64,000 nucleotides of DNA from Eublepharis macularius (taxonomy: Eukaryota > Chordata > Lepidosauria > Squamata > Eublepharidae), in the NCBI RefSeq assembly GCF_028583425.1, contig NC_072799.1, positions 88,708,217 to 88,772,216 on the forward strand, written 5' to 3'. The notes under the pieces are model-generated. The model searched no databases. It was not told the DNA's origin and saw only the letters and a program-made list of their open reading frames with translations. Position numbers and translations under genes: made by a program. Position 1 is the stretch's first letter; the number at the start of each line of letters is the position of its first letter. Shown piece by piece: positions 1 to 64,000 of the stretch.

Positions 1-902
1 AATGAAATACACTTTAATTAAGAATTAAGAGGACTTATCTGCACTTTCTCCATCTGGAGCAAAGCAAGAAAGGGCCGGCTGTTGCTGAGTAGCTTCAGAG
101 ATTCTTGCTGTCTGGTAGAAGATGGATAGGACTCTCATCCTGTCAATCAGTTTGGAGTTCACAGTTATCAAGAGACAGATGCGAGGGCAGAGGAGGTTCA
201 ACGTGCTGCCAGGGCCTCGCATCCTCTGCTGTGGAGCTGGCGGCTCCGAGTTACTGAGTTCACCAACAGAAAGCAGGAGAGGCTATAATTCTTCAGCAGG
301 CATTTTGTACTCCCTTTCTCTGAGCGTAAATGATGGTTTCGGTGGTAGCTCCCAACTCTGCATTCATCTTGGCCTGTCAAGTTTGATAAACAATGTGTGT
401 CCTCAGGAGCCTGAAGGAGTAGACCTGGTTTCTCCCTACTTCCATCCCCCATAAAGCAGAAACAGGACTTCAAAAAAGGCTTCTCTTACTACAGCCTTGC
501 TTTCTAGCCCTTTAATGACACAAACCAGGGATAGAATTGGCCTGCCAGACATAACCTGGTTCTGGTTCTTATTTGTAGCACTGCATCAGGAGAGAAGCTG
601 GACTGTTTTGAGAAGGTACTGACAGAAAGGCCCACCACTCTGTTTTCCCTCCCTTCAGTTGGTTCAACCAATAGATTGACATGTTTTCCAGGGCCGAGGT
701 TGAGAGTGATGATATCCTTTCAGCTGCCAATGGATACTGGAGGAAATCTATCAAATGTCGGCTTTTGACTCCTCTTCTTGCATTCTCAGAGCTGTCTGCT
801 TTTACTGTCCCAAAGGTTGCCTCTCATGTTAATATTTTGAAAAAGGAACTTGAACTGGCACACATACTAAAAGTTTAGATTAGTAGTAGCTTCACTGCCG
901 TA
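1..902. other. LNX1 intron, no gene recognised
   Basis: This stretch lies upstream of the first visible LNX1 exon and is presumably intron. Overlapping short open frames occur on both strands in 1-475. None resembles a family I recognise and none has convincing splice sites. The - strand reading ends near a run resembling ATTAAA, so a decayed retrocopy or noncoding exon is possible but unproven. Confidence 0.4.
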
Positions 903-910
903 TTTGCATC

Positions 911-1167
911 CAGGGCTTTTTTTCAGGGGGAACGCGGGGGAACGGAGTTCCGGAACCTCTTGAAAATGGTCACATGGCTGGTGGCCCCGCCCCCTGATCT
1001 CCAGACAGAGGGGAGTTGAGATTGCCCTCCGCGCCATGCGGCATGGAGGGCAATCTCAACTCCCCTCTGTCTGGAGATCAGGGGGCGGGGCCACCAGCCA
1101 TGTGACCATTTTCTCCGAGGGCAACCCACTGAGTTCTGCCATCTCTTTCCCCAGAAAAAAAGCCCTG
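911..1167. mobile_element. hAT-type MITE, copy 1 (CAGGGCTTTTTTTC family)
   Basis: The element starts CAGGGCTTTTTTTC and ends with the inverted form GAAAAAAAGCCCTG. A perfect 8-bp target duplication TTTGCATC (903-910 and 1168-1175) flanks it, which is the hAT signature. The interior is a near-perfect palindrome of two arms of about 110 bp. The left outer arm is the type with GGAACGGAGTTCC (type A); the right is the type with CTCAGTGGGTTGCC (type B, inverted). No transposase is encoded. Confidence 0.85.
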
Positions 1168-1175
1168 TTTGCATC

Positions 1176-1740
1176 TAATAGGAAATAAGCACCTGAACAT
1201 ACGGAACTGTCTAATGCTGACTGAGACCTGTTGGTCTGTCTCATCTTGTCTATCCTACCCTTTGGGGTAGCAAGGAGAGGCCTTCACCAGCCTTGCTGCT
1301 GTCTGAGATGCTTTAACTGGAGATGCTGGAAACTAAGCCTGGTACCTTATTCATAGAAAGGACGTGTTCTCCACCCGAGCTGCGGCCCCTCTACTATGCT
1401 GCAAATACATCCATTATAACTTAATTATATAAAATTGTACAATTTGGCATATTTATGAAATTTAAAAGTATCCTATAAGCAATATTGTGGATATACAATA
1501 CTTCAGAGTTGCAAACTGCTGGTCCCTATGGTATTGCAGCATGTATCTTGGTTTTTTTCTGTCTGAGAATTAGAAAAATAAAAGTTGAAAATATTTTTTA
1601 AAAAATCAGCAAACAAAAGAAAGTGTGATTTGGACAGAAACAGTATCATACAGTTACAACACAACAAGAAGTGTATTTGGATATCTGGTTAAACTTTTCA
1701 ACATTTATAATAATAACTGTGCTTTTATACCACTCTTCTA
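1176..1740. other. AT-rich intron, nothing recognised
   Basis: This is unique-looking AT-rich sequence, strongest at 1410-1700. I see no exon, RNA gene or clear repeat in it. Confidence 0.4.
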
Positions 1741-1920
1741 GACATATGAGTGCCCCACTCAGAGTGGTGAACTAAGTATGATTATCCCCACAATACAGCT
1801 GGGGAGCTGAGGCTGAGAGGAGGGGCTGACCCAGGGCCACCTACTGAGCTCAAGGCAGGAGTGGGATTTGAACAGCAGAGGGGTGATTTATAGCCCAACT
1901 ACTTAAACACTAAGCTGAAA
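1740..1920 (-). mobile_element. Degenerate tRNA-derived SINE (reverse)
   Basis: Read on the - strand, this has the common squamate SINE layout: a tRNA-like head with a B-box-like element near GGGATTTGAAC (on +), then a body with a CTGGGGAGCTGAGGCTGAG block and a loss of similarity toward the tail. It is clearly diverged from the copy at 24210-24441, so it is an old insertion. Confidence 0.5.
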
Positions 1921-2019
1921 ACATTGAACTCTCCCAGGATACACAGGAATGATTATTTGATGCTGTAGAGCGTTGGCCTAAATATTCATTACATTTTTCA
2001 CATCACAAACGTTTTCTGG

Positions 2020-2690
2020 GAGCACCGTGGTCCCTGAGCATGGTGGCGGCGGCTTATAGCGACCCCTGGTGGGGTTTTCAAGGTAAGAGACTAACAGAGG
2101 TGGTTTGCCATTGCCTGGCTCTGCACCCCTGGTCTTCCTTGGAGGTCTCCCATCCAATTACTAACCAAGGCCAACCCTGCTTAGCTTCTGAGATCTGATG
2201 AGATCAGACTCACCTGGGCTATCCCGGTCAGGGCTTATGAAATCCTGCCTTCAAGTCATAGCTGACTGATGGTGACCACACACACCCCCATGGGGTTTTC
2301 ATGGCAAGAGACTAACAGAGGTGGTTTGCCATTGCCTGGCTCTGCACCCCTGGTCTTCCTTGGAGGTCTCCCATCCAATTACTAACCAAGGCCAACCCTG
2401 CTTAGCTTCTGAGATCTGATGAGATCAGACTCACCTGGGCTATCCCGGTCAGGGCTTATGAAATCCTGCCTTCAAGTCATAGCTGACTGATGGTGACCAC
2501 ACACACCCCCATGGGGTTTTCATGGCAAGAGACTAACAGAGGTGATTTGCCATTTCCTGGCTCTGCACCCCTGGTCTTCCTTGGAGGTCTCCCATCCAAT
2601 TACTAACCAAGGCCAACCCTGCTTAGCTTCTGAGATCTGATGAGATCGGGCTCTCCAGGTCAGGGCTGCTTCCCAGGCATGCAGCAGCTC
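2020..2690 (-). mobile_element. Tandem array of 5S rRNA-derived SINE (three units)
   Basis: On the - strand each unit contains a block matching the internal promoter half of 5S rRNA (AAGCTAAGCAGGGT, then GGTTAGTA, then GGATGGGAGACC). The block is followed by a non-5S body with GGCAATGGCAAACCACC. Units meet at about 2235 and 2456, a period of 221 bp. Units two and three differ by only a few bases; the first lacks part of its 5' side. Head-to-tail SINE units this similar imply local duplication after insertion. The family fits the 5S-derived SINEs described in lizards. Confidence 0.75.
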
Positions 2691-2960
2691 AATTTGGATT
2701 GGGACCATGGGAGAGGGGCTTAGGCCTCCCATGCCATTTTTCCAATCTGAAACAGCCTTAAGGAGACACTCTTTGGTCCTTTGGGGAGAGTGAGTGTAGC
2801 CATATCAGTACATGCACAATGGAGCAAGTAGAACCTCCTTGGGGCTATTTCAGAACAGGAAGACAGCAGGATAGGGAAGCGTACACTCTCCAAACAGACT
2901 GCTCTGCTGCAGTTTAATAATGAACCTATTCAAGAGCAGGCCTTTGAAACTTGCTGTGTA
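2691..2960. other. Possible old dispersed repeat, no gene
   Basis: The part around 2695-2760 (a stretch with AATCTGAAACAGCCTTAAGGAG) resembles parts of 16480-16600 and 44395-44480. It is probably an old dispersed repeat. No coding potential is seen. Confidence 0.3.
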
Positions 2961-2970
2961 TTCTGCCCAC

Positions 2971-3163
2971 CAGGGCTTTTTTTCTGGGAAAAGAGGTGGT
3001 GGAACTCAGTGGGTTGCCCTCAGTGAAAATGCTCCAGTGGCACCGAGGGCAATCTCAACTCCCCTCTGTCTGGAGATCAGGGGGCGGGGCCACCAGCCAT
3101 GTGACCATTTTCAAGAGGTTCCAGAACTCCGTTCCACCACGTTCCAGCTGAAAAAAAGCCCTG
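2971..3163. mobile_element. hAT-type MITE, copy 2
   Basis: Same terminal inverted repeats as copy 1. The flanks CTGCCCAC (2963-2970) and CTGTCCGC (3164-3171) are a decayed 8-bp target duplication, 6 of 8 matching. The left outer arm is type B and the right is type A, the reverse of copy 1. The interior is shorter than in the other copies. Confidence 0.75.
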
Positions 3164-3171
3164 CTGTCCGC

Positions 3172-4028
3172 CCCCCATCCTTAGTGGAGCCTTGAACGGG
3201 CACCCTTGATGGGTTCATTTAAAAAGTTTAGAGACTGCTTCCCTCTACTTTGCAGTACTTGAAGGGTTGTTTAGGCATGTGGGGAGCCCTATACAACAAG
3301 GAACGTGTGAGAGAGAGACTTTCGACTGATACCATCTACTAAATCCTTGGGCTCCTCTGCCACGTTTGCAAGTTGGCCCTGCCTCCTGTAGGCGATTCAG
3401 CATTCCTGAGACTCGAGGAGCTGGAAAGTCTTTGAGATCATTAAAATCAAATAGCCTTTCAGTCAGTGTTGTCCCTCTCTGTGTGCCGGTGATGACCGCT
3501 GAGTGAGCACAACAATGATTAGCTGATAGCTGCTGCCTGCCCCCTTTTGACCTCTTCAATGGAGGTCACCTCTCAAGAGGAAAGTTCATGCTGCCCTGAG
3601 CAACATCTTTCTTGTTTGCCTTTTTCTTCAGCTAGGTAGAAAGGAAAGCCTCATGCCGTCCTCAGCACCCGATCCCTGTCCCTGTCCCCCTGTACTCTTG
3701 GGCACATCTGCTTCTTCTGTGCTGTGTAACTCTGTTGTCGTAGCATGCGGCTTCTTTCACCAGGTCGTAGCAAGAATGGAGCCAAAGGGTAAATCAGCCA
3801 TTAGATTTGACTAACCAGTCGGAGTGGTTTGTGTGGGTATGAGTGTTCTATCCCTCTGACAAAATCAAAACCGATGATTTTCTGCAGGATATTTCTGTTA
3901 AAAAAAATCTTAACTCCACGAATTCTTGAAGGAAACAATCTCATGTCTATACCACTAGATCAATTTCGAGGTTCACAGAGCTGTGTCTGAAAGGTCTCGT
4001 CTGGCCACATTCCCAAGGTAGCTGCTAT
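3172..4028. other. Intron, nothing recognised
   Basis: No exon, RNA gene or repeat family is recognised. A short - strand frame at 3245-3559 has no family resemblance. Confidence 0.4.
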
Positions 4029-4036
4029 ATTACAAT

Positions 4037-4458
4037 CAGGGCTTTTTTTCAGGGGGAACACGGTGGAACGGAGTTCTGGAACCTCTTGAAAATGGTCACG
4101 TGGCTGGTGGCCCTGCCCCCTGATCTCCAGACAGAGGAGAGCTGAGATTGCCCTCTGTGCCAAGTGGTGCAGAGGGCAATCTCAACTCCCCTCTGTCTGG
4201 AGATCAGGGGGCAGGGCCACCAGCCATGAGACCATTTTCGCCAAAGGTGATTTAAACTTTTAAAAACTCCCCTCTTGTTCCAGCTGACCCAAAGTGATGT
4301 CATTGGCCCTGGGAGCATGCATGCACTTTGCACCACCTCCTGCCAAGAGTTGCCTCCTGCCAAGAGTTGCCCCCTGGCACCACCTCCTGCCAAGAGTTGC
4401 CCCGTGTGCTGGCAACCCACTGAGTTCCACCACCTCTTTTCCCAGAAAAAAAGCCCTG
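4037..4458. mobile_element. hAT-type MITE, copy 3 with enlarged interior
   Basis: A perfect 8-bp target duplication ATTACAAT (4029-4036 and 4459-4466) bounds terminal repeats like the other copies. The right half carries about 165 extra bases, including three direct copies of CTGCCAAGAGTTGCC near 4345-4405. This makes it the longest member here (422 bp). It encodes no transposase. Confidence 0.8.
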
Positions 4459-4466
4459 ATTACAAT

Positions 4467-4982
4467 AAACTACATACTTCTCATTTATTTATTACATACT
4501 TTTTATTTTGCTTTATTTTAAGAATGCCTAATTATCCCCATTTGGTTCTCCAGCCATGCAGAGGAGAGGGTACTCTATTTATTTGTAGATGCAATTGCTC
4601 GAGGGAGTCACTCTTTAGGGGTATGCAAAACTAACACACACAAAAAGAGTTGGAAATACATCCAGAAATCGCCGTTTTGTTTTTTTAAAGCAGCTTCCAG
4701 AAAGGTGAACGAAATCTGGGAAACCAAGTTGTAACAGCACGTGCCCACCAAAAAGTCCATACCTCACAGAAGCAGCAGCACTGGGCACTGGGCTCACGTG
4801 GTGGCATCTTGTTTTCCTGAATAACATTCATCACCAGTCAGATCCAAAGGGGAGAGAGCCCTTACATTATTAACTCTTGTTGGCAAAAAAGGGGAATGAG
4901 TGCAATGCATGTGAGTGCATCTTTTTTCGCTGTTGCTAACTAAAAAATTGCATCTGTTCAATCTAATCATGCTTATTTCATT
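4467..4982. other. Intron, nothing recognised
   Basis: Mixed-composition sequence with no exon or repeat that I can assign. Confidence 0.35.
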
Positions 4983-5285
4983 CTGTCCTGTGGCGCAGAG
5001 TGGTAAGCGGCAGTACTGCAGCCCAAGCTCTGCTCACGATCTGAGTTTGATCCCGGCGGAAGCTGGGTTCAGGTAGCCGGCTCAAGGTTGACTCAGCCTT
5101 CCATCCTTCTAAGGTCGGTAAAATGAGTACCCAGTTTCCTGGGGGTAAAGTGTAGATGACTGGGGAAGGCAATGGCAAACCACCCCATAAAAAGTCTGCA
5201 AAGAAAACGTGGTGTGACGTCCCCGCAAGGGTCAGTAATGACTCGGTGCTTGCACAGGCTTGCACCTTTACCTTTACCTTTATGT
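4983..5285 (+). mobile_element. tRNA-derived SINE
   Basis: The 5' head is tRNA-like, with an A-box-like TGGCGCAGAGTGG and a B-box-like AGTTTGATCCC at normal spacing. A body with GGCAATGGCAAACCACC follows, then a CCTTTACC-type tail. The body block is shared with the 5S-derived SINEs of this window, so the two SINE types probably share a body. Fits the Sauria-type SINEs of squamates. Confidence 0.7.
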
Positions 5286-5323
5286 ATAATTGATCCTCAA
5301 AAAGAAGGGGGGAAACCAAGGGA

Positions 5324-5352
5324 AGGAAGGAAGGAAGGAAAGAAGGAAGGAT
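5324..5352. repeat. (GAAG)n microsatellite
   Basis: A short run of GGAA/GAAG units between a SINE tail and a CR1 end. Confidence 0.7.
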
Positions 5353-5387
5353 CACAAACAGTGTCTGAATGAGTATTATTAATCACA

Positions 5388-5463
5388 TAGAATCATAGAG
5401 TTGGAAGGAGCCATACAGACCATCTAGTCCAACCCCCTGCCCAGTGCAGGATCAGCCTAAAAG
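5388..5463 (-). mobile_element. CR1 LINE 3' end fragment
   Basis: The sequence reads AATCATAGAGTTGGAAG and continues through the block CATCTAGTCCAACCCC, the well-known CR1 3' terminus in reverse orientation. It is heavily 5' truncated. Confidence 0.8.
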
Positions 5464-5889
5464 TAAACAAAGATAGAAACCACAATTATGACAAGCATAC
5501 GCAGATTATATGCAAGAAAGTGGTGTAGACAGAGCAGAATAACTTAGCATTCCGCTAAGTAAAACAAATGTGCCGTGTCATCTCTGTGGGGAAGGGGAAG
5601 GATCTGTAGTGACGTTAGCAATGATTGAAAGAACTATGCTTATTGGAACACACAGAGGCAACTAACTAAACAGGCCAGAACTAGGCCTCTACAACTCTAA
5701 CCCCTCCCCCAGGCCTCTCCTTTCTGGCATAATTGATCCTGACAATATATAATCCTAGCCTAATTTATTTCTTAAATTTATTTTATACATTTATTTGGAG
5801 ATCAAATAGGTCCCCTTATAGGTCTCCTGGCAGGTGGGCAAGCCAGCACTAGACTCCTCGCATGCATGTGAAGGGCAGGCACATGCCTG

Positions 5890-6140
5890 CCACCTAGGGT
5901 TTCCAGATGCTCGCCGGTGGTGGGCAAATTCCCTCAGATTTGCCCCCTTGCCCGCTGATCACCCAGTGATTGGTGGGAGGTAGCAAGCCCCCTGGAAGTT
6001 GCCCAGCACCAGGAGGCACCCAAGGAACACGCACTGTGCACAACCTCCCTGGAGGCACAGCAACGTCACTTCCAGAAGTGACATTGGTTGCAGGGGGCAG
6101 AGGCTGGGAGCAAGGGTTCCTCTGCCCCCACCAAGGGACT
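5890..6140. mobile_element. Degenerate MITE related to the 9791-10269 element
   Basis: It begins near AGGGTTTCC and contains the palindromic core CGTCACTTCCAGAAGTGACA at 6065-6084, which is shared in kind with the 9791-10269 element. The ends are too decayed to give a target duplication. Confidence 0.4.
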
Positions 6141-6144
6141 GTCA

Positions 6145-6400
6145 GCCCTAAACAGAACACCAGAAGAACCCTGCTGGACCAGACCAAGGGTCTATCTCTT
6201 CTAGCATCCTGATTTGCACAGTGGCTGACTAGATGTGCCCCAGAAGGCCCACAGCAGGGGCACAAACTGAAAATCCATCCCTCTGCTGCTGCTTGCCCTG
6301 GCAACTGGCATTCACAAGTATACCTCCTATAAACCTGGAAATCCTATCCAGCCATCATGTATCTTCCACAAGTCCTTCTAATTTTCTTTTAAAGCCACCT
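6145..6400. mobile_element. CR1/L3-like repeat fragment
   Basis: Contains the block CCCTGCTGGACCAGACCAAG with the following GTCTATCT...AGCATCCTG. This is a dispersed amniote repeat usually placed with CR1/L3-type LINEs. There is no open frame of note. Confidence 0.4.
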
Positions 6401-6410
6401 AAACTAACAG

Positions 6411-6635
6411 TAGGGTTGCCAGCTCCAACTTGGGAAATTCCTGGAGATCTGGGGGGAGTGAAACCTGGAGAAAGTGGGGTTTGGGGAGGGAAAGGACCTT
6501 AGCATGGCATAATTCCATAGGGTCTACCCCCCCCCCCAAGTAGCCATTTTCTCCAGGTGAACTGATCTCTGTGACCTGGAGACCAGTTGTAATTCCAGGA
6601 GATCTCCAGCTACTACCTGGAGGCTGGTAACCGTA
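6411..6635. mobile_element. hAT-type MITE (TAGGGTTGCCAG family)
   Basis: Starts TAGGGTTGCCAGCTCC and ends with the inverted form near GGCTGGTAACCGTA. A perfect 8-bp target duplication ACTAACAG lies at 6403-6410 and 6636-6643. The interior has the CTGGAGATCT and CATTTTCTCCAGGTGAAC blocks common in squamate repeats. Non-autonomous. Confidence 0.75.
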
Positions 6636-6643
6636 ACTAACAG

Positions 6644-7080
6644 CCATCATCAAATCCTGAGGCTGTGAGTTTCACAAGTTAATTATGCATTGTGTGATGT
6701 GATAAACAGTCCTTTTGCTTCTGATTCAAGCCTCAAAAGGCCATGCATGCTGTTAGTTAAATCTAGTTAATCTTCAAGCTGTGACAAAACCAAAAATAAT
6801 TGATTGCTTAATGAAGTCTTACCAGTTCTTTTTTCTTAGAGAGCTAGTTCTCTCCTTGGCCATTTCTAGAATACAGATTTAAATGTTGAGTCAATATTGC
6901 TTCCAAGTTCCTAATATCCAGTGCCAAGAATAAGCTCCAGACCTTAGTATCATTTGTCGTCATAAGAATGGTTCAGACATCCATTTTGTCAGAGGAAGCC
7001 ATAACATCCTGCCTCCATGTAGAAAGAGGGCGGCCCTGAAGCCATTGCCAATCGCAAACAATGAATTGTCTGGCACGCAG
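6644..7080. other. Intron, nothing recognised
   Basis: No exon, RNA gene or known repeat is seen. Confidence 0.35.
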
Positions 7081-7280
7081 AGCCAAGCTACAAGTGACGC
7101 CTGACACAGGTTGGACACTTGTCAGCTTCCTTCAAGTTTTGATGGGAAATGTAGGCGTCCTGGTTTTACAGCTTGGCTCTCCATTACAGCTGCAAGACCA
7201 GGATGCCTACATTTCCCATCAAAACTTGAGGGAAGCTTACAAGTGTCCAACCTGTGTCAGGCGTCACTTGTAGCTTGGCT
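7081..7280. mobile_element. Palindromic MITE (ACAAGTGACGCC family), copy 1
   Basis: The two ends, AGCCAAGCTACAAGTGACGCC and its inverted form, face each other. Arms of at least 75 bp also include the block GATGGGAAATGTAGGC. A second copy lies at 21545-21770. I could not find a clear target duplication, so the superfamily is left open. Confidence 0.65.
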
Positions 7281-7458
7281 GTAAGTGCAAAGGAAGATAT
7301 GAGGCACCCAAATAAATGCAGCCTGAGGCTTCATTAATGGCAATTTGAAGCATGTTTTGTGAAACACGAGAATGCGAAATTTAACTTCCCGTATCTGATT
7401 GTACTTATGCAGCAAGGAAAGAGTCCTTAAGAACTGTAGTAAAATGGATAGTATAGAG

Positions 7459-7697
7459 CAGGGCTTTTTTTCAGCAGGAACGCGGTGGAACGGAGTTCCA
7501 GAACCTCTTGAAAATGGTCACATGGCTGGTGGCCTCGCCCCCTGATCTCCAGACAGAGGGGAGCCGAGCGGCGCGGAGGGCAATCTCAACTCCCCTCTGT
7601 CTGGAGATCAGGGGGCGGGGCCACCAGCCATGTGGCCATTTTCTCCGAGGGCAACCCACTGAGTTCCACCACCTCTTTTCCCAGAAAAAAAGCCCTC
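7459..7697. mobile_element. hAT-type MITE, copy 4
   Basis: Terminal repeats as in copy 1, with flanks GTATAGAG (7451-7458) and GTAAAGAG (7698-7705), 7 of 8 matching. Left arm type A, right arm type B. Confidence 0.8.
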
Positions 7698-7705
7698 GTA
7701 AAGAG

Positions 7706-8642
7706 TTAACTTGCACTTGATTGTGGGAGGGAGGGAATCTCCCCTCCCTAGACTGTTCTCTTTCTTACTTTCCTTTTCGGCATTGGTTGTTGGATGAAAT
7801 AAAGCAGAGAGCGCCGTTCAGCAATTCCCGTCAGCACAGCGATTTATTGCATTACCCCAGTGTGAACACAAGAAGGACCATCTAGCAGGCGGTCTATTTT
7901 TATGTTTATATTACTAAAGCACGTCCAGTATTAAATGGCTTCTTAATATCCTCTTTCAAGCTGGCACAGGTTAATAGCACAGGTTAAAAATGGCTCCGTT
8001 TAAAATGACAGAGGTTAAAAAAATGGCATAGGTTAAAAAAAAAAAGTGCCCTCTTCTAAGGAGCTGCTTATTTAAACTGAATAGGGTACATGACGGGATG
8101 CATTGAAAGAATGTGATGATAATGAAGTCTGGACATTCCTATCTCTTCATCAAAAGGGGTGGTTTCTCTGTCCCTTACTGGCAATGTTTGTGCTTGATTG
8201 TGATCCAAGGTTTACATCCTCAGTTATTGAAAAGATAACCATAATATTCAAGCTTCTGGCACCAGTCCAGAGAAATTTAATAGTAATAGCTTTTCACATT
8301 GGTTTTACTGAGACTTGAAAGCAAACAATGGGCCTTTCAATTTAGAGTCCACCAAGCCTTGAGGAATGAGAACATTTCTGGCAAGCCAAAGTCCTTCCTC
8401 CAGTTGTGAGGGAGAAGAATCAGTCTGATTATGCCAAGTGACTCTGAAGGAAGCCAGCTGTGTTGCTCTGCTCTTTGGAGTGGGCGGCGGGCTGCCTGGA
8501 TCTGGGAAGAAAGTCTTCAGTATTTGCTTCAAAGAACTGGACATGACCAAACTGCTAGACTATAGAACCAGAGTTAGAATTTGAGTAGATCAGGGCTCCA
8601 TTTTCCCTGCACGACTGGATCACTGAAATCTCTGGTAAAGTA
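7706..8642. other. Intron, nothing recognised
   Basis: Includes an A-rich patch near 8030. No exon, RNA gene or assignable repeat is seen. Confidence 0.35.
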
Positions 8643-8650
8643 GTTTTGTG

Positions 8651-9353
8651 TAGAGATGGGCACGATCCAAAAAAAAATTAACGATCCAGCTGATTGTGGA
8701 TCGGCGCCGGCAACGATCCCGAATTAATGATCCACACCGAGCATCTCCCGTTCCCGATCTGTGGATCGTGGATCATGGATCGTGGATCGTGGAGGCCAAA
8801 GCGGGCCACGATGCTATTCCCAGCTATGTGGGAAGGTGGGTGGTGACAGCGGCCACCGGGCCTGGCAAGCACAGGGAGGCAGCGACGAGCCGCCTCCCCT
8901 CAGGTCCCATTCAGCAACACAGGAGGTCTGTGTTTGGCCATCAGAGCTGCCTATCAGGGTTTGCAGGGATGAGATTGGAGTGCCCATGGCTACAGAACAC
9001 CTCCTTCCCCCTCCCTCCACTGGGTGTCTTCTCCCAACTTGTGACTGCTTTGCTGCTCCGTGATTGGAAGGAAGCCCTGCTAATCAAGGAAAGCTGGGCT
9101 TCCATTCAAGTTTCCAGGGCGACAGAAGGAGGACAAACAGAGCTCAGGCTTCCCCCTGGCTCCGTTGCCAGGGAAATAGATTGCTGGCGCCTGAGTGTCT
9201 GGATCCCCGATCCGAGCCTGATCGCCCCGATCCAGGCCTCTCCCGATCGCTGGATCATTGGCCATGGACGATCACGATCCGCCGGGTCACGATCGCGCGA
9301 TCGCCATTATCGTGGGGGGTTTTCGATCGTAATGCGGATCATGCCCATCTCTA
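8651..9353. mobile_element. hAT-type element with GATC-rich subterminal regions (TAGAGATGGGCAYGA family, copy 1)
   Basis: Starts TAGAGATGGGCACGATCC and ends with the inverted form GGATCATGCCCATCTCTA. The perfect 8-bp target duplication GTTTTGTG is at 8643-8650 and 9354-9361. About 150 bp at each end is packed with GATC words in both orientations: 10 on the left and 12 on the right by eye, and none in the 400-bp middle. The middle shares a GTTTG(C/G)AGGGATGAGATT block with the copy at 36082-37224, where it runs in the opposite direction. No transposase frame is convincing. Known hAT elements use subterminal repeats as transposase binding sites. Confidence 0.8.
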
Positions 9354-9361
9354 GTTTTGTG

Positions 9362-9782
9362 CTCTCTTTGCAGTCGCTAGGAATTTAGGTATAAAGTCAG
9401 ATCAAGCCTTATTAAAAGAAAACAGCAACTCTTCACTGAAATGCCCCCATTTTGCTATATATATGAATAGCTTTGGATAAATTCAGTGGTCATCCCAACA
9501 CTATCTCAGGGTTTGCTTGAGTTAAATGGATGCTGGTTTCTCCTGACTTTTTCTTGAATGCAAGAACGTGCTGGGCCTTTTGTCCACCCACCCTAGACCT
9601 GCCCCTTGCATGATGACTGGTCTGTTTGGCTCCTCTCCTTCCCTCCCTGGCTCTTGGGGGCGCTCAGCCCTTCCATTGTGCACCACCCTCTTCTCACTTT
9701 GCTTTGACTATCCTGAAGAGTGTCTCCCTGACCAGTGCCTGCATTCGATCTATACACACGTAATCTAAAGGTTTCTGGATGA
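9362..9782. other. Intron, nothing recognised
   Basis: No exon or repeat can be assigned. Confidence 0.35.
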
Positions 9783-9790
9783 TCTGAGAC

Positions 9791-10269
9791 TAGGGTTGCC
9801 AGTCCCCCGCTGGGGACAGGGGATCCCCCGTTCTCATCCTCCACTCCCTGCCCTCACTTACCTGGCCAGCAGGGGAGGCAGGGGACTCCCAGGGGAGCAC
9901 TCCTGAGCAGTGCAATGCACTCCCATGGGCCCAATCTGGGCTGATTTGGGCCCAATCCAAGCTGACTTGCGCCCAATCTGGGCTGATCCAGACCTGAGCT
10001 GGGGTGAATTGGGCCTGAATCGGCCCACTGCGGAACACTGGAACATTCACACATTCTGCAGCAGACCATTCCAGGCTGATTTGGGCCCCCCACAGAGCAC
10101 AGGAGTGCTCCCAGGGGCAGCCGCACCCCATGCGATGACATCACTTCCCGGAAGTGATGTCATCATGCAGGCCTGGGAGCGTCCGCACACTTTGCGAATC
10201 TCCAACAGAGCAGGTAGGTGCCGGAGGCCCCACCTCCAACTGGGAGGACAGGGGGACCTGGCAACCATA
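9791..10269. mobile_element. hAT-type MITE (TAGGGTTGCCAG ends) with palindromic core
   Basis: Left end TAGGGTTGCCAGTCCCCC and right end GGGGGACCTGGCAACCATA are inverted. Flanks TCTGAGAC (9783-9790) and CCTGAGAC (10270-10277) match at 7 of 8. Inside are about four direct copies of a GGGCCCAATCTGGGCTGAT-like unit (9935-10095) and a 31-bp palindrome at 10134-10164 containing TGACATCA on both arms. A long + strand open frame runs through it, but it spans unrelated repeats and is not a gene. Confidence 0.7.
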
Positions 10270-10277
10270 CCTGAGAC

Positions 10278-11112
10278 TGAAGGAATCTCTGTTACATATT
10301 GTAATTATACATCACTCGGCTTGCAATTGCACCAGAGAGGGTCACCCAGAGCAAAAACTGCAAATGGGATTATCACAGCTCAACACTTGTGCCTTGAGGA
10401 GATCCTACAAGACTTCACAAGAGATTTGAGCTTTACTGCCCAGGAACAGACCAGTAAATTATTCCCTCAGATGGAGATGAGTTTAGCCAGAACTTGTATC
10501 TGCTACATTGTGGGAGGTGAGAAAGGAGGAGAGACACCCCCCCCCCCGCTCTTGCTCTTGCTCTTGCTGGGCAACCTCCCCGGACCCGATCCAGCTTCGG
10601 CCTCCCCATGCTCCCCCCCTCGCCATTACCACTTCACTTTCCCAGTGGGGACTGGGAATGGGGGATGGCCTACATTGGCCTCATGGTGTCCAGGCTATCT
10701 CATTGGGGTGAGAGTCCTGCCTCCAGAAGGCTTGGGAAGCAGATGTGTGTATGTGGCTTGCCTGCAGGGCGGCTTCCCTGGGTGCTCTGGCCGGACACAG
10801 CTTCTGTCACTCCAGGGATGGAGGCTTGCTTCTTGGCAGCCTCCCCATGCTACCCCCTTTGCTGTTGCCACTTTACCTCCCCAGCTAAGGTGGTGTGCAG
10901 GTGGGGGCAGACCTCATCCGAGCTCCATGATGCGTGGGCCCAGGGCTGCCTCGCTGCGGGTGGGCGCTCTGCTGCTGTCGGGGCTCAGGGCTGGGTGGGG
11001 GTTAGGCCCGCCTGTACAAACAAACATACAAAAATCCAATCAAACAAGGTACCAACAAACCTGTACACATCTCAGCAGCCGTGGCCGTTGCCCCGAGACA
11101 CCCTCAGGACAC
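10278..11112. other. GC-rich intronic stretch with an imperfect duplication
   Basis: Much richer in G+C than its neighbours. Two imperfect copies of a unit beginning CCTCCCCATGCT lie near 10602 and 10843. Short poly-C and CTCTTG runs occur at 10538-10566. It could be a remnant of a LINE 5' region or a minisatellite; I cannot assign it. Confidence 0.4.
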
Positions 11113-11115
11113 CAA

Positions 11116-11317
11116 GGCCGTTTCCAGACGGCTTACCTGGCTCCGGAACGTTGCGCCATCTTGTGGGGAAAACGCGAAATATCGCGTTTTCTCGCGCGAG
11201 TTTTGCGCGACGTCATGCGACGTCGCGCAAAACTCGCGCGAGAAAACACGATATTTCGCGTTTTCCCCACAAGATGGCGCAACGTTCCGGAGCCAGGTAA
11301 GCCGTCTGGAAACGGCC
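11116..11317. mobile_element. Near-perfect palindromic Harbinger-like MITE
   Basis: A 202-bp palindrome starts GGCCGTTTCCAGACGGC and ends with its inverted form. It is flanked by the 3-bp direct repeat CAA (11113-11115 and 11318-11320). A 3-bp duplication and GGCC-type ends fit the PIF/Harbinger superfamily. The arms of about 95 bp are almost identical and very CpG-rich, with many CGCG words, which suggests a young insertion. Confidence 0.65.
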
Positions 11318-11320
11318 CAA

Positions 11321-13742
11321 ATTACGGCAATTTTCTGTAAATATCTGTGTTAAATTAAATTTTAAAAAGCAGGCAAGCTGTTACATTCTGCCGTTTAGAG
11401 GAAGCCCCCAAAGTAATGTCAAAATCACGAAGAGAAAACTGTTTGGAAGAGAACATACCAAAATTCTGTCATTACCTTGCCTTTAAACTGCCACGCAAGC
11501 ACAGTTTGTGTTTATTAAAAGAAAAGCTTTCATTTCCTTTCTTCACCAGCACCCTCACCCTTCTCCCTTTCCCCTTCCTTATTTGAGCATCTACGAGTTG
11601 TATCAGATCTATAATAACGTAAATAATAAGTGGTTCTAGGAAATCTTTGAAGAGAAACTTAAGACAGGATTTTGATCTCAACAGAGGAAGCTATCAGTTG
11701 CTTCCTTGTCATTTTTATGAAACCTAATGGGTGACAATTAACTTTTCAGTGTCACCCTTTCAAATCTGTTCAAATTTGTACCATACTGTTCCTCACAGAA
11801 CAGTACATAAACTACCCACATTAACTGCAACATAATATAGTTTTCAAACTTAGGTACAAAATCAAACACAGCTCTGACTTACAAAAAGGGTATTTCCTCT
11901 AAAAAAAAATGAATGGAAAAAATGAGCAGGGGATTAAAATCTCTTCTGTTGAAAAATGTTGCACAGAAGTGGAAATGAGATTCTTTCCAGTTTCTTTAAA
12001 TGTAGAAAAGCTCTCTTTATCTAAGATAGATTTACCACACTATGCTGAGAGCCTTTTGTGAGATATACATAGAACCCTCGCACAGCTAAATTTCAACATT
12101 CACTTCAGCAGAGGAAGAATATCTCCATATTCTTCTCCTCATGCAAAGCCGATTCCACTCCAGAAGAAATTCAGTGGCACATTTATGATTATATCCATTG
12201 TGGAACTGCAGTCAATTAGATCATAGGATATTGTGAACTCTAGGAAATTGCAGCCCACTTTTGAAAGACACTTCTGATGTTGCAGGCATTGTTGTGTCCT
12301 TTGTGTCCTGAGGTTGTCCCTGGAACCTGCAATCTGGAATCTACAAACAATTGTTTGAAAAGTTTGGCAGATGCTACACAGGCAAGAACAAATCTGCCTA
12401 CGGGTTCCATTGACTTTATAGTGGAGTTGTCATGTCTGTTAAATTGAGGGGTTCAAGTGATTGTGCACCCAAAGATGTGTGGTATGATGCCAGTGTGACT
12501 GAGCCCCTCTGCCTTTATAACATTTCCATGTGGTCATTCAGGAAATGTACTTTCCCACAATGAAATAGGGAACACTGTGCATGAACAAGCAATAAAGAAA
12601 TACACCTTGCAACAATTTCTACTATTGCATAGGTACAAAATGTTTCTGCCATGTTTGCAGGAAAGGATTCAAAGTGTATCCATAAACTTTTGATTTGCAA
12701 GGCACTTTTCCCCTACGTGACCTTGTGTACATGGAGAACATTAATACAAACAATCAATGTGCAATACATTTAGAATTAAAGTCCCTGTGTTATATAACCC
12801 AGCCACCACTTCATTAAGCTGATGTTGTTGTTTTTCAGTCTTTTGTTTACAGTTAATAAAACGAAAAGTGTTATGGATTTGTCTATGCAAATGTTAGTTT
12901 AGGTACGGGATTTCTAATCCCTTAGTTCTTTTCAAATATTTGGTACCTTCTGTTTCTGGCCTTATATGTGGGCAATCCTACTATTGTGATAAGCACGTGA
13001 AGAAACAGACTTACAAGCCCCATTCCTTCTGGTTCCTGGGAAGGCGGAAAACCCTGCAGCCATCCCAAGTCTTCACTCAGCAATGCCAACCTCTTTCCCT
13101 CACTTCTGTACAGGGAAGAGTTCCAAAATTCAAACTGGGCAGTACTGCCACCATCAGAAAATCAGATAATATCTCTTACTGGGCGGATTTTCACACACAG
13201 CACTCCATTCCTGTGTTTAGAGGTTCCACGTAGTTTCCACAACTCCCACTACATTCCCTTCAGGCGAGTACAGCGATGATCAATTGCACATGTGGACATT
13301 TAAGCTATTGCACTGAATAGATGGTGAGATTTACCTGCTGTCCTTCCCCATTACTATGTTTTAGACAGCAAGGCCAAGTAGGCATGGTGTTTTTACACAG
13401 ATTAGATTTCATGCATTCAAAATCGTAGAAAGTTTAATAAACAAAAAAGTTCCATACAGTCTATTCAAGCATCTGTTGACTCTGAGCAAGGATAAAAAGA
13501 AAAGGTGAAACACGCAATCCTAGATGACGTTTAATTAGGACAGGCTGGTAGTTCTTAAAGTTGCAGCAGATAAAAGTCCATCATTGCCTTAGTTCTCAGA
13601 GTTGGGAATTCTCCATATTTCCTTTGCCTTGTGGGCAAGACAGAGTCCCTAGTTAAATACTTGTGCCCATCCCAGGAAAAGAACAAGATGGAAGACACTT
13701 TGTTTCCTGTGGGAATTTATATTCTCCCTTTGGGGTCGTTCT
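11321..13742. other. LNX1 intron, nothing recognised
   Basis: About 2.4 kb of AT-rich, unique-looking sequence. I checked both strands for PDZ or RING exons and saw none. Confidence 0.4.
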
Positions 13743-13745
13743 TCC

Positions 13746-13882
13746 TAGAATCATAGAATCATAGAGTTGGAAGGGGCCATACAGACCATCTAGTCCAACC
13801 CCCTGCCCAGTGCAGGATCAGCCTAAAGCATCTCTGACAAGTATTCATCCAGCCTCTTCTTGAAAACTGCCTGCTTCAAGAG
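13746..13882 (-). mobile_element. CR1 LINE 3' end fragment
   Basis: Reverse-oriented CR1 terminus with two AATCATAG-type terminal octamers, then GTTGGAAGG and CATCTAGTCCAACCCC, then a longer stretch into the CR1 3' UTR and end of the coding region (CAGCCTCTTCTTGAAAA). Truncated at 5'. Confidence 0.85.
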
Positions 13883-14734
13883 AAGGAAAAAGTTATCTAG
13901 CTATTTGATTTTCCACAACTCTGTCCCTTGAGATGTGACATTCTAGCAAGGTGTGAGATGGCAAACTCTTTGGCATTCCTCTGGCCTGCAATTTGCTTGA
14001 TTAAGAGCTTGAGTGTTCTGTATTTGGGAGATGGCTGCATCATTCTCAGTATTTGTCCTCTCTGCTAGCTATTGTCAGTCTATGGAGTTCAAGTCACTCT
14101 GATTTCATCTCCCACCCCTTGCAGCAAGAAATCCAAGGTCTCTTGAATCAAAGGTTATTTATTGAGAGAGTATATATTCAAAGTACAAGTGTCCATAGGT
14201 AATCCAAAGGCTAGGATAGCTTCTGGCTGTACACAAAGCCCTTGTTGAGAATGACGTGTTAATGGCTTGTTACAGCATATCAAACCCTCCAGTCCATCCC
14301 ACCCACCCACCCTGTCTGCCCTGTTAGTATAGAAGCTGGGGATGTGAAAGCAACTGCTCCAAGGTCGCTGCGGCGAGCCATCTCAGATAAGACAGTCTTG
14401 GGAACCAAAGCTGCTCCTGTGAACCTGCACTCAAAAACAACACTGGAAAAGTACAGCAAGTGAGAAAGCAAGATGGAAGTGCTGTGGGTCACCCTCCTGA
14501 CAGCTGCAGATTTTCCAAGAGGGCCCAGTGACATGGATGTTGTGTAACCCAATGGCTGGTTTACAGGGGTGCATTCTAGGGTAGAGGGAGCTTGTCCACA
14601 AAGGGCAATGGCACTATAGACAAGTGCCATTACTGCCCACCATATTTAAGCAACTTATGTATGAATTGAGAGTAGTTCATTCATAACTGGTTATGCCCTG
14701 CAGCCCTCTGATGTTTGCTTTTTGATCTCCACAG
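13883..14734. other. LNX1 intron just upstream of a PDZ3 exon
   Basis: Contains no recognised repeat. It ends in a pyrimidine-rich run and the acceptor CTCCACAG used by the next exon. Confidence 0.5.
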
Positions 14735-14915
14735 GCTGCCCTCCATGCAGTCACCAGTCGTGAAAAAGTGGTGGTTGTCCAAAAGGATAACGTGGAGTCC
14801 CTGGGAATGACCGTGGCAGGTGGTGCCTGCTCCCACAGGGAGTGGGATTTGCCTATTTACGTAATAAGTGTTGAACAGGGTGGAGTCATCAGCAGAGACG
14901 GCAGAATCAAAACAG
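14735..14915 (+). CDS. LNX1 exon: first half of PDZ3
   Basis: LNX1 is a RING-type E3 ubiquitin ligase with four PDZ domains that targets Numb and scaffolds membrane proteins. This 181-bp exon follows acceptor CTCCACAG and ends at donor CAG|GTAACA. It reads [18 protein letters not shown] and continues with the carboxylate-binding loop SLGMTVAGG, then [14 protein letters not shown] and [13 protein letters not shown]. These are the residues of LNX1 PDZ3 in other vertebrates. One extra Cys follows AGGA in the loop region. It starts in phase 0 and ends one base into a Gly codon that the exon at 20189 completes. Upstream exons (RING, PDZ1, PDZ2) are not in the window, so the preceding intron exceeds 14.7 kb. 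Confidence 0.92.
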
Positions 14916-17030
14916 GTAACACCAGCAGGGTTTGGGAGTTTAAAAAGCAAAATGTGGAAATTAAAACAATGATCCAGTCTTTGTGAACTATACCAATAAA
15001 CATTGTGCTATATTTGTTTAAGTTATCCTGGTGGTAACAGTTGCCTCGTCTCTTATCACATTGGCTAAATTAGACGTGGAGAGATCTCAAAGGAGAGGTA
15101 ACTGCAAAGCCAAACACCAGTCACAGTCTTTCAGTTCTAAGTTCCCAAGAAAGAGTAGTAACCAGTTCTAAGTTATGAATGTACACAAAACAATTGCAGA
15201 TAAGAAGGCTGTTCGCACACTCCCCTCCCTCTGCCCCAGTAGCTTGCCAATCTGGCATTTTTTATATTGCCAATATTTTATAAAATTGCAAGGTGTTTTA
15301 AAGTGAAAGGAACATACTACTTTGGGGGAAATTATTACTATTGGCTTCAGCTCAAAGCTGCACACCAGCTGCTGCATTCATGGAGTCCTAGCACATGCAA
15401 CAACCTTTGATAGAGTCAGAACAAATAGCCAGTCAGCCCAAATTATGGGGGCTGCCTGCAACAGGTCTTTTGTTCTGCAGCATTTGGAAGATTGCTTCCT
15501 CATACCGATGGATCTAGTTCATTTTCATACAGGAGGCATAAATCACCTTCGAACCTCTCTCCTGCTATGTGCAGTTATATCTACTGTGGAAAGCAAGCAG
15601 AGAAATATTTACAATACAAATAATCCTTCTGGCCAGTGGAGGTTTTTCATTCACATTAAAACCCTGTTGAAGCAGAAAACACACAAGCTTTAAATGTGAA
15701 AACACAGACTCAGAAGACACATTCAGAGAAGCCTGAAAAGGACCTCCATCCAAATGCTATAAAATGTTCCTGGAATTTGAAAATTAGGTGGATTTATATA
15801 AGGAAAGCGTGGGAGAGTTTTAGAAAAACCCTTTCCCTCTGGAGACTTGGCACTGTTGTGGTGTTTGTGCTGTGTTTGAACCTGAAAGATGGTTTTTGTA
15901 AAGTTTTTAAAAAAATCAGTAACAACTCCTCGTATTTTAGACTACAATGTTAATATTGATTTTTTCCATATGAATTGTGGTCAAAGAATTGTGGTCTGAA
16001 ATCATAAACCAGAGTGAGGAGTCAGCTGGTCATAGATTCCTTTCTGAACCGCATCATTTGAAAGATGCTGTAAGAATGTTCAGATAGAGCTTTAATAGCA
16101 AATATGTTAATGAGCTGCTCCGCTTATACAGAAACAGCCCTCTGACTCACCTCCTGCAGTATGATTTAGAGACTACAGACAACAGATTGATGTTTTCAAG
16201 GGAAATGAGCATCCCCCCCCCCCCGCCCCGCATTACTGGAATGTATTACCATACATTCTGAAATATTGCATCATATTTCTATACATAAAATGCTTTGAGA
16301 ATTCACTGAGTCCATATTCTTTCAGCTCATAAATCAGTGAGTGTCCAGGGCTAAAGGTCGATTTACGTGATACAAACTCCTTGTGTCTGCCATATGGCTG
16401 CCACAAGGACTTTCGGTCAGACGTGCACTGGGAATTTCCCCAGGGAACTTAATTTCAAGGCACACTCTGAGCCAATTTGGATGAAAACCATGCCTTAGGG
16501 GAGAAAGGAGTTAAGCCTCCTCCACCATACCATTGTCCAGATCTGAAACAACATCAAGGAGCTACTATTTGCCCTGTTGGAAATGTACGTGTAACCATCA
16601 GTGTGTGCATGTGTCCCAACAGGGCACTTCAGCTTGAGCAAATGGGTGGCAGAAGCCCATTGCCACTGTACGTTGTGGTACAGGCATATGCGCTCCTGAG
16701 ATTTTTCCCAGTGGGGAACTCCCAGAACATGTCAGCTGAATGCCCATGCGGGGATATCTGAACACGTAACAGGAATATGCTGTTGTATTCTGTTTGAAAT
16801 GTTTTCATCAGACAAGTACAAAATTGAGGATGAGATTTCTGTGCCTAGGTCTCCCATCTCTGACTACAATCAGCACAGCTGTCGAATATTCTGGTCTGGT
16901 CCCACAAAATGTAAACTCTAACCTTTGAAAACCTTATCATGCTTAATGCAATAGAAAAACGTTGTTTGCTGCAGCTGACCCTGAACAATGCAGCAATTAC
17001 CCAGTTCCTGTCATATGTTGTTCACGCAGC
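14916..17030. other. LNX1 intron, nothing recognised
   Basis: Mostly unique-looking. A poly-C run sits at 16205-16220. The part at 16480-16600 resembles other old dispersed stretches in the window. No exon is seen. Confidence 0.4.
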
Positions 17031-17036
17031 AAGATT

Positions 17037-17190
17037 TGAGTCCAGTAACACCTTGATGACCAACACGTTTTTCAGGATATAAGCTTTTGAGAGTCAAAGC
17101 TCCCTCTGTCAGATACAAGTAAGAATAGAGATCACTGAGTCTATTTCCCAGCCAGAAAGTGGGAGGGGTGCTGTAAGGAAGGACAAAGGT
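17037..17190 (-). mobile_element. Old Penelope-like 3' end fragment
   Basis: Read on the - strand it has a decayed CTGA...hairpin...AAAAGCTTAT block followed by GTTGGTCATCAAGGTGTTACTGG-type sequence. This is the same architecture as the younger copies at 24636, 26325 and 44115. It has lost much similarity and is probably the oldest copy here. Assignment to Penelope-like elements rests on this architecture and is an inference. Confidence 0.4.
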
Positions 17191-17488
17191 ACAACGGTAC
17201 AATGCTGTTTAGAGCAGAAATTAGCATCTGTAGAAATTAGTATCTGTTGTTCACACATCCTACAATATGTATCATTCTTTATGTGCTCCCTTGTGTTATG
17301 ATTTTGTGGTTTTGTAATGTATGTATACGCAGCACATTTTACTACATGAATATGTTTTAATTTAAATATGTATCACATATTGGATATCCTATCTTGGATA
17401 TATATGTAGTTCTTTATAATAGTGTCTAGTGTGGTGCTCTATAACATTTTGGATTTTGGTATCAGGTAAAATGACGAAACTTCTTTAT

Positions 17489-17732
17489 CAGTAGAAAAGA
17501 GCAAGAGTCCATTAGCACCGATAAGACTAACAAAATTTGTGGTAGGGAATGAGCTTTCATGAGCCACAGATCACTTTTTCAGATACCTTCATGTATCTGT
17601 CTTCAGGTATCTGAAGAAGTGAGCTGTAGCTCACAAAAGCTCATCCCCTACCACAAATTTTGTTAGTCTTATAGGTGCTAATGGACTCTTGCTCTTTTCC
17701 ACTAATGCGGCTACCTATCTTGATCTATCACA
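17489..17732. mobile_element. Palindromic Penelope-like insertion
   Basis: Two inverted copies of the same 3' terminal sequence face each other (arms about 17493-17583 and 17620-17703). The right copy continues to a CTAATGCGGCTACC-type end. A 12-bp target duplication AAACTTCTTTAT lies at 17477-17488 and 17733-17744. The right arm contains CTGAAGA, then a GTGAGC/GCTCAC hairpin, then AAAAGC, a decayed hammerhead-like core. The layout (inverted partial copy plus forward copy) is known for Penelope-like elements. Confidence 0.6.
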
Positions 17733-17744
17733 AAACTTCTTTAT

Positions 17745-18367
17745 GCTTCTTTGAAAGGTGTATGCCTGTGTATTGTGTTGTGATAACCCGTTCTGATTGA
17801 TATTTTAAGCTTTTTATGATGTCATCAAGGTGGCCAAAGCTAATTTTCCCTCCTTTTTCTAATTTGAGCTATAACTCGTGAACCAAGTGAACCAATTTTT
17901 AAAGCACTGTTGGAAAGTTGCAGCCTCATGCAAACACTTGGCTTTGCTGTGATTTGAAGGGCATTAAGCAGCATAATTGATTTCCATTCCATTCTGTTCT
18001 GCTGGACAAACATCCCAACAATTCTTCATAGCATTCTTTTCAGAAGGAAATTTCCAGGATTTACCTTTGAAAAAGATCTGGAAAAATCTGGGCGTCTCTT
18101 CCCCTGACCCCTGCTCCTAAACATTTTATCAGTGGCCACAAATTTGATTCTGGTTTTTAGAAGTTTTCCATCCTTGTATCTGGACTCAATTATATGTTCA
18201 GATTCCAGGTCTGTGCTCAGCACTATCTATGTCCAAAGGGGAGCCACTGTCTAAACAAATGCAAGCAAGATATCTTCTTCCCTATTTGGTGACCAATTTA
18301 ATTTGTACCTTGTTCCAAATGCCACAAGGAGATATTCACAAGAGCAGTACCATGTGTTTCAGCATAC
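17745..18367. other. Intron, nothing recognised
   Basis: No exon or assignable repeat. Confidence 0.35.
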
Positions 18368-18785
18368 TGGTGCTGGAAAGAGCCCTCAAGTCATAGCTGA
18401 CTTATGGCGACCCCTGGTGGAGTTTTCATGGCAACAGACTGAGGTGGTTTGCCATTGCCTGCCTCTGCAACCCTGATTTTCATTGGAGGTCTCTCATCCA
18501 ATTACTAACCAAGGGCATCCCTGCTTAGCTTCCCTGATGAGATCAGGATCACCTGGGCTTATCTATGAATGAAATGAAATTCTGCCCTCAAGTCACAGCT
18601 GACTTATGGCGACCCCTGATGGGGTTTTCATGGCAAGAGACTAACAGACATGGTTTGCCATTGCCTGCCTCTGCAACCCTGGGCTTCCTTGGAGGTCTCC
18701 CATCCAATTATTAAGGCTGACCCTGCTTAGCTTCTGAGATCTGATAAGATCAGGCTCACCTGGACTATTCAGGTCAAGGCTTCAG
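18368..18785 (-). mobile_element. Two adjacent 5S rRNA-derived SINEs
   Basis: Two head-to-tail units, about 18368-18565 and 18566-18785, each with the antisense 5S block (CCATCCAATTA, CCCTGCTTAGCTT) and the GGTTTGCCATTGCC body. They are more diverged from each other than the units at 2020-2690. The tandem arrangement recurs, which hints that this SINE tends to occur as dimers. Confidence 0.7.
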
Positions 18786-19331
18786 CATATTACCAACACT
18801 TAAAACACAGTGTCTGTTTTCAGTGATTCTAGTATTTGATACCCTGTTCAAAATGACTTACTATTATTGCATAAAGTCAGAGTTCTGAAAAGTGGAGGGG
18901 AAGGGCAGAAAAATGTTTCCATTTTGGTGCAGGTTGTAAACATGTACAGTTATATAGTGATGTTTGTGGGGGTGGGATTAAAAATCACTCTCAGCTGATC
19001 AAGGGGATCTGCTGAGAGTTGGCTTTTGTCACACCCGCATCCCTTCCTGCAGGAAATATCTCCTGGGAGTGTTTATGATGCTCTTGTTCCCAAATCATCT
19101 TTGTACTTCAGCACGGCTAGAATCCACAGAAATTTTCCAGGGTGGGAGATCTTATCTCCTGCTCAGGGAACTTTGTTGTTTCATAGGCTTGCTGGGATGT
19201 GGTGATGTTCCCAGGGGACAGTGAGTCAGAAGTCTACTCCCAGCTCATCAGCCTTGCTCAGCTGTGAGTCGGCTTCTGAACAACTGAGCACCAACAGAAG
19301 ATCTATTCAGCAGCACCTTGACTTGTTCAGT
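18786..19331. other. Intron, nothing recognised
   Basis: No exon or assignable repeat. Confidence 0.35.
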
Positions 19332-19339
19332 GCTAGCAG

Positions 19340-19593
19340 CAGGGCTTTTTTTCAGGGGGAACACGGTGGAACGGAGTTCCGGAACCTCTTGAAAATGGTC
19401 ACATGGCTGGTGGCCCCGCCCCCTGATCTCCGGACAGAGGGGAGTTGAGATTGCCCTCTGCACCACTTGGCGCGGAGGGCAATCTCAGCTCTCCTCTGTC
19501 TGGAGATCAGGGGGTGGGGCCACCAGCCATGTGACCATTTTCAAGAGGTTCCAGAACTCCGTTCCACCGTGTTCCCCCTGAAAAAAAGCCCTG
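19340..19593. mobile_element. hAT-type MITE, copy 5 (two A-type arms)
   Basis: Terminal repeats as in copy 1. Flanks GCTAGCAG (19332-19339) and GCTAGCTG (19594-19601) match at 7 of 8. Unlike the others, both outer arms are type A (GGAACGGAGTTCC form), which makes it a nearly symmetrical hairpin of 254 bp. Confidence 0.82.
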
Positions 19594-19601
19594 GCTAGCT
19601 G

Positions 19602-20188
19602 AACATATTCACTATTAGCTCATGGTCTAATCCCGAGTGTTGAACATGGCAAAATTTTGAAATATAATTGTTACACTTTGCCTGTTGCATTTTTCCTATT
19701 GCTTCCTACGGAAACTGATTTTCCACAGTTCAGGAAGTAAGTACGTTTGCTTTACCTTCACGTTATTTGTTCCCATTTTATAGATAAGCAACTGAGGCAG
19801 AAAGTTATCGACATGTCAAAGACTACCACAGTTTTTCTGTGGCTGAACTGGAATTTGAATCCCCGTCTTCCAGACGTAGAAGCAACCGTCTATCCCTTTG
19901 AAAAACGTATTTTATTTCTAGCATCCATCATCCTTCCTGAAATGGGTTTTGGGCAGAGCATTACACACAAAACCCAAAAGAAATGTATAACTTTAACAAG
20001 TAGACTTTCTCTTTCTTACAACCAGAAATCATTTATGGAAGGGGCACCAGAGGGCAGCAATACTGCTCTGTGGGCTGCCTGCTGCTTGCATGCCGCCAGT
20101 CAACTAACAAGAGGCAGAGGCACAGATTTTCAACAAGAAACATTCTGTCCATTGCATATTGATTTTTTTTTCATTTCCTCTCCACCAG
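19602..20188. other. LNX1 intron ending at the PDZ3b acceptor
   Basis: An open frame runs from 19747 through the next exon, but the splice acceptor (a run of T and C, then CCACCAG) and protein similarity both begin the exon at 20189. The upstream part is intronic read-through. Confidence 0.6.
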
Positions 20189-20417
20189 GTGACATTCTGC
20201 TCAATGTAAACGGAACTGATCTGACGGGCGTCAGCCGCGGAGAAGCTGTAGCCCTTTTAAAAAACACCTCCTCATCTGTAACCCTTAAAGTTCTAGAACT
20301 GAAAGAGTGTGAGAGCCTGGTGGAGGAGAGTGACTGGTCCCTGCTCAGCGCCCATGTGAGCACCCCTGGTCCCAGTGAGTGGTCTCCTTCGTGGGTGATG
20401 TGGCTGGAGCTGCCACG
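20189..20417 (+). CDS. LNX1 exon: second half of PDZ3 and linker
   Basis: This 229-bp exon follows a strong pyrimidine tract and CCACCAG, and ends at donor CACG|GTAAGT. It completes the split Gly codon and reads [19 protein letters not shown], then [21 protein letters not shown] (the last strand and helix of PDZ3). A linker follows and ends [13 protein letters not shown], as in other LNX1 proteins. The linker between LELKE and WSPSW differs from mammals in sequence but is about the same length. It ends two bases into an Arg codon. Confidence 0.93.
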
Positions 20418-21195
20418 GTAAGTCAAAAAAGCCCTTCTGCGTATTCTGTGGGAAGAGGATGAAAGCTGCTTGCCCGGCTCTTGGTTGGATTCATTGCACT
20501 GACATTTTAATTAAATGCAAACTCAGTCACAGAATCTCATTTTAAATACCTCCTGCCTTCTTGCCACACAATCTCTACTTCCTTATGTTTATACACATAC
20601 ATATATGGAGAAAGGGCATCTAGCGCTGCTTTTAAGGAAGGAAAGCGAGATCCTGAACAAGCCCATTTTTGAAAGCATGTCTGATCATCACAGAATCAAG
20701 AGAAAACCCTGCATGGGTGCAGAAGTTCTTAGCGCACAGAGCTGCGGGAGGTGGCTGTCCTTGGACCACCCGGCCTCCCCCTAAGCTCCCATAGCTGCTG
20801 ATTCCACAGATGCTGCTGTGTTAGTTACATGCGCTTTAAAGTGTTTGACTTTGTCCAGATGTTCCAAAAGTGTGTGCATGAGGGAGGGGGGTCTACAAAC
20901 CCCCTCCCCCTTAGGCCTGCCCTATTAAAAAAAAAAACTTAATGGCCGGAAGCAGCTGTGTTGTAATTTTAGTAAAAATAATAAAAACCACAGAGTGCGT
21001 AGTTTGTCACCCACTCACACAGAGCACTTTAATGTTTCCATGGGACATAAATCTTGCCTCGTTGCAGCATTTCTCTGAACCTGAAGTTGTTTGCTTTTAG
21101 CTATTTGGCCACAGCTATCAAGCAATGACTTAAGACCTCTACTGCATCACCTGGAGATTTGGATAGCGAGATGTAGAGCTGGGTGTTGTATAAAC
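20418..21195. other. LNX1 intron, nothing recognised
   Basis: No exon is seen. A short C-rich and A-rich patch lies at 20885-20940. Confidence 0.35.
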
Positions 21196-21198
21196 TAT

Positions 21199-21470
21199 GG
21201 CCCTTGCCACACGTCCTTAAAGGGACAGTCCACTCACCAAACACTTCCAGCTTTCCCCCTCACTTTTGTCAAATGCTGCTCGCTTTTCCCCCTTCACTTT
21301 TGTCGGAGCCTTTTCGGGGACCGCAGGAAAGTGTGTTCTCAGAAAAAGCACCACAAAAATGGAAGCCAAACAGCCTGCTACCGTTTTGAAACCGGAGACG
21401 TGTGGAGTGAAGGGGGAAAGCCACCAGTGTTTGGGGAGTGGACCGTCCCTTTAAGATTGTGGAAATGGCC
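21199..21470. mobile_element. Harbinger-like MITE
   Basis: Left end GGCCCTTGCCACACGTCCTTAA faces right end TTAAGATTGTGGAAATGGCC (inverted). The shared AAAGGGAC(A/G)GTCCACTC follows on both sides. The 3-bp direct repeat TAT is at 21196-21198 and 21471-21473. The start GGCC(N)TTTCCA resembles the ends of the 11116-11317 palindrome, so both probably belong to PIF/Harbinger. No transposase. Confidence 0.6.
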
Positions 21471-21544
21471 TATATGTTGATAGTTTAAATGTGACTAGTC
21501 TGCCAACACTTAATGTGCTATAATGTGTATGATAATATAGAGCG

Positions 21545-21770
21545 GAATCACAAGTGACGCCTGACACAGGTTGGACACTTGTCAGCTTCCCTCAAGTTTT
21601 GATGGGAAATGTAGGCATCCTAGTCTTGCAGCTTGGCTCTCCAACTGCTGTCCAATGGACTTCTCAACAGTCACTTGTCCAACATTCCGCCAAGCTGCCT
21701 ACATTTCCCATCAAAACTTGAGGGAAGCTGACAAGTGTCCAACCTGTGTCAGGCGTCACTTGTGGTTCTG
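21545..21770. mobile_element. Palindromic MITE (ACAAGTGACGCC family), copy 2
   Basis: Ends GGAATCACAAGTGACGCC and its inverted form. Arms of about 75 bp match the copy at 7081-7280, including GATGGGAAATGTAGGC. The middle differs from copy 1. No clear target duplication. Confidence 0.65.
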
Positions 21771-21776
21771 CTCATA

Positions 21777-22495
21777 GTATTCAGGAGTTCAGTATTTCTT
21801 GATCTATAACATTTTATTTGATATCCTAAAATATTGCTAGTGACAGTTTGGGACATTTTCTGTCCAAGTGTTACTCTTTCTTCTGTTACGCCACCCTCCC
21901 CAAATGGCAAAAACTAAGATTTATATAATGTAGCACATGGTGGAGCAGTTTTAAGTTCTCTTTTTATAGTTTTGGGTATATTCACTATTTTGCTTGTAAA
22001 AAACTGACATTCTTCTAAATTTCATAAAAAATGCCAAATGGTACAATTTTATGTCCTTCTCCCTGTTGTAAAGCTATGCATGTTGCCCTGCCTTCCTCTG
22101 CATTTCTCCTTCAGCCTTCTCCTCCTGGTTTCTTTTACTTAAGGAACTTTACCCACCATGTCAATAGGTCTGCAAACAAGAAGTTCATTGTAATCATATC
22201 TCCAGCTGCAGCACCACTCGACAAACAGGGCCACAGTGTATAGGAACACTAAAGGGGATTAGCATGCTGAACTGGCACACTGGTTTTCATAGATTCAGAT
22301 TAAAAGGAGGCCAGTGGAAGGAGAATCTAAAGCTGGTTATAATTGACAGGAACAGGGGTGGGTTTCTTATTAGTATTTGCTTGCTTGGCCAGGAATTCAG
22401 GCATCAGAATATGGATTTACTTGTTCAACAGAACAGGTTACTAGATACTTTAATCTTACCTAGTGAGTTCTAGAGTCCTTTCTCAGTATTTGACT
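21777..22495. other. Intron, nothing recognised
   Basis: No exon or assignable repeat. Confidence 0.35.
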
Positions 22496-22503
22496 CTTAT
22501 ACT

Positions 22504-22740
22504 CAGGGCTTTTTTTCTGGGGAAAGAGGTGGTGGAACTCAGTGGGTTGCCCTCGGAGAAAATGGTCACATGGCTGGTGGCCCCGCCCCCTGATCTCCAG
22601 ACAGAGGGGAGTTGGGGCGCGGAGGGCAATCTCAACTCCCCTCTGTCTGGAGATCAGGGGGTGGGGCCACCAGCCATGTGACCATTTTCAAGAGGTTCCG
22701 GAACTCCGTTCCACCGCATTCCTGCTGAAAAAAAGCCCTG
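22504..22740. mobile_element. hAT-type MITE, copy 6
   Basis: A perfect 8-bp target duplication CTTATACT (22496-22503 and 22741-22748). Left outer arm type B, right type A. Same central CCCCCTGATCTCCAGACAGA block on both arms. Confidence 0.87.
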
Positions 22741-22748
22741 CTTATACT

Positions 22749-23740
22749 CACAATTTACATCTGGAAGATCTTTAAGCCAACCATGTGTCACATTATATTA
22801 ATTCACTCCCCCAGTCCCCTATCTGAGAATATGACTTTTTAGTACCCAGTTGGTGCTGGTAAAAGCCGCTGCCTACCTGATCTTCAGGGGTACAGGTAAG
22901 CATCCAGGATATTTTGCCAAAGCTTTCTTGCAGTTACCAAACTGCCTTGCAGCAATAACAGTCCCAAAGGCCTAGAAGCAGTTTATTCAAATATTCTATG
23001 TATTAATTTCCTTTCTACAGCCACACTCAAGGCAAGGTGCAACTGCTTCATTAATGCAAGAACAGGAAAGAGTGATCCTGTGATAAATGGAGGAGGGAAA
23101 GAAGGTAAACAGGAAGTAGGAGAAGGGGAAGACAGGATGGGAGGGGGAAACGAGAGGTAGGTGAGTGAGGGTGGAAAGGAGGGGGGCTTTGTGGGTACCT
23201 TTGGCATTTTGTGAGGGGGTGGTGAGTGCCATCCTAAAATGACTGCCACAGTAGATGGAGACAAACTAAAAATGGCTTTCTCAAGAGGCAGACCCAAATT
23301 GAATGCTTCTCTCCTCGCACCTCCTGAGAAGAAGGAAATCCTGAAAGGGGAGAGTGGTATGGAACCACACACTGACTATGGAAAACCCAGATGTTTACTT
23401 GTCCTCCTCCTTCTCCAATGGAAAAACCTTTCATTTCAATAAGAGCAGCCAATAACAAGCCCTGATTACAACAGCCCCACCCACTTTCTGAAAAATCTTG
23501 ATGGGTGCTATGGGTGCTATGGCACCTGTGGGCACCCTGGGGGGACCCTACGCTAGATGAAGGTTCCCTCTGCTTTCCCTGCACTACCCAGACCCCAACC
23601 AAACACCAAAATAAATTGCACTTGGCCATGGGCCCCAGGGTCTAGGGCCCTTAGGGCCCTTAGACTTTGTCCCGCTGGCTCTCCCTCTTCACAGGGTTCC
23701 TGCCTGAAGATGGACTTGACCTAAAAGAATGCAGATGTGA
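22749..23740. other. Intron with a long purine-rich tract
   Basis: The + strand at 23085-23200 is almost pure A and G, with several GGG runs. The rest (23230-23640) looks like an old repeat of unknown family. No exon is seen. Confidence 0.4.
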
Positions 23741-23744
23741 AGAC

Positions 23745-24190
23745 AGTGGCACACCCAGGGGAGGCACCAGGGTTTCTGGTGCCCGCAGCTGTCCCTATGT
23801 GCACGCGCATGCCCCAGACTGCGTGATGATGTCATTGTGTGATCATGTCATCACGCGGCCCCATTGGCCGGCGGGTGTTTGGGATGGCGCATGGAGGCTG
23901 CCCGTGCTCCCAGTTGGGTGCCGCAGGTGGCTGGGGAGGTTCCGCACACCGCCCCGGATACCTGCCATGCCTGGCCTGTGGCTGCTGCACCCGGCTGGGG
24001 GTGTGTTGGTGGCGGTGGTGGCGCCAGTGCAGGGCTGGCCAGCTGCAGCAGCTGCGGGCCAGGCACGCCAGCTCTGTGGCGCACGCCTCTGCCCCCGGCA
24101 CACCCTCTGGCACCCTCTTCGGCGCCTCAGCACCCGTCTCACCACCTCAATGGTGGCGCTGGCCCTAGGCACACCAGACCAGTTTATTCT
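23745..24190. other. GC-rich, CpG-rich dispersed repeat, unassigned
   Basis: All six frames are partly open only because stops are rare in GC-rich DNA. A 36-bp near-palindrome GCGTGATGATGTCA...TGTCATCACGC sits at 23821-23856 and resembles in kind the palindromic cores at 10134-10164 and 6063-6085. It begins near ACACCCAGGGG and ends near CCTAGGCACACC. This is probably a non-autonomous DNA transposon, but I could not define the ends. Confidence 0.35.
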
Positions 24191-24209
24191 TATATAATAA
24201 TAAATTATA

Positions 24210-24441
24210 ATATTCAAATAATATTCAGGACAACTTAACGCCTACTCAGAGCGGTTTACAAAGTGTATTATTATTATCCTCACAGCAATCACCCTGTGAG
24301 GTGGGTGAGGCTGAGAGAGCTCCGAGAAAGCTGTGACTGACCCAAGGTCACTCAGCTGGCTTCAAGTGGAGGAGTGGGGTATCAAACCCAGCTCTCCAGA
24401 TTAGAATCCTGCCGCTCCTAACCACCACACCAAACTGGCTC
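24210..24441 (-). mobile_element. tRNA-derived SINE (Sauria type)
   Basis: On the - strand: GAGCCAGTTTGGTGTGGTGG (A-box region), GGGTTTGATACCC (B-box), a CACAGGGTGATTGCTGTGAGG body block and a tail at low coordinates. This is the standard squamate SINE architecture and it is fairly well preserved. Confidence 0.75.
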
Positions 24442-24635
24442 CCAGTTCTTGGCAGGGGGAATACACAGCAGCAGTCGCACAAACTGGTTAAGGTTCAATT
24501 GATTAAAGAGCTAACACACTGGAAAGAGAAAGAAAAGATGAAGAGAGCATGCTTAGCTACAGGGCTGGAGGTAGTGAAGTTCCAAGAAGCAGGACGCAGC
24601 CGGAGAATAGCATTCTGATGACACACAAGAAAATA

Positions 24636-24762
24636 GATCCTGAGGAGTTAGCCATGTTAGTCTGTAGTTGCAAAATAGCAAAGAGTCCAGTAGCACCTTT
24701 AAGACTAACCAACTTTATTGAAGCCTAAGCTTTTGAGAGCCACAGCTCTCTTCATCAGATGC
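24636..24762 (-). mobile_element. Penelope-like 3' end fragment
   Basis: On the - strand it reads CTGATGA, a GAGAGC/GCTCTC hairpin, AAAAGC, then AATAAAGTTGGTTAGTC and AAAGGTGCTACTGGACTC, ending in TAACATGGCTAACTCC. Same 3' terminal sequence as 26325 and 44115, but a single forward copy with no inverted partner. Confidence 0.55.
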
Positions 24763-24784
24763 ACAGAGAGGAAAAGAAAGAGAC

Positions 24785-25140
24785 CCACATTCCTACCTGA
24801 TTAGTTTTTCCCAGGCTGCCCCCTGCAGTGGCTTCTTCTCTTCTTGTACATCAGCCATTGCATATTCCAACATTCGCTTGTCACCAGAGCCAGATCGCTG
24901 CACCAGCACCCGAACCATTGGCAGCAGTGCCTTGGCCAGTGAGGTGGGAGAAGGCAACAGGCACGGCTTTACGGCTGTCATAATGGCCTCCCAGAACTGC
25001 ACAGCTACCAGCTAAGTCCAAGGCGAACCCCTGAGATGCTGGCAGCGCGGCCGGGGCACATCTCCTAGCACGACCCATCTTCTCCCCACCAAATTTTGTT
25101 TGCTGGCAGAACAACATCTTCTCGGGTAGATGTTGCATTT
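24785..25140 (-). other. Unassigned segment with gene-like composition
   Basis: On the - strand two overlapping frames (25138-24881 and 25002-24793) read protein-like sequence such as MQFWEAIMTAVKPCLLPSP. They stop at CTAATCAG|GTAGGAAT, a good splice donor, directly upstream of the Penelope-like fragment. I do not recognise the protein. It may be a retrocopied exon, part of a longer mobile element that includes the Penelope-like end, or chance. Confidence 0.25.
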
Positions 25141-26060
25141 TTGTTTTGACAACTGTTCCAAAAAGGTTGCCTACCCCTGATCCACTAACTCTAAACTATT
25201 ATTGTCTTCTATTTGTGGTGAGATTTAATCACTGTCGTGAACTCTTCATTCTCCCCAATTTAATATGTAAGTAATTTATATGCAGTGATCCCTCTTAAAA
25301 CCAGTATTTAAGAATATGTATGCGTTGTTCCAGCAATAAGTGAGTTTCAGGTTTCCCTGGTACGAAACTGCATCCTTTCTTTGTCCCTCCCCTCTCAGTC
25401 ATCCCCTTCCTTTGCCTTCCAGCTCTCAAAAAAACAAACCCTGCTGTCTTGTCCTGATAGACGGATGTTAGCATGAATGTCTGTTTCGTAACCAGCATTT
25501 ATTTTACTCATACTACAAGGAGGACAAAAAGCAGTTACTCATGCTCTGCTAGAGCATCTAAGAATGACTCACCAAAGACTAATTTAGAAAATCCACCTAA
25601 GTGAAATGGCTGCTGTTCCAACATGAAGTCCTGCAAGCACATAATTTTTGCAGTGGAAACAGATTTTGGCTGCTTTGCCTGGCTTTCTTCACTGCAACAG
25701 CCAGGACGGATGGTTCAGTGCTTTGTTAGTTAATTTTTTTTCTCAGTGCCAACTTTCCTGGAGTAGTTAAGAGATTTTGGAAGGACAGGGCTGCTTGCAC
25801 AGTGCTTTGTGCACTAGCCACTTTGACACCGGCAGCCACACTAGAAAAGACTAATGAGCCATACCTAATATTTTGTGCGCTTGGGTCCTTTGAGCAGACC
25901 AAAAGCAACCCTCTCTCCCCCTGGTTAATCTCAAATGTTCAAGGTCAGTTAGATGTTTAAGAATGTTCTATTTTATCAGGTTTCTTTTTTATCTGAACAA
26001 ATCCCAGCCTTTTCTGAGTTAATCCATTTTTAAAGCATAGCTTGTCATTTGTCAACCAAC
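25141..26060. other. Intron, nothing recognised
   Basis: No exon or assignable repeat. Confidence 0.35.
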
Positions 26061-26064
26061 TACA

Positions 26065-26190
26065 TGCATCTGACAAAGTGGTCTGTAGTCCACAACAGGT
26101 TATGGCAGAATCAAAACTTGTTAGTTTTTAAGGTACCGCAAGTTTCCTGTTTACTTTTTTGCAACAAACTAACACAGCTGCCCTCTGGAG
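26065..26190 (+). mobile_element. Penelope-like 3' end fragment, second subfamily
   Basis: Reads CTGACAA, a GTGGTCTGTAGTCCAC hairpin, AACAGG, then CTTGTTAGTTTTTAAGG and an end AACACAGCTGCCCTCTGG. The order of parts equals that of the other copies, but helix and body bases differ, so it is a separate subfamily. Confidence 0.5.
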
Positions 26191-26324
26191 TTCTTGTTTG
26201 TTTAGTTACTCATTCAAACGTCTTTCTGAGAGTTGCATTTGCTTGAGCTCCGCCTACCAAACCCTAGTATAAACCATCACATAGCATCACTATTTATATC
26301 CAGATATATAGAATAGTTTTTTTA

Positions 26325-26520
26325 ATCAAAGAGTCCAGTAGCACCTTTAAGACTAACCAACTTTATTGTAGCATAAGCTTTCGAGAATCACAGTTCTCTT
26401 CGTCAGATGAGAACTGTGATTCTCGAAAGCTTATGCTACAATAAAGTTGGTTAGTCTTAAAGGTGCTACTGGACTCTTTTTGATTTTGCTACTACAGACT
26501 AACACGGCTAACTCCTCTGC
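26325..26520. mobile_element. Palindromic Penelope-like insertion
   Basis: An inverted left copy (26325-26398) faces a forward right copy (26409-26520). Both include CGAAAGCTTATGCTACAATA and GGTGCTACTGGACTCTTT, and the right ends ACACGGCTAACTCCTCTG. The flanks AGTTTTTTTA and AGTTTTTTAA suggest a short target duplication. The inverted arm preserves CTGACGA...GAAA on the - strand. Confidence 0.6.
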
Positions 26521-26529
26521 ATCTATGAC

Positions 26530-28290
26530 CAGTTTTTTAAAAGTATTTTTCCATATGTAGTATTAAATGAATTACAAGTACCAATCTAGTAGGAACATCA
26601 GTTTTTGACAGTTGAAAAACGATTGCAATGCATTTTATGACCTTATCTGCCGAACAATTACTTGGATGCCTCAATTTTTATGTTAACATGGCATGACTAA
26701 CATTAACTAATGCACACCTGCACACATACACAAGAACAGATTGTACGGGTAACCCAGCCCCTACAATTACTTCCATCACCAGCAGCCCCAGAGGACACAG
26801 GGCAGGACCACAATGAAGCCGTGGCCATAATAAGGGACGGCGTCAAGGAACCGGCACCGCCCCCACCACAGAGGTAACTTGTCAGTTAAATTGGAGAAAA
26901 TCAATATTCTGCCATTTCTTTTGGGAAAGGAAGGCTGGACATGGATTAGTTTCCTATATTCAAGTCAAGCAGACTGTCCATTAGATCACTGTTTTAAAAT
27001 ATGCTCAAGTGCACATAGAAAGTCTAAAATTAGAAGTTGATTTCTGTTCACAGCTCTGAACTGTTAAATATAAGGAACCCCCCTCTCCCCACCCCACCCC
27101 ACCTCTCTTGCTAGGGTGTTTGTTTCCAGTTGGTTAACCTAGGGGCTTTTATCAGGAACCAAGAAAAGGAGTGCTGACTAGGGAATCCCTGCTTACTTTC
27201 TTTTTAAATGTAACTTTGGTCAAGCCACCCACCTGCATCAAATGGAAGTTATTTGCAAACCAGCCTTTTCTTGGTAATTTGACCAGAGGGAGTTGTCGTT
27301 TTCGCTTTGCTGTTCTTTTTTGCAAACCCAGGCATTGTAAAATGATCCCAGCTGAATTCTTGGACATCTTCGTACCAGTATTTAAGTGTTAGCCCTGCTT
27401 TTTCATCCAGTAAGTAAGGCAGTTTAAAAGAAAATCAAATAATACAATAGATAAAATAAATTAAAAAGCAGTAACCGGAACTACAATAAAATATGCGTAT
27501 GTACAGGCTCGTTGGTCTGGATGCACCAACTAAGTGTCATGGAGGCTCAAACTAACTTTAATGGGTATAGATTGTGTGTCACACGGCAATAATCCAGACA
27601 TGGGTCAAAACTGAGCACCCCTGTAAAGCAAGAAGGGTGGGCCTGTCAGAATCACACAAACTGAGAAAACATTCTGGATTGAAGAGTCTTCTGGAGTTGT
27701 TCAAGATCTCATATTGCAGGGCAGAATAGGGGTTTTGATCCACAAAGTTCTTCGGATGATTGTCACCTTGCTAGGTGGTCTTTGGGAAGTATTTTGAAAT
27801 GTGCAGGCTATAAATGGTTATGCTGATGAGTAGTCGTAGGAAGATTCCCCCCCTTTTCCCCAGCTTTTGTTTTTTTAAAGGAAAAGACAACTGCCCTACT
27901 ATAGCATGCTTGGTTGTACCTGTGAGCTAGTGTAACAGTGGTTAAATCCTGACACCATTTGGTCATGACCTTGGTGAGCACTGTTAAATCCTGCAAGTTT
28001 ACATCTTTATGGAGAATGGAATTGTGTGCGCTGAAAGTCCCATACAGATGGCAAAGCAATATAGCCAGCCTCTGGTGGGAGAAGGCCAAGGGCCATCTGC
28101 TTTTCACGTTAGCAACCAGCTAGCTGTTGAGCTCTGTGCCCTGAATCTTGCCAGCAGGTGAATATTTACAGTTCCTAAGGGGCTCATTTTGCAGGGCTAC
28201 AAGAACCCTGCTGAAGAATAAAACAAAAACCTATTTCGTTAAGAAACTGTTTCTATTTTTAAATCGTTATTTTTAAACCTCATCTTCAAT
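26530..28290. other. LNX1 intron, nothing recognised
   Basis: About 1.8 kb with no exon or assignable repeat. A poly-pyrimidine C-rich run lies at 27076-27110. Confidence 0.4.
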
Positions 28291-28311
28291 TTTGCTCCCT
28301 TTCCAATGTGA

Positions 28312-29095
28312 CGAAAGCCAAAAGGGAAGCCCCCGGGGGCTAAGGCATGCAACAACAACAACCGGAGGACGCCACAACAGTAATAGTTATATAATAATTT
28401 ATAATAAAGTGCAAAGGTGCAATGGTGTATAAACAAGGTACAAAAATTCCAAAAATACAATAACTACAATAAATACAAAACAGCGGTCTGTCGCCAAGGT
28501 AATTAATTTTACAACCATACAATGATGGGCTCAACTGGAGGTGGAGAGTGCAGTAAGGAAGGGTTGGAGAGAAACAGTCCAGAAGATCACACAAGGAGTA
28601 AAAGGGACCACGCTAGCCGACGGGCTAAAGCTTCCATTTACAATTCCCGTTTCGGATAGTATTTATTTTTAATTGTTGTATATCTTTACAGTTGGGGGGT
28701 ACATGTAGGAATGTGGTTTACCAGTGATTATTTATTATTATATTGTATTTAACAACCCTTAGAGACTAGCCCTGGAAGAAGAAGCTCCGAAACGGGAATT
28801 GTAAATGGAAGCTTTAGCCCGTCGGCTAGCGTGGTCCCTTTTACTCCTTGTGTGATCTTCTGGACTGTTTCTCTCCAACCCTTCCTTACTGCACTCTCCA
28901 CCTCCAGTTGAGCCCATCATTGTATGGTTGTAAAATTAATTACCTTGGCGACAGACCGCTGTTTTGTATTTATTGTAGTTATTGTATTTTTGGAATTTTT
29001 GTACCTTGTTTATACACCATTGCACCTTTGCACTTCATTATAAATTATTATATAACTATTACTGTTGTGGCGTCCTCCGGTTGTTGTTGTTGCAT
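28312..29095. mobile_element. Long inverted-repeat retroelement-like insertion
   Basis: Two arms of about 305 bp (28350-28654 and 28790-29092) are nearly identical in inverted orientation, with a spacer of about 135 bp. Exact 15-bp direct repeats CCCTTTCCAATGTGA (28297-28311 and 29096-29110) flank the whole. Both arms contain the same open frame, one per strand, so it is a mirror artefact and not a gene. The arms start GCAACAACAACAACCGG. The long, variable-length target duplication points to target-primed reverse transcription. A Penelope-like origin is possible but not shown. Confidence 0.65.
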
Positions 29096-29110
29096 CCCTT
29101 TCCAATGTGA

Positions 29111-29686
29111 AGCTGTCACTTAGTGCTTCCCATACTGAAGGATGCAGAAGTTATTAGAAGAGCAGTTGCTGCATTGGCCCCCAAATGCAAACAAATATGA
29201 AAAAGGTTTTATGGGACCGGAAATGGGCTGTCTTTTTAATGGGCTGAATGGGCAGTCTTTTTAAACTACTCTTCCTGGCTACCATTGCATCTCTCGACAT
29301 GTTTTCTTCGTGTGTCAGATGTCTTGTGTAGAGAGACTCATAGTAACTGGCATCTTTTGGAAAACCTGCGGGTGTAGTTTGACAGCATTTAGAAACATAC
29401 TTTTATTAAAGACAAAAGATATGCAGCCGTCTTCTTGCTCTGGGACAAAATGCTCCTAGTTCTAAAAAATATTCTGATTTGCTTGCCTTTCTATGGAAGA
29501 TGTTCAGGTTGCATCTAATATGCAAGTGGAGAGCTTTTGAGTGTCCCCCAGCCACTAAAATCTCCCCCCACCACACCCCGAGCTCTGTTGCACAGGTTGG
29601 GGTGGCATTGCATATGCCGCAAAGAATGTGTTGACCATTTTAATCCATTGAACATTTATTGTTCAAATTTTTAAAAATATGGTAAT
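29111..29686. other. Intron, nothing recognised
   Basis: No exon or assignable repeat. Confidence 0.35.
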
Positions 29687-29908
29687 GAGCTTGGCAAGTT
29701 GTAGTGGTTAGTGTCAGACTAGGACCTGGGAGTCCCAGGTTTGAATCCCCACTCTGCCATGTACGCTTAATGAGCCATCTTGGGCTAATCACAGCCTAAC
29801 CTACTTCACAGGGTCGTTGTGGGGAAAAAACAGAGGCATGGAAAATTGTGTAAGCCACCAGAGATCTCCTTTGGGGAGAAATGAGAGGTATAAATAAGGT
29901 AAATAAAT
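29687..29908 (+). mobile_element. tRNA-derived SINE (Sauria type)
   Basis: tRNA-like head with TAGTGGTTAGTGTCAGACTA and B-box GGTTTGAATCCC, the body block CAGCCTAACCTACTTCACAGG, and the tail GGTATAAATAAGGTAAATAAA. Full-length in layout. Confidence 0.78.
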
Positions 29909-30099
29909 GGCAGGCTAGTTCATTTGGGAGCTCTGAGTGAGCTAATAAAGAAAGGCTGATAAGCCTAACTGCCAGTTGGCTCAGTACTCTTTGTGAAATG
30001 CCTGCTTAACTGCAGTACAATAATTCTTCTTAGGTAGAATTCTTACAGAATTAGGGGTCTAATGGAAGGCTGCAAGTGAGTTTTCCCTTAAAGATGCGT

Positions 30100-30715
30100 G
30101 TAAAGTGCCTTGGTTCAGCATATCTACAGGATGCCTGCCTCCCTATGCTCCATCCCAGCAGCTTTGCTCATTAAGGGCTCCTGCAGGTGCCAGCCTACAC
30201 ATGGGCGAAATCAACAGCAGCCCGTACGTGAGCTTTCTCTGTGGTGTCCCCTCCCCTGTGAACAGCCTGCCTGCCTAAGTCAGGACACTCTCCTGGCTTT
30301 CTGCAAACAGTGCAAAACCAAATTATTCAAAAAGGCTTTTTGCTCAGATAGGAGGGTTGTATTATAGGGAGAGGGTCTCTGATGCTTCGCGAATGAGTTA
30401 TGGACCATGGACTTCACCACTATGTTGCCTTACATATTATCTGTTGCTTTAAATATGTACTCCTATGAGCTATCTGTGCTTCATGTTGTCTAATGTCAGT
30501 CCTAGAATTATGTTCTGTTTCAGCATTTCTTCAACTCTCGATTGGATTCTTGCTAATGCTATATCTTTATTTTACCCTATGGCATTCTTTAAGGAAATGT
30601 CCTTAATACTGTACGGAAATGTCCTTAATACTGCTTGTACTAATCTCACACTGTGTAAGCCACCTTGAGTCTCAGTGAGAAAGGCGGACTATAACATACA
30701 TACATACATAAATAA
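30100..30715 (+). mobile_element. LINE 3' fragment (L2-like) with ATAC tail
   Basis: Reads into a 3' region ending TGTAAGCCACCTTGAGTCTCAG, then GAGAAAGGCGGACTATAA and a short (ATAC)n tail at 30696-30710. This tail type belongs to L2/CR1-clade LINEs of squamates. Within it, GGAAATGTCCTTAATACTG occurs twice in tandem (30593-30633). No usable open frame remains. Confidence 0.4.
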
Positions 30716-30895
30716 GGTCACAGCAAACTATGGCAACCCCAGAGGGTTTTTCAAGGCAAGAGATGAACAGGGAGGACGTTTGCCATTGCCTGTGTCTGCA
30801 TCATGGCCCTCCCTGGGCTTCAGTGCTGGTCCCCCACCCGCTTAGCTGCTGCATTCTGGCAAGATCTGGTCAGCCTCGGCCATCCAGGTCAGACT
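30716..30895 (-). mobile_element. Degenerate 5S-derived SINE
   Basis: Retains TTTGCCATTGCCTG and the CCGCTTAGCTGCTGCATTC remnant of the antisense 5S block. More decayed than the other 5S-derived units. Confidence 0.45.
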
Positions 30896-31454
30896 CTTAA
30901 GGAGAAGCAGGGTGCAATTTAAAGCCAAAAACTGTACAGGGAAAGAAGACTCCACCAATGCTGCTTCCCCAATTTTAAAAACTACTAGCTGCTTTGATCT
31001 TATAAGCAGGAGTTCTTCATGTCCGACGTCACATTCAGTTTGGGGACCAGCCCACCTAATCCAATTGGCAAATGACAAGTCTACGTTACTTGCTCACCAC
31101 CCTCTCTAAAACTTTTGTAGCATGTTTTGGTTGTCAGGGCTAAAAACTCAAGACATGCTGGTTTTAGTCCACCAGGATTATGGTTGCCGCAGCAGTTATT
31201 GAAGTGAGGGAGACTTCTGCTCTGCGGAAGGAAACGTCACCCTGACTTTTTATTACTGGGCACAGCTAGGAAGTGTGAAGTTTATGACTTAAAGCAACTG
31301 CACTATGCAGAACATGTCGTTCGTGGTAGATGTATATAATTTTTATATAATTTTTCAAAACATCTGACAGGTAAGAAGCAACACAGAATCACCTGAACAA
31401 TTGTTTAAATCGCTCATGGGACTTCTAAACAGAATGATTTTTTTATCCCCTTAG
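30896..31454. other. LNX1 intron before the PDZ4 exon
   Basis: No repeat is recognised. It ends in a T-rich run and the acceptor CCCCTTAG. Confidence 0.45.
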
Positions 31455-31613
31455 GTATTTGTACAGCTGCAAAGAAATTGTGTTACGAAGAAATACAGCA
31501 GGAAACCTTGGCTTCAGTATTGTAGGAGGACATGAAGAAAACAACGGGAATAAGCCATTCTTTATCAAATCCATTGTTGGGGGGACTCCAGCCTATAATG
31601 ATGGAAGAATCAG
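31455..31613 (+). CDS. LNX1 exon: start of PDZ4
   Basis: This 159-bp exon has acceptor CCCCTTAG and donor TCAG|GTAATG. It completes the Arg codon and reads [20 protein letters not shown], then [20 protein letters not shown], then [12 protein letters not shown] and a split Arg codon. NLGF is the carboxylate-binding loop of PDZ4. The sequence is very close to mammalian LNX1, with small changes such as YGY-to-HEE in the loop. PDZ4 is thereby cut at nearly the same place as PDZ3 (after the DGRI motif). Confidence 0.93.
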
Positions 31614-33313
31614 GTAATGAAATCACACTAATCCCCAGTTAGTCCTTTCCACCCAAATATGTCAACAATTCCCAATAATAAAGGCACTCCAGGTTGGTTT
31701 GTAGTCGCAGGATATGGAAAGCAAGTGCTGGGCTTGTGTGCTCTGCCTTCAACAGAACATGAGGTATCATGAAGGATATAAAGACAGACACTGGCCCATA
31801 TGGCCTGTTAACTCTCTGGTGGAGGGCAGCTTCTGTAAGCAGCACATACCAATACAGGTACACAGTCCATACACGATGACAACAGCACACTTTGGTGAAA
31901 GGTGGGCAGGCTGTACGTACCTGGGGGCTGACCAAGCAGATCATAGTACAGGAACCACAGCAAGAGAAGCAACAGGCTCTGTCACTCAATCTGCAACAGC
32001 CCCTTCCTCAAGGCTTCTCCAGACACCGAGAATCTCAAAACAAACTGCAGTTTGTTGTGATGTCTAAGTTGGGGCTCTTTAACAATTATTTTACGAGCCT
32101 GTTTTTATAATTATTTTACGAGCCTGTTTTTTTAGGCAAAAACAAGCTGCAATTTCTTAAAGCATCCCAATTCAAATGTAATGGTAAACTGAGGTTTCTT
32201 TCAAACCAGGACCATGAACATGACACCTGAATGCTGCCTGCTGAACAGTCATCAAGAACTCTAAGCATAGTGGGTTGGATCAAGCTACAGCCTCTGTCTT
32301 AGGCCCAGCGTTTTTTTCATGGTTATAGGGGACCCCCTCCCACCTTTCTTTTCCACCACTGGAGAAGCTGGTTGGATCCAATCCAGTGGTTTTTCCTTGT
32401 ATTTAGTAGCAGAGTGCCATGCGTGACAATATTTCTTGCTTGCACTGCAATGGCTCTACCAGGAACGGGATTAATGTACCCATCTTAACATGGCTTGCCT
32501 TCTGATAGCTGAAACCTGGAAGGAATCAAGGGATTTATACATCAAAGGAGGTTCATTTTTATCCCAGTGCAATCAGAAGACAGAGCTACAGACACATAGT
32601 AGAGCCATAAATGCTTTAAATTCAACGGGATTCCCAAATAAGGAAATGCAGCATTAGAGATCAACAGGGTTTCACTTTTGAGTCCAAGCAGGTAGAGATA
32701 GTTTCTTAACAATGATTACATTCTAGTTTAAGTTTCCCAAATAAACTGTTTGATACCTTTTGATAAAATAGTAGTCTTGGCTAGAGCAAATTTCCTTTAT
32801 GGCTAGCAATTTGCAAATAGCTGAAGAGCTGTAAGACTTATTTACAAAATGATATTGGTATGACATTAGGAAAATTACATGATACGTATATTTTGTACAA
32901 ATAACTTGCAACATTACATCAGAGACAAGTCTGATGGACCTTCAAAGCCATCACAGACAACATTCACAAAACTTAATTTTCTTATTTTCTTCCAGAAATA
33001 TCAGACTTAGAAAATGAAAGGTGAAGGAAGTTCAGAAGGGTTTATTCCTCTCCAACTGGTTTTCAATGAAGTCTAACTTATTTGTACTCCAGTTGACTTC
33101 TTGATTCATATTTCCATACTGCCCACTAACAATTCTGTGGGTTATCTAGCCTGTGACCTTTTCTGATAAAACAACTGACAGGGGTTTTCCAGAATTTAAG
33201 AATACCAAAGCAAAGGGAGATTCCCTCTCACTAGGAAAATTTCTTATAAGTGGATTGCTCCAAGTTGTCAATAATTATTTCTATATTCCCCTTTCCCTCT
33301 TTCAATTTTCCAG
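31614..33313. other. Last LNX1 intron
   Basis: No exon or assignable repeat. A 26-bp imperfect direct repeat with TTATTTTACGAGCCTGTTTTT lies at about 32089-32134. It ends in a pyrimidine-rich acceptor TTTTCCAG. Confidence 0.5.
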
Positions 33314-33449
33314 GTGTGGGGACATCCTTCTTGCAGTGAATGGCAGGAACGTTTCTGGAATGGTGCATGCTAGTTTGCAAAGCATGCTGAAGCAACTGAA
33401 GGGGAAAATTACACTCACCATTGTGTCCTGGCCTGGCACTTTTTTATAA
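33314..33449 (+). CDS. LNX1 last coding exon: end of PDZ4 and C-terminus
   Basis: 136 bp from acceptor TTTTCCAG to a TAA stop. It reads [20 protein letters not shown], then [20 protein letters not shown] and GTFL, the exact C-terminal tail of LNX1 in other vertebrates. Together the four exons encode about 234 residues, against roughly 230 for the equivalent part of human LNX1. The frame joins cleanly across all three introns, so the gene looks functional. Confidence 0.95.
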
Positions 33450-33800
33450 AGATTCATTTCAGGTGGAGAGCAACAAATCATTTGACATAAATCAAGCACT
33501 TAATATGGACATCTGTTTACTCCACTTTCTGGTCAACTGTATACTTGTAAAAGAAAATTGTGAAATGTAAATGTGAATACAACAAACAAAACGGTTTTAA
33601 GAAAAAAATACTCCATGGTATGTGTTAGAGAAACATGCACTTTTAAAATATGGGAGACCACTGAGAATATAAATCAGGGTACACATCTTTGCTGCTCTGT
33701 CTCATATGTTTGTATTTTTATATCTAATCAAAGCAGCGGTAGTAATATGTTCTACCTTCAGTTTCTAAAAAAGAAAATAAATTTGAACACCTAGTTTGCA
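33450..33800 (+). terminator. LNX1 3' UTR with candidate polyadenylation signal
   Basis: AT-rich sequence after the stop codon. The first clear AATAAA lies at 33776-33781, about 330 bases past the stop. Downstream sequence is T-rich in patches. The true end needs transcript data, and a longer 3' UTR is possible. Confidence 0.5.
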
Positions 33801-34640
33801 AGTATTCCCAAGAGCTCTCGAATAATTGTTGAAATACTTTTCTAACAATTAAGTTGACAGCATGTCTTCAAGACACAAAAAGCAGTTTGATGATTATATG
33901 AAGTCCCTTTTTGTGGTCAGTATGAAGCAGATCTTTTTCAAAACACTTTGTTTCCTAGTGTGCAATAACTGTGAATGAAAATTTCATTTCTACTGTTTTA
34001 AATAATTGTAATTGTTACTTGTAAAGCCATGTTATTTTCATTAAAAAAAGGACAAAATACACATTTTCCCTTAATGCTTCTGATTAATGCACACAACTGT
34101 TTTATTTCCTCTGTTCTGCCTGTTCTACATTCCATTTTGGAATGGGAAGTTCTAGATCCACATACTAACCACAATAGTAGTAGTATACCAACTAATTGCT
34201 GAAGAGGAAGGAAGAAATTGCCATACTGGTTTATGACAAATTCATTGGGGGACAAATTAAAGGCCATCTGGGCAGCTGAACAACATGGGCTTTCCAACAT
34301 GCTCTTTCCAAGAGCAGGTGCAGCATCACACAGGGATGCAGGAGGCTTACATGGCTTTCAACTAGATATGCGGGGCAAGGAAGAAGTTACTGGGAAACTG
34401 GTAGAACTTGTGTGGAATTTCTTTTTTACATAACACATCTCAAATTAATGCTGGGTTTGATTAATTCTTCCATGATGTGTGTGTTGATGGCACAGAATAG
34501 CTCTAGAATTAGTGAAATGACTCATCATTCATTATTTGGAAAGACTTCATAAAACTTGCAAAATGCACAGAATTCTAACCAAGCACAGTTCTTAATGTAT
34601 ACCTTCTGTGTTATTTCCAGTGGTGTAGGTAAGACAAAAA
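33801..34640. other. Gap between convergent LNX1 and FIP1L1
   Basis: No gene, RNA or repeat is recognised. Depending on which polyadenylation sites are used, the two transcripts end less than 1 kb apart or overlap. Confidence 0.5.
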
Positions 34641-34649
34641 CAATGTGCT

Positions 34650-34813
34650 TAAACATGAAAAATTCACTTTTTATTTTCAAAAATCCAAATTAAACTTACG
34701 TTTATACTAACAGAAGATTAAGAGCAATTGTTTTAAGACCCAGAAAAATAATTAGATTTAGAGCAATCTATTTCTGGCACTAGTATAAGCAGACAGGCAA
34801 GAGTCACACATGC
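34650..34813 (-). terminator. FIP1L1 3' UTR and polyadenylation signal
   Basis: On the - strand the stop codon is followed by about 140 bases and then AATAAA (the complement of 34670-34675). This would give a very short 3' UTR. Other signals further on cannot be excluded. Confidence 0.5.
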
Positions 34814-34964
34814 CTAGTCTGTAGGGGCAGCTTCCGTGTTTTCCTGTTCTGGGGCAGGCTCTCCACCAGCTGATTCTTTTCCTTCTTTGCTTTTTTTAGA
34901 TTTTTTGTGTTTGTGCCTCCTGTGACTGTCTCCTTCTTCACTGTCATGGCGGCGCCTACTGTTA
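34814..34964 (-). CDS. FIP1L1 last coding exon: basic/acidic C-terminus
   Basis: FIP1L1 is a subunit of the cleavage and polyadenylation specificity factor. It links CPSF to poly(A) polymerase and binds U-rich RNA in the nucleus. This 151-bp exon starts after acceptor TTCTCCTAG and reads (S)[20 protein letters not shown], then [20 protein letters not shown] and ENTEAAPTD before the TAG stop. It closely matches the C-terminus of mammalian FIP1L1, which in human contacts CPSF1. The lysine-rich KHKKSKKSK patch is a likely nuclear localisation signal. Confidence 0.94.
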
Positions 34965-36073
34965 CTAGGAGAAAAGCAACAGAGAGAAACTCTTTATTTA
35001 ACACCATTGCATCTGTCTGAAGTCTCTCAAATTCAGTGCCACCCTAAGTGGAAGCCAGTTTTCAAACCTCTGATGTCCTAAAGCTAACGATCCAGTAACA
35101 CGTGATAGCAGTTCACATGAGCCTCTTAAGCATGTCCAAATTAAAACTAGAAAGGCCCAAAGAAAATGTCGCGGTCAAATCCCACCATTATTTTATCTTG
35201 CAATGTTGATTTCAGAGCAGGAGTGGGCAGCTTGCTTGGATTAGCACAATGGACTGCACTAAACTGATCACCTTTGTCATCAAATGATCAAACTTCTCTG
35301 TAATCATGAGGCTATAAACAAGAGCTGAGATTTTTAAGAGGATTGCATTATTCAATCCTGCTCTAGAAGCATTATTTGACATAGGTAGCCTTTAAAAGAA
35401 CTGTTTACCAAGGCCTTTAAAAACTGTTAAGGCCTTAAAAAAAAAGCACAAATTTTAAAAACAATGACGGCTTCCTGTTTACACTACAGTGATCAAGAGC
35501 GACTTCAAACCGTATAAATTCTCCTGGCTGTCAAGTTTTATTCTCTTTTACAATGCAATACAAAAAAATCTGTCCTCAGTTCTCTCTATTCAATTTACTT
35601 CAATTAGACTGAATAAAGCAAAACCGAGAAAATGCAAATGCATACCAATTTCTCCTATCTGTCAAGCATGGTGAAAACACAACTTAAAGACGGGGTTTGC
35701 CTCCAACTGTGTAGAAATCCAGTACATATTAGAGTAAAAACTACAATAACGGTGAGATCTGATTTTGTTGGCTCCCATGCACTACTGCAAGAGAAAAAGC
35801 CTTATATGGCCAACTACAATGTTCTTGAAAAACAAATTCTTTTCAACAAGTGGCAACTCCTATTTATCAAATCTGAAAGTGCCCTCACTTTCATAACAAC
35901 CGTGCTCTTCCTTCACTATTCTCAAATGAGGTTTCTTGCACTACACAAAATAAATGTGAATACAGTTAATGATAAAGTAAAATCCTTAATGATTCATCAC
36001 TCCTTTAAGTAAAAAAAATTAAAATTCCTTAATAATTAATTCACAGCCCTCTGTTTAAAACTCATTTCATGTA
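34965..36073. other. FIP1L1 intron, nothing recognised
   Basis: AT-rich, with no exon or repeat I can assign. Confidence 0.4.
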
Positions 36074-36081
36074 TTGCTCAT

Positions 36082-37224
36082 TAGACATGGGCATGAATCA
36101 AAATACGAATCAAATTTCATGACAAATTGGGCCAATTCGAGTTTCGCGAAACGCATTTTGTGGGGCCGTGGTTTTCACAACAACTTTTTAGCCCGATTTG
36201 TTCGATTCATGTTGCCAGACAGGCTGGCGCCGATCCATTGATTCCCTAGGCAACATAGGCCCGGAATGTCTGCAGACATTTTGTTGCCATTGGAAACCCC
36301 AATCTTAGCCCACATAACCTTGATAGGTAGCTCTCCCTGACAACTGGAGAGCATCCATTCTGCCCTATACAGCGAGGAGCAGGAGGGTTAATCACCTAGG
36401 CAACTGAGATGAGCCTTCTGTAGCCATAGGAACACTAATCTCATCCCTCCAAACCCTGTTAGGCAGGTCTGTCTGCCAATCACAGACCTCCTGTTCTGCT
36501 CCATGTGAGCGTTTGTTATATAAGGCACCTCCCTCTGCCTCATGCTTTTAGTTCCAGTAGACAGAGAGAGGGAGAGGATCTGTTGCTGGGATTTGGAGTG
36601 AGAGAGAGAGAGGAGTTGGGAGCTTTTGGCTGGATTTGCTGCTGCTTCACTTGTCCTTGCTGGGAAGGTCTGTGGGTGAGGGTGCCTTTTTTCCTTCACC
36701 CCACCTCACCCTAGTCTCAGGCCTTTGCCTGGCTCTCGAGCTTAACTTGACTGAGGTCTCTCTTATTTCTTCCTTGCTTGTCTTTGTTCCTTCTTAATTC
36801 TTTCTCTGCTCTTTTGAGGGCTCACACTCTTGTTGTTTCCTTTGGTTTTATTTTGTGCATCTCTCCCGCCTGGACAGGTGTCTGTGTGGTGGTTTTGGGG
36901 CCCTCTTCCCAAGCCCACTCTCAGGGCCACTGCCTAGCTCTGGGGCCCAGCTTTGTGGGTTCCAATCAACATTTTGCAATCTTGGCCAAACTGGGAGGGT
37001 GGGTGGAAGAGAGCCTGTTGAAGTCTCCCTGCGAGTTTGACATCTTTGGGTATGAAGGGAGTTGTTGAAGTGCCCTGGGTTCTGACAAATCACGAAACTA
37101 ACGAATCGTATCACGAAATGGGACAATTTCGTGGAAGTTCATGTTTCATGATTCGTGGAATATGACAGAACATGAAACTCTTGTTTCGTCCCCCCCCCCC
37201 CCCCCCGTTTCATGCCCATCTCTA
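36082..37224. mobile_element. hAT-type element, TAGAGATGGGCAYGA family, copy 2 (GAATC/GAAAC words)
   Basis: Starts TAGACATGGGCATGAATC and ends with the inverted form GTTTCATGCCCATCTCTA. Perfect 8-bp target duplication TTGCTCAT (36074-36081 and 37225-37232). The terminal 150 bp on each side is full of YGAATC and YGAAAC words in both orientations. A 16-base C run (37191-37206) interrupts the right end. The middle shares blocks with copy 1 (inverted) and a CTGGCGCCGATC block with copy 3. Non-autonomous, 1143 bp. Confidence 0.8.
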
Positions 37225-37368
37225 TTGCTCATCTGAAATTAAAGCTAACACTGCAATGGAAATATTACCTAGTGATGGCTGTATTTTAACATGCCAACAA
37301 CTGAAAAGACAGCAGTGAAGATCCTCCCATAGTCCTTCTACCCTATAAGAGCAATGAAAACAGCCAAC

Positions 37369-37506
37369 CTTCGAGATGATTTGTGTCTTGTCTCTTCCTT
37401 TTCTCGATGTCTCCTTTCTCGGTGTCGTTCTTCCTTCTCCCTGCTTGTTCTATGCCGCTCATAACCTCTATCTGCATATTCTCTGTACCTATACCGCTCC
37501 TCATCA
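37369..37506 (-). CDS. FIP1L1 exon: Arg/Glu-rich region
   Basis: 138 bp between acceptor TTTGGCAG and donor CGAAG|GTTGGC. It reads [20 protein letters not shown], then [20 protein letters not shown] and HKSSR, nearly identical to mammalian FIP1L1. It starts one base after the split Ser codon from the upstream exon and ends two bases into the next Ser codon. The charged, low-complexity sequence is part of the RNA-binding C-terminal region. Confidence 0.94.
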
Positions 37507-40313
37507 CTGCCAAAAAAAAGAACATCACCTTCTAGTAAGCAAAGAAATGCTGAAATAGATCCCATCCTACTCTCTACATCCAGCACAGACTGATTTCTCA
37601 ATGTGCTGGGAACCTTTACCATAAGAATACTGTAGGAAGGCTGGGGAAAGTCCCAACAATGGGTAACATCTTAGGATGGAAGGAATAAATCAAGACCAGA
37701 ATTAATCAAATTGGGCTATACAACCGGTGAATAAATAGTGTTGCTTTGAAGGATTACACTGCTGAACAACAGAATATGCTGTAAAATCAACCGTCTCTTA
37801 AAGAAAAAAATATTTGTGAGTCTGAGTCCCCAATACATTACAGAGCCACTAGGCCCGAAGATGGCGTCCTGAGAGGACGCACCAGTGTACTGCTTGTACT
37901 CCTGTTTTCTTCAAGCTGTAAGATAAGTGCCTGTGCTGAGCACTAATACACCACTGAAAAATTACAGAAGCCAGAAGAAAAAGATCCTTTTCTCAATACT
38001 GCAGTTAAGTTTTCCATCTGTCAAAATACGAACACCAAAGAGTACTCATAAACTAGGAGAGTTGTTCTAATTATCATTCAATATTGTTGTCATGAATAAA
38101 TAACACAATGTAAAATATTTCATGTCTTGAGTATACAGCTTGCTGTAACAGTTTTAAATTAAAGGGAAACCTAGTGTTTTTTTCTCCACAATGGATGACT
38201 GGACAGGCACCACAGCTGCCTAAACTGTGAGCATGTGCTGCAGAGATGTTAACTTCCTTCAAACAATACAGTATGCATACAGTTTCTTATAAAGATGATC
38301 ATCCCTTGTGTAGGTGTGATTCTAACATATTAAACAGCCTTAATGTCGCTTTCGGTATTAATTCCTCACTTCTTGCAGACATGCAACTTTGATGATAACA
38401 TGGGCATTTGATCCTACAGAATCTGTCTGGAAATCTAGGTAGAGCTGTTAGGATATTATGGGTCTCAGACAGTCCCCTGAAAGGGAAAAAGGCTCCCAGG
38501 ACCCTTAAGACATGGCATTAAGTTAACCACCTGAAGAACAGATGCTGCGCCTCATGTCCTAAGCCTCTGGGCATGAATTTTAAACTTCCCTACAAGTACG
38601 AAGAGGAGGAGGAACAGTCTCTTTGTATACCAGTATCTACATACATATCTAAAGGAATCCTTGTCTCGCCTAATTTTTTTGTACGCTGTTAATCACATAT
38701 GTTTTCCTCCACTGCTGGAAAACTGTTAAAAATAACTAAATTTTGAAGCAGTATTTGTTCAATAGTGTCGCACCTGAATGATCTGCTGCTCTTGAGCCTC
38801 CCACTTTCTCTGTTACTCTCCTAATCCAACTTGTGCTAGGCGAAGGGCTCCTGGTTTCTTAAGCAGCCACGTGGCAGCAGTTTTACTACAGATGCTGGAT
38901 AATTTAGCCACATAAAACACACACGCACCCCTTCCCCCTCTTACTGATAAGCTTGGCAACAACACAGAGACTTCTCGAGGCCTGGAAAACATTAAGGTTC
39001 ATTTCAAGCACTCTTGAATGACCAGGCTTTTTCTGGCTTTCAATCAAGCTGCCTAAGAAACAGATGTTAAATTGATCTAACGTCTAACACACTGACCCTG
39101 TAATTTGTAACACAAAACACACACAAAGTATGCGTCATCACAAAACATACCTTACAAATTGAAAGAACTACATGTTTACACCTAAATTCAACTCTTGTAC
39201 TTTTTGCAACTATAATAAAAATGTTTTTTTTAAATTTCCCCCAACTGTGCTTACCACGGTAATACTGATTATGTTTTGTTCTGGTTGAACTGTGTAGACA
39301 AGTTGAAGCAATGTACTAAAAACTTAAGAGAATATAAGTATGCAACACTTTGAAACAGACTGAAAAATTAAAAAGCAGCATCAAGTGATGTTTAGGTTAG
39401 AATGTTATTCAATGATTTCTCAGCTAATAAAGGTTGGGGCTTATTAGGCAAAAGGATTATGCAAAATCTGTACATTGTGTCCCTGCATTTTAAAGACTGG
39501 AATGTGAAACTGTTACCATATACCCCCTAAAAAATTTGTAAATAAATACTAGCAGAACAAATGTTCCTGATGTCTGCAAAAAAAAAAATCAACTACATGT
39601 TCAATGAGATAAGGAATGTGATCAAAAATTTTCGAGTGCTGTGCATACATACAGCAGGAAACTACTCCATCGTTGGTCATATACAGCAGCTCCCAGTTTC
39701 AAAAAGTGCAGATGGGTCCCTGCAATGGCTGCTATCATGAGAATAAGAAAGAGTCAAAAAGTCTCTGTGTTCACAGCTGTAGCAGCAGCTACCTAAATCA
39801 TGACTAGTGAATAGCCGAATATCACATAGTCAATGAGATACAAGCCACAGCAGCTTCCTTGTTGGGACTCCATTCCTCTTTAGAAACCCACTCTTACCCA
39901 AATAAACCCACTAAACTGTTGATCTGCAACAATTTCAGGCTACGTTTAGTTTCTGCAGGAGCATCAACTGCAAAATAATGACTGGGGGACTCAATCCCAT
40001 CAAGCCCTTCTATGAATATTCTGAAAAGCAATGCCCTCTGAGAACAGAATTCTTCCCTTATATTAACAATGAAAGCCATCCTCTTCATATCAATTGCCTA
40101 GTGAGCATTTTGTACATGCCATTTGTTTTTCTACTTCTGGTTTGCATTTGAATTAGTTGATAATAGTCTCTAACAACACACAAAAAGTACAATCAGAGAC
40201 CCTACTCTTTCTTCCTTAAGAATATACAACTGCCTACTCAAAACATGCACGGGCCTCCAGGACTGGCCCAGGACCATGAAAGTTCAGCATGAGATCTAAC
40301 CCTTTTAACTCAC
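37507..40313. other. FIP1L1 intron, nothing recognised
   Basis: 2.8 kb of AT-rich unique-looking sequence. No additional exon is seen on either strand. Confidence 0.4.
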
Positions 40314-40530
40314 CTATTGAACACGCTAGGAGTGGGGCTGTGCTCACGCTCTCGCTCTCGCTCCCTGGTACGCTCTCGCTCACGGTCACGGTCACGTTCC
40401 CTTTCTCTATCTCGATCTCTCTCTCGTTCTCTCTCTTTCTCTCTTCTGGAGTAGTAATCCCACTGTTTGCTTGGTGTGTCCATGAGACTAGTCCATGATG
40501 GAGCAGAACCTGCAAGGTGCGGAAAGGTGA
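40314..40530 (-). CDS. FIP1L1 exon: RE/RD dipeptide region
   Basis: 217 bp between acceptor TTCTCTTTAG and donor ATAG|GTGAGT. It reads [20 protein letters not shown], then [20 protein letters not shown] and further RE/RD repeats, ending [12 protein letters not shown]. The mixed Arg-Asp/Glu block is the RNA-binding, CPSF-contacting region of FIP1L1. The + strand looks like a CT-rich simple repeat at 40340-40445, but it is coding. An acceptor-like CTTGCAG lies 21 bases inside the exon; using it would delete seven residues in frame. Confidence 0.93.
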
Positions 40531-43500
40531 CTAAAGAGAAAAATGCCAGTATTAGAAAGAAAAAAAAAAGCCCAGAAAAATTGCAAGGACTCTTTAGCCA
40601 CTTCATTTGCATGGTACTTTTATCAAATGCTCAACGAACAGAAAGTACAGCTTTCAGCTCAAATACAAGTTAGTCAGGTGGATAAAGAAGTTCCATAGGT
40701 TGAATATTTGGGGATTTTTTTACTATGAATAGTATTCAGCATTAGGAATACATGTAAGTATTTCCAAATTGGCCCTCTTCCTGGTCTTCTGTTGTAAAGA
40801 TCCATTATTGTACCATTTTATGAGGATAATGATACTAGCCCCATTTCTTTAACTACTTTGATAATTACCCTGAAATTCAAACCAGTATAGAAATGGAACA
40901 TCTCATGTTTTTGTAGGTATTAGACACCTTAAACCAAAATAATATGCAAGAACTCAAATCAAGTGTAGTTTTAGATGCAGAGTAATAATTAGGAAAAAGC
41001 AAAAAATCCACAAAGGTAGTGGTGGAGAAATCACTGGTTCATAAGAATTTGAGATTATCATCAAGAAAAAAGGGCTCTTGTTTTCAGAAGTAGTGAACAA
41101 CTCCTTATAAATGTAAGGTTTCATTTAAAAGCATGTTTTGAGAGAGTTCTATTTAAGAGTAATTCTTCATCACTCTTTTTTTTTTTTTTTTTTTTGCAAT
41201 GGCTAGGAACCAAAGCATTGCATACACATGAAAGATTTTCAGCTTCTGGTACATGTGAAAGATGCATGAGGGGCTGCCAATGGAAGGGGAAAACACACAC
41301 ATACATAATGTGCACATAGAAACTCTTGGCACATTTTACAATGGACCTTGTGACTTGGATACCACCTAAAATTTCCATGGAGGAAAGGATTTCCAATCAT
41401 GGAAGCGCTACTCCACCATCTCTGCTCCAGGCACAAATGACCTTCAAAATGCTGGTCCTGGGGGATAGGACCTCCCCTCAGGAATAGCTTGGGAGGAGTC
41501 GGGGTCTGCTAGGGCGTGGGTGGGAATTGATTAAAAAAACACCCCTTTGTGCTCACAGAAACTTTATGTGGTTCCAGCAACTCCAGGGGTTGGATCCAAC
41601 ATCCTCACGCGGTTAGCAAGAGTATTATTAAGCAGTGCAAGCTGCATGTTTGTGCTTCTTGGGGATATACATTTCTACATATCAAGAATGCATAATTTCC
41701 AGACTGAAACCTTTACACTACTTCACTGGGAGTGCAGCCTCTCTTATTAATACACTATTAGTCTTTAAAGTTACTCAACTGTGATGGTACTGATGCATAA
41801 ATATTTCAATTGCATCATCCAAATATTTTTGAGCATGCACCCTTCCTTTCTTATAAGAAGCAACTTAAAAATCAATGGTCAGGACTGCACTGAGTACATG
41901 CAAAGTGCCTTTTCTGCATGCAGAAAAAAAGATTTTTTTAGAAGGACCTATGAGTGCAACGCTTCTGAGTATGCACAAAGCTGCGCTTCCCTTTCAACAA
42001 CAGCTATTTTTTAGAGTAAAGACACAAGTAATGGATATAAAATAGGCAAACTTGCAAGTAAAATGCATAAAAGTGATGGCTGTCAATGACCTAAAGGCCA
42101 AAAGTCATGTGACAACAAATCAATAGGTCACCATACAAAAATGTTGGGAACCAAAGCTTAGCAAATATTTAAGAGCAATTTTCCAGTGGCAACGAAGAAA
42201 GAATAATGCAAACTATTTATGGAGTTAAAAAAAATGGGGGGGGGGGGGCAGTGAAATACATTTTCCAGCAACTATATAATATATAGCAGGCAACATTTTA
42301 ACAGTACCACGGACACAATACTATTTTTGTCTATAGGAACTTGAGGGAAAAACAAAGGAAGTTTTAAAAAATTGAAAACTGGTTATTTTTCAAATACTTC
42401 TAAGCGCAAGTTGTTTTTTTATCCTAAAGGAACAAAGGGGACGCAGCCAGAAGAGCAAAAGGGAGCTGAATTTTAGTTTTTAGATCCATTCAGAAGAAAC
42501 GCAGCGTACATCACGTTAAATCAGAGAAACGCAGCGTACATCACGTTAAATCAAACTCTTCTTCATCTACATGAATGCAAGTTGCATTAGAATCAATTCT
42601 GTCATACACATAAAAACACAGATGTGGAGGGGGGGGGCAGCAGAGCAGCTTTCAGCACCTTTAGGCAAATATATGAAACACACTTCTTCTTATGGCACCT
42701 GTGCTTTAACACAGCTTCTAGCTAGATCCGAAGCAGTGTTTCCTCCTTGTAATAGCAGCAGGTAAGAGACTGCAGATGGCCATATTTCTGGACAAGGTTG
42801 CCATCAGTGCAAACTGAGACAAATAAATATGCCATGTGGGAGAAGAACTGCAGTGAGAGGAGCAATCTGATGAGACTGAGTAAGAAAGCTAACAGGATCC
42901 AATCCAGAGCTGCTCTAGCATTCAACTGGCACAGGTGGCAGTGCAAAGGCAGACAGGACTATATTGTAGATTCCTTGGCACAGGCAGGCCAAACAGCCCT
43001 TCTGCTCATACCTGAATAGGCCAAGTGCCAAGGCCATTTGTCTCTGCTGCAGAAGGACTGACTAATTCAGGGGGTGACAATAGAAAACAACCTGATTTGA
43101 CGAGTTACAGCGATTCCTTTAGCACATGCCAAGTTTTGGAAGTTTCTTCTTTCCTAAAGAGGAACTGGTAGGGGTAACTAATATTCATTTCAAAGAAGTC
43201 TTATGGGGTCATTCTGTACAACTATCTTCCTCAAGGACATATTTTTTAACCCAACAGCACTGCATATCCAGTGGAGAAGGTAATAAACCCATAACTTAAA
43301 TTTAAGCCAATGTTCTAATTCCCTGAAGCATCTGGGTAAGCTTCAAATGTTTTATTACAGCCTGATATTTCACTTAACTAGATCAGCAGATTCAAGGAAC
43401 ATTCACTGGGCAAGGAACCAGAAGGCATAATTATCAGTCATATGTAGGGGGCATGCACCAAAAATAACTTGGATGATTTGGATACAGGTTTCAGGGAAAA

Positions 43501-44100
43501 CAAAAGAAATTGGTATCCCTGAAATCCAGGTAATTCTCTAATTCGATTAGAGAATCCTGAATTTAACCAGCCATTGTTCCCTGTAAGGAAAACTATCCAG
43601 GGGGCTGGGTGTGTACATGTCATTGTTCAAGCAAACTCCGTCAAATGTGCTAGGAACATAGTCTTTCCTGTCCACTAAAGAACTCCCAGATTTCAGGAAG
43701 ACTGGACCCTGGGGTCCAATTCCGTGGGCCCCTAAGCTGCCCCCACCCAGCCACTCATTGTCTCCTATGGGGAAACATTTCTAAGGCTTTCTAGGTAAAG
43801 GGAAACCTTAAGCAAAGGCAACTCATGGCCAAAAGACAGTCCCATTCACATGCAAGCTGAACCAACAAAGCCCAACAGAACCAAAGTGGAGGGGAACCAA
43901 TGTCCCACCAGAGAATCCCCATGTCAAACCAGAGAACCACTAGAGAATTGCAAACTGAAGAAATTGGGGTGAGGCTCACCAGAAGCACAGACTTTAAAAG
44001 GCGGCCAGTAGCAGCTACGTCACAGAGCTTGCTTGTGCTTCATGGCACTACCCTCTTAGCTGCACTGCTGACCCACTGCCTAGCCTCCAGCTTTAAATAG
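40531..44100. other. FIP1L1 intron, simple repeats only
   Basis: No exon is seen. It holds a run of about 22 T at 41166-41187, a G run at 42236-42249, and a 30-bp unit repeated twice in tandem at 42496-42553 (GAAACGCAGCGTACATCACG core). The part at 43440-43990 looks like an old dispersed repeat, with ends near GGGGGCATGCACC that I could not define. Confidence 0.4.
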
Positions 44101-44114
44101 CTAGGATGGGAAGT

Positions 44115-44363
44115 AAAATCAAAAAGAGTCCAGTAGCACCTTTAAGACTAACCAATTTTATTTTATTGTAGCATAAGCTTTCGAGAATCAAGTTCTCTTC
44201 ATCAGATGCCTGATCCGAACCAGTTCGGATCAGGCATCTGATGAAGAGAACTTGATTCTCGAAAGCTTATGCTACAATAAAATAAAATTGGTTAGTCTTA
44301 AAGGTGCTACTGGACTCTTTTTGATTTTGCTACTACAAACTAACACGGCTAACTCCTCTGGAT
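44115..44363. mobile_element. Palindromic Penelope-like insertion (best-preserved copy)
   Basis: Arms 44116-44209 and 44228-44327 are almost perfectly inverted around a short GATCCGAACCAGTTCGGATC centre. The right copy continues to ACACGGCTAACTCCTCTGG. An exact 14-bp target duplication CTAGGATGGGAAGT flanks it (44101-44114 and 44364-44377). The right arm contains CTGATGA (44238-44244), a GAGAA/TTCTC hairpin, GAAA (44261-44264) and GCTTATGC, a hammerhead-like core. 249 bp, non-coding. Confidence 0.68.
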
Positions 44364-44377
44364 CTAGGATGGGAAGT

Positions 44378-45016
44378 GCGTATTAGTGGCATTTGATGGG
44401 GCCAAGGGCGACAATTCCCAAATTTTGGATAACAGAGGCTCCTTTTTTTCCAAATCTGAAGCAGCCTTAAGTTTTGCACCCCCAAGATGCAGAACAGTTT
44501 TCTGCCAGGAGGACCCTCTTCACCTCTGTTAGTCACTTTGCTGTCCTCTTGCTTGCTGCTGCTCTGCCTCTGCTGTGGCTGCCTGCAGCCAAATAAACCT
44601 GGCCCAGTACAGTTCAGCTGCATGGATCTCATCAAGGATCTGGCATAACTGGTTTATGCTGGATCAGCATAAATCCAGCTAGGTATCCAGATCCCAGATT
44701 GCAAAACCCTAGTCATGCCCACTCTGAACTCAGAATGTAACCTTTTCAATAACCACACATTGGATATTATGGACTTGTTCATGGCAAAATGAGCTAGAAA
44801 GTCGATCCCAAGAGAACTTACAAATAAGCATGTGCTAGTGACTATCCAATGTTTTCTCTGACAAATCATTAACAATGAAATAAGGTATTCAAAACCAATG
44901 TGTTGTGATGTTAGAAATTCACTAATCCTTGACTTTTTGTCCTAGGCTATTTGTTTGTGCTTCATATTCAAAGTAATGTTAAAGTTACAAAAGCAGCAAC
45001 AGTAAATACAATAAAA
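44378..45016. other. FIP1L1 intron, nothing recognised
   Basis: An old dispersed stretch near 44395-44480 resembles 2695-2760. No exon. Confidence 0.35.
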
Positions 45017-45227
45017 AAACAGGGTTTCTCACCTGTAACTGTTGATCGTCGAGTCTCTTCTGTGCAGACACACATTGGGACTGCGCAGGCGCAGGCCAGC
45101 CGCGGAGAAGATTCTTTTAGCTTCTAGAAATGTGACGGGGACGTTCGGGCCCACCGCGCATGCGCGTCGGTGTTCCCGCCAATTTTGAAGTACAAGTACC
45201 CGAACGTCCCCGGCATTCCCTCAGTTC
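45017..45227 (+). repeat. DIRS left inverted terminal repeat
   Basis: Matches the right end (50592-50774) in inverted orientation through the GCGCAGGCGCAGGCCAG and ACGTTCGGG blocks. The outermost bases (CAGGGTTTCTCACCTG) are not shared with the right end but are complementary to the internal region at 45293-45350, as DIRS ends are. Confidence 0.85.
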
Positions 45228-45292
45228 ACCTGAGCCGCCGGAGAAACAATGGAGTAAACCAAGCACTCACAGCGGGGCAGGCGGGAGGGAAT

Positions 45293-45385
45293 GTGTGTCT
45301 GCACAGAAGAGACTCGACGATCAACAGTTACAGGTGAGAAACCCTGTTTATCGTCGTCGTCCTTCTGTGCAGCCCCACATTGGGA
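45293..45385. repeat. DIRS internal complementary region
   Basis: Its first half is the reverse complement of the extreme left end (CAGGTGAGAAACCCTG). Its second half (ATCGTCGTCGTCC) is the reverse complement of the extreme right end. In DIRS replication this region is thought to template joining of the two ends into a circle. Confidence 0.85.
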
Positions 45386-45425
45386 GAATAGCTAGCATCT
45401 CACCAATGGGGGCGGGTGTGAGTGT

Positions 45426-46862
45426 CTATGTGAACAAAGAATGCAGAACAGCCGTGCCAACAGCGGATTCACGGCGTGCATTCACGTCTACAGAATAATG
45501 TTTCATGAAAGTGTCAGCGGTAGACCACGTTGCAGCTTGGCAGACGTCCTGGAGTGGCACTCCTCGCAGGAAGGCAGCAGAGGCAGCTTGTGCTCGAGTA
45601 GAATGAGCAGTAATCAACAACGGGCACCGGACTCCAGCTTGCTGATAACAAAGTTTAATTGCAGACACAATCCAGCGAGAGATGGACTGGGCAGAAGCTG
45701 GCGAGCCCTTGCGAGGGCCAGAGTAACACAAGAACAGGGCAGGAGACTTCCTGAAACACTTGGTGCGATGTAAATAAAACAATAAAGCACGTTTCACATC
45801 CAATGTGTGTAGAGTACGTTCCTCTGGGGAAGAGGGTGTAGGAAAAAAGGAAGGAAGGACCACCTTTTGACGCAGGTGAAATTTGGAAACCACCTTGGGC
45901 AGGAACTGCATACTAGTGTGGAGCATGACCGTACCGGGGAAGAACTGCAGGAAGGGGGGGTCACACCTTAGAGCAGACAACTCCCCAACCCGCCTGGAGG
46001 AAGTGACTGCAACCAAGAAGGCCACCTTCTGCGTGAGCAGAGGCAAGGGACAGGTAGACAGGGGCTCAAAAGGGGAGAGCATCAGACGGGAGAGCACCAG
46101 GGTCAGGCTCCACTGAGGAATAGGATGGGCCCTAGGAGGAAAGGACTTTAGTAGGCCCTTCAGGAACTGTTTGGACAGCCAATGTGCAAACACAGTCCTC
46201 CCATCAATCTGCTCATGGAAGGCAGAGATAGCAGCCATGTGCACCTTAACACTGGAGAACGCCAGGCCTTGGGAGCACAGGTCCAGGAGGTAGTCCAGAA
46301 TGACAGGCAGCGGGCAAGTGAAAGGGGAAACCCCTTTGGGGGCTAACCACCTAGAGAAACGTGACCACTTCCTCTGGTAGGACAACCTGGTAGACGGTTT
46401 TCGGGCATTCAAGATCACGTTAAGCACCCTAGCAGAGAGGCCTAGTCTGGGGCGCAGAGGAGCCAGGCAGTCAGATTTAGCACTGCCACATCGTGATGCC
46501 ACACCCCGTCCCTGAGTAGCAGGTCCGGGGCGTGTGGAAGCGGGAGACACCGCCCCTGTGACAGGGAGAGTAAAAGGGGGAACCAATCCTGGCGAGGCCA
46601 CCGAGGGGCAATCAGGATACAATGGGTCCGGAAGGCTCTGATCCTGGACAGGACCTTGTGAAGGAGTGGGAAGGGCGGGAAGGCATAAAAGAGCCCTGGA
46701 GACCAGGGTATCTGGAAGGCATCCCCCAGTGAACGATGGCCAATCCCGGCCCGGGAGCAGAACAGGGGAACCTGTGTGTTGTGGGCTGTGGCGAAGAGGT
46801 CGATGAGCGGGGTGCCCCACATGCGGAAAACCACATGGAGGTAAGCCCTGTTGAGGGACCAC
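45426..46862 (-). CDS. DIRS tyrosine recombinase frame
   Basis: A 478-residue frame that overlaps the end of the pol frame in another register, as is usual in DIRS elements. The recombinase part begins near LSYQRKWSRF. Catalytic residues fit the tyrosine recombinase pattern: Arg in TSSRRVGEL, HSTR (about residues 420-423), Trp about 446 and the nucleophile Tyr about 456 (MKHYS). The first 140 residues overlap pol and may not be translated from this Met. Confidence 0.85.
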   Translation of the reverse strand: MVPQQGLPPCGFPHVGHPAHRPLRHSPQHTGSPVLLPGRDWPSFTGGCLPDTLVSRALLCLPALPTPSQGPVQDQSLPDPLYPDCPSVASPGLVPPFTLPVTGAVSPASTRPGPATQGRGVASRCGSAKSDCLAPLRPRLGLSARVLNVILNARKPSTRLSYQRKWSRFSRWLAPKGVSPFTCPLPVILDYLLDLCSQGLAFSSVKVHMAAISAFHEQIDGRTVFAHWLSKQFLKGLLKSFPPRAHPIPQWSLTLVLSRLMLSPFEPLSTCPLPLLTQKVAFLVAVTSSRRVGELSALRCDPPFLQFFPGTVMLHTSMQFLPKVVSKFHLRQKVVLPSFFPTPSSPEERTLHTLDVKRALLFYLHRTKCFRKSPALFLCYSGPRKGSPASAQSISRWIVSAIKLCYQQAGVRCPLLITAHSTRAQAASAAFLRGVPLQDVCQAATWSTADTFMKHYSVDVNARRESAVGTAVLHSLFT

Positions 46863-48337
46863 TCGTGTTGGGGCAAAAACACTCTGCTCAGCGCGTCTGC
46901 TGCTGTGTTGCTCTCCCCCGCAATATGAACGGCCTTGGGCAGGACGTTGTTGGTAATAGCCCAGTTCCAGAGCGTAGTCGCTTCCCTGCAGAGCTTGAGC
47001 GAGACCGTTCCTCCCTGCTTGTTGAGATAGTAACAGGCTGTGGTATTGTCCGACAGGACCTGCACCCTCTTGTTCCGAATGACATCTGCAAAAGAAGCAA
47101 GGGAGTAACGGATCGCTCTAAGCTCTAAGAGGTTAATGTGCATGTTTACCTCAAGGGAGGACCAAACACCCTGAGCAGACAGGCGCCCACAACGCCCTCC
47201 CCAGCCTAGATTGGAAGCGTCCGTAAAGACGGTGACCTCCGGCAGGAAGGGACCAAAAGGACAACCCTTGGACAAATTCTCAGGGACAGTCCACCACACC
47301 AAGGACCGCTGTATCACCCTCGGGATGGAAAACCCACGGTGTTGACTCATAGCGAGAGGGTTGAAAACCCGAACAAACCAGTTTTGCAGAGGCCGCATGT
47401 GCAGGCGAGCAAAACACACCACCCCTGTGGAGGAGGCCATGAGGCCCAACAAGGTTTGAATCAGGAGGGCAGTTTGGAACCGGTTATGCACGAAGTGGCG
47501 GGCCAGGCAGGACAGCCTGCTCAAGCGGTCCGGGGGTAGATAAGCCCGGCCCAGCAGAGAGTCAAAGTGGACCCCGATGAACCTAATGCTCGTACCTGGG
47601 GACAACACAGACTTCCCCAAATTGACCACTAGCCCCAGGCCGTCTAGCACGGACAAGGTGAGGGCGATAGAGGCCCGGAGGGAATCAGAGGAGGGACCCA
47701 CCAGGAGCCAATCATCCAAATATGGATAGACAAAACAGCCACTAGACCGTAAATGTGCCACCACGGTGGCCATACATTTAGTGAACACCCTGGGCGCCGA
47801 GGCCAGGCCAAAGGGCAAGGCTGTGTACTCATAGACAGCGCCTCCACAGGTAAAACGGAGATATTTTCTGTGGCCCTCAAAGATGGAAATGTGGAAGTAG
47901 GCGTCTTTGAGATCCAAAATGGCCATCCAGACGCCTGACTCCAAGAGTTCCAATACTCGTGACAGAGTAAGCATCCTAAACTTTTCCACCCTCAAGTAAG
48001 TATTAAGGGCCCGAAGGTCCAAAATGGGACGAGACCCCCCATCTTTCTTATCCACAAGAAAGTATCTTGAATAAAATCCCCAAGGGGAAGCAGAGACATC
48101 GACCAACCGGACAGCACCTTTGTTAACCAACTCCAAAACATTATTTTGTAACACAACATCACAACAAGAAGCACAACGAGGGGGGTGCGAAAGAGGGGGT
48201 GCAGTGGTAAACGATAACTTATAACCACGGGCCACAATAGAGAGGACCCAGCTATCAGTAGTAATGAGTCGCCAATGGGGCAAGAAAGGCCGTAGCCTGT
48301 CCAAGAACAAGATATTAACAGTGTCCTTGCAGGCCAA
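46442..48337 (-). CDS. DIRS reverse transcriptase/RNase H frame
   Basis: A 631-residue frame. Reverse transcriptase motifs include LDLKDAYFHI, LPFGLASAP (about residue 174) and the catalytic YLDD (about 207). RNase H motifs follow: TDASNLGWGG, LLELRAI, SDNTTA and AADALSR. The C-terminal part (PLIDLFATAHN to PRWPRQDWFP) corresponds to the segment described in DIRS elements as methyltransferase-like. It lies 21 bases after the gag-like frame. Confidence 0.88.
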   Translation of the reverse strand: MACKDTVNILFLDRLRPFLPHWRLITTDSWVLSIVARGYKLSFTTAPPLSHPPRCASCCDVVLQNNVLELVNKGAVRLVDVSASPWGFYSRYFLVDKKDGGSRPILDLRALNTYLRVEKFRMLTLSRVLELLESGVWMAILDLKDAYFHISIFEGHRKYLRFTCGGAVYEYTALPFGLASAPRVFTKCMATVVAHLRSSGCFVYPYLDDWLLVGPSSDSLRASIALTLSVLDGLGLVVNLGKSVLSPGTSIRFIGVHFDSLLGRAYLPPDRLSRLSCLARHFVHNRFQTALLIQTLLGLMASSTGVVCFARLHMRPLQNWFVRVFNPLAMSQHRGFSIPRVIQRSLVWWTVPENLSKGCPFGPFLPEVTVFTDASNLGWGGRCGRLSAQGVWSSLEVNMHINLLELRAIRYSLASFADVIRNKRVQVLSDNTTACYYLNKQGGTVSLKLCREATTLWNWAITNNVLPKAVHIAGESNTAADALSRVFLPQHEWSLNRAYLHVVFRMWGTPLIDLFATAHNTQVPLFCSRAGIGHRSLGDAFQIPWSPGLFYAFPPFPLLHKVLSRIRAFRTHCILIAPRWPRQDWFPLLLSLSQGRCLPLPHAPDLLLRDGVWHHDVAVLNLTAWLLCAPD

Positions 48338-48358
48338 CTGGGAAGCGTCCTGGTCTAG

Positions 48359-50659
48359 TCAAAAGACCGTGGGCTTTTGCGCCGAAGTCGAGGGCTTGGG
48401 CGAGGGAGGCTGCTGTCGTCCCTTGGACCGGCCGGAGCGTCTCGAAGAGTGGCGCTGCTGGCCAGAGTAGGAACGGTGGCCATAGGATTGACCGGAGGAG
48501 AACCTTCCTTGGCGCTGTTGGAACTGCTGGTAGGGTGACTGATAGGACCGGAACCTGCCGTACCGATATCTCGGACCCGTCTGCGGAACCGAAGGCGCAA
48601 CCCCGAGGGACTTGGCCGTCTGCTGGTTCTTCTTCATGAGGGAAAGGGACTCATCCGTTTTCTCTGAGAAGAGCTGGGGACCCTCAAACGGGAAATCCTC
48701 GACCTTGGCCTTCTTCTCGGGGGGCAGGGCCGTAGATCGAAGCCAGGCGTGCCGACGCAAGAGCACGGAGGATGCCATCGCACGTGCAGCAGAGTCGGCG
48801 GCGTCCTTGCCAGCTGTCATCTGTTGCTTTGACAACCGGAAAGCCTCAGCCTGGAGAGCCTTGACCAAGGCACGGCGATCGTCGGGAAGGTCAGAGAGGT
48901 AGGAGGATAGTCGCTTCCACAAGAAGAGATTGTAGGAGCCCATTATCACTTGGAAATTGGCGATACGGAACCCCAGGGAAGCCGAAGAATACACCTTCCG
49001 ACCGATGCCATCTAGCTTTCTGCCCTCCCGATCCGACGGAGCCGAAGAGGAACCGCGTCGGAACCGAGCTTGACCCTCCTCGGCCACGATGGAAGAGGGT
49101 TTCGGATGGGTGAAGAGGTAAGGGCAATCCTCCTGCTTGAGCCGATAATATTTCTCGACCTTCTTGGCCGTAGGCGGAACGGAAGCAGGGGTCTGCCAGA
49201 GCGCGAGGGCATTGTCGACGAGATCCTCGACAGGGGGGAACGCCACCGAGGCAGGAGAGCCAGAGTACAGCGGCTCCAGCAGCTTGCTCTTGGGCTTTGA
49301 GGTGGAAGAGGCGACATCCAGCTCCAGTGCCGCGGCCATCCGGACCAGCTGCTCCGCGAACACTCTGTAGTCGTCATTAGGAGACGACGAACGGAGCTCC
49401 CCCACAGCATCATCAGGGGAAGGGTCGGAAGCCGCGTCCGAGGAGTACTCTGATGGAGACGCCAGGCCCTCTTCATCCTCGGAGTCGGAGAAAACCGCCG
49501 GGGTCTGCGTCGGAACCGAAGGGCGCTCCGTCGGAACCGAGGTACAAGGCTCGGGAGCCGAAAGATGGCGATGCGGCCGAGCAGCAGGCGGAGCAAGTGG
49601 CAGAGTCGACGGCGCCGGAACCGAGGTCAAGGGCGCCGATGGGCCAGGCAGGAAGGGGGCGGACTGCTGGATCCAAGCCACGAAATCTTGCCAGGAGGCC
49701 ACGTTCCCAAAGCCCGGGACAGGCTGCCAAGGAGGTAGAGCAGCAGGCACTGGAACGGATCGGTGAAACGGCGCCGGAACCGACAAGACTGGCTGCGCCG
49801 GAACGGAGGCCTCCGACGGGACCGGAGCAGATGGCAGGGAGCGTTCAAACTCCTGGAACGGTTCCGAAAAACAAGGGAACGATTCATAGTCGTCCGGAAC
49901 CACCGGAGGAGGCGTACGAGGAGGCGAAGGGGTGTGCAGGAGACTCCTGACGTCCTCAGCAGGAGGGGCCGATCTGGGAGGCGAACCAGCCAACGATGTC
50001 GGGGCCGGCGATAAAGCACGGCTCTTGGCTTTCGACTTGGCCTTTGCCTTTTTTGGCGGGGGCTCCGAAGAAGCCGCAGTGGCCAAAGGCTTGGAAGAAG
50101 GCTTCGACGAAGCGCGTTTCTTCGCCTTCCGACTGGACGGAACACTCACGGAACCGGAGGTAGTCGAGCCCTCCGGAACGGGCGGCCCCGTCGGATCCGA
50201 GGGGAGCGGTTCCGGCGACTTACGCGGAGCCGGCGAGGGAGCGACAGAGCTGGGCTTGCTCCCGGACGATCCAGACGGTTTGGGCGGCAGAAGGTTGGCG
50301 TCCCAAAGGAAGGCTCGGAGCCTGGCCTTGCGGTCGTTCCGCGCCTTCGGGGTGAAGGCCATGCAGAACTTACAGCGCTCCACGACGTGCCCCTCGCCCA
50401 AACAGATAAGGCACAGGTCATGACCGTCTGAGTGGGTCATTTTAGTGCCACATTGCTGGCATTTTTTAAATAGAGAGGAATGGGACATGGTGGAGGCGTG
50501 TCCCAGAAAATGAAGCGATAACTCACAAGCGACGAACAGTCCGAAGACACGAGCGACAGCTAAAGAACCTTTTCGAACGGCGGCGAAAAAGGAACTGAGG
50601 GAATGCCGGGGACGTTCGGGTACTTGTACTTCAAAATTGGCGGGAACACCGACGCGCAT
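48359..50659 (-). CDS. DIRS gag-like frame
   Basis: A 766-residue frame rich in Pro, Ser and Lys. The likely start is the Met at 50488 (MSHSSLFKKCQQCG), since the first 57 residues lie largely in the terminal repeat. A Cys-rich patch follows (CQQCGTKM...CLICLGEGHVVERCKFC), then a basic, proline-rich middle and a C-terminal domain ending RSGRSKGRQQ. Function by position: the structural-type protein of the element. Confidence 0.75.
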   Translation of the reverse strand: MRVGVPANFEVQVPERPRHSLSSFFAAVRKGSLAVARVFGLFVACELSLHFLGHASTMSHSSLFKKCQQCGTKMTHSDGHDLCLICLGEGHVVERCKFCMAFTPKARNDRKARLRAFLWDANLLPPKPSGSSGSKPSSVAPSPAPRKSPEPLPSDPTGPPVPEGSTTSGSVSVPSSRKAKKRASSKPSSKPLATAASSEPPPKKAKAKSKAKSRALSPAPTSLAGSPPRSAPPAEDVRSLLHTPSPPRTPPPVVPDDYESFPCFSEPFQEFERSLPSAPVPSEASVPAQPVLSVPAPFHRSVPVPAALPPWQPVPGFGNVASWQDFVAWIQQSAPFLPGPSAPLTSVPAPSTLPLAPPAARPHRHLSAPEPCTSVPTERPSVPTQTPAVFSDSEDEEGLASPSEYSSDAASDPSPDDAVGELRSSSPNDDYRVFAEQLVRMAAALELDVASSTSKPKSKLLEPLYSGSPASVAFPPVEDLVDNALALWQTPASVPPTAKKVEKYYRLKQEDCPYLFTHPKPSSIVAEEGQARFRRGSSSAPSDREGRKLDGIGRKVYSSASLGFRIANFQVIMGSYNLFLWKRLSSYLSDLPDDRRALVKALQAEAFRLSKQQMTAGKDAADSAARAMASSVLLRRHAWLRSTALPPEKKAKVEDFPFEGPQLFSEKTDESLSLMKKNQQTAKSLGVAPSVPQTGPRYRYGRFRSYQSPYQQFQQRQGRFSSGQSYGHRSYSGQQRHSSRRSGRSKGRQQPPSPKPSTSAQKPTVF

Positions 50660-50774
50660 GCGCGGTGGGCCCGAACGTCCCCGTCACATTTCTAGAAGCT
50701 AAAAGAATCTTCTCCGCGGCTGGCCTGCGCCTGCGCAGTCCCAATGTGGGGCTGCACAGAAGGACGACGACGAT
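50592..50774 (-). repeat. DIRS right inverted terminal repeat
   Basis: Inverted match of 45040-45227. Its last bases, GGACGACGACGAT, are unique to this end and pair with the second half of the internal complementary region. Confidence 0.85.
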
Positions 50775-51093
50775 CTTAAATATTGCTTTGGGAAACTTAC
50801 TGCTAAATTTTTGTTGATCGAGCTGTCAAAATGACTGAGTTTGAACCAATAAACCTGTATGCAGAGTTCCTCTCATAGGAATGGGCCTTTTACTCCTTCT
50901 TCTTGCTCCAACCCATGGCATTCCCAAAATGCTGCTCCTGTGAGTTGTAACTCTCAGGAACAGTGCGGACTGAGGTGTGTGTGTGAGAGAGAGGGAGTTC
51001 ACTCCCCCCTGCACCAGTGGAAATAACCCTTAGGACAAACCCTCATAAATAACTACCGGAGATGTATCCCTAAAGTCAGATGAACATCTGCAT

Positions 51094-51519
51094 TAGAGAT
51101 GGGCATGAACTGAAATACGAATTAAAGTTTGTGACGAGCCGGGCCAGTTTGTGGTTTGCAACCCGGTGGCTCATCAGAGCCCATTTCTGACGAACCGCCA
51201 CGAACTTTAGGCTGGTTTGTTTGGTTCATTTGTTGGTTCGTCACTGCAGACAGTCTGGCACCGATCAATCAGTTTCCTAAGCAACAGGGGATGGACTTCC
51301 TGCAGACCTTCTGCTGACCTGGAAGTAGCCTTCCGCTGGCCTGGAAGTGACCTACTGCTGACCCAGAAGTACTGATTTGCTGACCTGGATGTGAAGTTTT
51401 CATGAACCAAACGAACCGGTTCACAAACCAGGGCAGGTTCGTGAAAGTTCGTGGTTCATGAAATGCGATGAACCACGAACCGCACGGTTCATTTTTTTAC
51501 CAGTTCGTGCCCATCTCTA
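51094..51519. mobile_element. hAT-type element, TAGAGATGGGCAYGA family, copy 3 (GAACC words)
   Basis: Starts TAGAGATGGGCATGAAC and ends with the inverted form GTTCGTGCCCATCTCTA. Flanks ATCTGCAT (51086-51093) and GTCTGCAT (51520-51527) match at 7 of 8. The terminal regions are full of YGAACC/GGTTCR words in both orientations. Shares the CTGGCACCGATCAATC block with copy 2. 426 bp, non-autonomous. Confidence 0.78.
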
Positions 51520-51880
51520 GTCTGCATTAAAACTCTTCCAGAATAAAGAGAACCAAGCAGGAAGCAGCAACTCCTCTTCCTTAAGCATGCACACACACGA
51601 GGAGAGATTCTCATGCCTAGAGGGTAGCTCTGAAAAGTTCTTAGTTTAATGTACAAAGAGCATAGCAAAGAATCAAGTTTTCTTGTTTTTCTCATCTAAA
51701 GCTACAGCATCTTTATGAAAACTAGACTGTATTGAAATCTGTACAAGATATAGATTAGTTGTATTCTGCCAATTATTAAAAAATTCAAATATCAAAAATC
51801 AACATATTGATTTTTCCATTTTAAATTAGCATTTACCATTCCCAGCACCAAAAAACTACAAGTTGATTCAAACATGTATT
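51520..51880. other. FIP1L1 intron, nothing recognised
   Basis: AT-rich, no exon. Confidence 0.35.
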
Positions 51881-52036
51881 CTTAGTGACAGAGCATCTGC
51901 TTGGCACACAGGAGGTCCTAGGTTAAATTTCAACCATCCCCAGCTAGTTAGTAAGTAATGTGGAATAAAAGCCTGGGGAGCCCCTGCCAGGAAGAGCAGA
52001 CAATATTAACACTGATAGACCAATGGTCTGTCTCTA
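51881..52036 (+). mobile_element. Degenerate tRNA-derived SINE
   Basis: AGAGCATCTGCTTGGCACACAG and AGGTCCTAGGTTAAATTTC resemble a tRNA-like head. The later block GATAGACCAATGGTCTG is the conserved end of an old squamate SINE family. Strongly decayed. Confidence 0.5.
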
Positions 52037-54455
52037 GTTAAATAGTTTCATGCGGGCCCCTATATGAAGTCTCTAAAAGTGCCTCCCAACATGGAAAACT
52101 GCTGATGTGGAAGCTTTTCAAAAAGTGTGCTATACTTGACAAGGTCTGGATGCATGTTTTGAATCAATCCCGAGAAAGTGATGTTTAAAATGCAGATTTA
52201 AAATCCAAGTTAATGTTCTGCTTTCTTTAGGAAACTGTTTTTGGAGAAATTCCTATGGGGGCCAGTTAGAACGTGTTATCTGCATGGATTTCTTGAGACA
52301 GAACTGGGGGCAAGGGCCAACTGTCCAACTGTTAGTATTCCATACACAAACCTTCAATAAAAATTTCAGGTGGGGAGCCTACTCCATGTATGTCTCCATC
52401 AACATAATTCCAAATGCAGTTGTTCAGAAGAAAGGGTAACATAGCCTGCCCTCTCTCATACTGCACATTGCAACAAGAAACCCAAAGAAAAACATGCAAC
52501 TTTCCAGCAGATTCACTGAACAAAGCTCCCAGGTTTCAGGGGAAGCCATTCCAGCCTGCTTTTAATGGGAAAAAGGTCGACTATAATATTTTGTCTGTGC
52601 ACAAATGTGAGAGACCCCCCTGAAATATGCAAGACTGGAAGGACAGTTAAAATGCTTGTGCATATGCATTAAGCAAAACATCTGTTTCCTATTAATAGAT
52701 TCTGAAGAACATCTGCTTTTTGTTACATGAAGCAAAATTTGAGTTTGCTCATTCACAGACACACGCTCCTCCCATTTTGTTGCAGCTTCAGTCTTGCTCC
52801 TTGGTCCCCATAATCACACACCCACTGTACTTTTATTCTTCCCATGAGACAGAGGAAGGGGGAGAGTGACTTAATTGTGTATCAGTCCCAAAGCACCACT
52901 ATCGTTAAAAACTGAGCTCAAGCCAAAGGCCTGCAATTTTGAAAACAGTGCAAACTCTGAGGGATGAATGGACGACAGGTTGAAAACAATGTGCCCAGTA
53001 TACGCTTTTTTCCCTTGCAGTAGCTAAAAGATAGGAGCACTCAACTAAAAGTCAAGGGAGACGTGTGCATCTCGCCTCAATTCCTGTTGTGCACAAAAGA
53101 AGGACCAGAAAGAGACACAGCCTGCATAGTATCTGCTAAGTTCTCAGGCTAAAGCATTTTCCAGTGACAAATGCACGAAGGAAGTAAATCCCAAATGTGC
53201 AGATTGCTAGTTAGGTTGAACGTTAAAGAAAGAAGGGGGGGGGATTTAAAAAGTCAGTTTGTGCCTCAGTGAAAGGAGATGAGAAAGCAGCGCACTTTGT
53301 CTTGAGAACACTACTTAATCTACTCTGCTGCCGTAACGTCCCCAGATACAGTCCCCAGACTTCCTTCTCCCTCTGAAGGGATGTTTGTTCAAAGTTCCTG
53401 CCTTCTTCTCAGCACTTGAGAATTTATCATGGCTATTTAAGCAGAGTGGAAGACAACAAAATAAAATTAAATTAAAATAACAGTAATAAAGGCAGGGAAT
53501 TGCTCAGACTGAAGCTCTGAGCAATAATCCATGATTCAGAGATTAAATACATAGCAGCATAGAAAATGGGTTTTGAAACAGACATCAGTGGCCGAGGCAA
53601 AGAGAGACTGTGCAGGCTTGCTTTGATTATACATATGTTCAATTATAACTTCAATAGTTACAAGAAAAGCTGACAAACCATCAGAAGGGAAGGTGGCAGC
53701 TTCTTTAGAGCTAAAGAGTTTCAACAGAACTTTAAAATGAAATCAGTCCATACTGTTAGACTGGAATTATCTTTGACTGTCTTGATTGCTGCCCATTTAC
53801 CTCCTCCAGTGTTTCCTATTTACCCTGACTGGGGCTGTGAATTTTGCTAGCGACAGTGAGTTAAATCCAACATACTGATATCAAGATAGTCTTACTGGAT
53901 CAAACCATACTGTCACTTCCATACGAGTAATTCTGCTTAGCCTCCCTACAGCGATGTGATGCTTCTGTGTCCCATCCAGAGGTTCATTGTGTTTTCTGTG
54001 ATTTGTTTCAACCTGCTTTGCTGTGATGCTTTGGGAAAGAACATGCAAGGCCAGGCTGGTTACCATGTACATGGGAAGTACAGATTTTCCTGCTTCCCTT
54101 CCCAGCAGCACCATTTTCCATTCCCCCGTCCTGTGCTGGCCATTCCCCTCCACACCACCATGAGGCTTTTCTGAGTTGCTTTTTTTAATTGGCAATTGAT
54201 ATATCAATATAATAGCATGCCAATTACACCCACCAGCTGCTAAACTCTGGTTTGGTATTTTAGCTACTGTATGTTTTCCCTCATCTCCCTGGGTCTGCTA
54301 GATTTTGCTAAGTGATTAGAGGTTTGGGTTGACTAGTGTGTGTTTTCCCTTCTTCTTTTTTTTCTCCTGGGGTTGCTGAATCACCTGACTTCTGAGTAAG
54401 GTAAGTCACCTGACTTGAATTGGGGGCGGGGTTTGCAATTACACAGCTGTATAAA
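52037..54455. other. FIP1L1 intron, nothing recognised
   Basis: 2.4 kb with no exon or repeat I can assign. A short G run lies at 53236-53244. Confidence 0.35.
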
Positions 54456-54459
54456 TAGG

Positions 54460-57400
54460 CTCACATGGAAAGGACACATGACACACTCTTGGTAAGGCAA
54501 AAGGAGGAGGAAAAGAAGGTATCTCAGGAAAAGGAAGAGCACCAAATACAGGGAGAGGGCAGGTGGAAGAACGTGACCCACAGGAGCAGGAAAACCAGGA
54601 GACATTCGGAGCCTTTATTGCTGAGCAAAGAGTTCCAGGTCATCCCCACAGACGCTGGCTCTGTCTGGACTCCTGCAACAAGGACGGCTGCCCAAGGTGC
54701 CACAGTGTAAAGAGGAAGTTCCACAGGCCCCTTGGATGAGAGGGCTTGTGCTTGTGCCCCCCACGTTAGGAGACGTGTGGGGGGGGACTGGGGATTCCCT
54801 ACTGAGAGGGCTAGAGGCTACAGTGCGCCAAGCAGACCTGTCATCTCGAGAGCTACGTTGTCTGCCAGCGCATGCACCCGGGATGTGACAGAAAGGCTGG
54901 AAAGACTCATCAGGCCCACAGATTATTACTCCTTTTTGCTCATCCACGTGGGAACAAATGATATGCCTGGTACAGTCCAGCACATACTAAAAGAGACTAT
55001 GGGGCTCTGGGTAAAAAGCTGAAGGAGCTGGGAGCACATTTCGTCACTTCTTGTTGAGGGCTGTGGCTTAGGAAGAGAGAGCAGAATACTGAAAATAAAT
55101 AACCGGTTACGCAGATGGTGTCGTCAGGAGAGGTTTGGTTTCCTGGACCATGGACTCTGCTTTCGGGATGAAGCACTTCTGTCGGGAGATGGTTTGTACC
55201 CCATGAGGGTAGGAAAAGGTGTGTTTGGCAGGAGCCTCACAAATCTGATGAGGAGGGCTTTAAACTAAATCCTGTGGGGGAGGGAGATAAAAACCCCTAA
55301 AACTAGTATGATACCAATTGCTGGTGATAAGAGCACTAATGATGAGCTGGGAGCCAGTGTATGTGCAGAGACTCCAGGCACATAAACCACAGGTTCCAAT
55401 GTCTCTATACTAATGCGCAGAGTACGGGAAACAAACAAGAGGAACTTGAAGTCTTCTTACAGGAAGGGACCTACAACCTAACAGGCATTACTGAAACTTG
55501 GCGGGATAAGACACACAATTGTATTAGGATTAAGGGGTACAGCTTTTTTGAAAAGGTATAGACCAATAAGAAAGAAGGGAGGAAGAGTATAATATCCGGT
55601 GTCAAGGAAATATATGAATCTGAACATGGAAGGCCAGTTGAGAGCATCTGGGTAAAAGTAAAAGGAAAAAGAAGTAATAGTGATATTATGGTAGGGATTT
55701 GCTACAAACCACCAGGCCAGGCAGAGGACTTGCATGTTATACTCTTAGACCAGATAACAAAAGTTTTAACGAAATGGATCGTAGTCATCATTGAGATTTC
55801 AATTACCCTGATAACCGCTGGAAGTCAAACTCTGCTAAAAAAGTAAGGTATAACAAATTCCTGACTTGTCTTGCTGACAACTTCATCTTCCAGAAAGTAG
55901 AGAAGGAAACAAGGGGATTTGCTATCTTGGACTTGATTCTCATCAACAGAGAAGAACTTGTTGATGAAGTGAAAGTAGTAGGCATCCTAGGTAGTAGTGA
56001 CCATGTAATTTTGGAGTTTAAGATCTTGGGTAAGGAAAAAGCTGAACATAGTCATATAGGTTGGGTTTTAGAAAAGCTAATTTTAACAAGCACAAAGTTA
56101 TGCTGGGGAGAATTCCATGGTCAGAAATACTCAAGAAGGGAATTCAAGATGGGTGGGAGTTTCTTAAAAGCGAGATACTGCCAGCACAATCACAAACAAT
56201 TCCAACAAGAAGGAAAAATGGGAGGAACTTAAAGAAGCTAGGGTGGCTCCATAAATGGCATTCTAAAAATCAGATAATTTAAAAAGAGACATTTAAGAAA
56301 TGGAAGGAGGGCTGTATAACCAAGGCTGAATATGAACAAATTGCCAGCGCTTGTAGAGAGCGTGTTAGAAAGGCTAAAGCTCAATATGAGCTTAGGCTAG
56401 CGAGAGATGCTAAATACAACAAAAAATGGTTGTTTATGTTCGGAGCAGGAAAAAAATAACAAAGTGAGAAGCCCACTGTGGGGAGGGGAAAGTGAGATTT
56501 TAACAGGCGATAAAGAGAGGGCAGAACTACTCAATTCCTACTTTGCCTCAGTCTTCATTTGCAAGAATTGTGCTCATCTTGGTAAAAAAGAGAACACATG
56601 AGGAAGGAAACAAATTACAGCCTAGGATAGACATAGCAGTGGTATGTAAACACTTCAAATTAAATCAAGTTCTCACAGCCAGATGATTTGTATCCTAGGG
56701 TACTAAAGGAATTTGCTGATTGAACTACAGAGTCTTTGTCTATCATCTTTTGAGAATTCTTGGAGAACAGATGGAAGTGCAAGAAGTTCTGGAGGCAAGC
56801 AAATGTTGTCCCCATTTTCGAAAAGGGGAAAAAGGAAGATCCGGGTAACTACTGATTCATCAGCTTGACATCCGTACCTGGAAAGGTTCTAGAACAAATC
56901 AGTCAGTCCTCGATTATTTAGAAAAGACAGCTGCGATTCCTAAGAGTTACCAGCAAGGGTTCCTCAAGAACTAGTTATGTCAGACTGACCGTACCTCCTT
57001 TCTTGAGAGAGTTACTTCTTTGGTAGATCAGGAGAACGCAGCAGACAGAGCTTATCTTGATTTCAGTAAGGCTTTTGATAAGGATCCACATGATATTCTG
57101 GTTGACAAGTTGGTAAAATGCGATTTGGATCCTATTACTGTTAGGTGGATTTGTTACTGGTTGATAGATTGCAGCTAAAGAGTGCATGTAAATGGTTCCT
57201 CACCCTCTTGGAGAGGAGTGACAAGCAGAGTGCCCTCAGCGATCTGTCCTGGGCTCTCTGTTGTTCAACATCTGTATAAATTACTTGGATGAAGGAACAG
57301 AGGAGATGCTCATTAAATTTGCAGATGATAATAAATTGGGAGGGGTAGGAAATACAGTAGAAGACAGAATCAAGATTTAAAATGATCTTGACAGGCTGGA

Positions 57401-57770
57401 AAAGTGTTCTACAAGTAACAAAATGAATTTCAACAGGGATAAACGTAAAATTTTGCATTTAGGAAGAGGCTAGATGGTCATCTGACAGCTATGATGATTC
57501 TCTGACTTAATATGAATGTACATAGATCAGAAGAGGGAGTGCATGAAAGGCTGAGCTGGTGGTAGGTTCTCATGGCCCTGTCTTAGATGCCTACTTTGGG
57601 GTCAGGAAGAAAATTTCCTCCAGTTCTGGAGGTTCTTCTGCCTTCCTCTGGGCATACAGCAGGAGTCACTGGGAGTGGGGGGGAAGAGAGCTGTGAATTT
57701 CCTGCATTGTGCAGGGGGTTGGACTAGATGACCTTTGGAATCCCTTTCAGCGCTATGTTTCTAAAGCATC
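54460..57770 (+). mobile_element. Decayed CR1 LINE with ORF1 and ORF2 remnants
   Basis: ORF1 remnants: RWKNVTHRSRKTRRHSEPLL at about 54567-54626, the esterase motif GDSLLR near 54795 and LLIHVGTND near 54938-54964. ORF2 remnants: YTNAQSTGNKQEELEVFLQE (endonuclease start, near 55408), DFSKAFDKDPHDILVDKLV near 57058-57115, and the reverse transcriptase box FADD at 57318-57329. The 3' end GGTTGGACTAGATGACC lies at 57718-57734. Many stops and frame changes, including in-frame stops within the RT region, make it dead. About 3.3 kb, so fairly complete in length but old. Confidence 0.85.
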
Positions 57771-58536
57771 CAAGATTTAAACTTCAAGTCAAAGTACTAT
57801 CACAAACAGACGGACACATGCGTTCATGTTTGAGACTGGCTATCAGCAATTTTAACACCAACTACTTAAAACCTGCACATAGAATGAATGCAAAACTTCT
57901 GCCTGAGTGGTTCTTTCGGCATGATAACAATTTCTTCACATTACAAGGCAATTCTATACATGCCCACTCAGAAGTCCCATTGTACAACGGAGTGCACATA
58001 GTCTGGATAATGGATAAGCAATTATATACCAAGTTATATACCAAATAAGTTTGAGAAAGAAGAAATGACGGGCTTTGGCATTTAAAACAATAAAAGTAGT
58101 TGTTAAATAATATTACCAGGGCTCTGTATAGGGTTGTTTGTGTACCAAGATATAATCTTATAATTTATTTTTTATATAAACTGCCATTTCATGACTAGCT
58201 TCATTTAACAAACTGCCATTTTGTAAACAAAAGATCTCAAGGCTCTTGGTAAAAAAATTAAGTGGTTCCTGGAAGGCTGAAGTGTGCCTGACCCAAGGTC
58301 TTTCCCAGAAAACTGGAATGAGTTATTCCATTTTCATACTGGATAGTTTGTTTGTATCAATACATTCTTACAAGAAGAAAGCACTACATATAAAAATACA
58401 AGTTATATGAAAACTAGGTGAATATTCTGCATACTTGGCTGTTAGCTTACCCGTAACAGCAAAATTAGGGTTTAGCTGAAATGTACCGCTACCTAAGCAC
58501 CCAACCCTGTATCAAACAGAGCTTTGGAACACTTAC
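57771..58536. other. FIP1L1 intron, nothing recognised
   Basis: AT-rich, no exon or assignable repeat. Confidence 0.4.
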
Positions 58537-58592
58537 CACCACCATATGGAAATGCACGAGCTGATCGACTATCATAGCCGGAAGAATGTCCA
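58537..58592 (-). CDS. FIP1L1 exon: GHSSGYDSRSARAFPYGG
   Basis: A 56-bp exon between acceptor TTCCAACAG and donor GGTG|GTAAGT. After completing the Ser codon it encodes GHSSGYDSRSARAFPYGG, a hallmark FIP1L1 segment, and ends one base into a Val codon completed by the exon at 40530. The frame gives [13 protein letters not shown], against FPYGNVAFPHLPG in mammals. The intron that follows is 18 kb and holds the DIRS and CR1 elements. Confidence 0.94.
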
Positions 58593-59199
58593 CTGTTGGA
58601 AGAAAAGCTAAGTTAGGTCTTCATCTCGGTCAATTCTTTTGTTTAAAAGACCCACATTTTATAGTTCCACAAGTCTGACTGATGAAACATGTTTGAGATT
58701 TGATTTTGATAGCCTCTTTGACCGTCACTGTGGTGCATGTTTACACAGAAGGCACAAACTCTTGTCCTGCAGATGCTAGACTTTCACCACTGTTGTAATG
58801 AAGGGCACTATCACTTGGGCTTTCCTCGCACAAGTAAATTTTGCATGAATGAGTGACAACAGCTTCCACATACACAATCTGAAATGGACTTCCAGTTCTA
58901 GTTTGAGACAACTACAGTTTGCAGTAACTGTGGTTTGCCAAATGTTAACATCATGGCAAATTAGAGTTTGATCCTGGATCAGAAAAAAGAAAAGGAACCA
59001 CAAAATGTGAGAAGGAGAACACACATACAAGCATGAAGTCTAACTCTATTCAGAGACTGAAGAAAATGGGGATGCTGAAATTTCAAAACTTGTTTTAAGT
59101 TTAAATCATTTGACGGAATTACATTTTAAAGTAGTAGGCGTATACACATAGTAAGTACACTTTTTGTGATGTTAGTTTATTCTAAAAAATAAAATTTAC
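58593..59199. other. FIP1L1 intron, nothing recognised
   Basis: No exon or repeat is seen. Confidence 0.45.
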
Positions 59200-59254
59200 C
59201 TTTCTATAGTTGGTATAAGGGAAGGTGGTGGTCCTCCAGGTGGGGGAGGAAAGC
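59200..59254 (-). CDS. FIP1L1 exon: FPPPPGGPPPSLIPTIE
   Basis: A 55-bp exon between acceptor ATATTTCAG and donor GAAAG|GTAAAT. It completes a Gly codon, encodes FPPPPGGPPPSLIPTIE and ends two bases into Ser. Matches the proline-rich segment of FIP1L1 upstream of the charged region. Confidence 0.93.
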
Positions 59255-59605
59255 CTGAAATATTTAATTGAAAAAGCAGGAAATTACTTCCAGAAAAAAT
59301 GCTGCACGCTGTGTACGTCTGGAGTATTTTAAAGTAAATCTATGCAAAAAAGGATGTCATGAAGGATACAAACAAAATGAGACAGCTCTTGTAGCACAGC
59401 CCAGACAACCTCACACTTAAAATACTTATTCTATGGCATTCTCGAATTATCTGATATGGACAGTTAAAATAACAGGTTTCATCACGGACAATTGTGCACT
59501 TTTTTAAAAAATGAGAGAAAATGGGAGAAACACCCTGTGTATTAAAATGGATACCACACTATGTTTCACACTACTTTGAGACACTTTTAGAACAAATAAA
59601 TGTAC
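59255..59605. other. Short FIP1L1 intron
   Basis: 351 bases, nothing recognised. Confidence 0.5.
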
Positions 59606-59632
59606 CTGGTGGTGGCACAGTTATTGGTATAC
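59606..59632 (-). CDS. FIP1L1 27-bp microexon (IPITVPPP)
   Basis: Between acceptor TTGTTTTTAG and donor CCAG|GTACAT. Encodes the end of a Gly codon, IPITVPPP and the first base of the next Gly codon. Its length is a multiple of three, and both neighbours meet in the same phase, so skipping it would keep the frame (nine residues lost). A cassette of this kind is known among FIP1L1 isoforms. Confidence 0.85.
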
Positions 59633-60152
59633 CTAAAAACAAAGAAGATTAACCCAGTCATTTCAACAATGTATTTAAATTGATTGACTAGTTTTCAAAA
59701 CAGGCATCGTGGCACTCAGGCCATCACTGAATTAATACCAGCCAAGAGTTGGTAGTAAATTAATTTCAAGTAGCATCAATCCATAGCGGCTTTGGACTAG
59801 AGATACAAGAAGAGCAAATGGCAGAGTTTGCAGGATTTCTGCCAAGGGCAATGCAGTGTTTCGGCACCTACGGTCTACAAAACAGAGAAAAGCAATGCTG
59901 CACTCAAGTCAGTCCGGGTGGGCAGAACAGGGCTCTCTAGAGTATGGTCACTATTTAAGAAAATAACACAATTTCCACACTGACAAGTTCATTTGCTTCT
60001 TCCCTTGGTTAACAGATCACTTCTTTTATATGGAAAAGTCATGGTCAGTATGGAATATGCAGAACCAATTTCCTAACAATCACAGAAAGTCTCACTTAAG
60101 AGCCTTCATTGTATTCCAGATGTCTATTAGCCAGAGTGTAAGTCTAATAGAG
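59633..60152. other. FIP1L1 intron, nothing recognised
   Basis: No exon or assignable repeat. Confidence 0.35.
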
Positions 60153-60160
60153 AGTTAGAT

Positions 60161-60483
60161 CAGAGGTTCCTAATGTGATACCCTTGGGCACAATTGTGCC
60201 GGCCGATGCCTTTTCTGGTGCCTGCCAAGTGTTTTTAGAAAGTAGGTGGGGCTTTTCCATTGCATGGCTTCTGATTGGCTGTGCAGATTTTTAAAATATT
60301 GCTTTGGCAGAAACTGCATAAGGATCATCACTGTGTGACTGAATGTAAGCTACAACAGCCATTTTGTGGCTGGCTCCGTCTCCTGCAGTACCCGTTTTGT
60401 GGCAGCCATATTGTTGCTGCACCCACCACATTGTGTCAGATTTCCAAAGATGCCCACAGGCTCAAAAACATTGGGAACCCCTG
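60161..60483. mobile_element. hAT-type MITE (CAGGGGTTCC ends)
   Basis: Left end CAGAGGTTCCTAATGTG faces right end CATTGGGAACCCCTG. Flanks AGTTAGAT (60153-60160) and AGTCAGAT (60484-60491) match at 7 of 8. The interior has TTCTGATTGGCTGTGCAG and three CATTTTGTGGC-like blocks common in amniote hAT MITEs. Non-coding. Confidence 0.7.
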
Positions 60484-60491
60484 AGTCAGAT

Positions 60492-63044
60492 CCTATGAAT
60501 CATGAGCAGAAGGTGCTCATAGCAGCTGATCTTTCTAACACACCTCTTCAACCAGCATCTTTCCAAGATCTCCCAAATATGTCACAGCATATGGCATGGA
60601 AGAGAGGGAAAAATCAAGCAACATTACCTCTAGGCCCCTCTTATACCAACAGAGACTTCTGAATTAGCAGAAACTCTGTTGGCAGAAGAGTGAAGAGGGT
60701 GATGTCTGATTTCCTGCTCTTCAGAGCACCCCCATGTCCAGCTGTACATTGTTCACTGGGCTCCTCCCATAACTCCACTAGCTTTTTGGAGGTATTGGGG
60801 GGCAGGGAGAGCAGCATCTGTGAATGCCCAGCAGGAGGAGTTGGTGGAGTGAATCTTTGCCTGCCTTCCCCTAGCAAGCAGCTGTTTGTCCTGAAACTCT
60901 TCTCTGAGGATCTGGAAAGCCCATGCAAAACCACACACAATGGAGTGCTGCAGTGACAAGAAAGCACCAGAGTCCACTCTCCTCTTTCTTCCACTTGCGA
61001 CTTCCATCAGTGATGGAGAGAGCAAGGAAATTTTGATTTCCCCTTGTTGCTGCAGCATCCCATTCTATAGCACATTTTGCTTGTGAGGCTCTCCCAATTC
61101 TCCATGATTTGCTTTGGGGACAAAAGGGCAAGCTACTTGGAGAAGAGGAAGGCAGGGCGAGAGCCACTCTGCCAACTCTTTCCATGGAGTCTTCTTTTGG
61201 ATCCAACTCATTACTATTACAAAAGACTATACGCTTATAAACTATATCACACATAAACAACTGGTATTTTAAAATCTGTTATGTGTGTATCAATATGCAT
61301 GCACAATCCAGCGTTTCAACCCACCTGTGCCTTTATATCCTCAACGTTAACAGAAAAAGACCGCAATTTCAAAAGGTAAAATTACAAGTTAATGTTAATT
61401 GGGCCATAATGTGTGCTAGCATTAACAAAATAAGAAGTCCTCAAATTTGTAATACAGATATGTGAAATGAAATCAGAATTAATCTGAGCTACAGTGAGTA
61501 CCCTGATCCTTAAACCACTTCGCTGCCTAGGATTCTAGTTACGAAAATGGGAATGGTGTCATGAGGTCATATTCGCTATCACAGCCAAAAGATTTCTCAT
61601 AAAGCAGCATAAGTATAACAACACATGCATTTTGTAAGCTGGGAATGGTCACACCAGCGTCTTTAAATAGTTTCCTGTGACAACACAGGAAAGTAAACAC
61701 AGGCAAAAAAGTCTTTTTAAAATTTGTAATTCCTGAAGAGATTAATTCAGCATCTTTTTGAAAAAGTCAGTTACAGTGACTTCTTCTATAGCATTCACGC
61801 AGCTTTCTAGGATTGAATTTTCAAACAACGATACTTCTTTTTGTCTCAAAAGGCGTTTGCACACAAGTGGTTAAGCGAATACAGTACAACAGACTAGAAC
61901 TTCAAAGCGAGATCCTTTTTCAAAGGATCTTCTGAAGGATGTTTTATATTTGAATACTTAAAAAAAACTTTCTGGCCAGTAGACCAAGTTAATATTAGGT
62001 AACAAGACACCTTCTCCCCTTTAAACCAAGGAGGAATGGGCAGATGCAATTTGGGCAGAGCTTTGAAGATAAAAAGCTGGCAGTAGCACAATTAAAACAA
62101 GCCTGAAAGAGCCAAGCCCTCTTAATGATTATTTTCAAATACACAGAAAAGGAAAAAGGTAGCAAAGGTAACCTTCTGATCAAGCACATGCCATAAATCT
62201 TTGCAAATGTTACCAATCCTCTCCTTCAATCACGTGCATCAGTGAAAGCATGACAAACACACGCAGATATTTAAATCTGAACTTTAACAGATGAATGTTT
62301 CTGCAATGGTACTTTATGCCTTTGAGGTGTTGGTTATCCAGAACTGGATTTTGCATCTCTTCAAAGCTATTCCAAGCAGGGGAAGGGAAGAGGGAGGATT
62401 CTGATTGGGACTGCAGTGCTTAATGGGGAGCGGCCACCCATTCCCCCCCGCACCACCTTGCCAATGTAAATTGTTCCCCTGGAAGTACTACTTTCCAAAT
62501 ACAGAAAATATGTTACACACACAAACCCCACATACAAATGGTACCGTACAGTCAAGAGATTTCTGACTAATACTGAGTAAACAAAATCTAGGGTTTCTTT
62601 TAAACAGATCTGCTGGACTGAGGCTGTTTTGTTTCTCTTTTATAAGTTAGTTTATTTAATAAAGCCACCATCCATATTTTTTTTCTACCAATCTATTATT
62701 AAAGGCGGATACTTCAATATTCATGCCTTTGATATATAAGAGATAGTTTATTAAAGAGGTGACTAATTCTATATTGTCAACTCCTATATAATCTCTGAGA
62801 AATCAAAGCACAAGCACCTAGAGTCCATGCGGAAATTTTATCCTGTGGTATCTTTTATCTTTGAGTGAACAAGTATGGATAACAAAAGAATAATTAATGG
62901 ACATTTGTAAAACACATGACTTGTATCTGCTTTCTAAAACTTATTCCACCAAAATTCAGTGTTGATATTCCTATTTCTTAACTGGCAAAAACTTATGAGT
63001 AAACTATAATATATTCATAAATGTGATCTACTGGTAACTATGAT
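60492..63044. other. FIP1L1 intron, nothing recognised
   Basis: Several short open frames at 60640-61260 have no family resemblance. No exon or clear mobile element can be assigned. Confidence 0.35.
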
Positions 63045-63056
63045 ATAAAAGATTAT

Positions 63057-63221
63057 CAAATGAACTTTCGTTGAGTCACAGCTCACTTCTGGTATCTGAA
63101 GAATTGAGCTGTGGCTCACAAATGCTCATACCCTACCACTAATTTTGTTTGTCTTATAGATACTACTGAACTCTTGCTCTTTTCTACTGCTACAGACAGA
63201 CTAGCACAGCTACCCATTTTG
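63057..63221 (+). mobile_element. Penelope-like insertion with short inverted start
   Basis: A short inverted stub (GTCACAGCTCACTTC) precedes a forward copy: CTGAAGA, a TTGAGC/GCTCAC hairpin, AAATGC, a TTTTGTTTGTCTTATAG block and the end TAGCACAGCTACCC. A 12-bp target duplication ATAAAAGATTAT lies at 63045-63056 and 63222-63233. Same subfamily as 17489-17732, with a much shorter inverted part. Confidence 0.6.
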
Positions 63222-63233
63222 ATAAAAGATTAT

Positions 63234-63876
63234 GTATACTAGAAATACATATACCATTTTGCTAACAAATTATTCTGTATTTCAAGCTTGTAGACAGTTA
63301 TTATATACTGTGTATATTCCAATCTGTTCCAAAATTTTCTATTTTTCTGAAGGAAATGTTGAGGGGGAAAATGCATGTTTTCCCCCTATAGCCTCAGTGT
63401 CTGTGAAGAATTACCTCTTTACAATTGCTCCTTAGCTAAATAAATAGTGATGGAAGCAAAACCAACATCACCATTTTTTTCTTTCTACCCCAACTGGCAA
63501 CCTTCCTTGGAACTGATTCTGCCCAAAAGCTATGAACAGGCAGTTCCTATATCAATGCAACTTACAGCCAAATGCAAACTCAGTAAAGCAAAGAGAATGA
63601 GACAATGCAAATTAGCGAAGACTGGAAAATTGTAAAATAAAGGAAAACTAAAATAAAGGTGTCCCAAAACTCAATGCCAAAAGAGGAGTCCCCATTTTGT
63701 GAGCAGCGGACATAACAGAATAGCCTAAGGCAACCTGGAAAATTTGTGCCAACTAAGCAACTATCCTTAATGGTAATTATTATTAATAATAAAAAGTTCT
63801 AATCACACTACAACCTCAATCTCATGCAAAGACAAAAGTACTGAAATATGAACACTGCTGTTTTCTCCCTTTTTAC
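63234..63876. other. FIP1L1 intron, nothing recognised
   Basis: AT-rich, no exon or assignable repeat. Confidence 0.4.
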
Positions 63877-64000
63877 CTGGTGGGGGAATCAAAGGGGGAG
63901 CAGTACTGACAGATGGAGGAGGTGGAAGGAAAGGAGGTGGTGGAAGATGGGTGGGAGGAGCTCCTGGAGGGAAAAACGGAGGGGGCTTGGAAAAACTGTT
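63877..64000 (-). CDS. FIP1L1 exon (partial): proline-rich region
   Basis: An exon that continues past the window edge, so only its last 124 bases are seen. It ends at donor CCAG|GTAAAA. It reads [20 protein letters not shown], then [20 protein letters not shown] and P, the proline-rich stretch of FIP1L1. It ends one base into a Gly codon, so it can splice either to the 27-bp microexon or directly to the exon at 59254. With the other six exons it gives about 255 C-terminal residues, against 594 for the whole human protein. Confidence 0.93.

What the first reader, a model, noticed from the sequence alone, without database searches (positions are those of the whole stretch)
8651..9353. One hAT family, three copies, each with its own subterminal word changed as a set
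The copies at 8651-9353, 36082-37224 and 51094-51519 share the end TAGA(G/C)ATGGGCAYGA, 8-bp target duplications and parts of the middle. The repeated word that fills their terminal 150 bp differs: YGATCC in copy 1, YGAATC/YGAAAC in copy 2, YGAACC in copy 3. The word next to the terminal repeat changes with the rest. Independent point mutation cannot change 10-20 scattered copies of a word in step. Known hAT biology (subterminal repeats bind transposase) suggests parallel switching of transposase specificity, or homogenisation between the words of one element.
Basis: partly seen in the sequence, partly recalled or inferred. Interest (0 to 1): 0.7.

Follow-up and report, generated by a model that had tools for sequence, protein, structure and literature searches.

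The report
Jumping-gene family rewriting its address word
In this animal genome, tens of thousands of hAT transposon ends carry a short word repeated many times at each end, and surviving copies record how that word was changed site by site, probably because the enzyme that recognises it changed its preference.

Summary
In detail: three hAT copies share a terminal repeat, have 8-bp target duplications (two perfect, one 7 of 8) and carry different subterminal words. The whole genome (2.24 Gb) could be searched: 55,682 exact ends, 3 for the reversed control. Copy 1's scaffold exists with GATCC words, with GAACC words and as mosaics: spacers differ by 8-30%, but the same word base differs at up to 16 of 18 sites. 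At three neighbouring sites, the first 100 of 3,344 matches show four of eight possible states: TTT 52, AAA 25, ATA 22, TTA 1. Eleven sites in 26 elements form a nearly perfect nested order (1 error in 249 cells). A word-free tree, rooted on other word classes, runs GAAC, mostly GAAC, half-switched, GATC. So the word was most likely rewritten stepwise from GAACC to GATCC, at both ends, in transposase-bearing and deleted copies. Co-evolution with the transposase's BED zinc finger is the best explanation but is inferred: no pure-GATC transposase was found and no binding was tested.

The parts
8651..9353 (-). Copy 1, 703 bp, all-GATC class, internally deleted element; its A end (transposase side) is at 9353, its B end at 8651
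   Evidence: exact terminal repeats, duplication 8 of 8, 72% to the 5' region of transposase-bearing L015
9204..9353 (-). A end of copy 1 with 11 scored word sites, all GATC type
8651..8820 (+). B end of copy 1 with 7 scored word sites (6 GATC/GATT, 1 GAGC)
8756..8793 (+). short tandem array of the word, period 7 (GATCGTG), in the inner part of the B end
8902..9225 (-). body of copy 1 homologous to the 5' region of transposase-bearing copies
   Evidence: C1 252-575, 72% over 332 bp
8643..8650 (.). target duplication GTTTTGTG (other copy 9354-9361)
36082..37224 (+). Copy 2, 1143 bp, GAATC/GATTC/GAAAC class; A end at 36082
   Evidence: body 62.5% over 480 bp to L015
36074..36081 (.). target duplication TTGCTCAT (other copy 37225-37232)
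51094..51519 (+). Copy 3, 426 bp, GAACC class, short family with L015_1898, L031, L035, L049; A end at 51094
51086..51093 (.). target duplication ATCTGCAT (other copy 51520-51527 reads GTCTGCAT)

Best explanation
The three copies are internally deleted, nonautonomous members of related hAT lineages whose transposase genes carry a BED zinc finger. The repeated subterminal word is most likely the finger's binding site. On the lineage of copy 1 the word changed from GAACC to GATCC, one base per site, at up to 18 sites spread over both ends, in an ordered series of steps; intermediate lineages amplified and left copies. SHOWN: shared scaffold, word states, orientation-consistent base, nested order, tree order (given the root), agreement of the two ends, mosaic ends on transposase-bearing copies, and one internally deleted type found in two word states. 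INFERRED: that the words bind the transposase, that the finger's preference changed, and that selection for binding drove the replacement. A second set-wise difference (fifth word base, GAACC versus GAACA) marks a related lineage.
For: Word sites switch beyond the spacer rate: L029 16 of 18, P 3.6e-7; L024 and L047_332 13 of 18, P 8e-5 and 1.7e-4; L034 7 of 18, P 0.042. Where flanks fix the orientation, 11 of 11 sites of L029 show the matching base (rows). 3,344 places genome-wide match a three-word B-end pattern (control 1); the first 100, all on contig C1, fall into TTT 52, AAA 25, ATA 22, TTA 1. 26 elements, 11 sites: 1 error in 249 cells against 23.7 on average and at least 14 in 2,000 row shuffles. 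Word-free trees give the order L029, mostly GAAC, half-switched with GATC (forks 93/94 and 99/98; 95/94 and 99/98). Ends agree: cosine 0.604 against 0.251, 0 of 20,000 permutations; 22 of 52 TTT B ends have a listed GATCC partner, 0 of 48 others. 15 of 16 fetched BED-bearing copies have a readable A end: 14 mostly GAAC, 1 half-switched. zf-BED above cut-off in L054, L055, L025. Short subterminal words bind the transposase in Herves, Ac and Hermes (passages read: PMC3143072, PMC3260210, PMC10368747).
Against: No binding was tested and no transposase of the pure GATC class was found. The finger shows no clear change in its helix between stages; one residue upstream (N or T in GKxPKH) is T in 4 of 6 later-body copies and N in 9 of 9 others, a post hoc lead. 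The GATC group has only 73/77 support, st1 and GATC are unresolved within one fork, and an earlier tree with non-homologous tails did not unite GATC (3 changes). Nestedness partly follows from shared descent. Some later-body copies keep early words (L016, L066, L067). Exceptions to the order: L056 at one A-end site and L020_1673 at one B-end site. Direction depends on rooting with the other word classes.
Confidence: 0.68

Rival explanations
1. The word was rewritten for another reason than a changed transposase: escape from a host repressor or from a transposase-derived protein that binds the old word, or from titration by thousands of old-word copies. The stepwise history would be the same.
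For: Ends starting with the old word are still numerous (GAACC 6,982 exact; GATCC 3,248), so titration is plausible. The finger shows no clear helix change between the stages sampled.
Against: No repressor was sought or found. In this view too the transposase must bind the new word, so it is partly the same model.
Confidence: 0.17
2. Recombination or gene conversion between ready-made GATC and GAAC elements made the mosaics, so they are hybrids and not intermediates.
For: Mosaic ends exist (L034, L013, L024, L055). One internal deletion junction occurs with half-switched ends (L034) and with all-GATC ends (L043, L044), which exchange of ends could also give.
Against: Reciprocal states TAT, TAA, ATT, AAT are 0 of 100 against 37.7 expected under independence. 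Switched and unswitched sites are interspersed in one order across 26 elements, and the word-free tree gives the same order.
Confidence: 0.08
3. Homogenisation of words inside an element (slippage or conversion between words) spread a new word at once.
For: A local tandem array of the word exists in copy 1 (8756-8793), and B-end length varies there.
Against: In A ends and the outer B end the alignments are nearly gap-free, with spacers kept around the changed bases, and partly switched elements are common (ATA 22 of 100).
Confidence: 0.04
4. Nothing special: old hAT families that simply have different words, each amplified separately.
For: Copies 2 and 3 are only about 63% alike and 58-63% alike to copy 1; from the window alone this would be the default.
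Against: On copy 1's scaffold, bodies 85-95% identical to L045 carry different word sets (L034 94.7%, L024 90.6%, L029 84.7%), and word sites change beyond the spacer rate.
Confidence: 0.03

Closest known systems
Herves (hAT, Anopheles gambiae)
   Same: Short subterminal motif CG/AATTCAT repeated in the ends, sufficient for transposase binding; the authors say binding regions differ between hAT elements and so ensure specificity (PMC3143072, passages read). Similar core to the GAAYC/GATTC words here.
   Different: One element with one word; no intermediates between words in the passages read. Binding shown there, not here.
Ac/Ds (hAT, maize)
   Same: Multiple AAACGG repeats in the terminal 200 bp bind the transposase; many deleted Ds derivatives share ends (PMC3260210, passages read).
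   Different: The Ds classes are scored for number of one hexamer; set-wise replacement by another word is not described in the passages read.
Hermes (hAT, house fly)
   Same: BED zinc finger recognises short subterminal repeats, cooperatively and asymmetrically at the two ends (PMC10368747, passages read).
   Different: Site is AAGT with an AT-rich neighbour; there the right-end repeats were not bound by BED domains, whereas here both ends carry and change the word.
Galileo (P superfamily, Drosophila)
   Same: Multiple short sites for a zinc-binding THAP domain inside long ends; sites not conserved between subfamilies or species (PMC3688188, passages read).
   Different: Other superfamily and other finger; no graded series of word states in the passages read.

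Membership tests
hAT superfamily | 8-bp target site duplication | tested here: met
   two of three window copies 8 of 8, one 7 of 8; 36 of 38 aligned elements at least 6 of 8
hAT superfamily | short terminal inverted repeats | tested here: met
   15-bp pattern at both ends of all three window copies
hAT superfamily | transposase with BED finger | tested here: met
   zf-BED above cut-off in L054, L055, L025, with ends of this family 1.1-1.25 kb upstream in L054 and L055
hAT superfamily | hAT C-terminal dimerisation region in this family's own transposase | tested here: inconclusive
   L015 gave no Pfam hit; L052, its continuation, aligns with the hAT protein of L053 (35.7%, 1.7e-31) and weakly over the end of that protein (4e-4). 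The strong PF05699 hits were not tied to this family.
hAT element with transposase-binding subterminal repeats | short word repeated at both ends, not in the body | tested here: met
hAT element with transposase-binding subterminal repeats | physical binding of the word by the BED domain | not testable with these tools
   needs protein and DNA
Ds-like internal deletion derivative | shares ends and flanking body with transposase-bearing copies and lacks the gene | tested here: met
   copies 1 and 2 against L015; class GATC has no known transposase-bearing parent; copy 3's body was not tied to a parent
Ds-like internal deletion derivative | mobilised by the related transposase | not testable with these tools
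   none

The most novel reading that the evidence does not exclude
This genome holds a step-by-step fossil record of a transposase-binding word being rewritten at up to 18 separate sites of one hAT lineage (GAACC to GATCC, one base per site, in a fixed order, at both ends). Nonautonomous passengers went through the same change, and a second word base differs as a set in a related lineage. It would be a natural demonstration of how a multi-site protein-DNA recognition code can be replaced without losing function, and of how transposon families split into separate mobilisation groups.
Probability: 0.6. Interest if true: 0.8.

Novelty: new variant of a known kind. Interest (0 to 1): 0.7.

Why it matters
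How a DNA-binding protein and its many sites can change together is an old question, because every intermediate must still work. hAT families are known to use different subterminal words, but the path between words is usually lost. Here several steps survive as amplified copies in a relative order, so each step can be tested with short DNA probes and the finger. It also bears on how transposon lineages separate from their own nonautonomous parasites.

Tried and rejected
Viral collection scan with an 18-place end pattern: 2 hits, read around the match and judged chance (prokaryote-like coding DNA, no second end seen). L011's transposase was first taken for this family's; a second hAT end (TAGGGGTGTGCA) nested inside shows that it may belong to another element, so it was left out. 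L053 (918 aa) showed no end of this family (up to 3 mismatches) in the 5 kb fetched and was left out of the word/finger comparison. L081 was fetched as a possible autonomous GATC element because of the spacing of its ends; it is a GATC A end whose match stops at 393 bp, with no BED exon in the 2.2 kb. A first tree (27 rows) included non-homologous tails and needed 3 changes for GATC; one search masks the tails of 6 rows and drops 4 rows (L014, L037, L038, L041); one search uses 20 rows. End-branch lengths do not separate the classes by age. One search dropped 3 of 38 elements as segmental or tandem duplicates; 2 of the 38 (L018, L027) lack a 6-of-8 duplication. The count of ends that continue with GAACA was not obtained. 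L057's A end was not found. Nine literature searches listed no paper on set-wise word replacement in hAT elements by title or abstract start; passages of four papers were read, none in full.

Full report
1. The observation. The window holds three elements with matching ends at the stated coordinates, 8-bp duplications (two perfect, one 7 of 8) and different repeated words. Copy 1 lies in the opposite orientation: its reverse complement aligns with copy 2 (63% over 307 bp), copy 2 with copy 3 (63% over 235 bp); copy 1 with copy 3 is weak (58% over 194 bp). Words belong to the ends: in 35 elements a single YGANNN word reaches 4 or more copies in 57% of 70 terminal 150-mers and in 0 of 148 internal ones.

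2. The genome. The window is part of a 2.237-Gb genome in 72 contigs in which the terminal repeat occurs exactly 27,871 + 27,811 times (reversed control 2 + 1). 292 kb were read as loci. 38 paired elements were aligned, 36 of them with at least 6 of 8 duplicated bases. Word classes seen: GATCC/GATCG, GAACC, GAACA, GATTG, GATTC/GATTT, GAATC/GAAAC. Exact counts: TAGAGATGGGCACGATCC 1,645 + 1,603, TAGAGATGGGCACGAACC 3,532 + 3,450, controls 0.

3. Anatomy. One end (A) lies on the transposase side: C1 252-575 and C2 87-547 align (72% and 62.5%) with the 5' region of the transposase-bearing copy L015. In L054, L055, L056 and L060 the BED exon lies 1.1-1.4 kb inside the A end; in others, extra copies of a tandem repeat of about 135 bp lie between. 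Copies 1 and 2 are therefore Ds-like deletion derivatives; copy 3 belongs to a short GAACC family (L015_1898, L031, L035, L049).

4. Same scaffold, different words. On copy 1's scaffold ten A ends align almost without gaps, and twelve B ends do so over their outer part. With five all-GATC copies as reference, 18 GATC sites were scored. Switched sites: W_8651 0, L043 0, L044 0, L033 1, L045 1, L034 7, L024 13, L047_332 13, L029 16; spacer differences from 0.08 to 0.30. For L029 the chance of 16 or more of 18 at the spacer rate is 3.6e-7; for L034 it is only 0.042. Where flanks fix the orientation, 11 of 11 sites of L029 show the base expected for that orientation (rows).

5. Few states, nested. 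A pattern spanning three neighbouring B-end words matches 3,344 places (control 1). The first 100, all on contig C1, are TTT 52, AAA 25, ATA 22, TTA 1; TAT, TAA, ATT and AAT are absent where independence predicts 37.7 together. At 11 A-end sites of 26 elements the states form a nearly perfect scale, with 1 error (L056) in 249 scored cells; shuffling states within each of 18 distinct rows gives 23.7 errors on average and at least 14 in 2,000. The series is L029 (site 51 only), then 59 and 80, then 74 (L069), then 13, 97 and 121 (L034, L055), then 25, 105 and 141, last 130; cells that are neither type were not scored and L065 has a deletion there. At the B end L020_1673 departs from the order at one site. 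Nestedness follows in part from shared descent; it means that sites switched once and stayed switched.

6. Direction. A tree from the word-free 5' region (249 columns, 23 rows) puts the GAAAC/GAATC, GAACA and L015-type elements outside, then L029 (fork 93/94), then mostly-GAAC copies, then a fork of 99/98 with half-switched and GATC copies; GATC itself has 73/77. Adding three transposase-bearing copies and L081 keeps this order (rooted on copy 2). Given that root, the change ran GAACC to GATCC. Some copies with the later body still have early words (L016, L066, L067). An earlier tree with non-homologous tails did not unite the GATC copies, and placed GATTG/GATTT elements (L014, L038, L041) among them; these were dropped.

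7. Both ends, and passengers. Word profiles of the two ends agree within elements (cosine 0.604 against 0.251 permuted, 0 of 20,000). From printed coordinates, 22 of 52 TTT B ends have a listed partner A end starting GATCC, against 0 of 48 other B ends (P 3.7e-8); 3 AAA and 1 ATA end have a listed GAACC partner (the GAACC list reaches only 37.8 Mb). L034 (half-switched) shares its internal deletion junction with L043 and L044 (all GATC), so a lineage without a transposase is found on both sides of the change, by its own substitutions or by exchange of ends.

8. Transposases. Two searches with BED exons had 5,402 and 5,617 candidates, of which 150 each were scored and matched. Sixteen were fetched and 15 have a readable A end: 14 mostly GAAC (one, L069, with one more site switched) and one half-switched (L055). 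Mosaic ends are thus not confined to deleted copies. zf-BED is above cut-off in L054, L055 and L025. The finger shows no clear change in its helix between these stages; one residue upstream (N or T in GKxPKH) is T in 4 of 6 copies of the later body type and N in 9 of 9 others (P 0.011, chosen after looking). No transposase of the pure GATC class was found, so the central link is untested.

9. A second difference. Against L029, GAACA elements differ at the fifth word base at A-end sites 25, 74, 97 and 141, with 21 of 82 spacer columns different; site 59 of L029 already reads GAACA, and site 121 does not fit. B ends show GAACA-type words too. Set-wise change is therefore probably not unique to the GATC switch.

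10. Mechanism. In Herves, Ac and Hermes short subterminal words bind the transposase, in Hermes through a BED finger (PMC3143072, PMC3260210, PMC10368747; passages read). The simplest account is that the finger's preference shifted and each site that gained the new base helped its element, so sites were replaced one by one. Recombination predicts reciprocal mosaics, which are absent from the 100 ends seen; homogenisation predicts blocks and altered spacers, which the alignments do not show. Escape from a repressor, or from titration by old-word copies, remains possible as the driving force.

11. Verdict. A real, widespread and unusually well preserved case of stepwise rewriting of a transposon's recognition word: a new variant of known hAT biology. 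Co-evolution with the transposase is likely but inferred. The nine literature searches made here found no earlier report; that is a limited search of open papers.

Noticed in passing
window 2070-2647: 221-bp unit in 2.6 tandem copies, 98% alike, each with a 5S rRNA-like match on the - strand; looks like a 5S-derived SINE (recall).
   Followed up: no
window 45136-50683: Long open frames on the - strand (638, 563 and 774 aa) with a reverse transcriptase match and a weak phage-integrase-type match, bounded by a repeated end sequence: looks like a fairly intact DIRS-type retrotransposon about 0.4 kb left of copy 3.
   Followed up: partly
window 19741-20421: Open frame with a PDZ domain match above cut-off, probably a host gene exon.
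   Followed up: no
L011 4631 and L053 862-3615: A second hAT kind: end TAGGGGTGTGCA with its own words (TTCGG/GAATC type) nested in a GAACA-class end; a related 918-aa open frame with BED and hAT dimerisation domains, and further open frames of similar length in the PF05699 list. Whether its words also change as a set is worth a look.
   Followed up: partly
L054-L069: Tandem repeat of about 135 bp, variable in number, between the A end and the BED exon of transposase-bearing copies.
   Followed up: no
genome contig C1, about 1.9-2.7 Mb (L013/L022, L014/L021/L023, L015/L017, L027/L028): Near-identical, partly inverted segmental copies carry the same elements; the BED search also lists matching copies near 243 Mb of the same contig.
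   Followed up: no
L016, L019, L020: GAACA-class ends in closely spaced similar arrays with poly-G next to the terminal repeat (GAACGGGGGG), as also in copy 2's B end.
   Followed up: no
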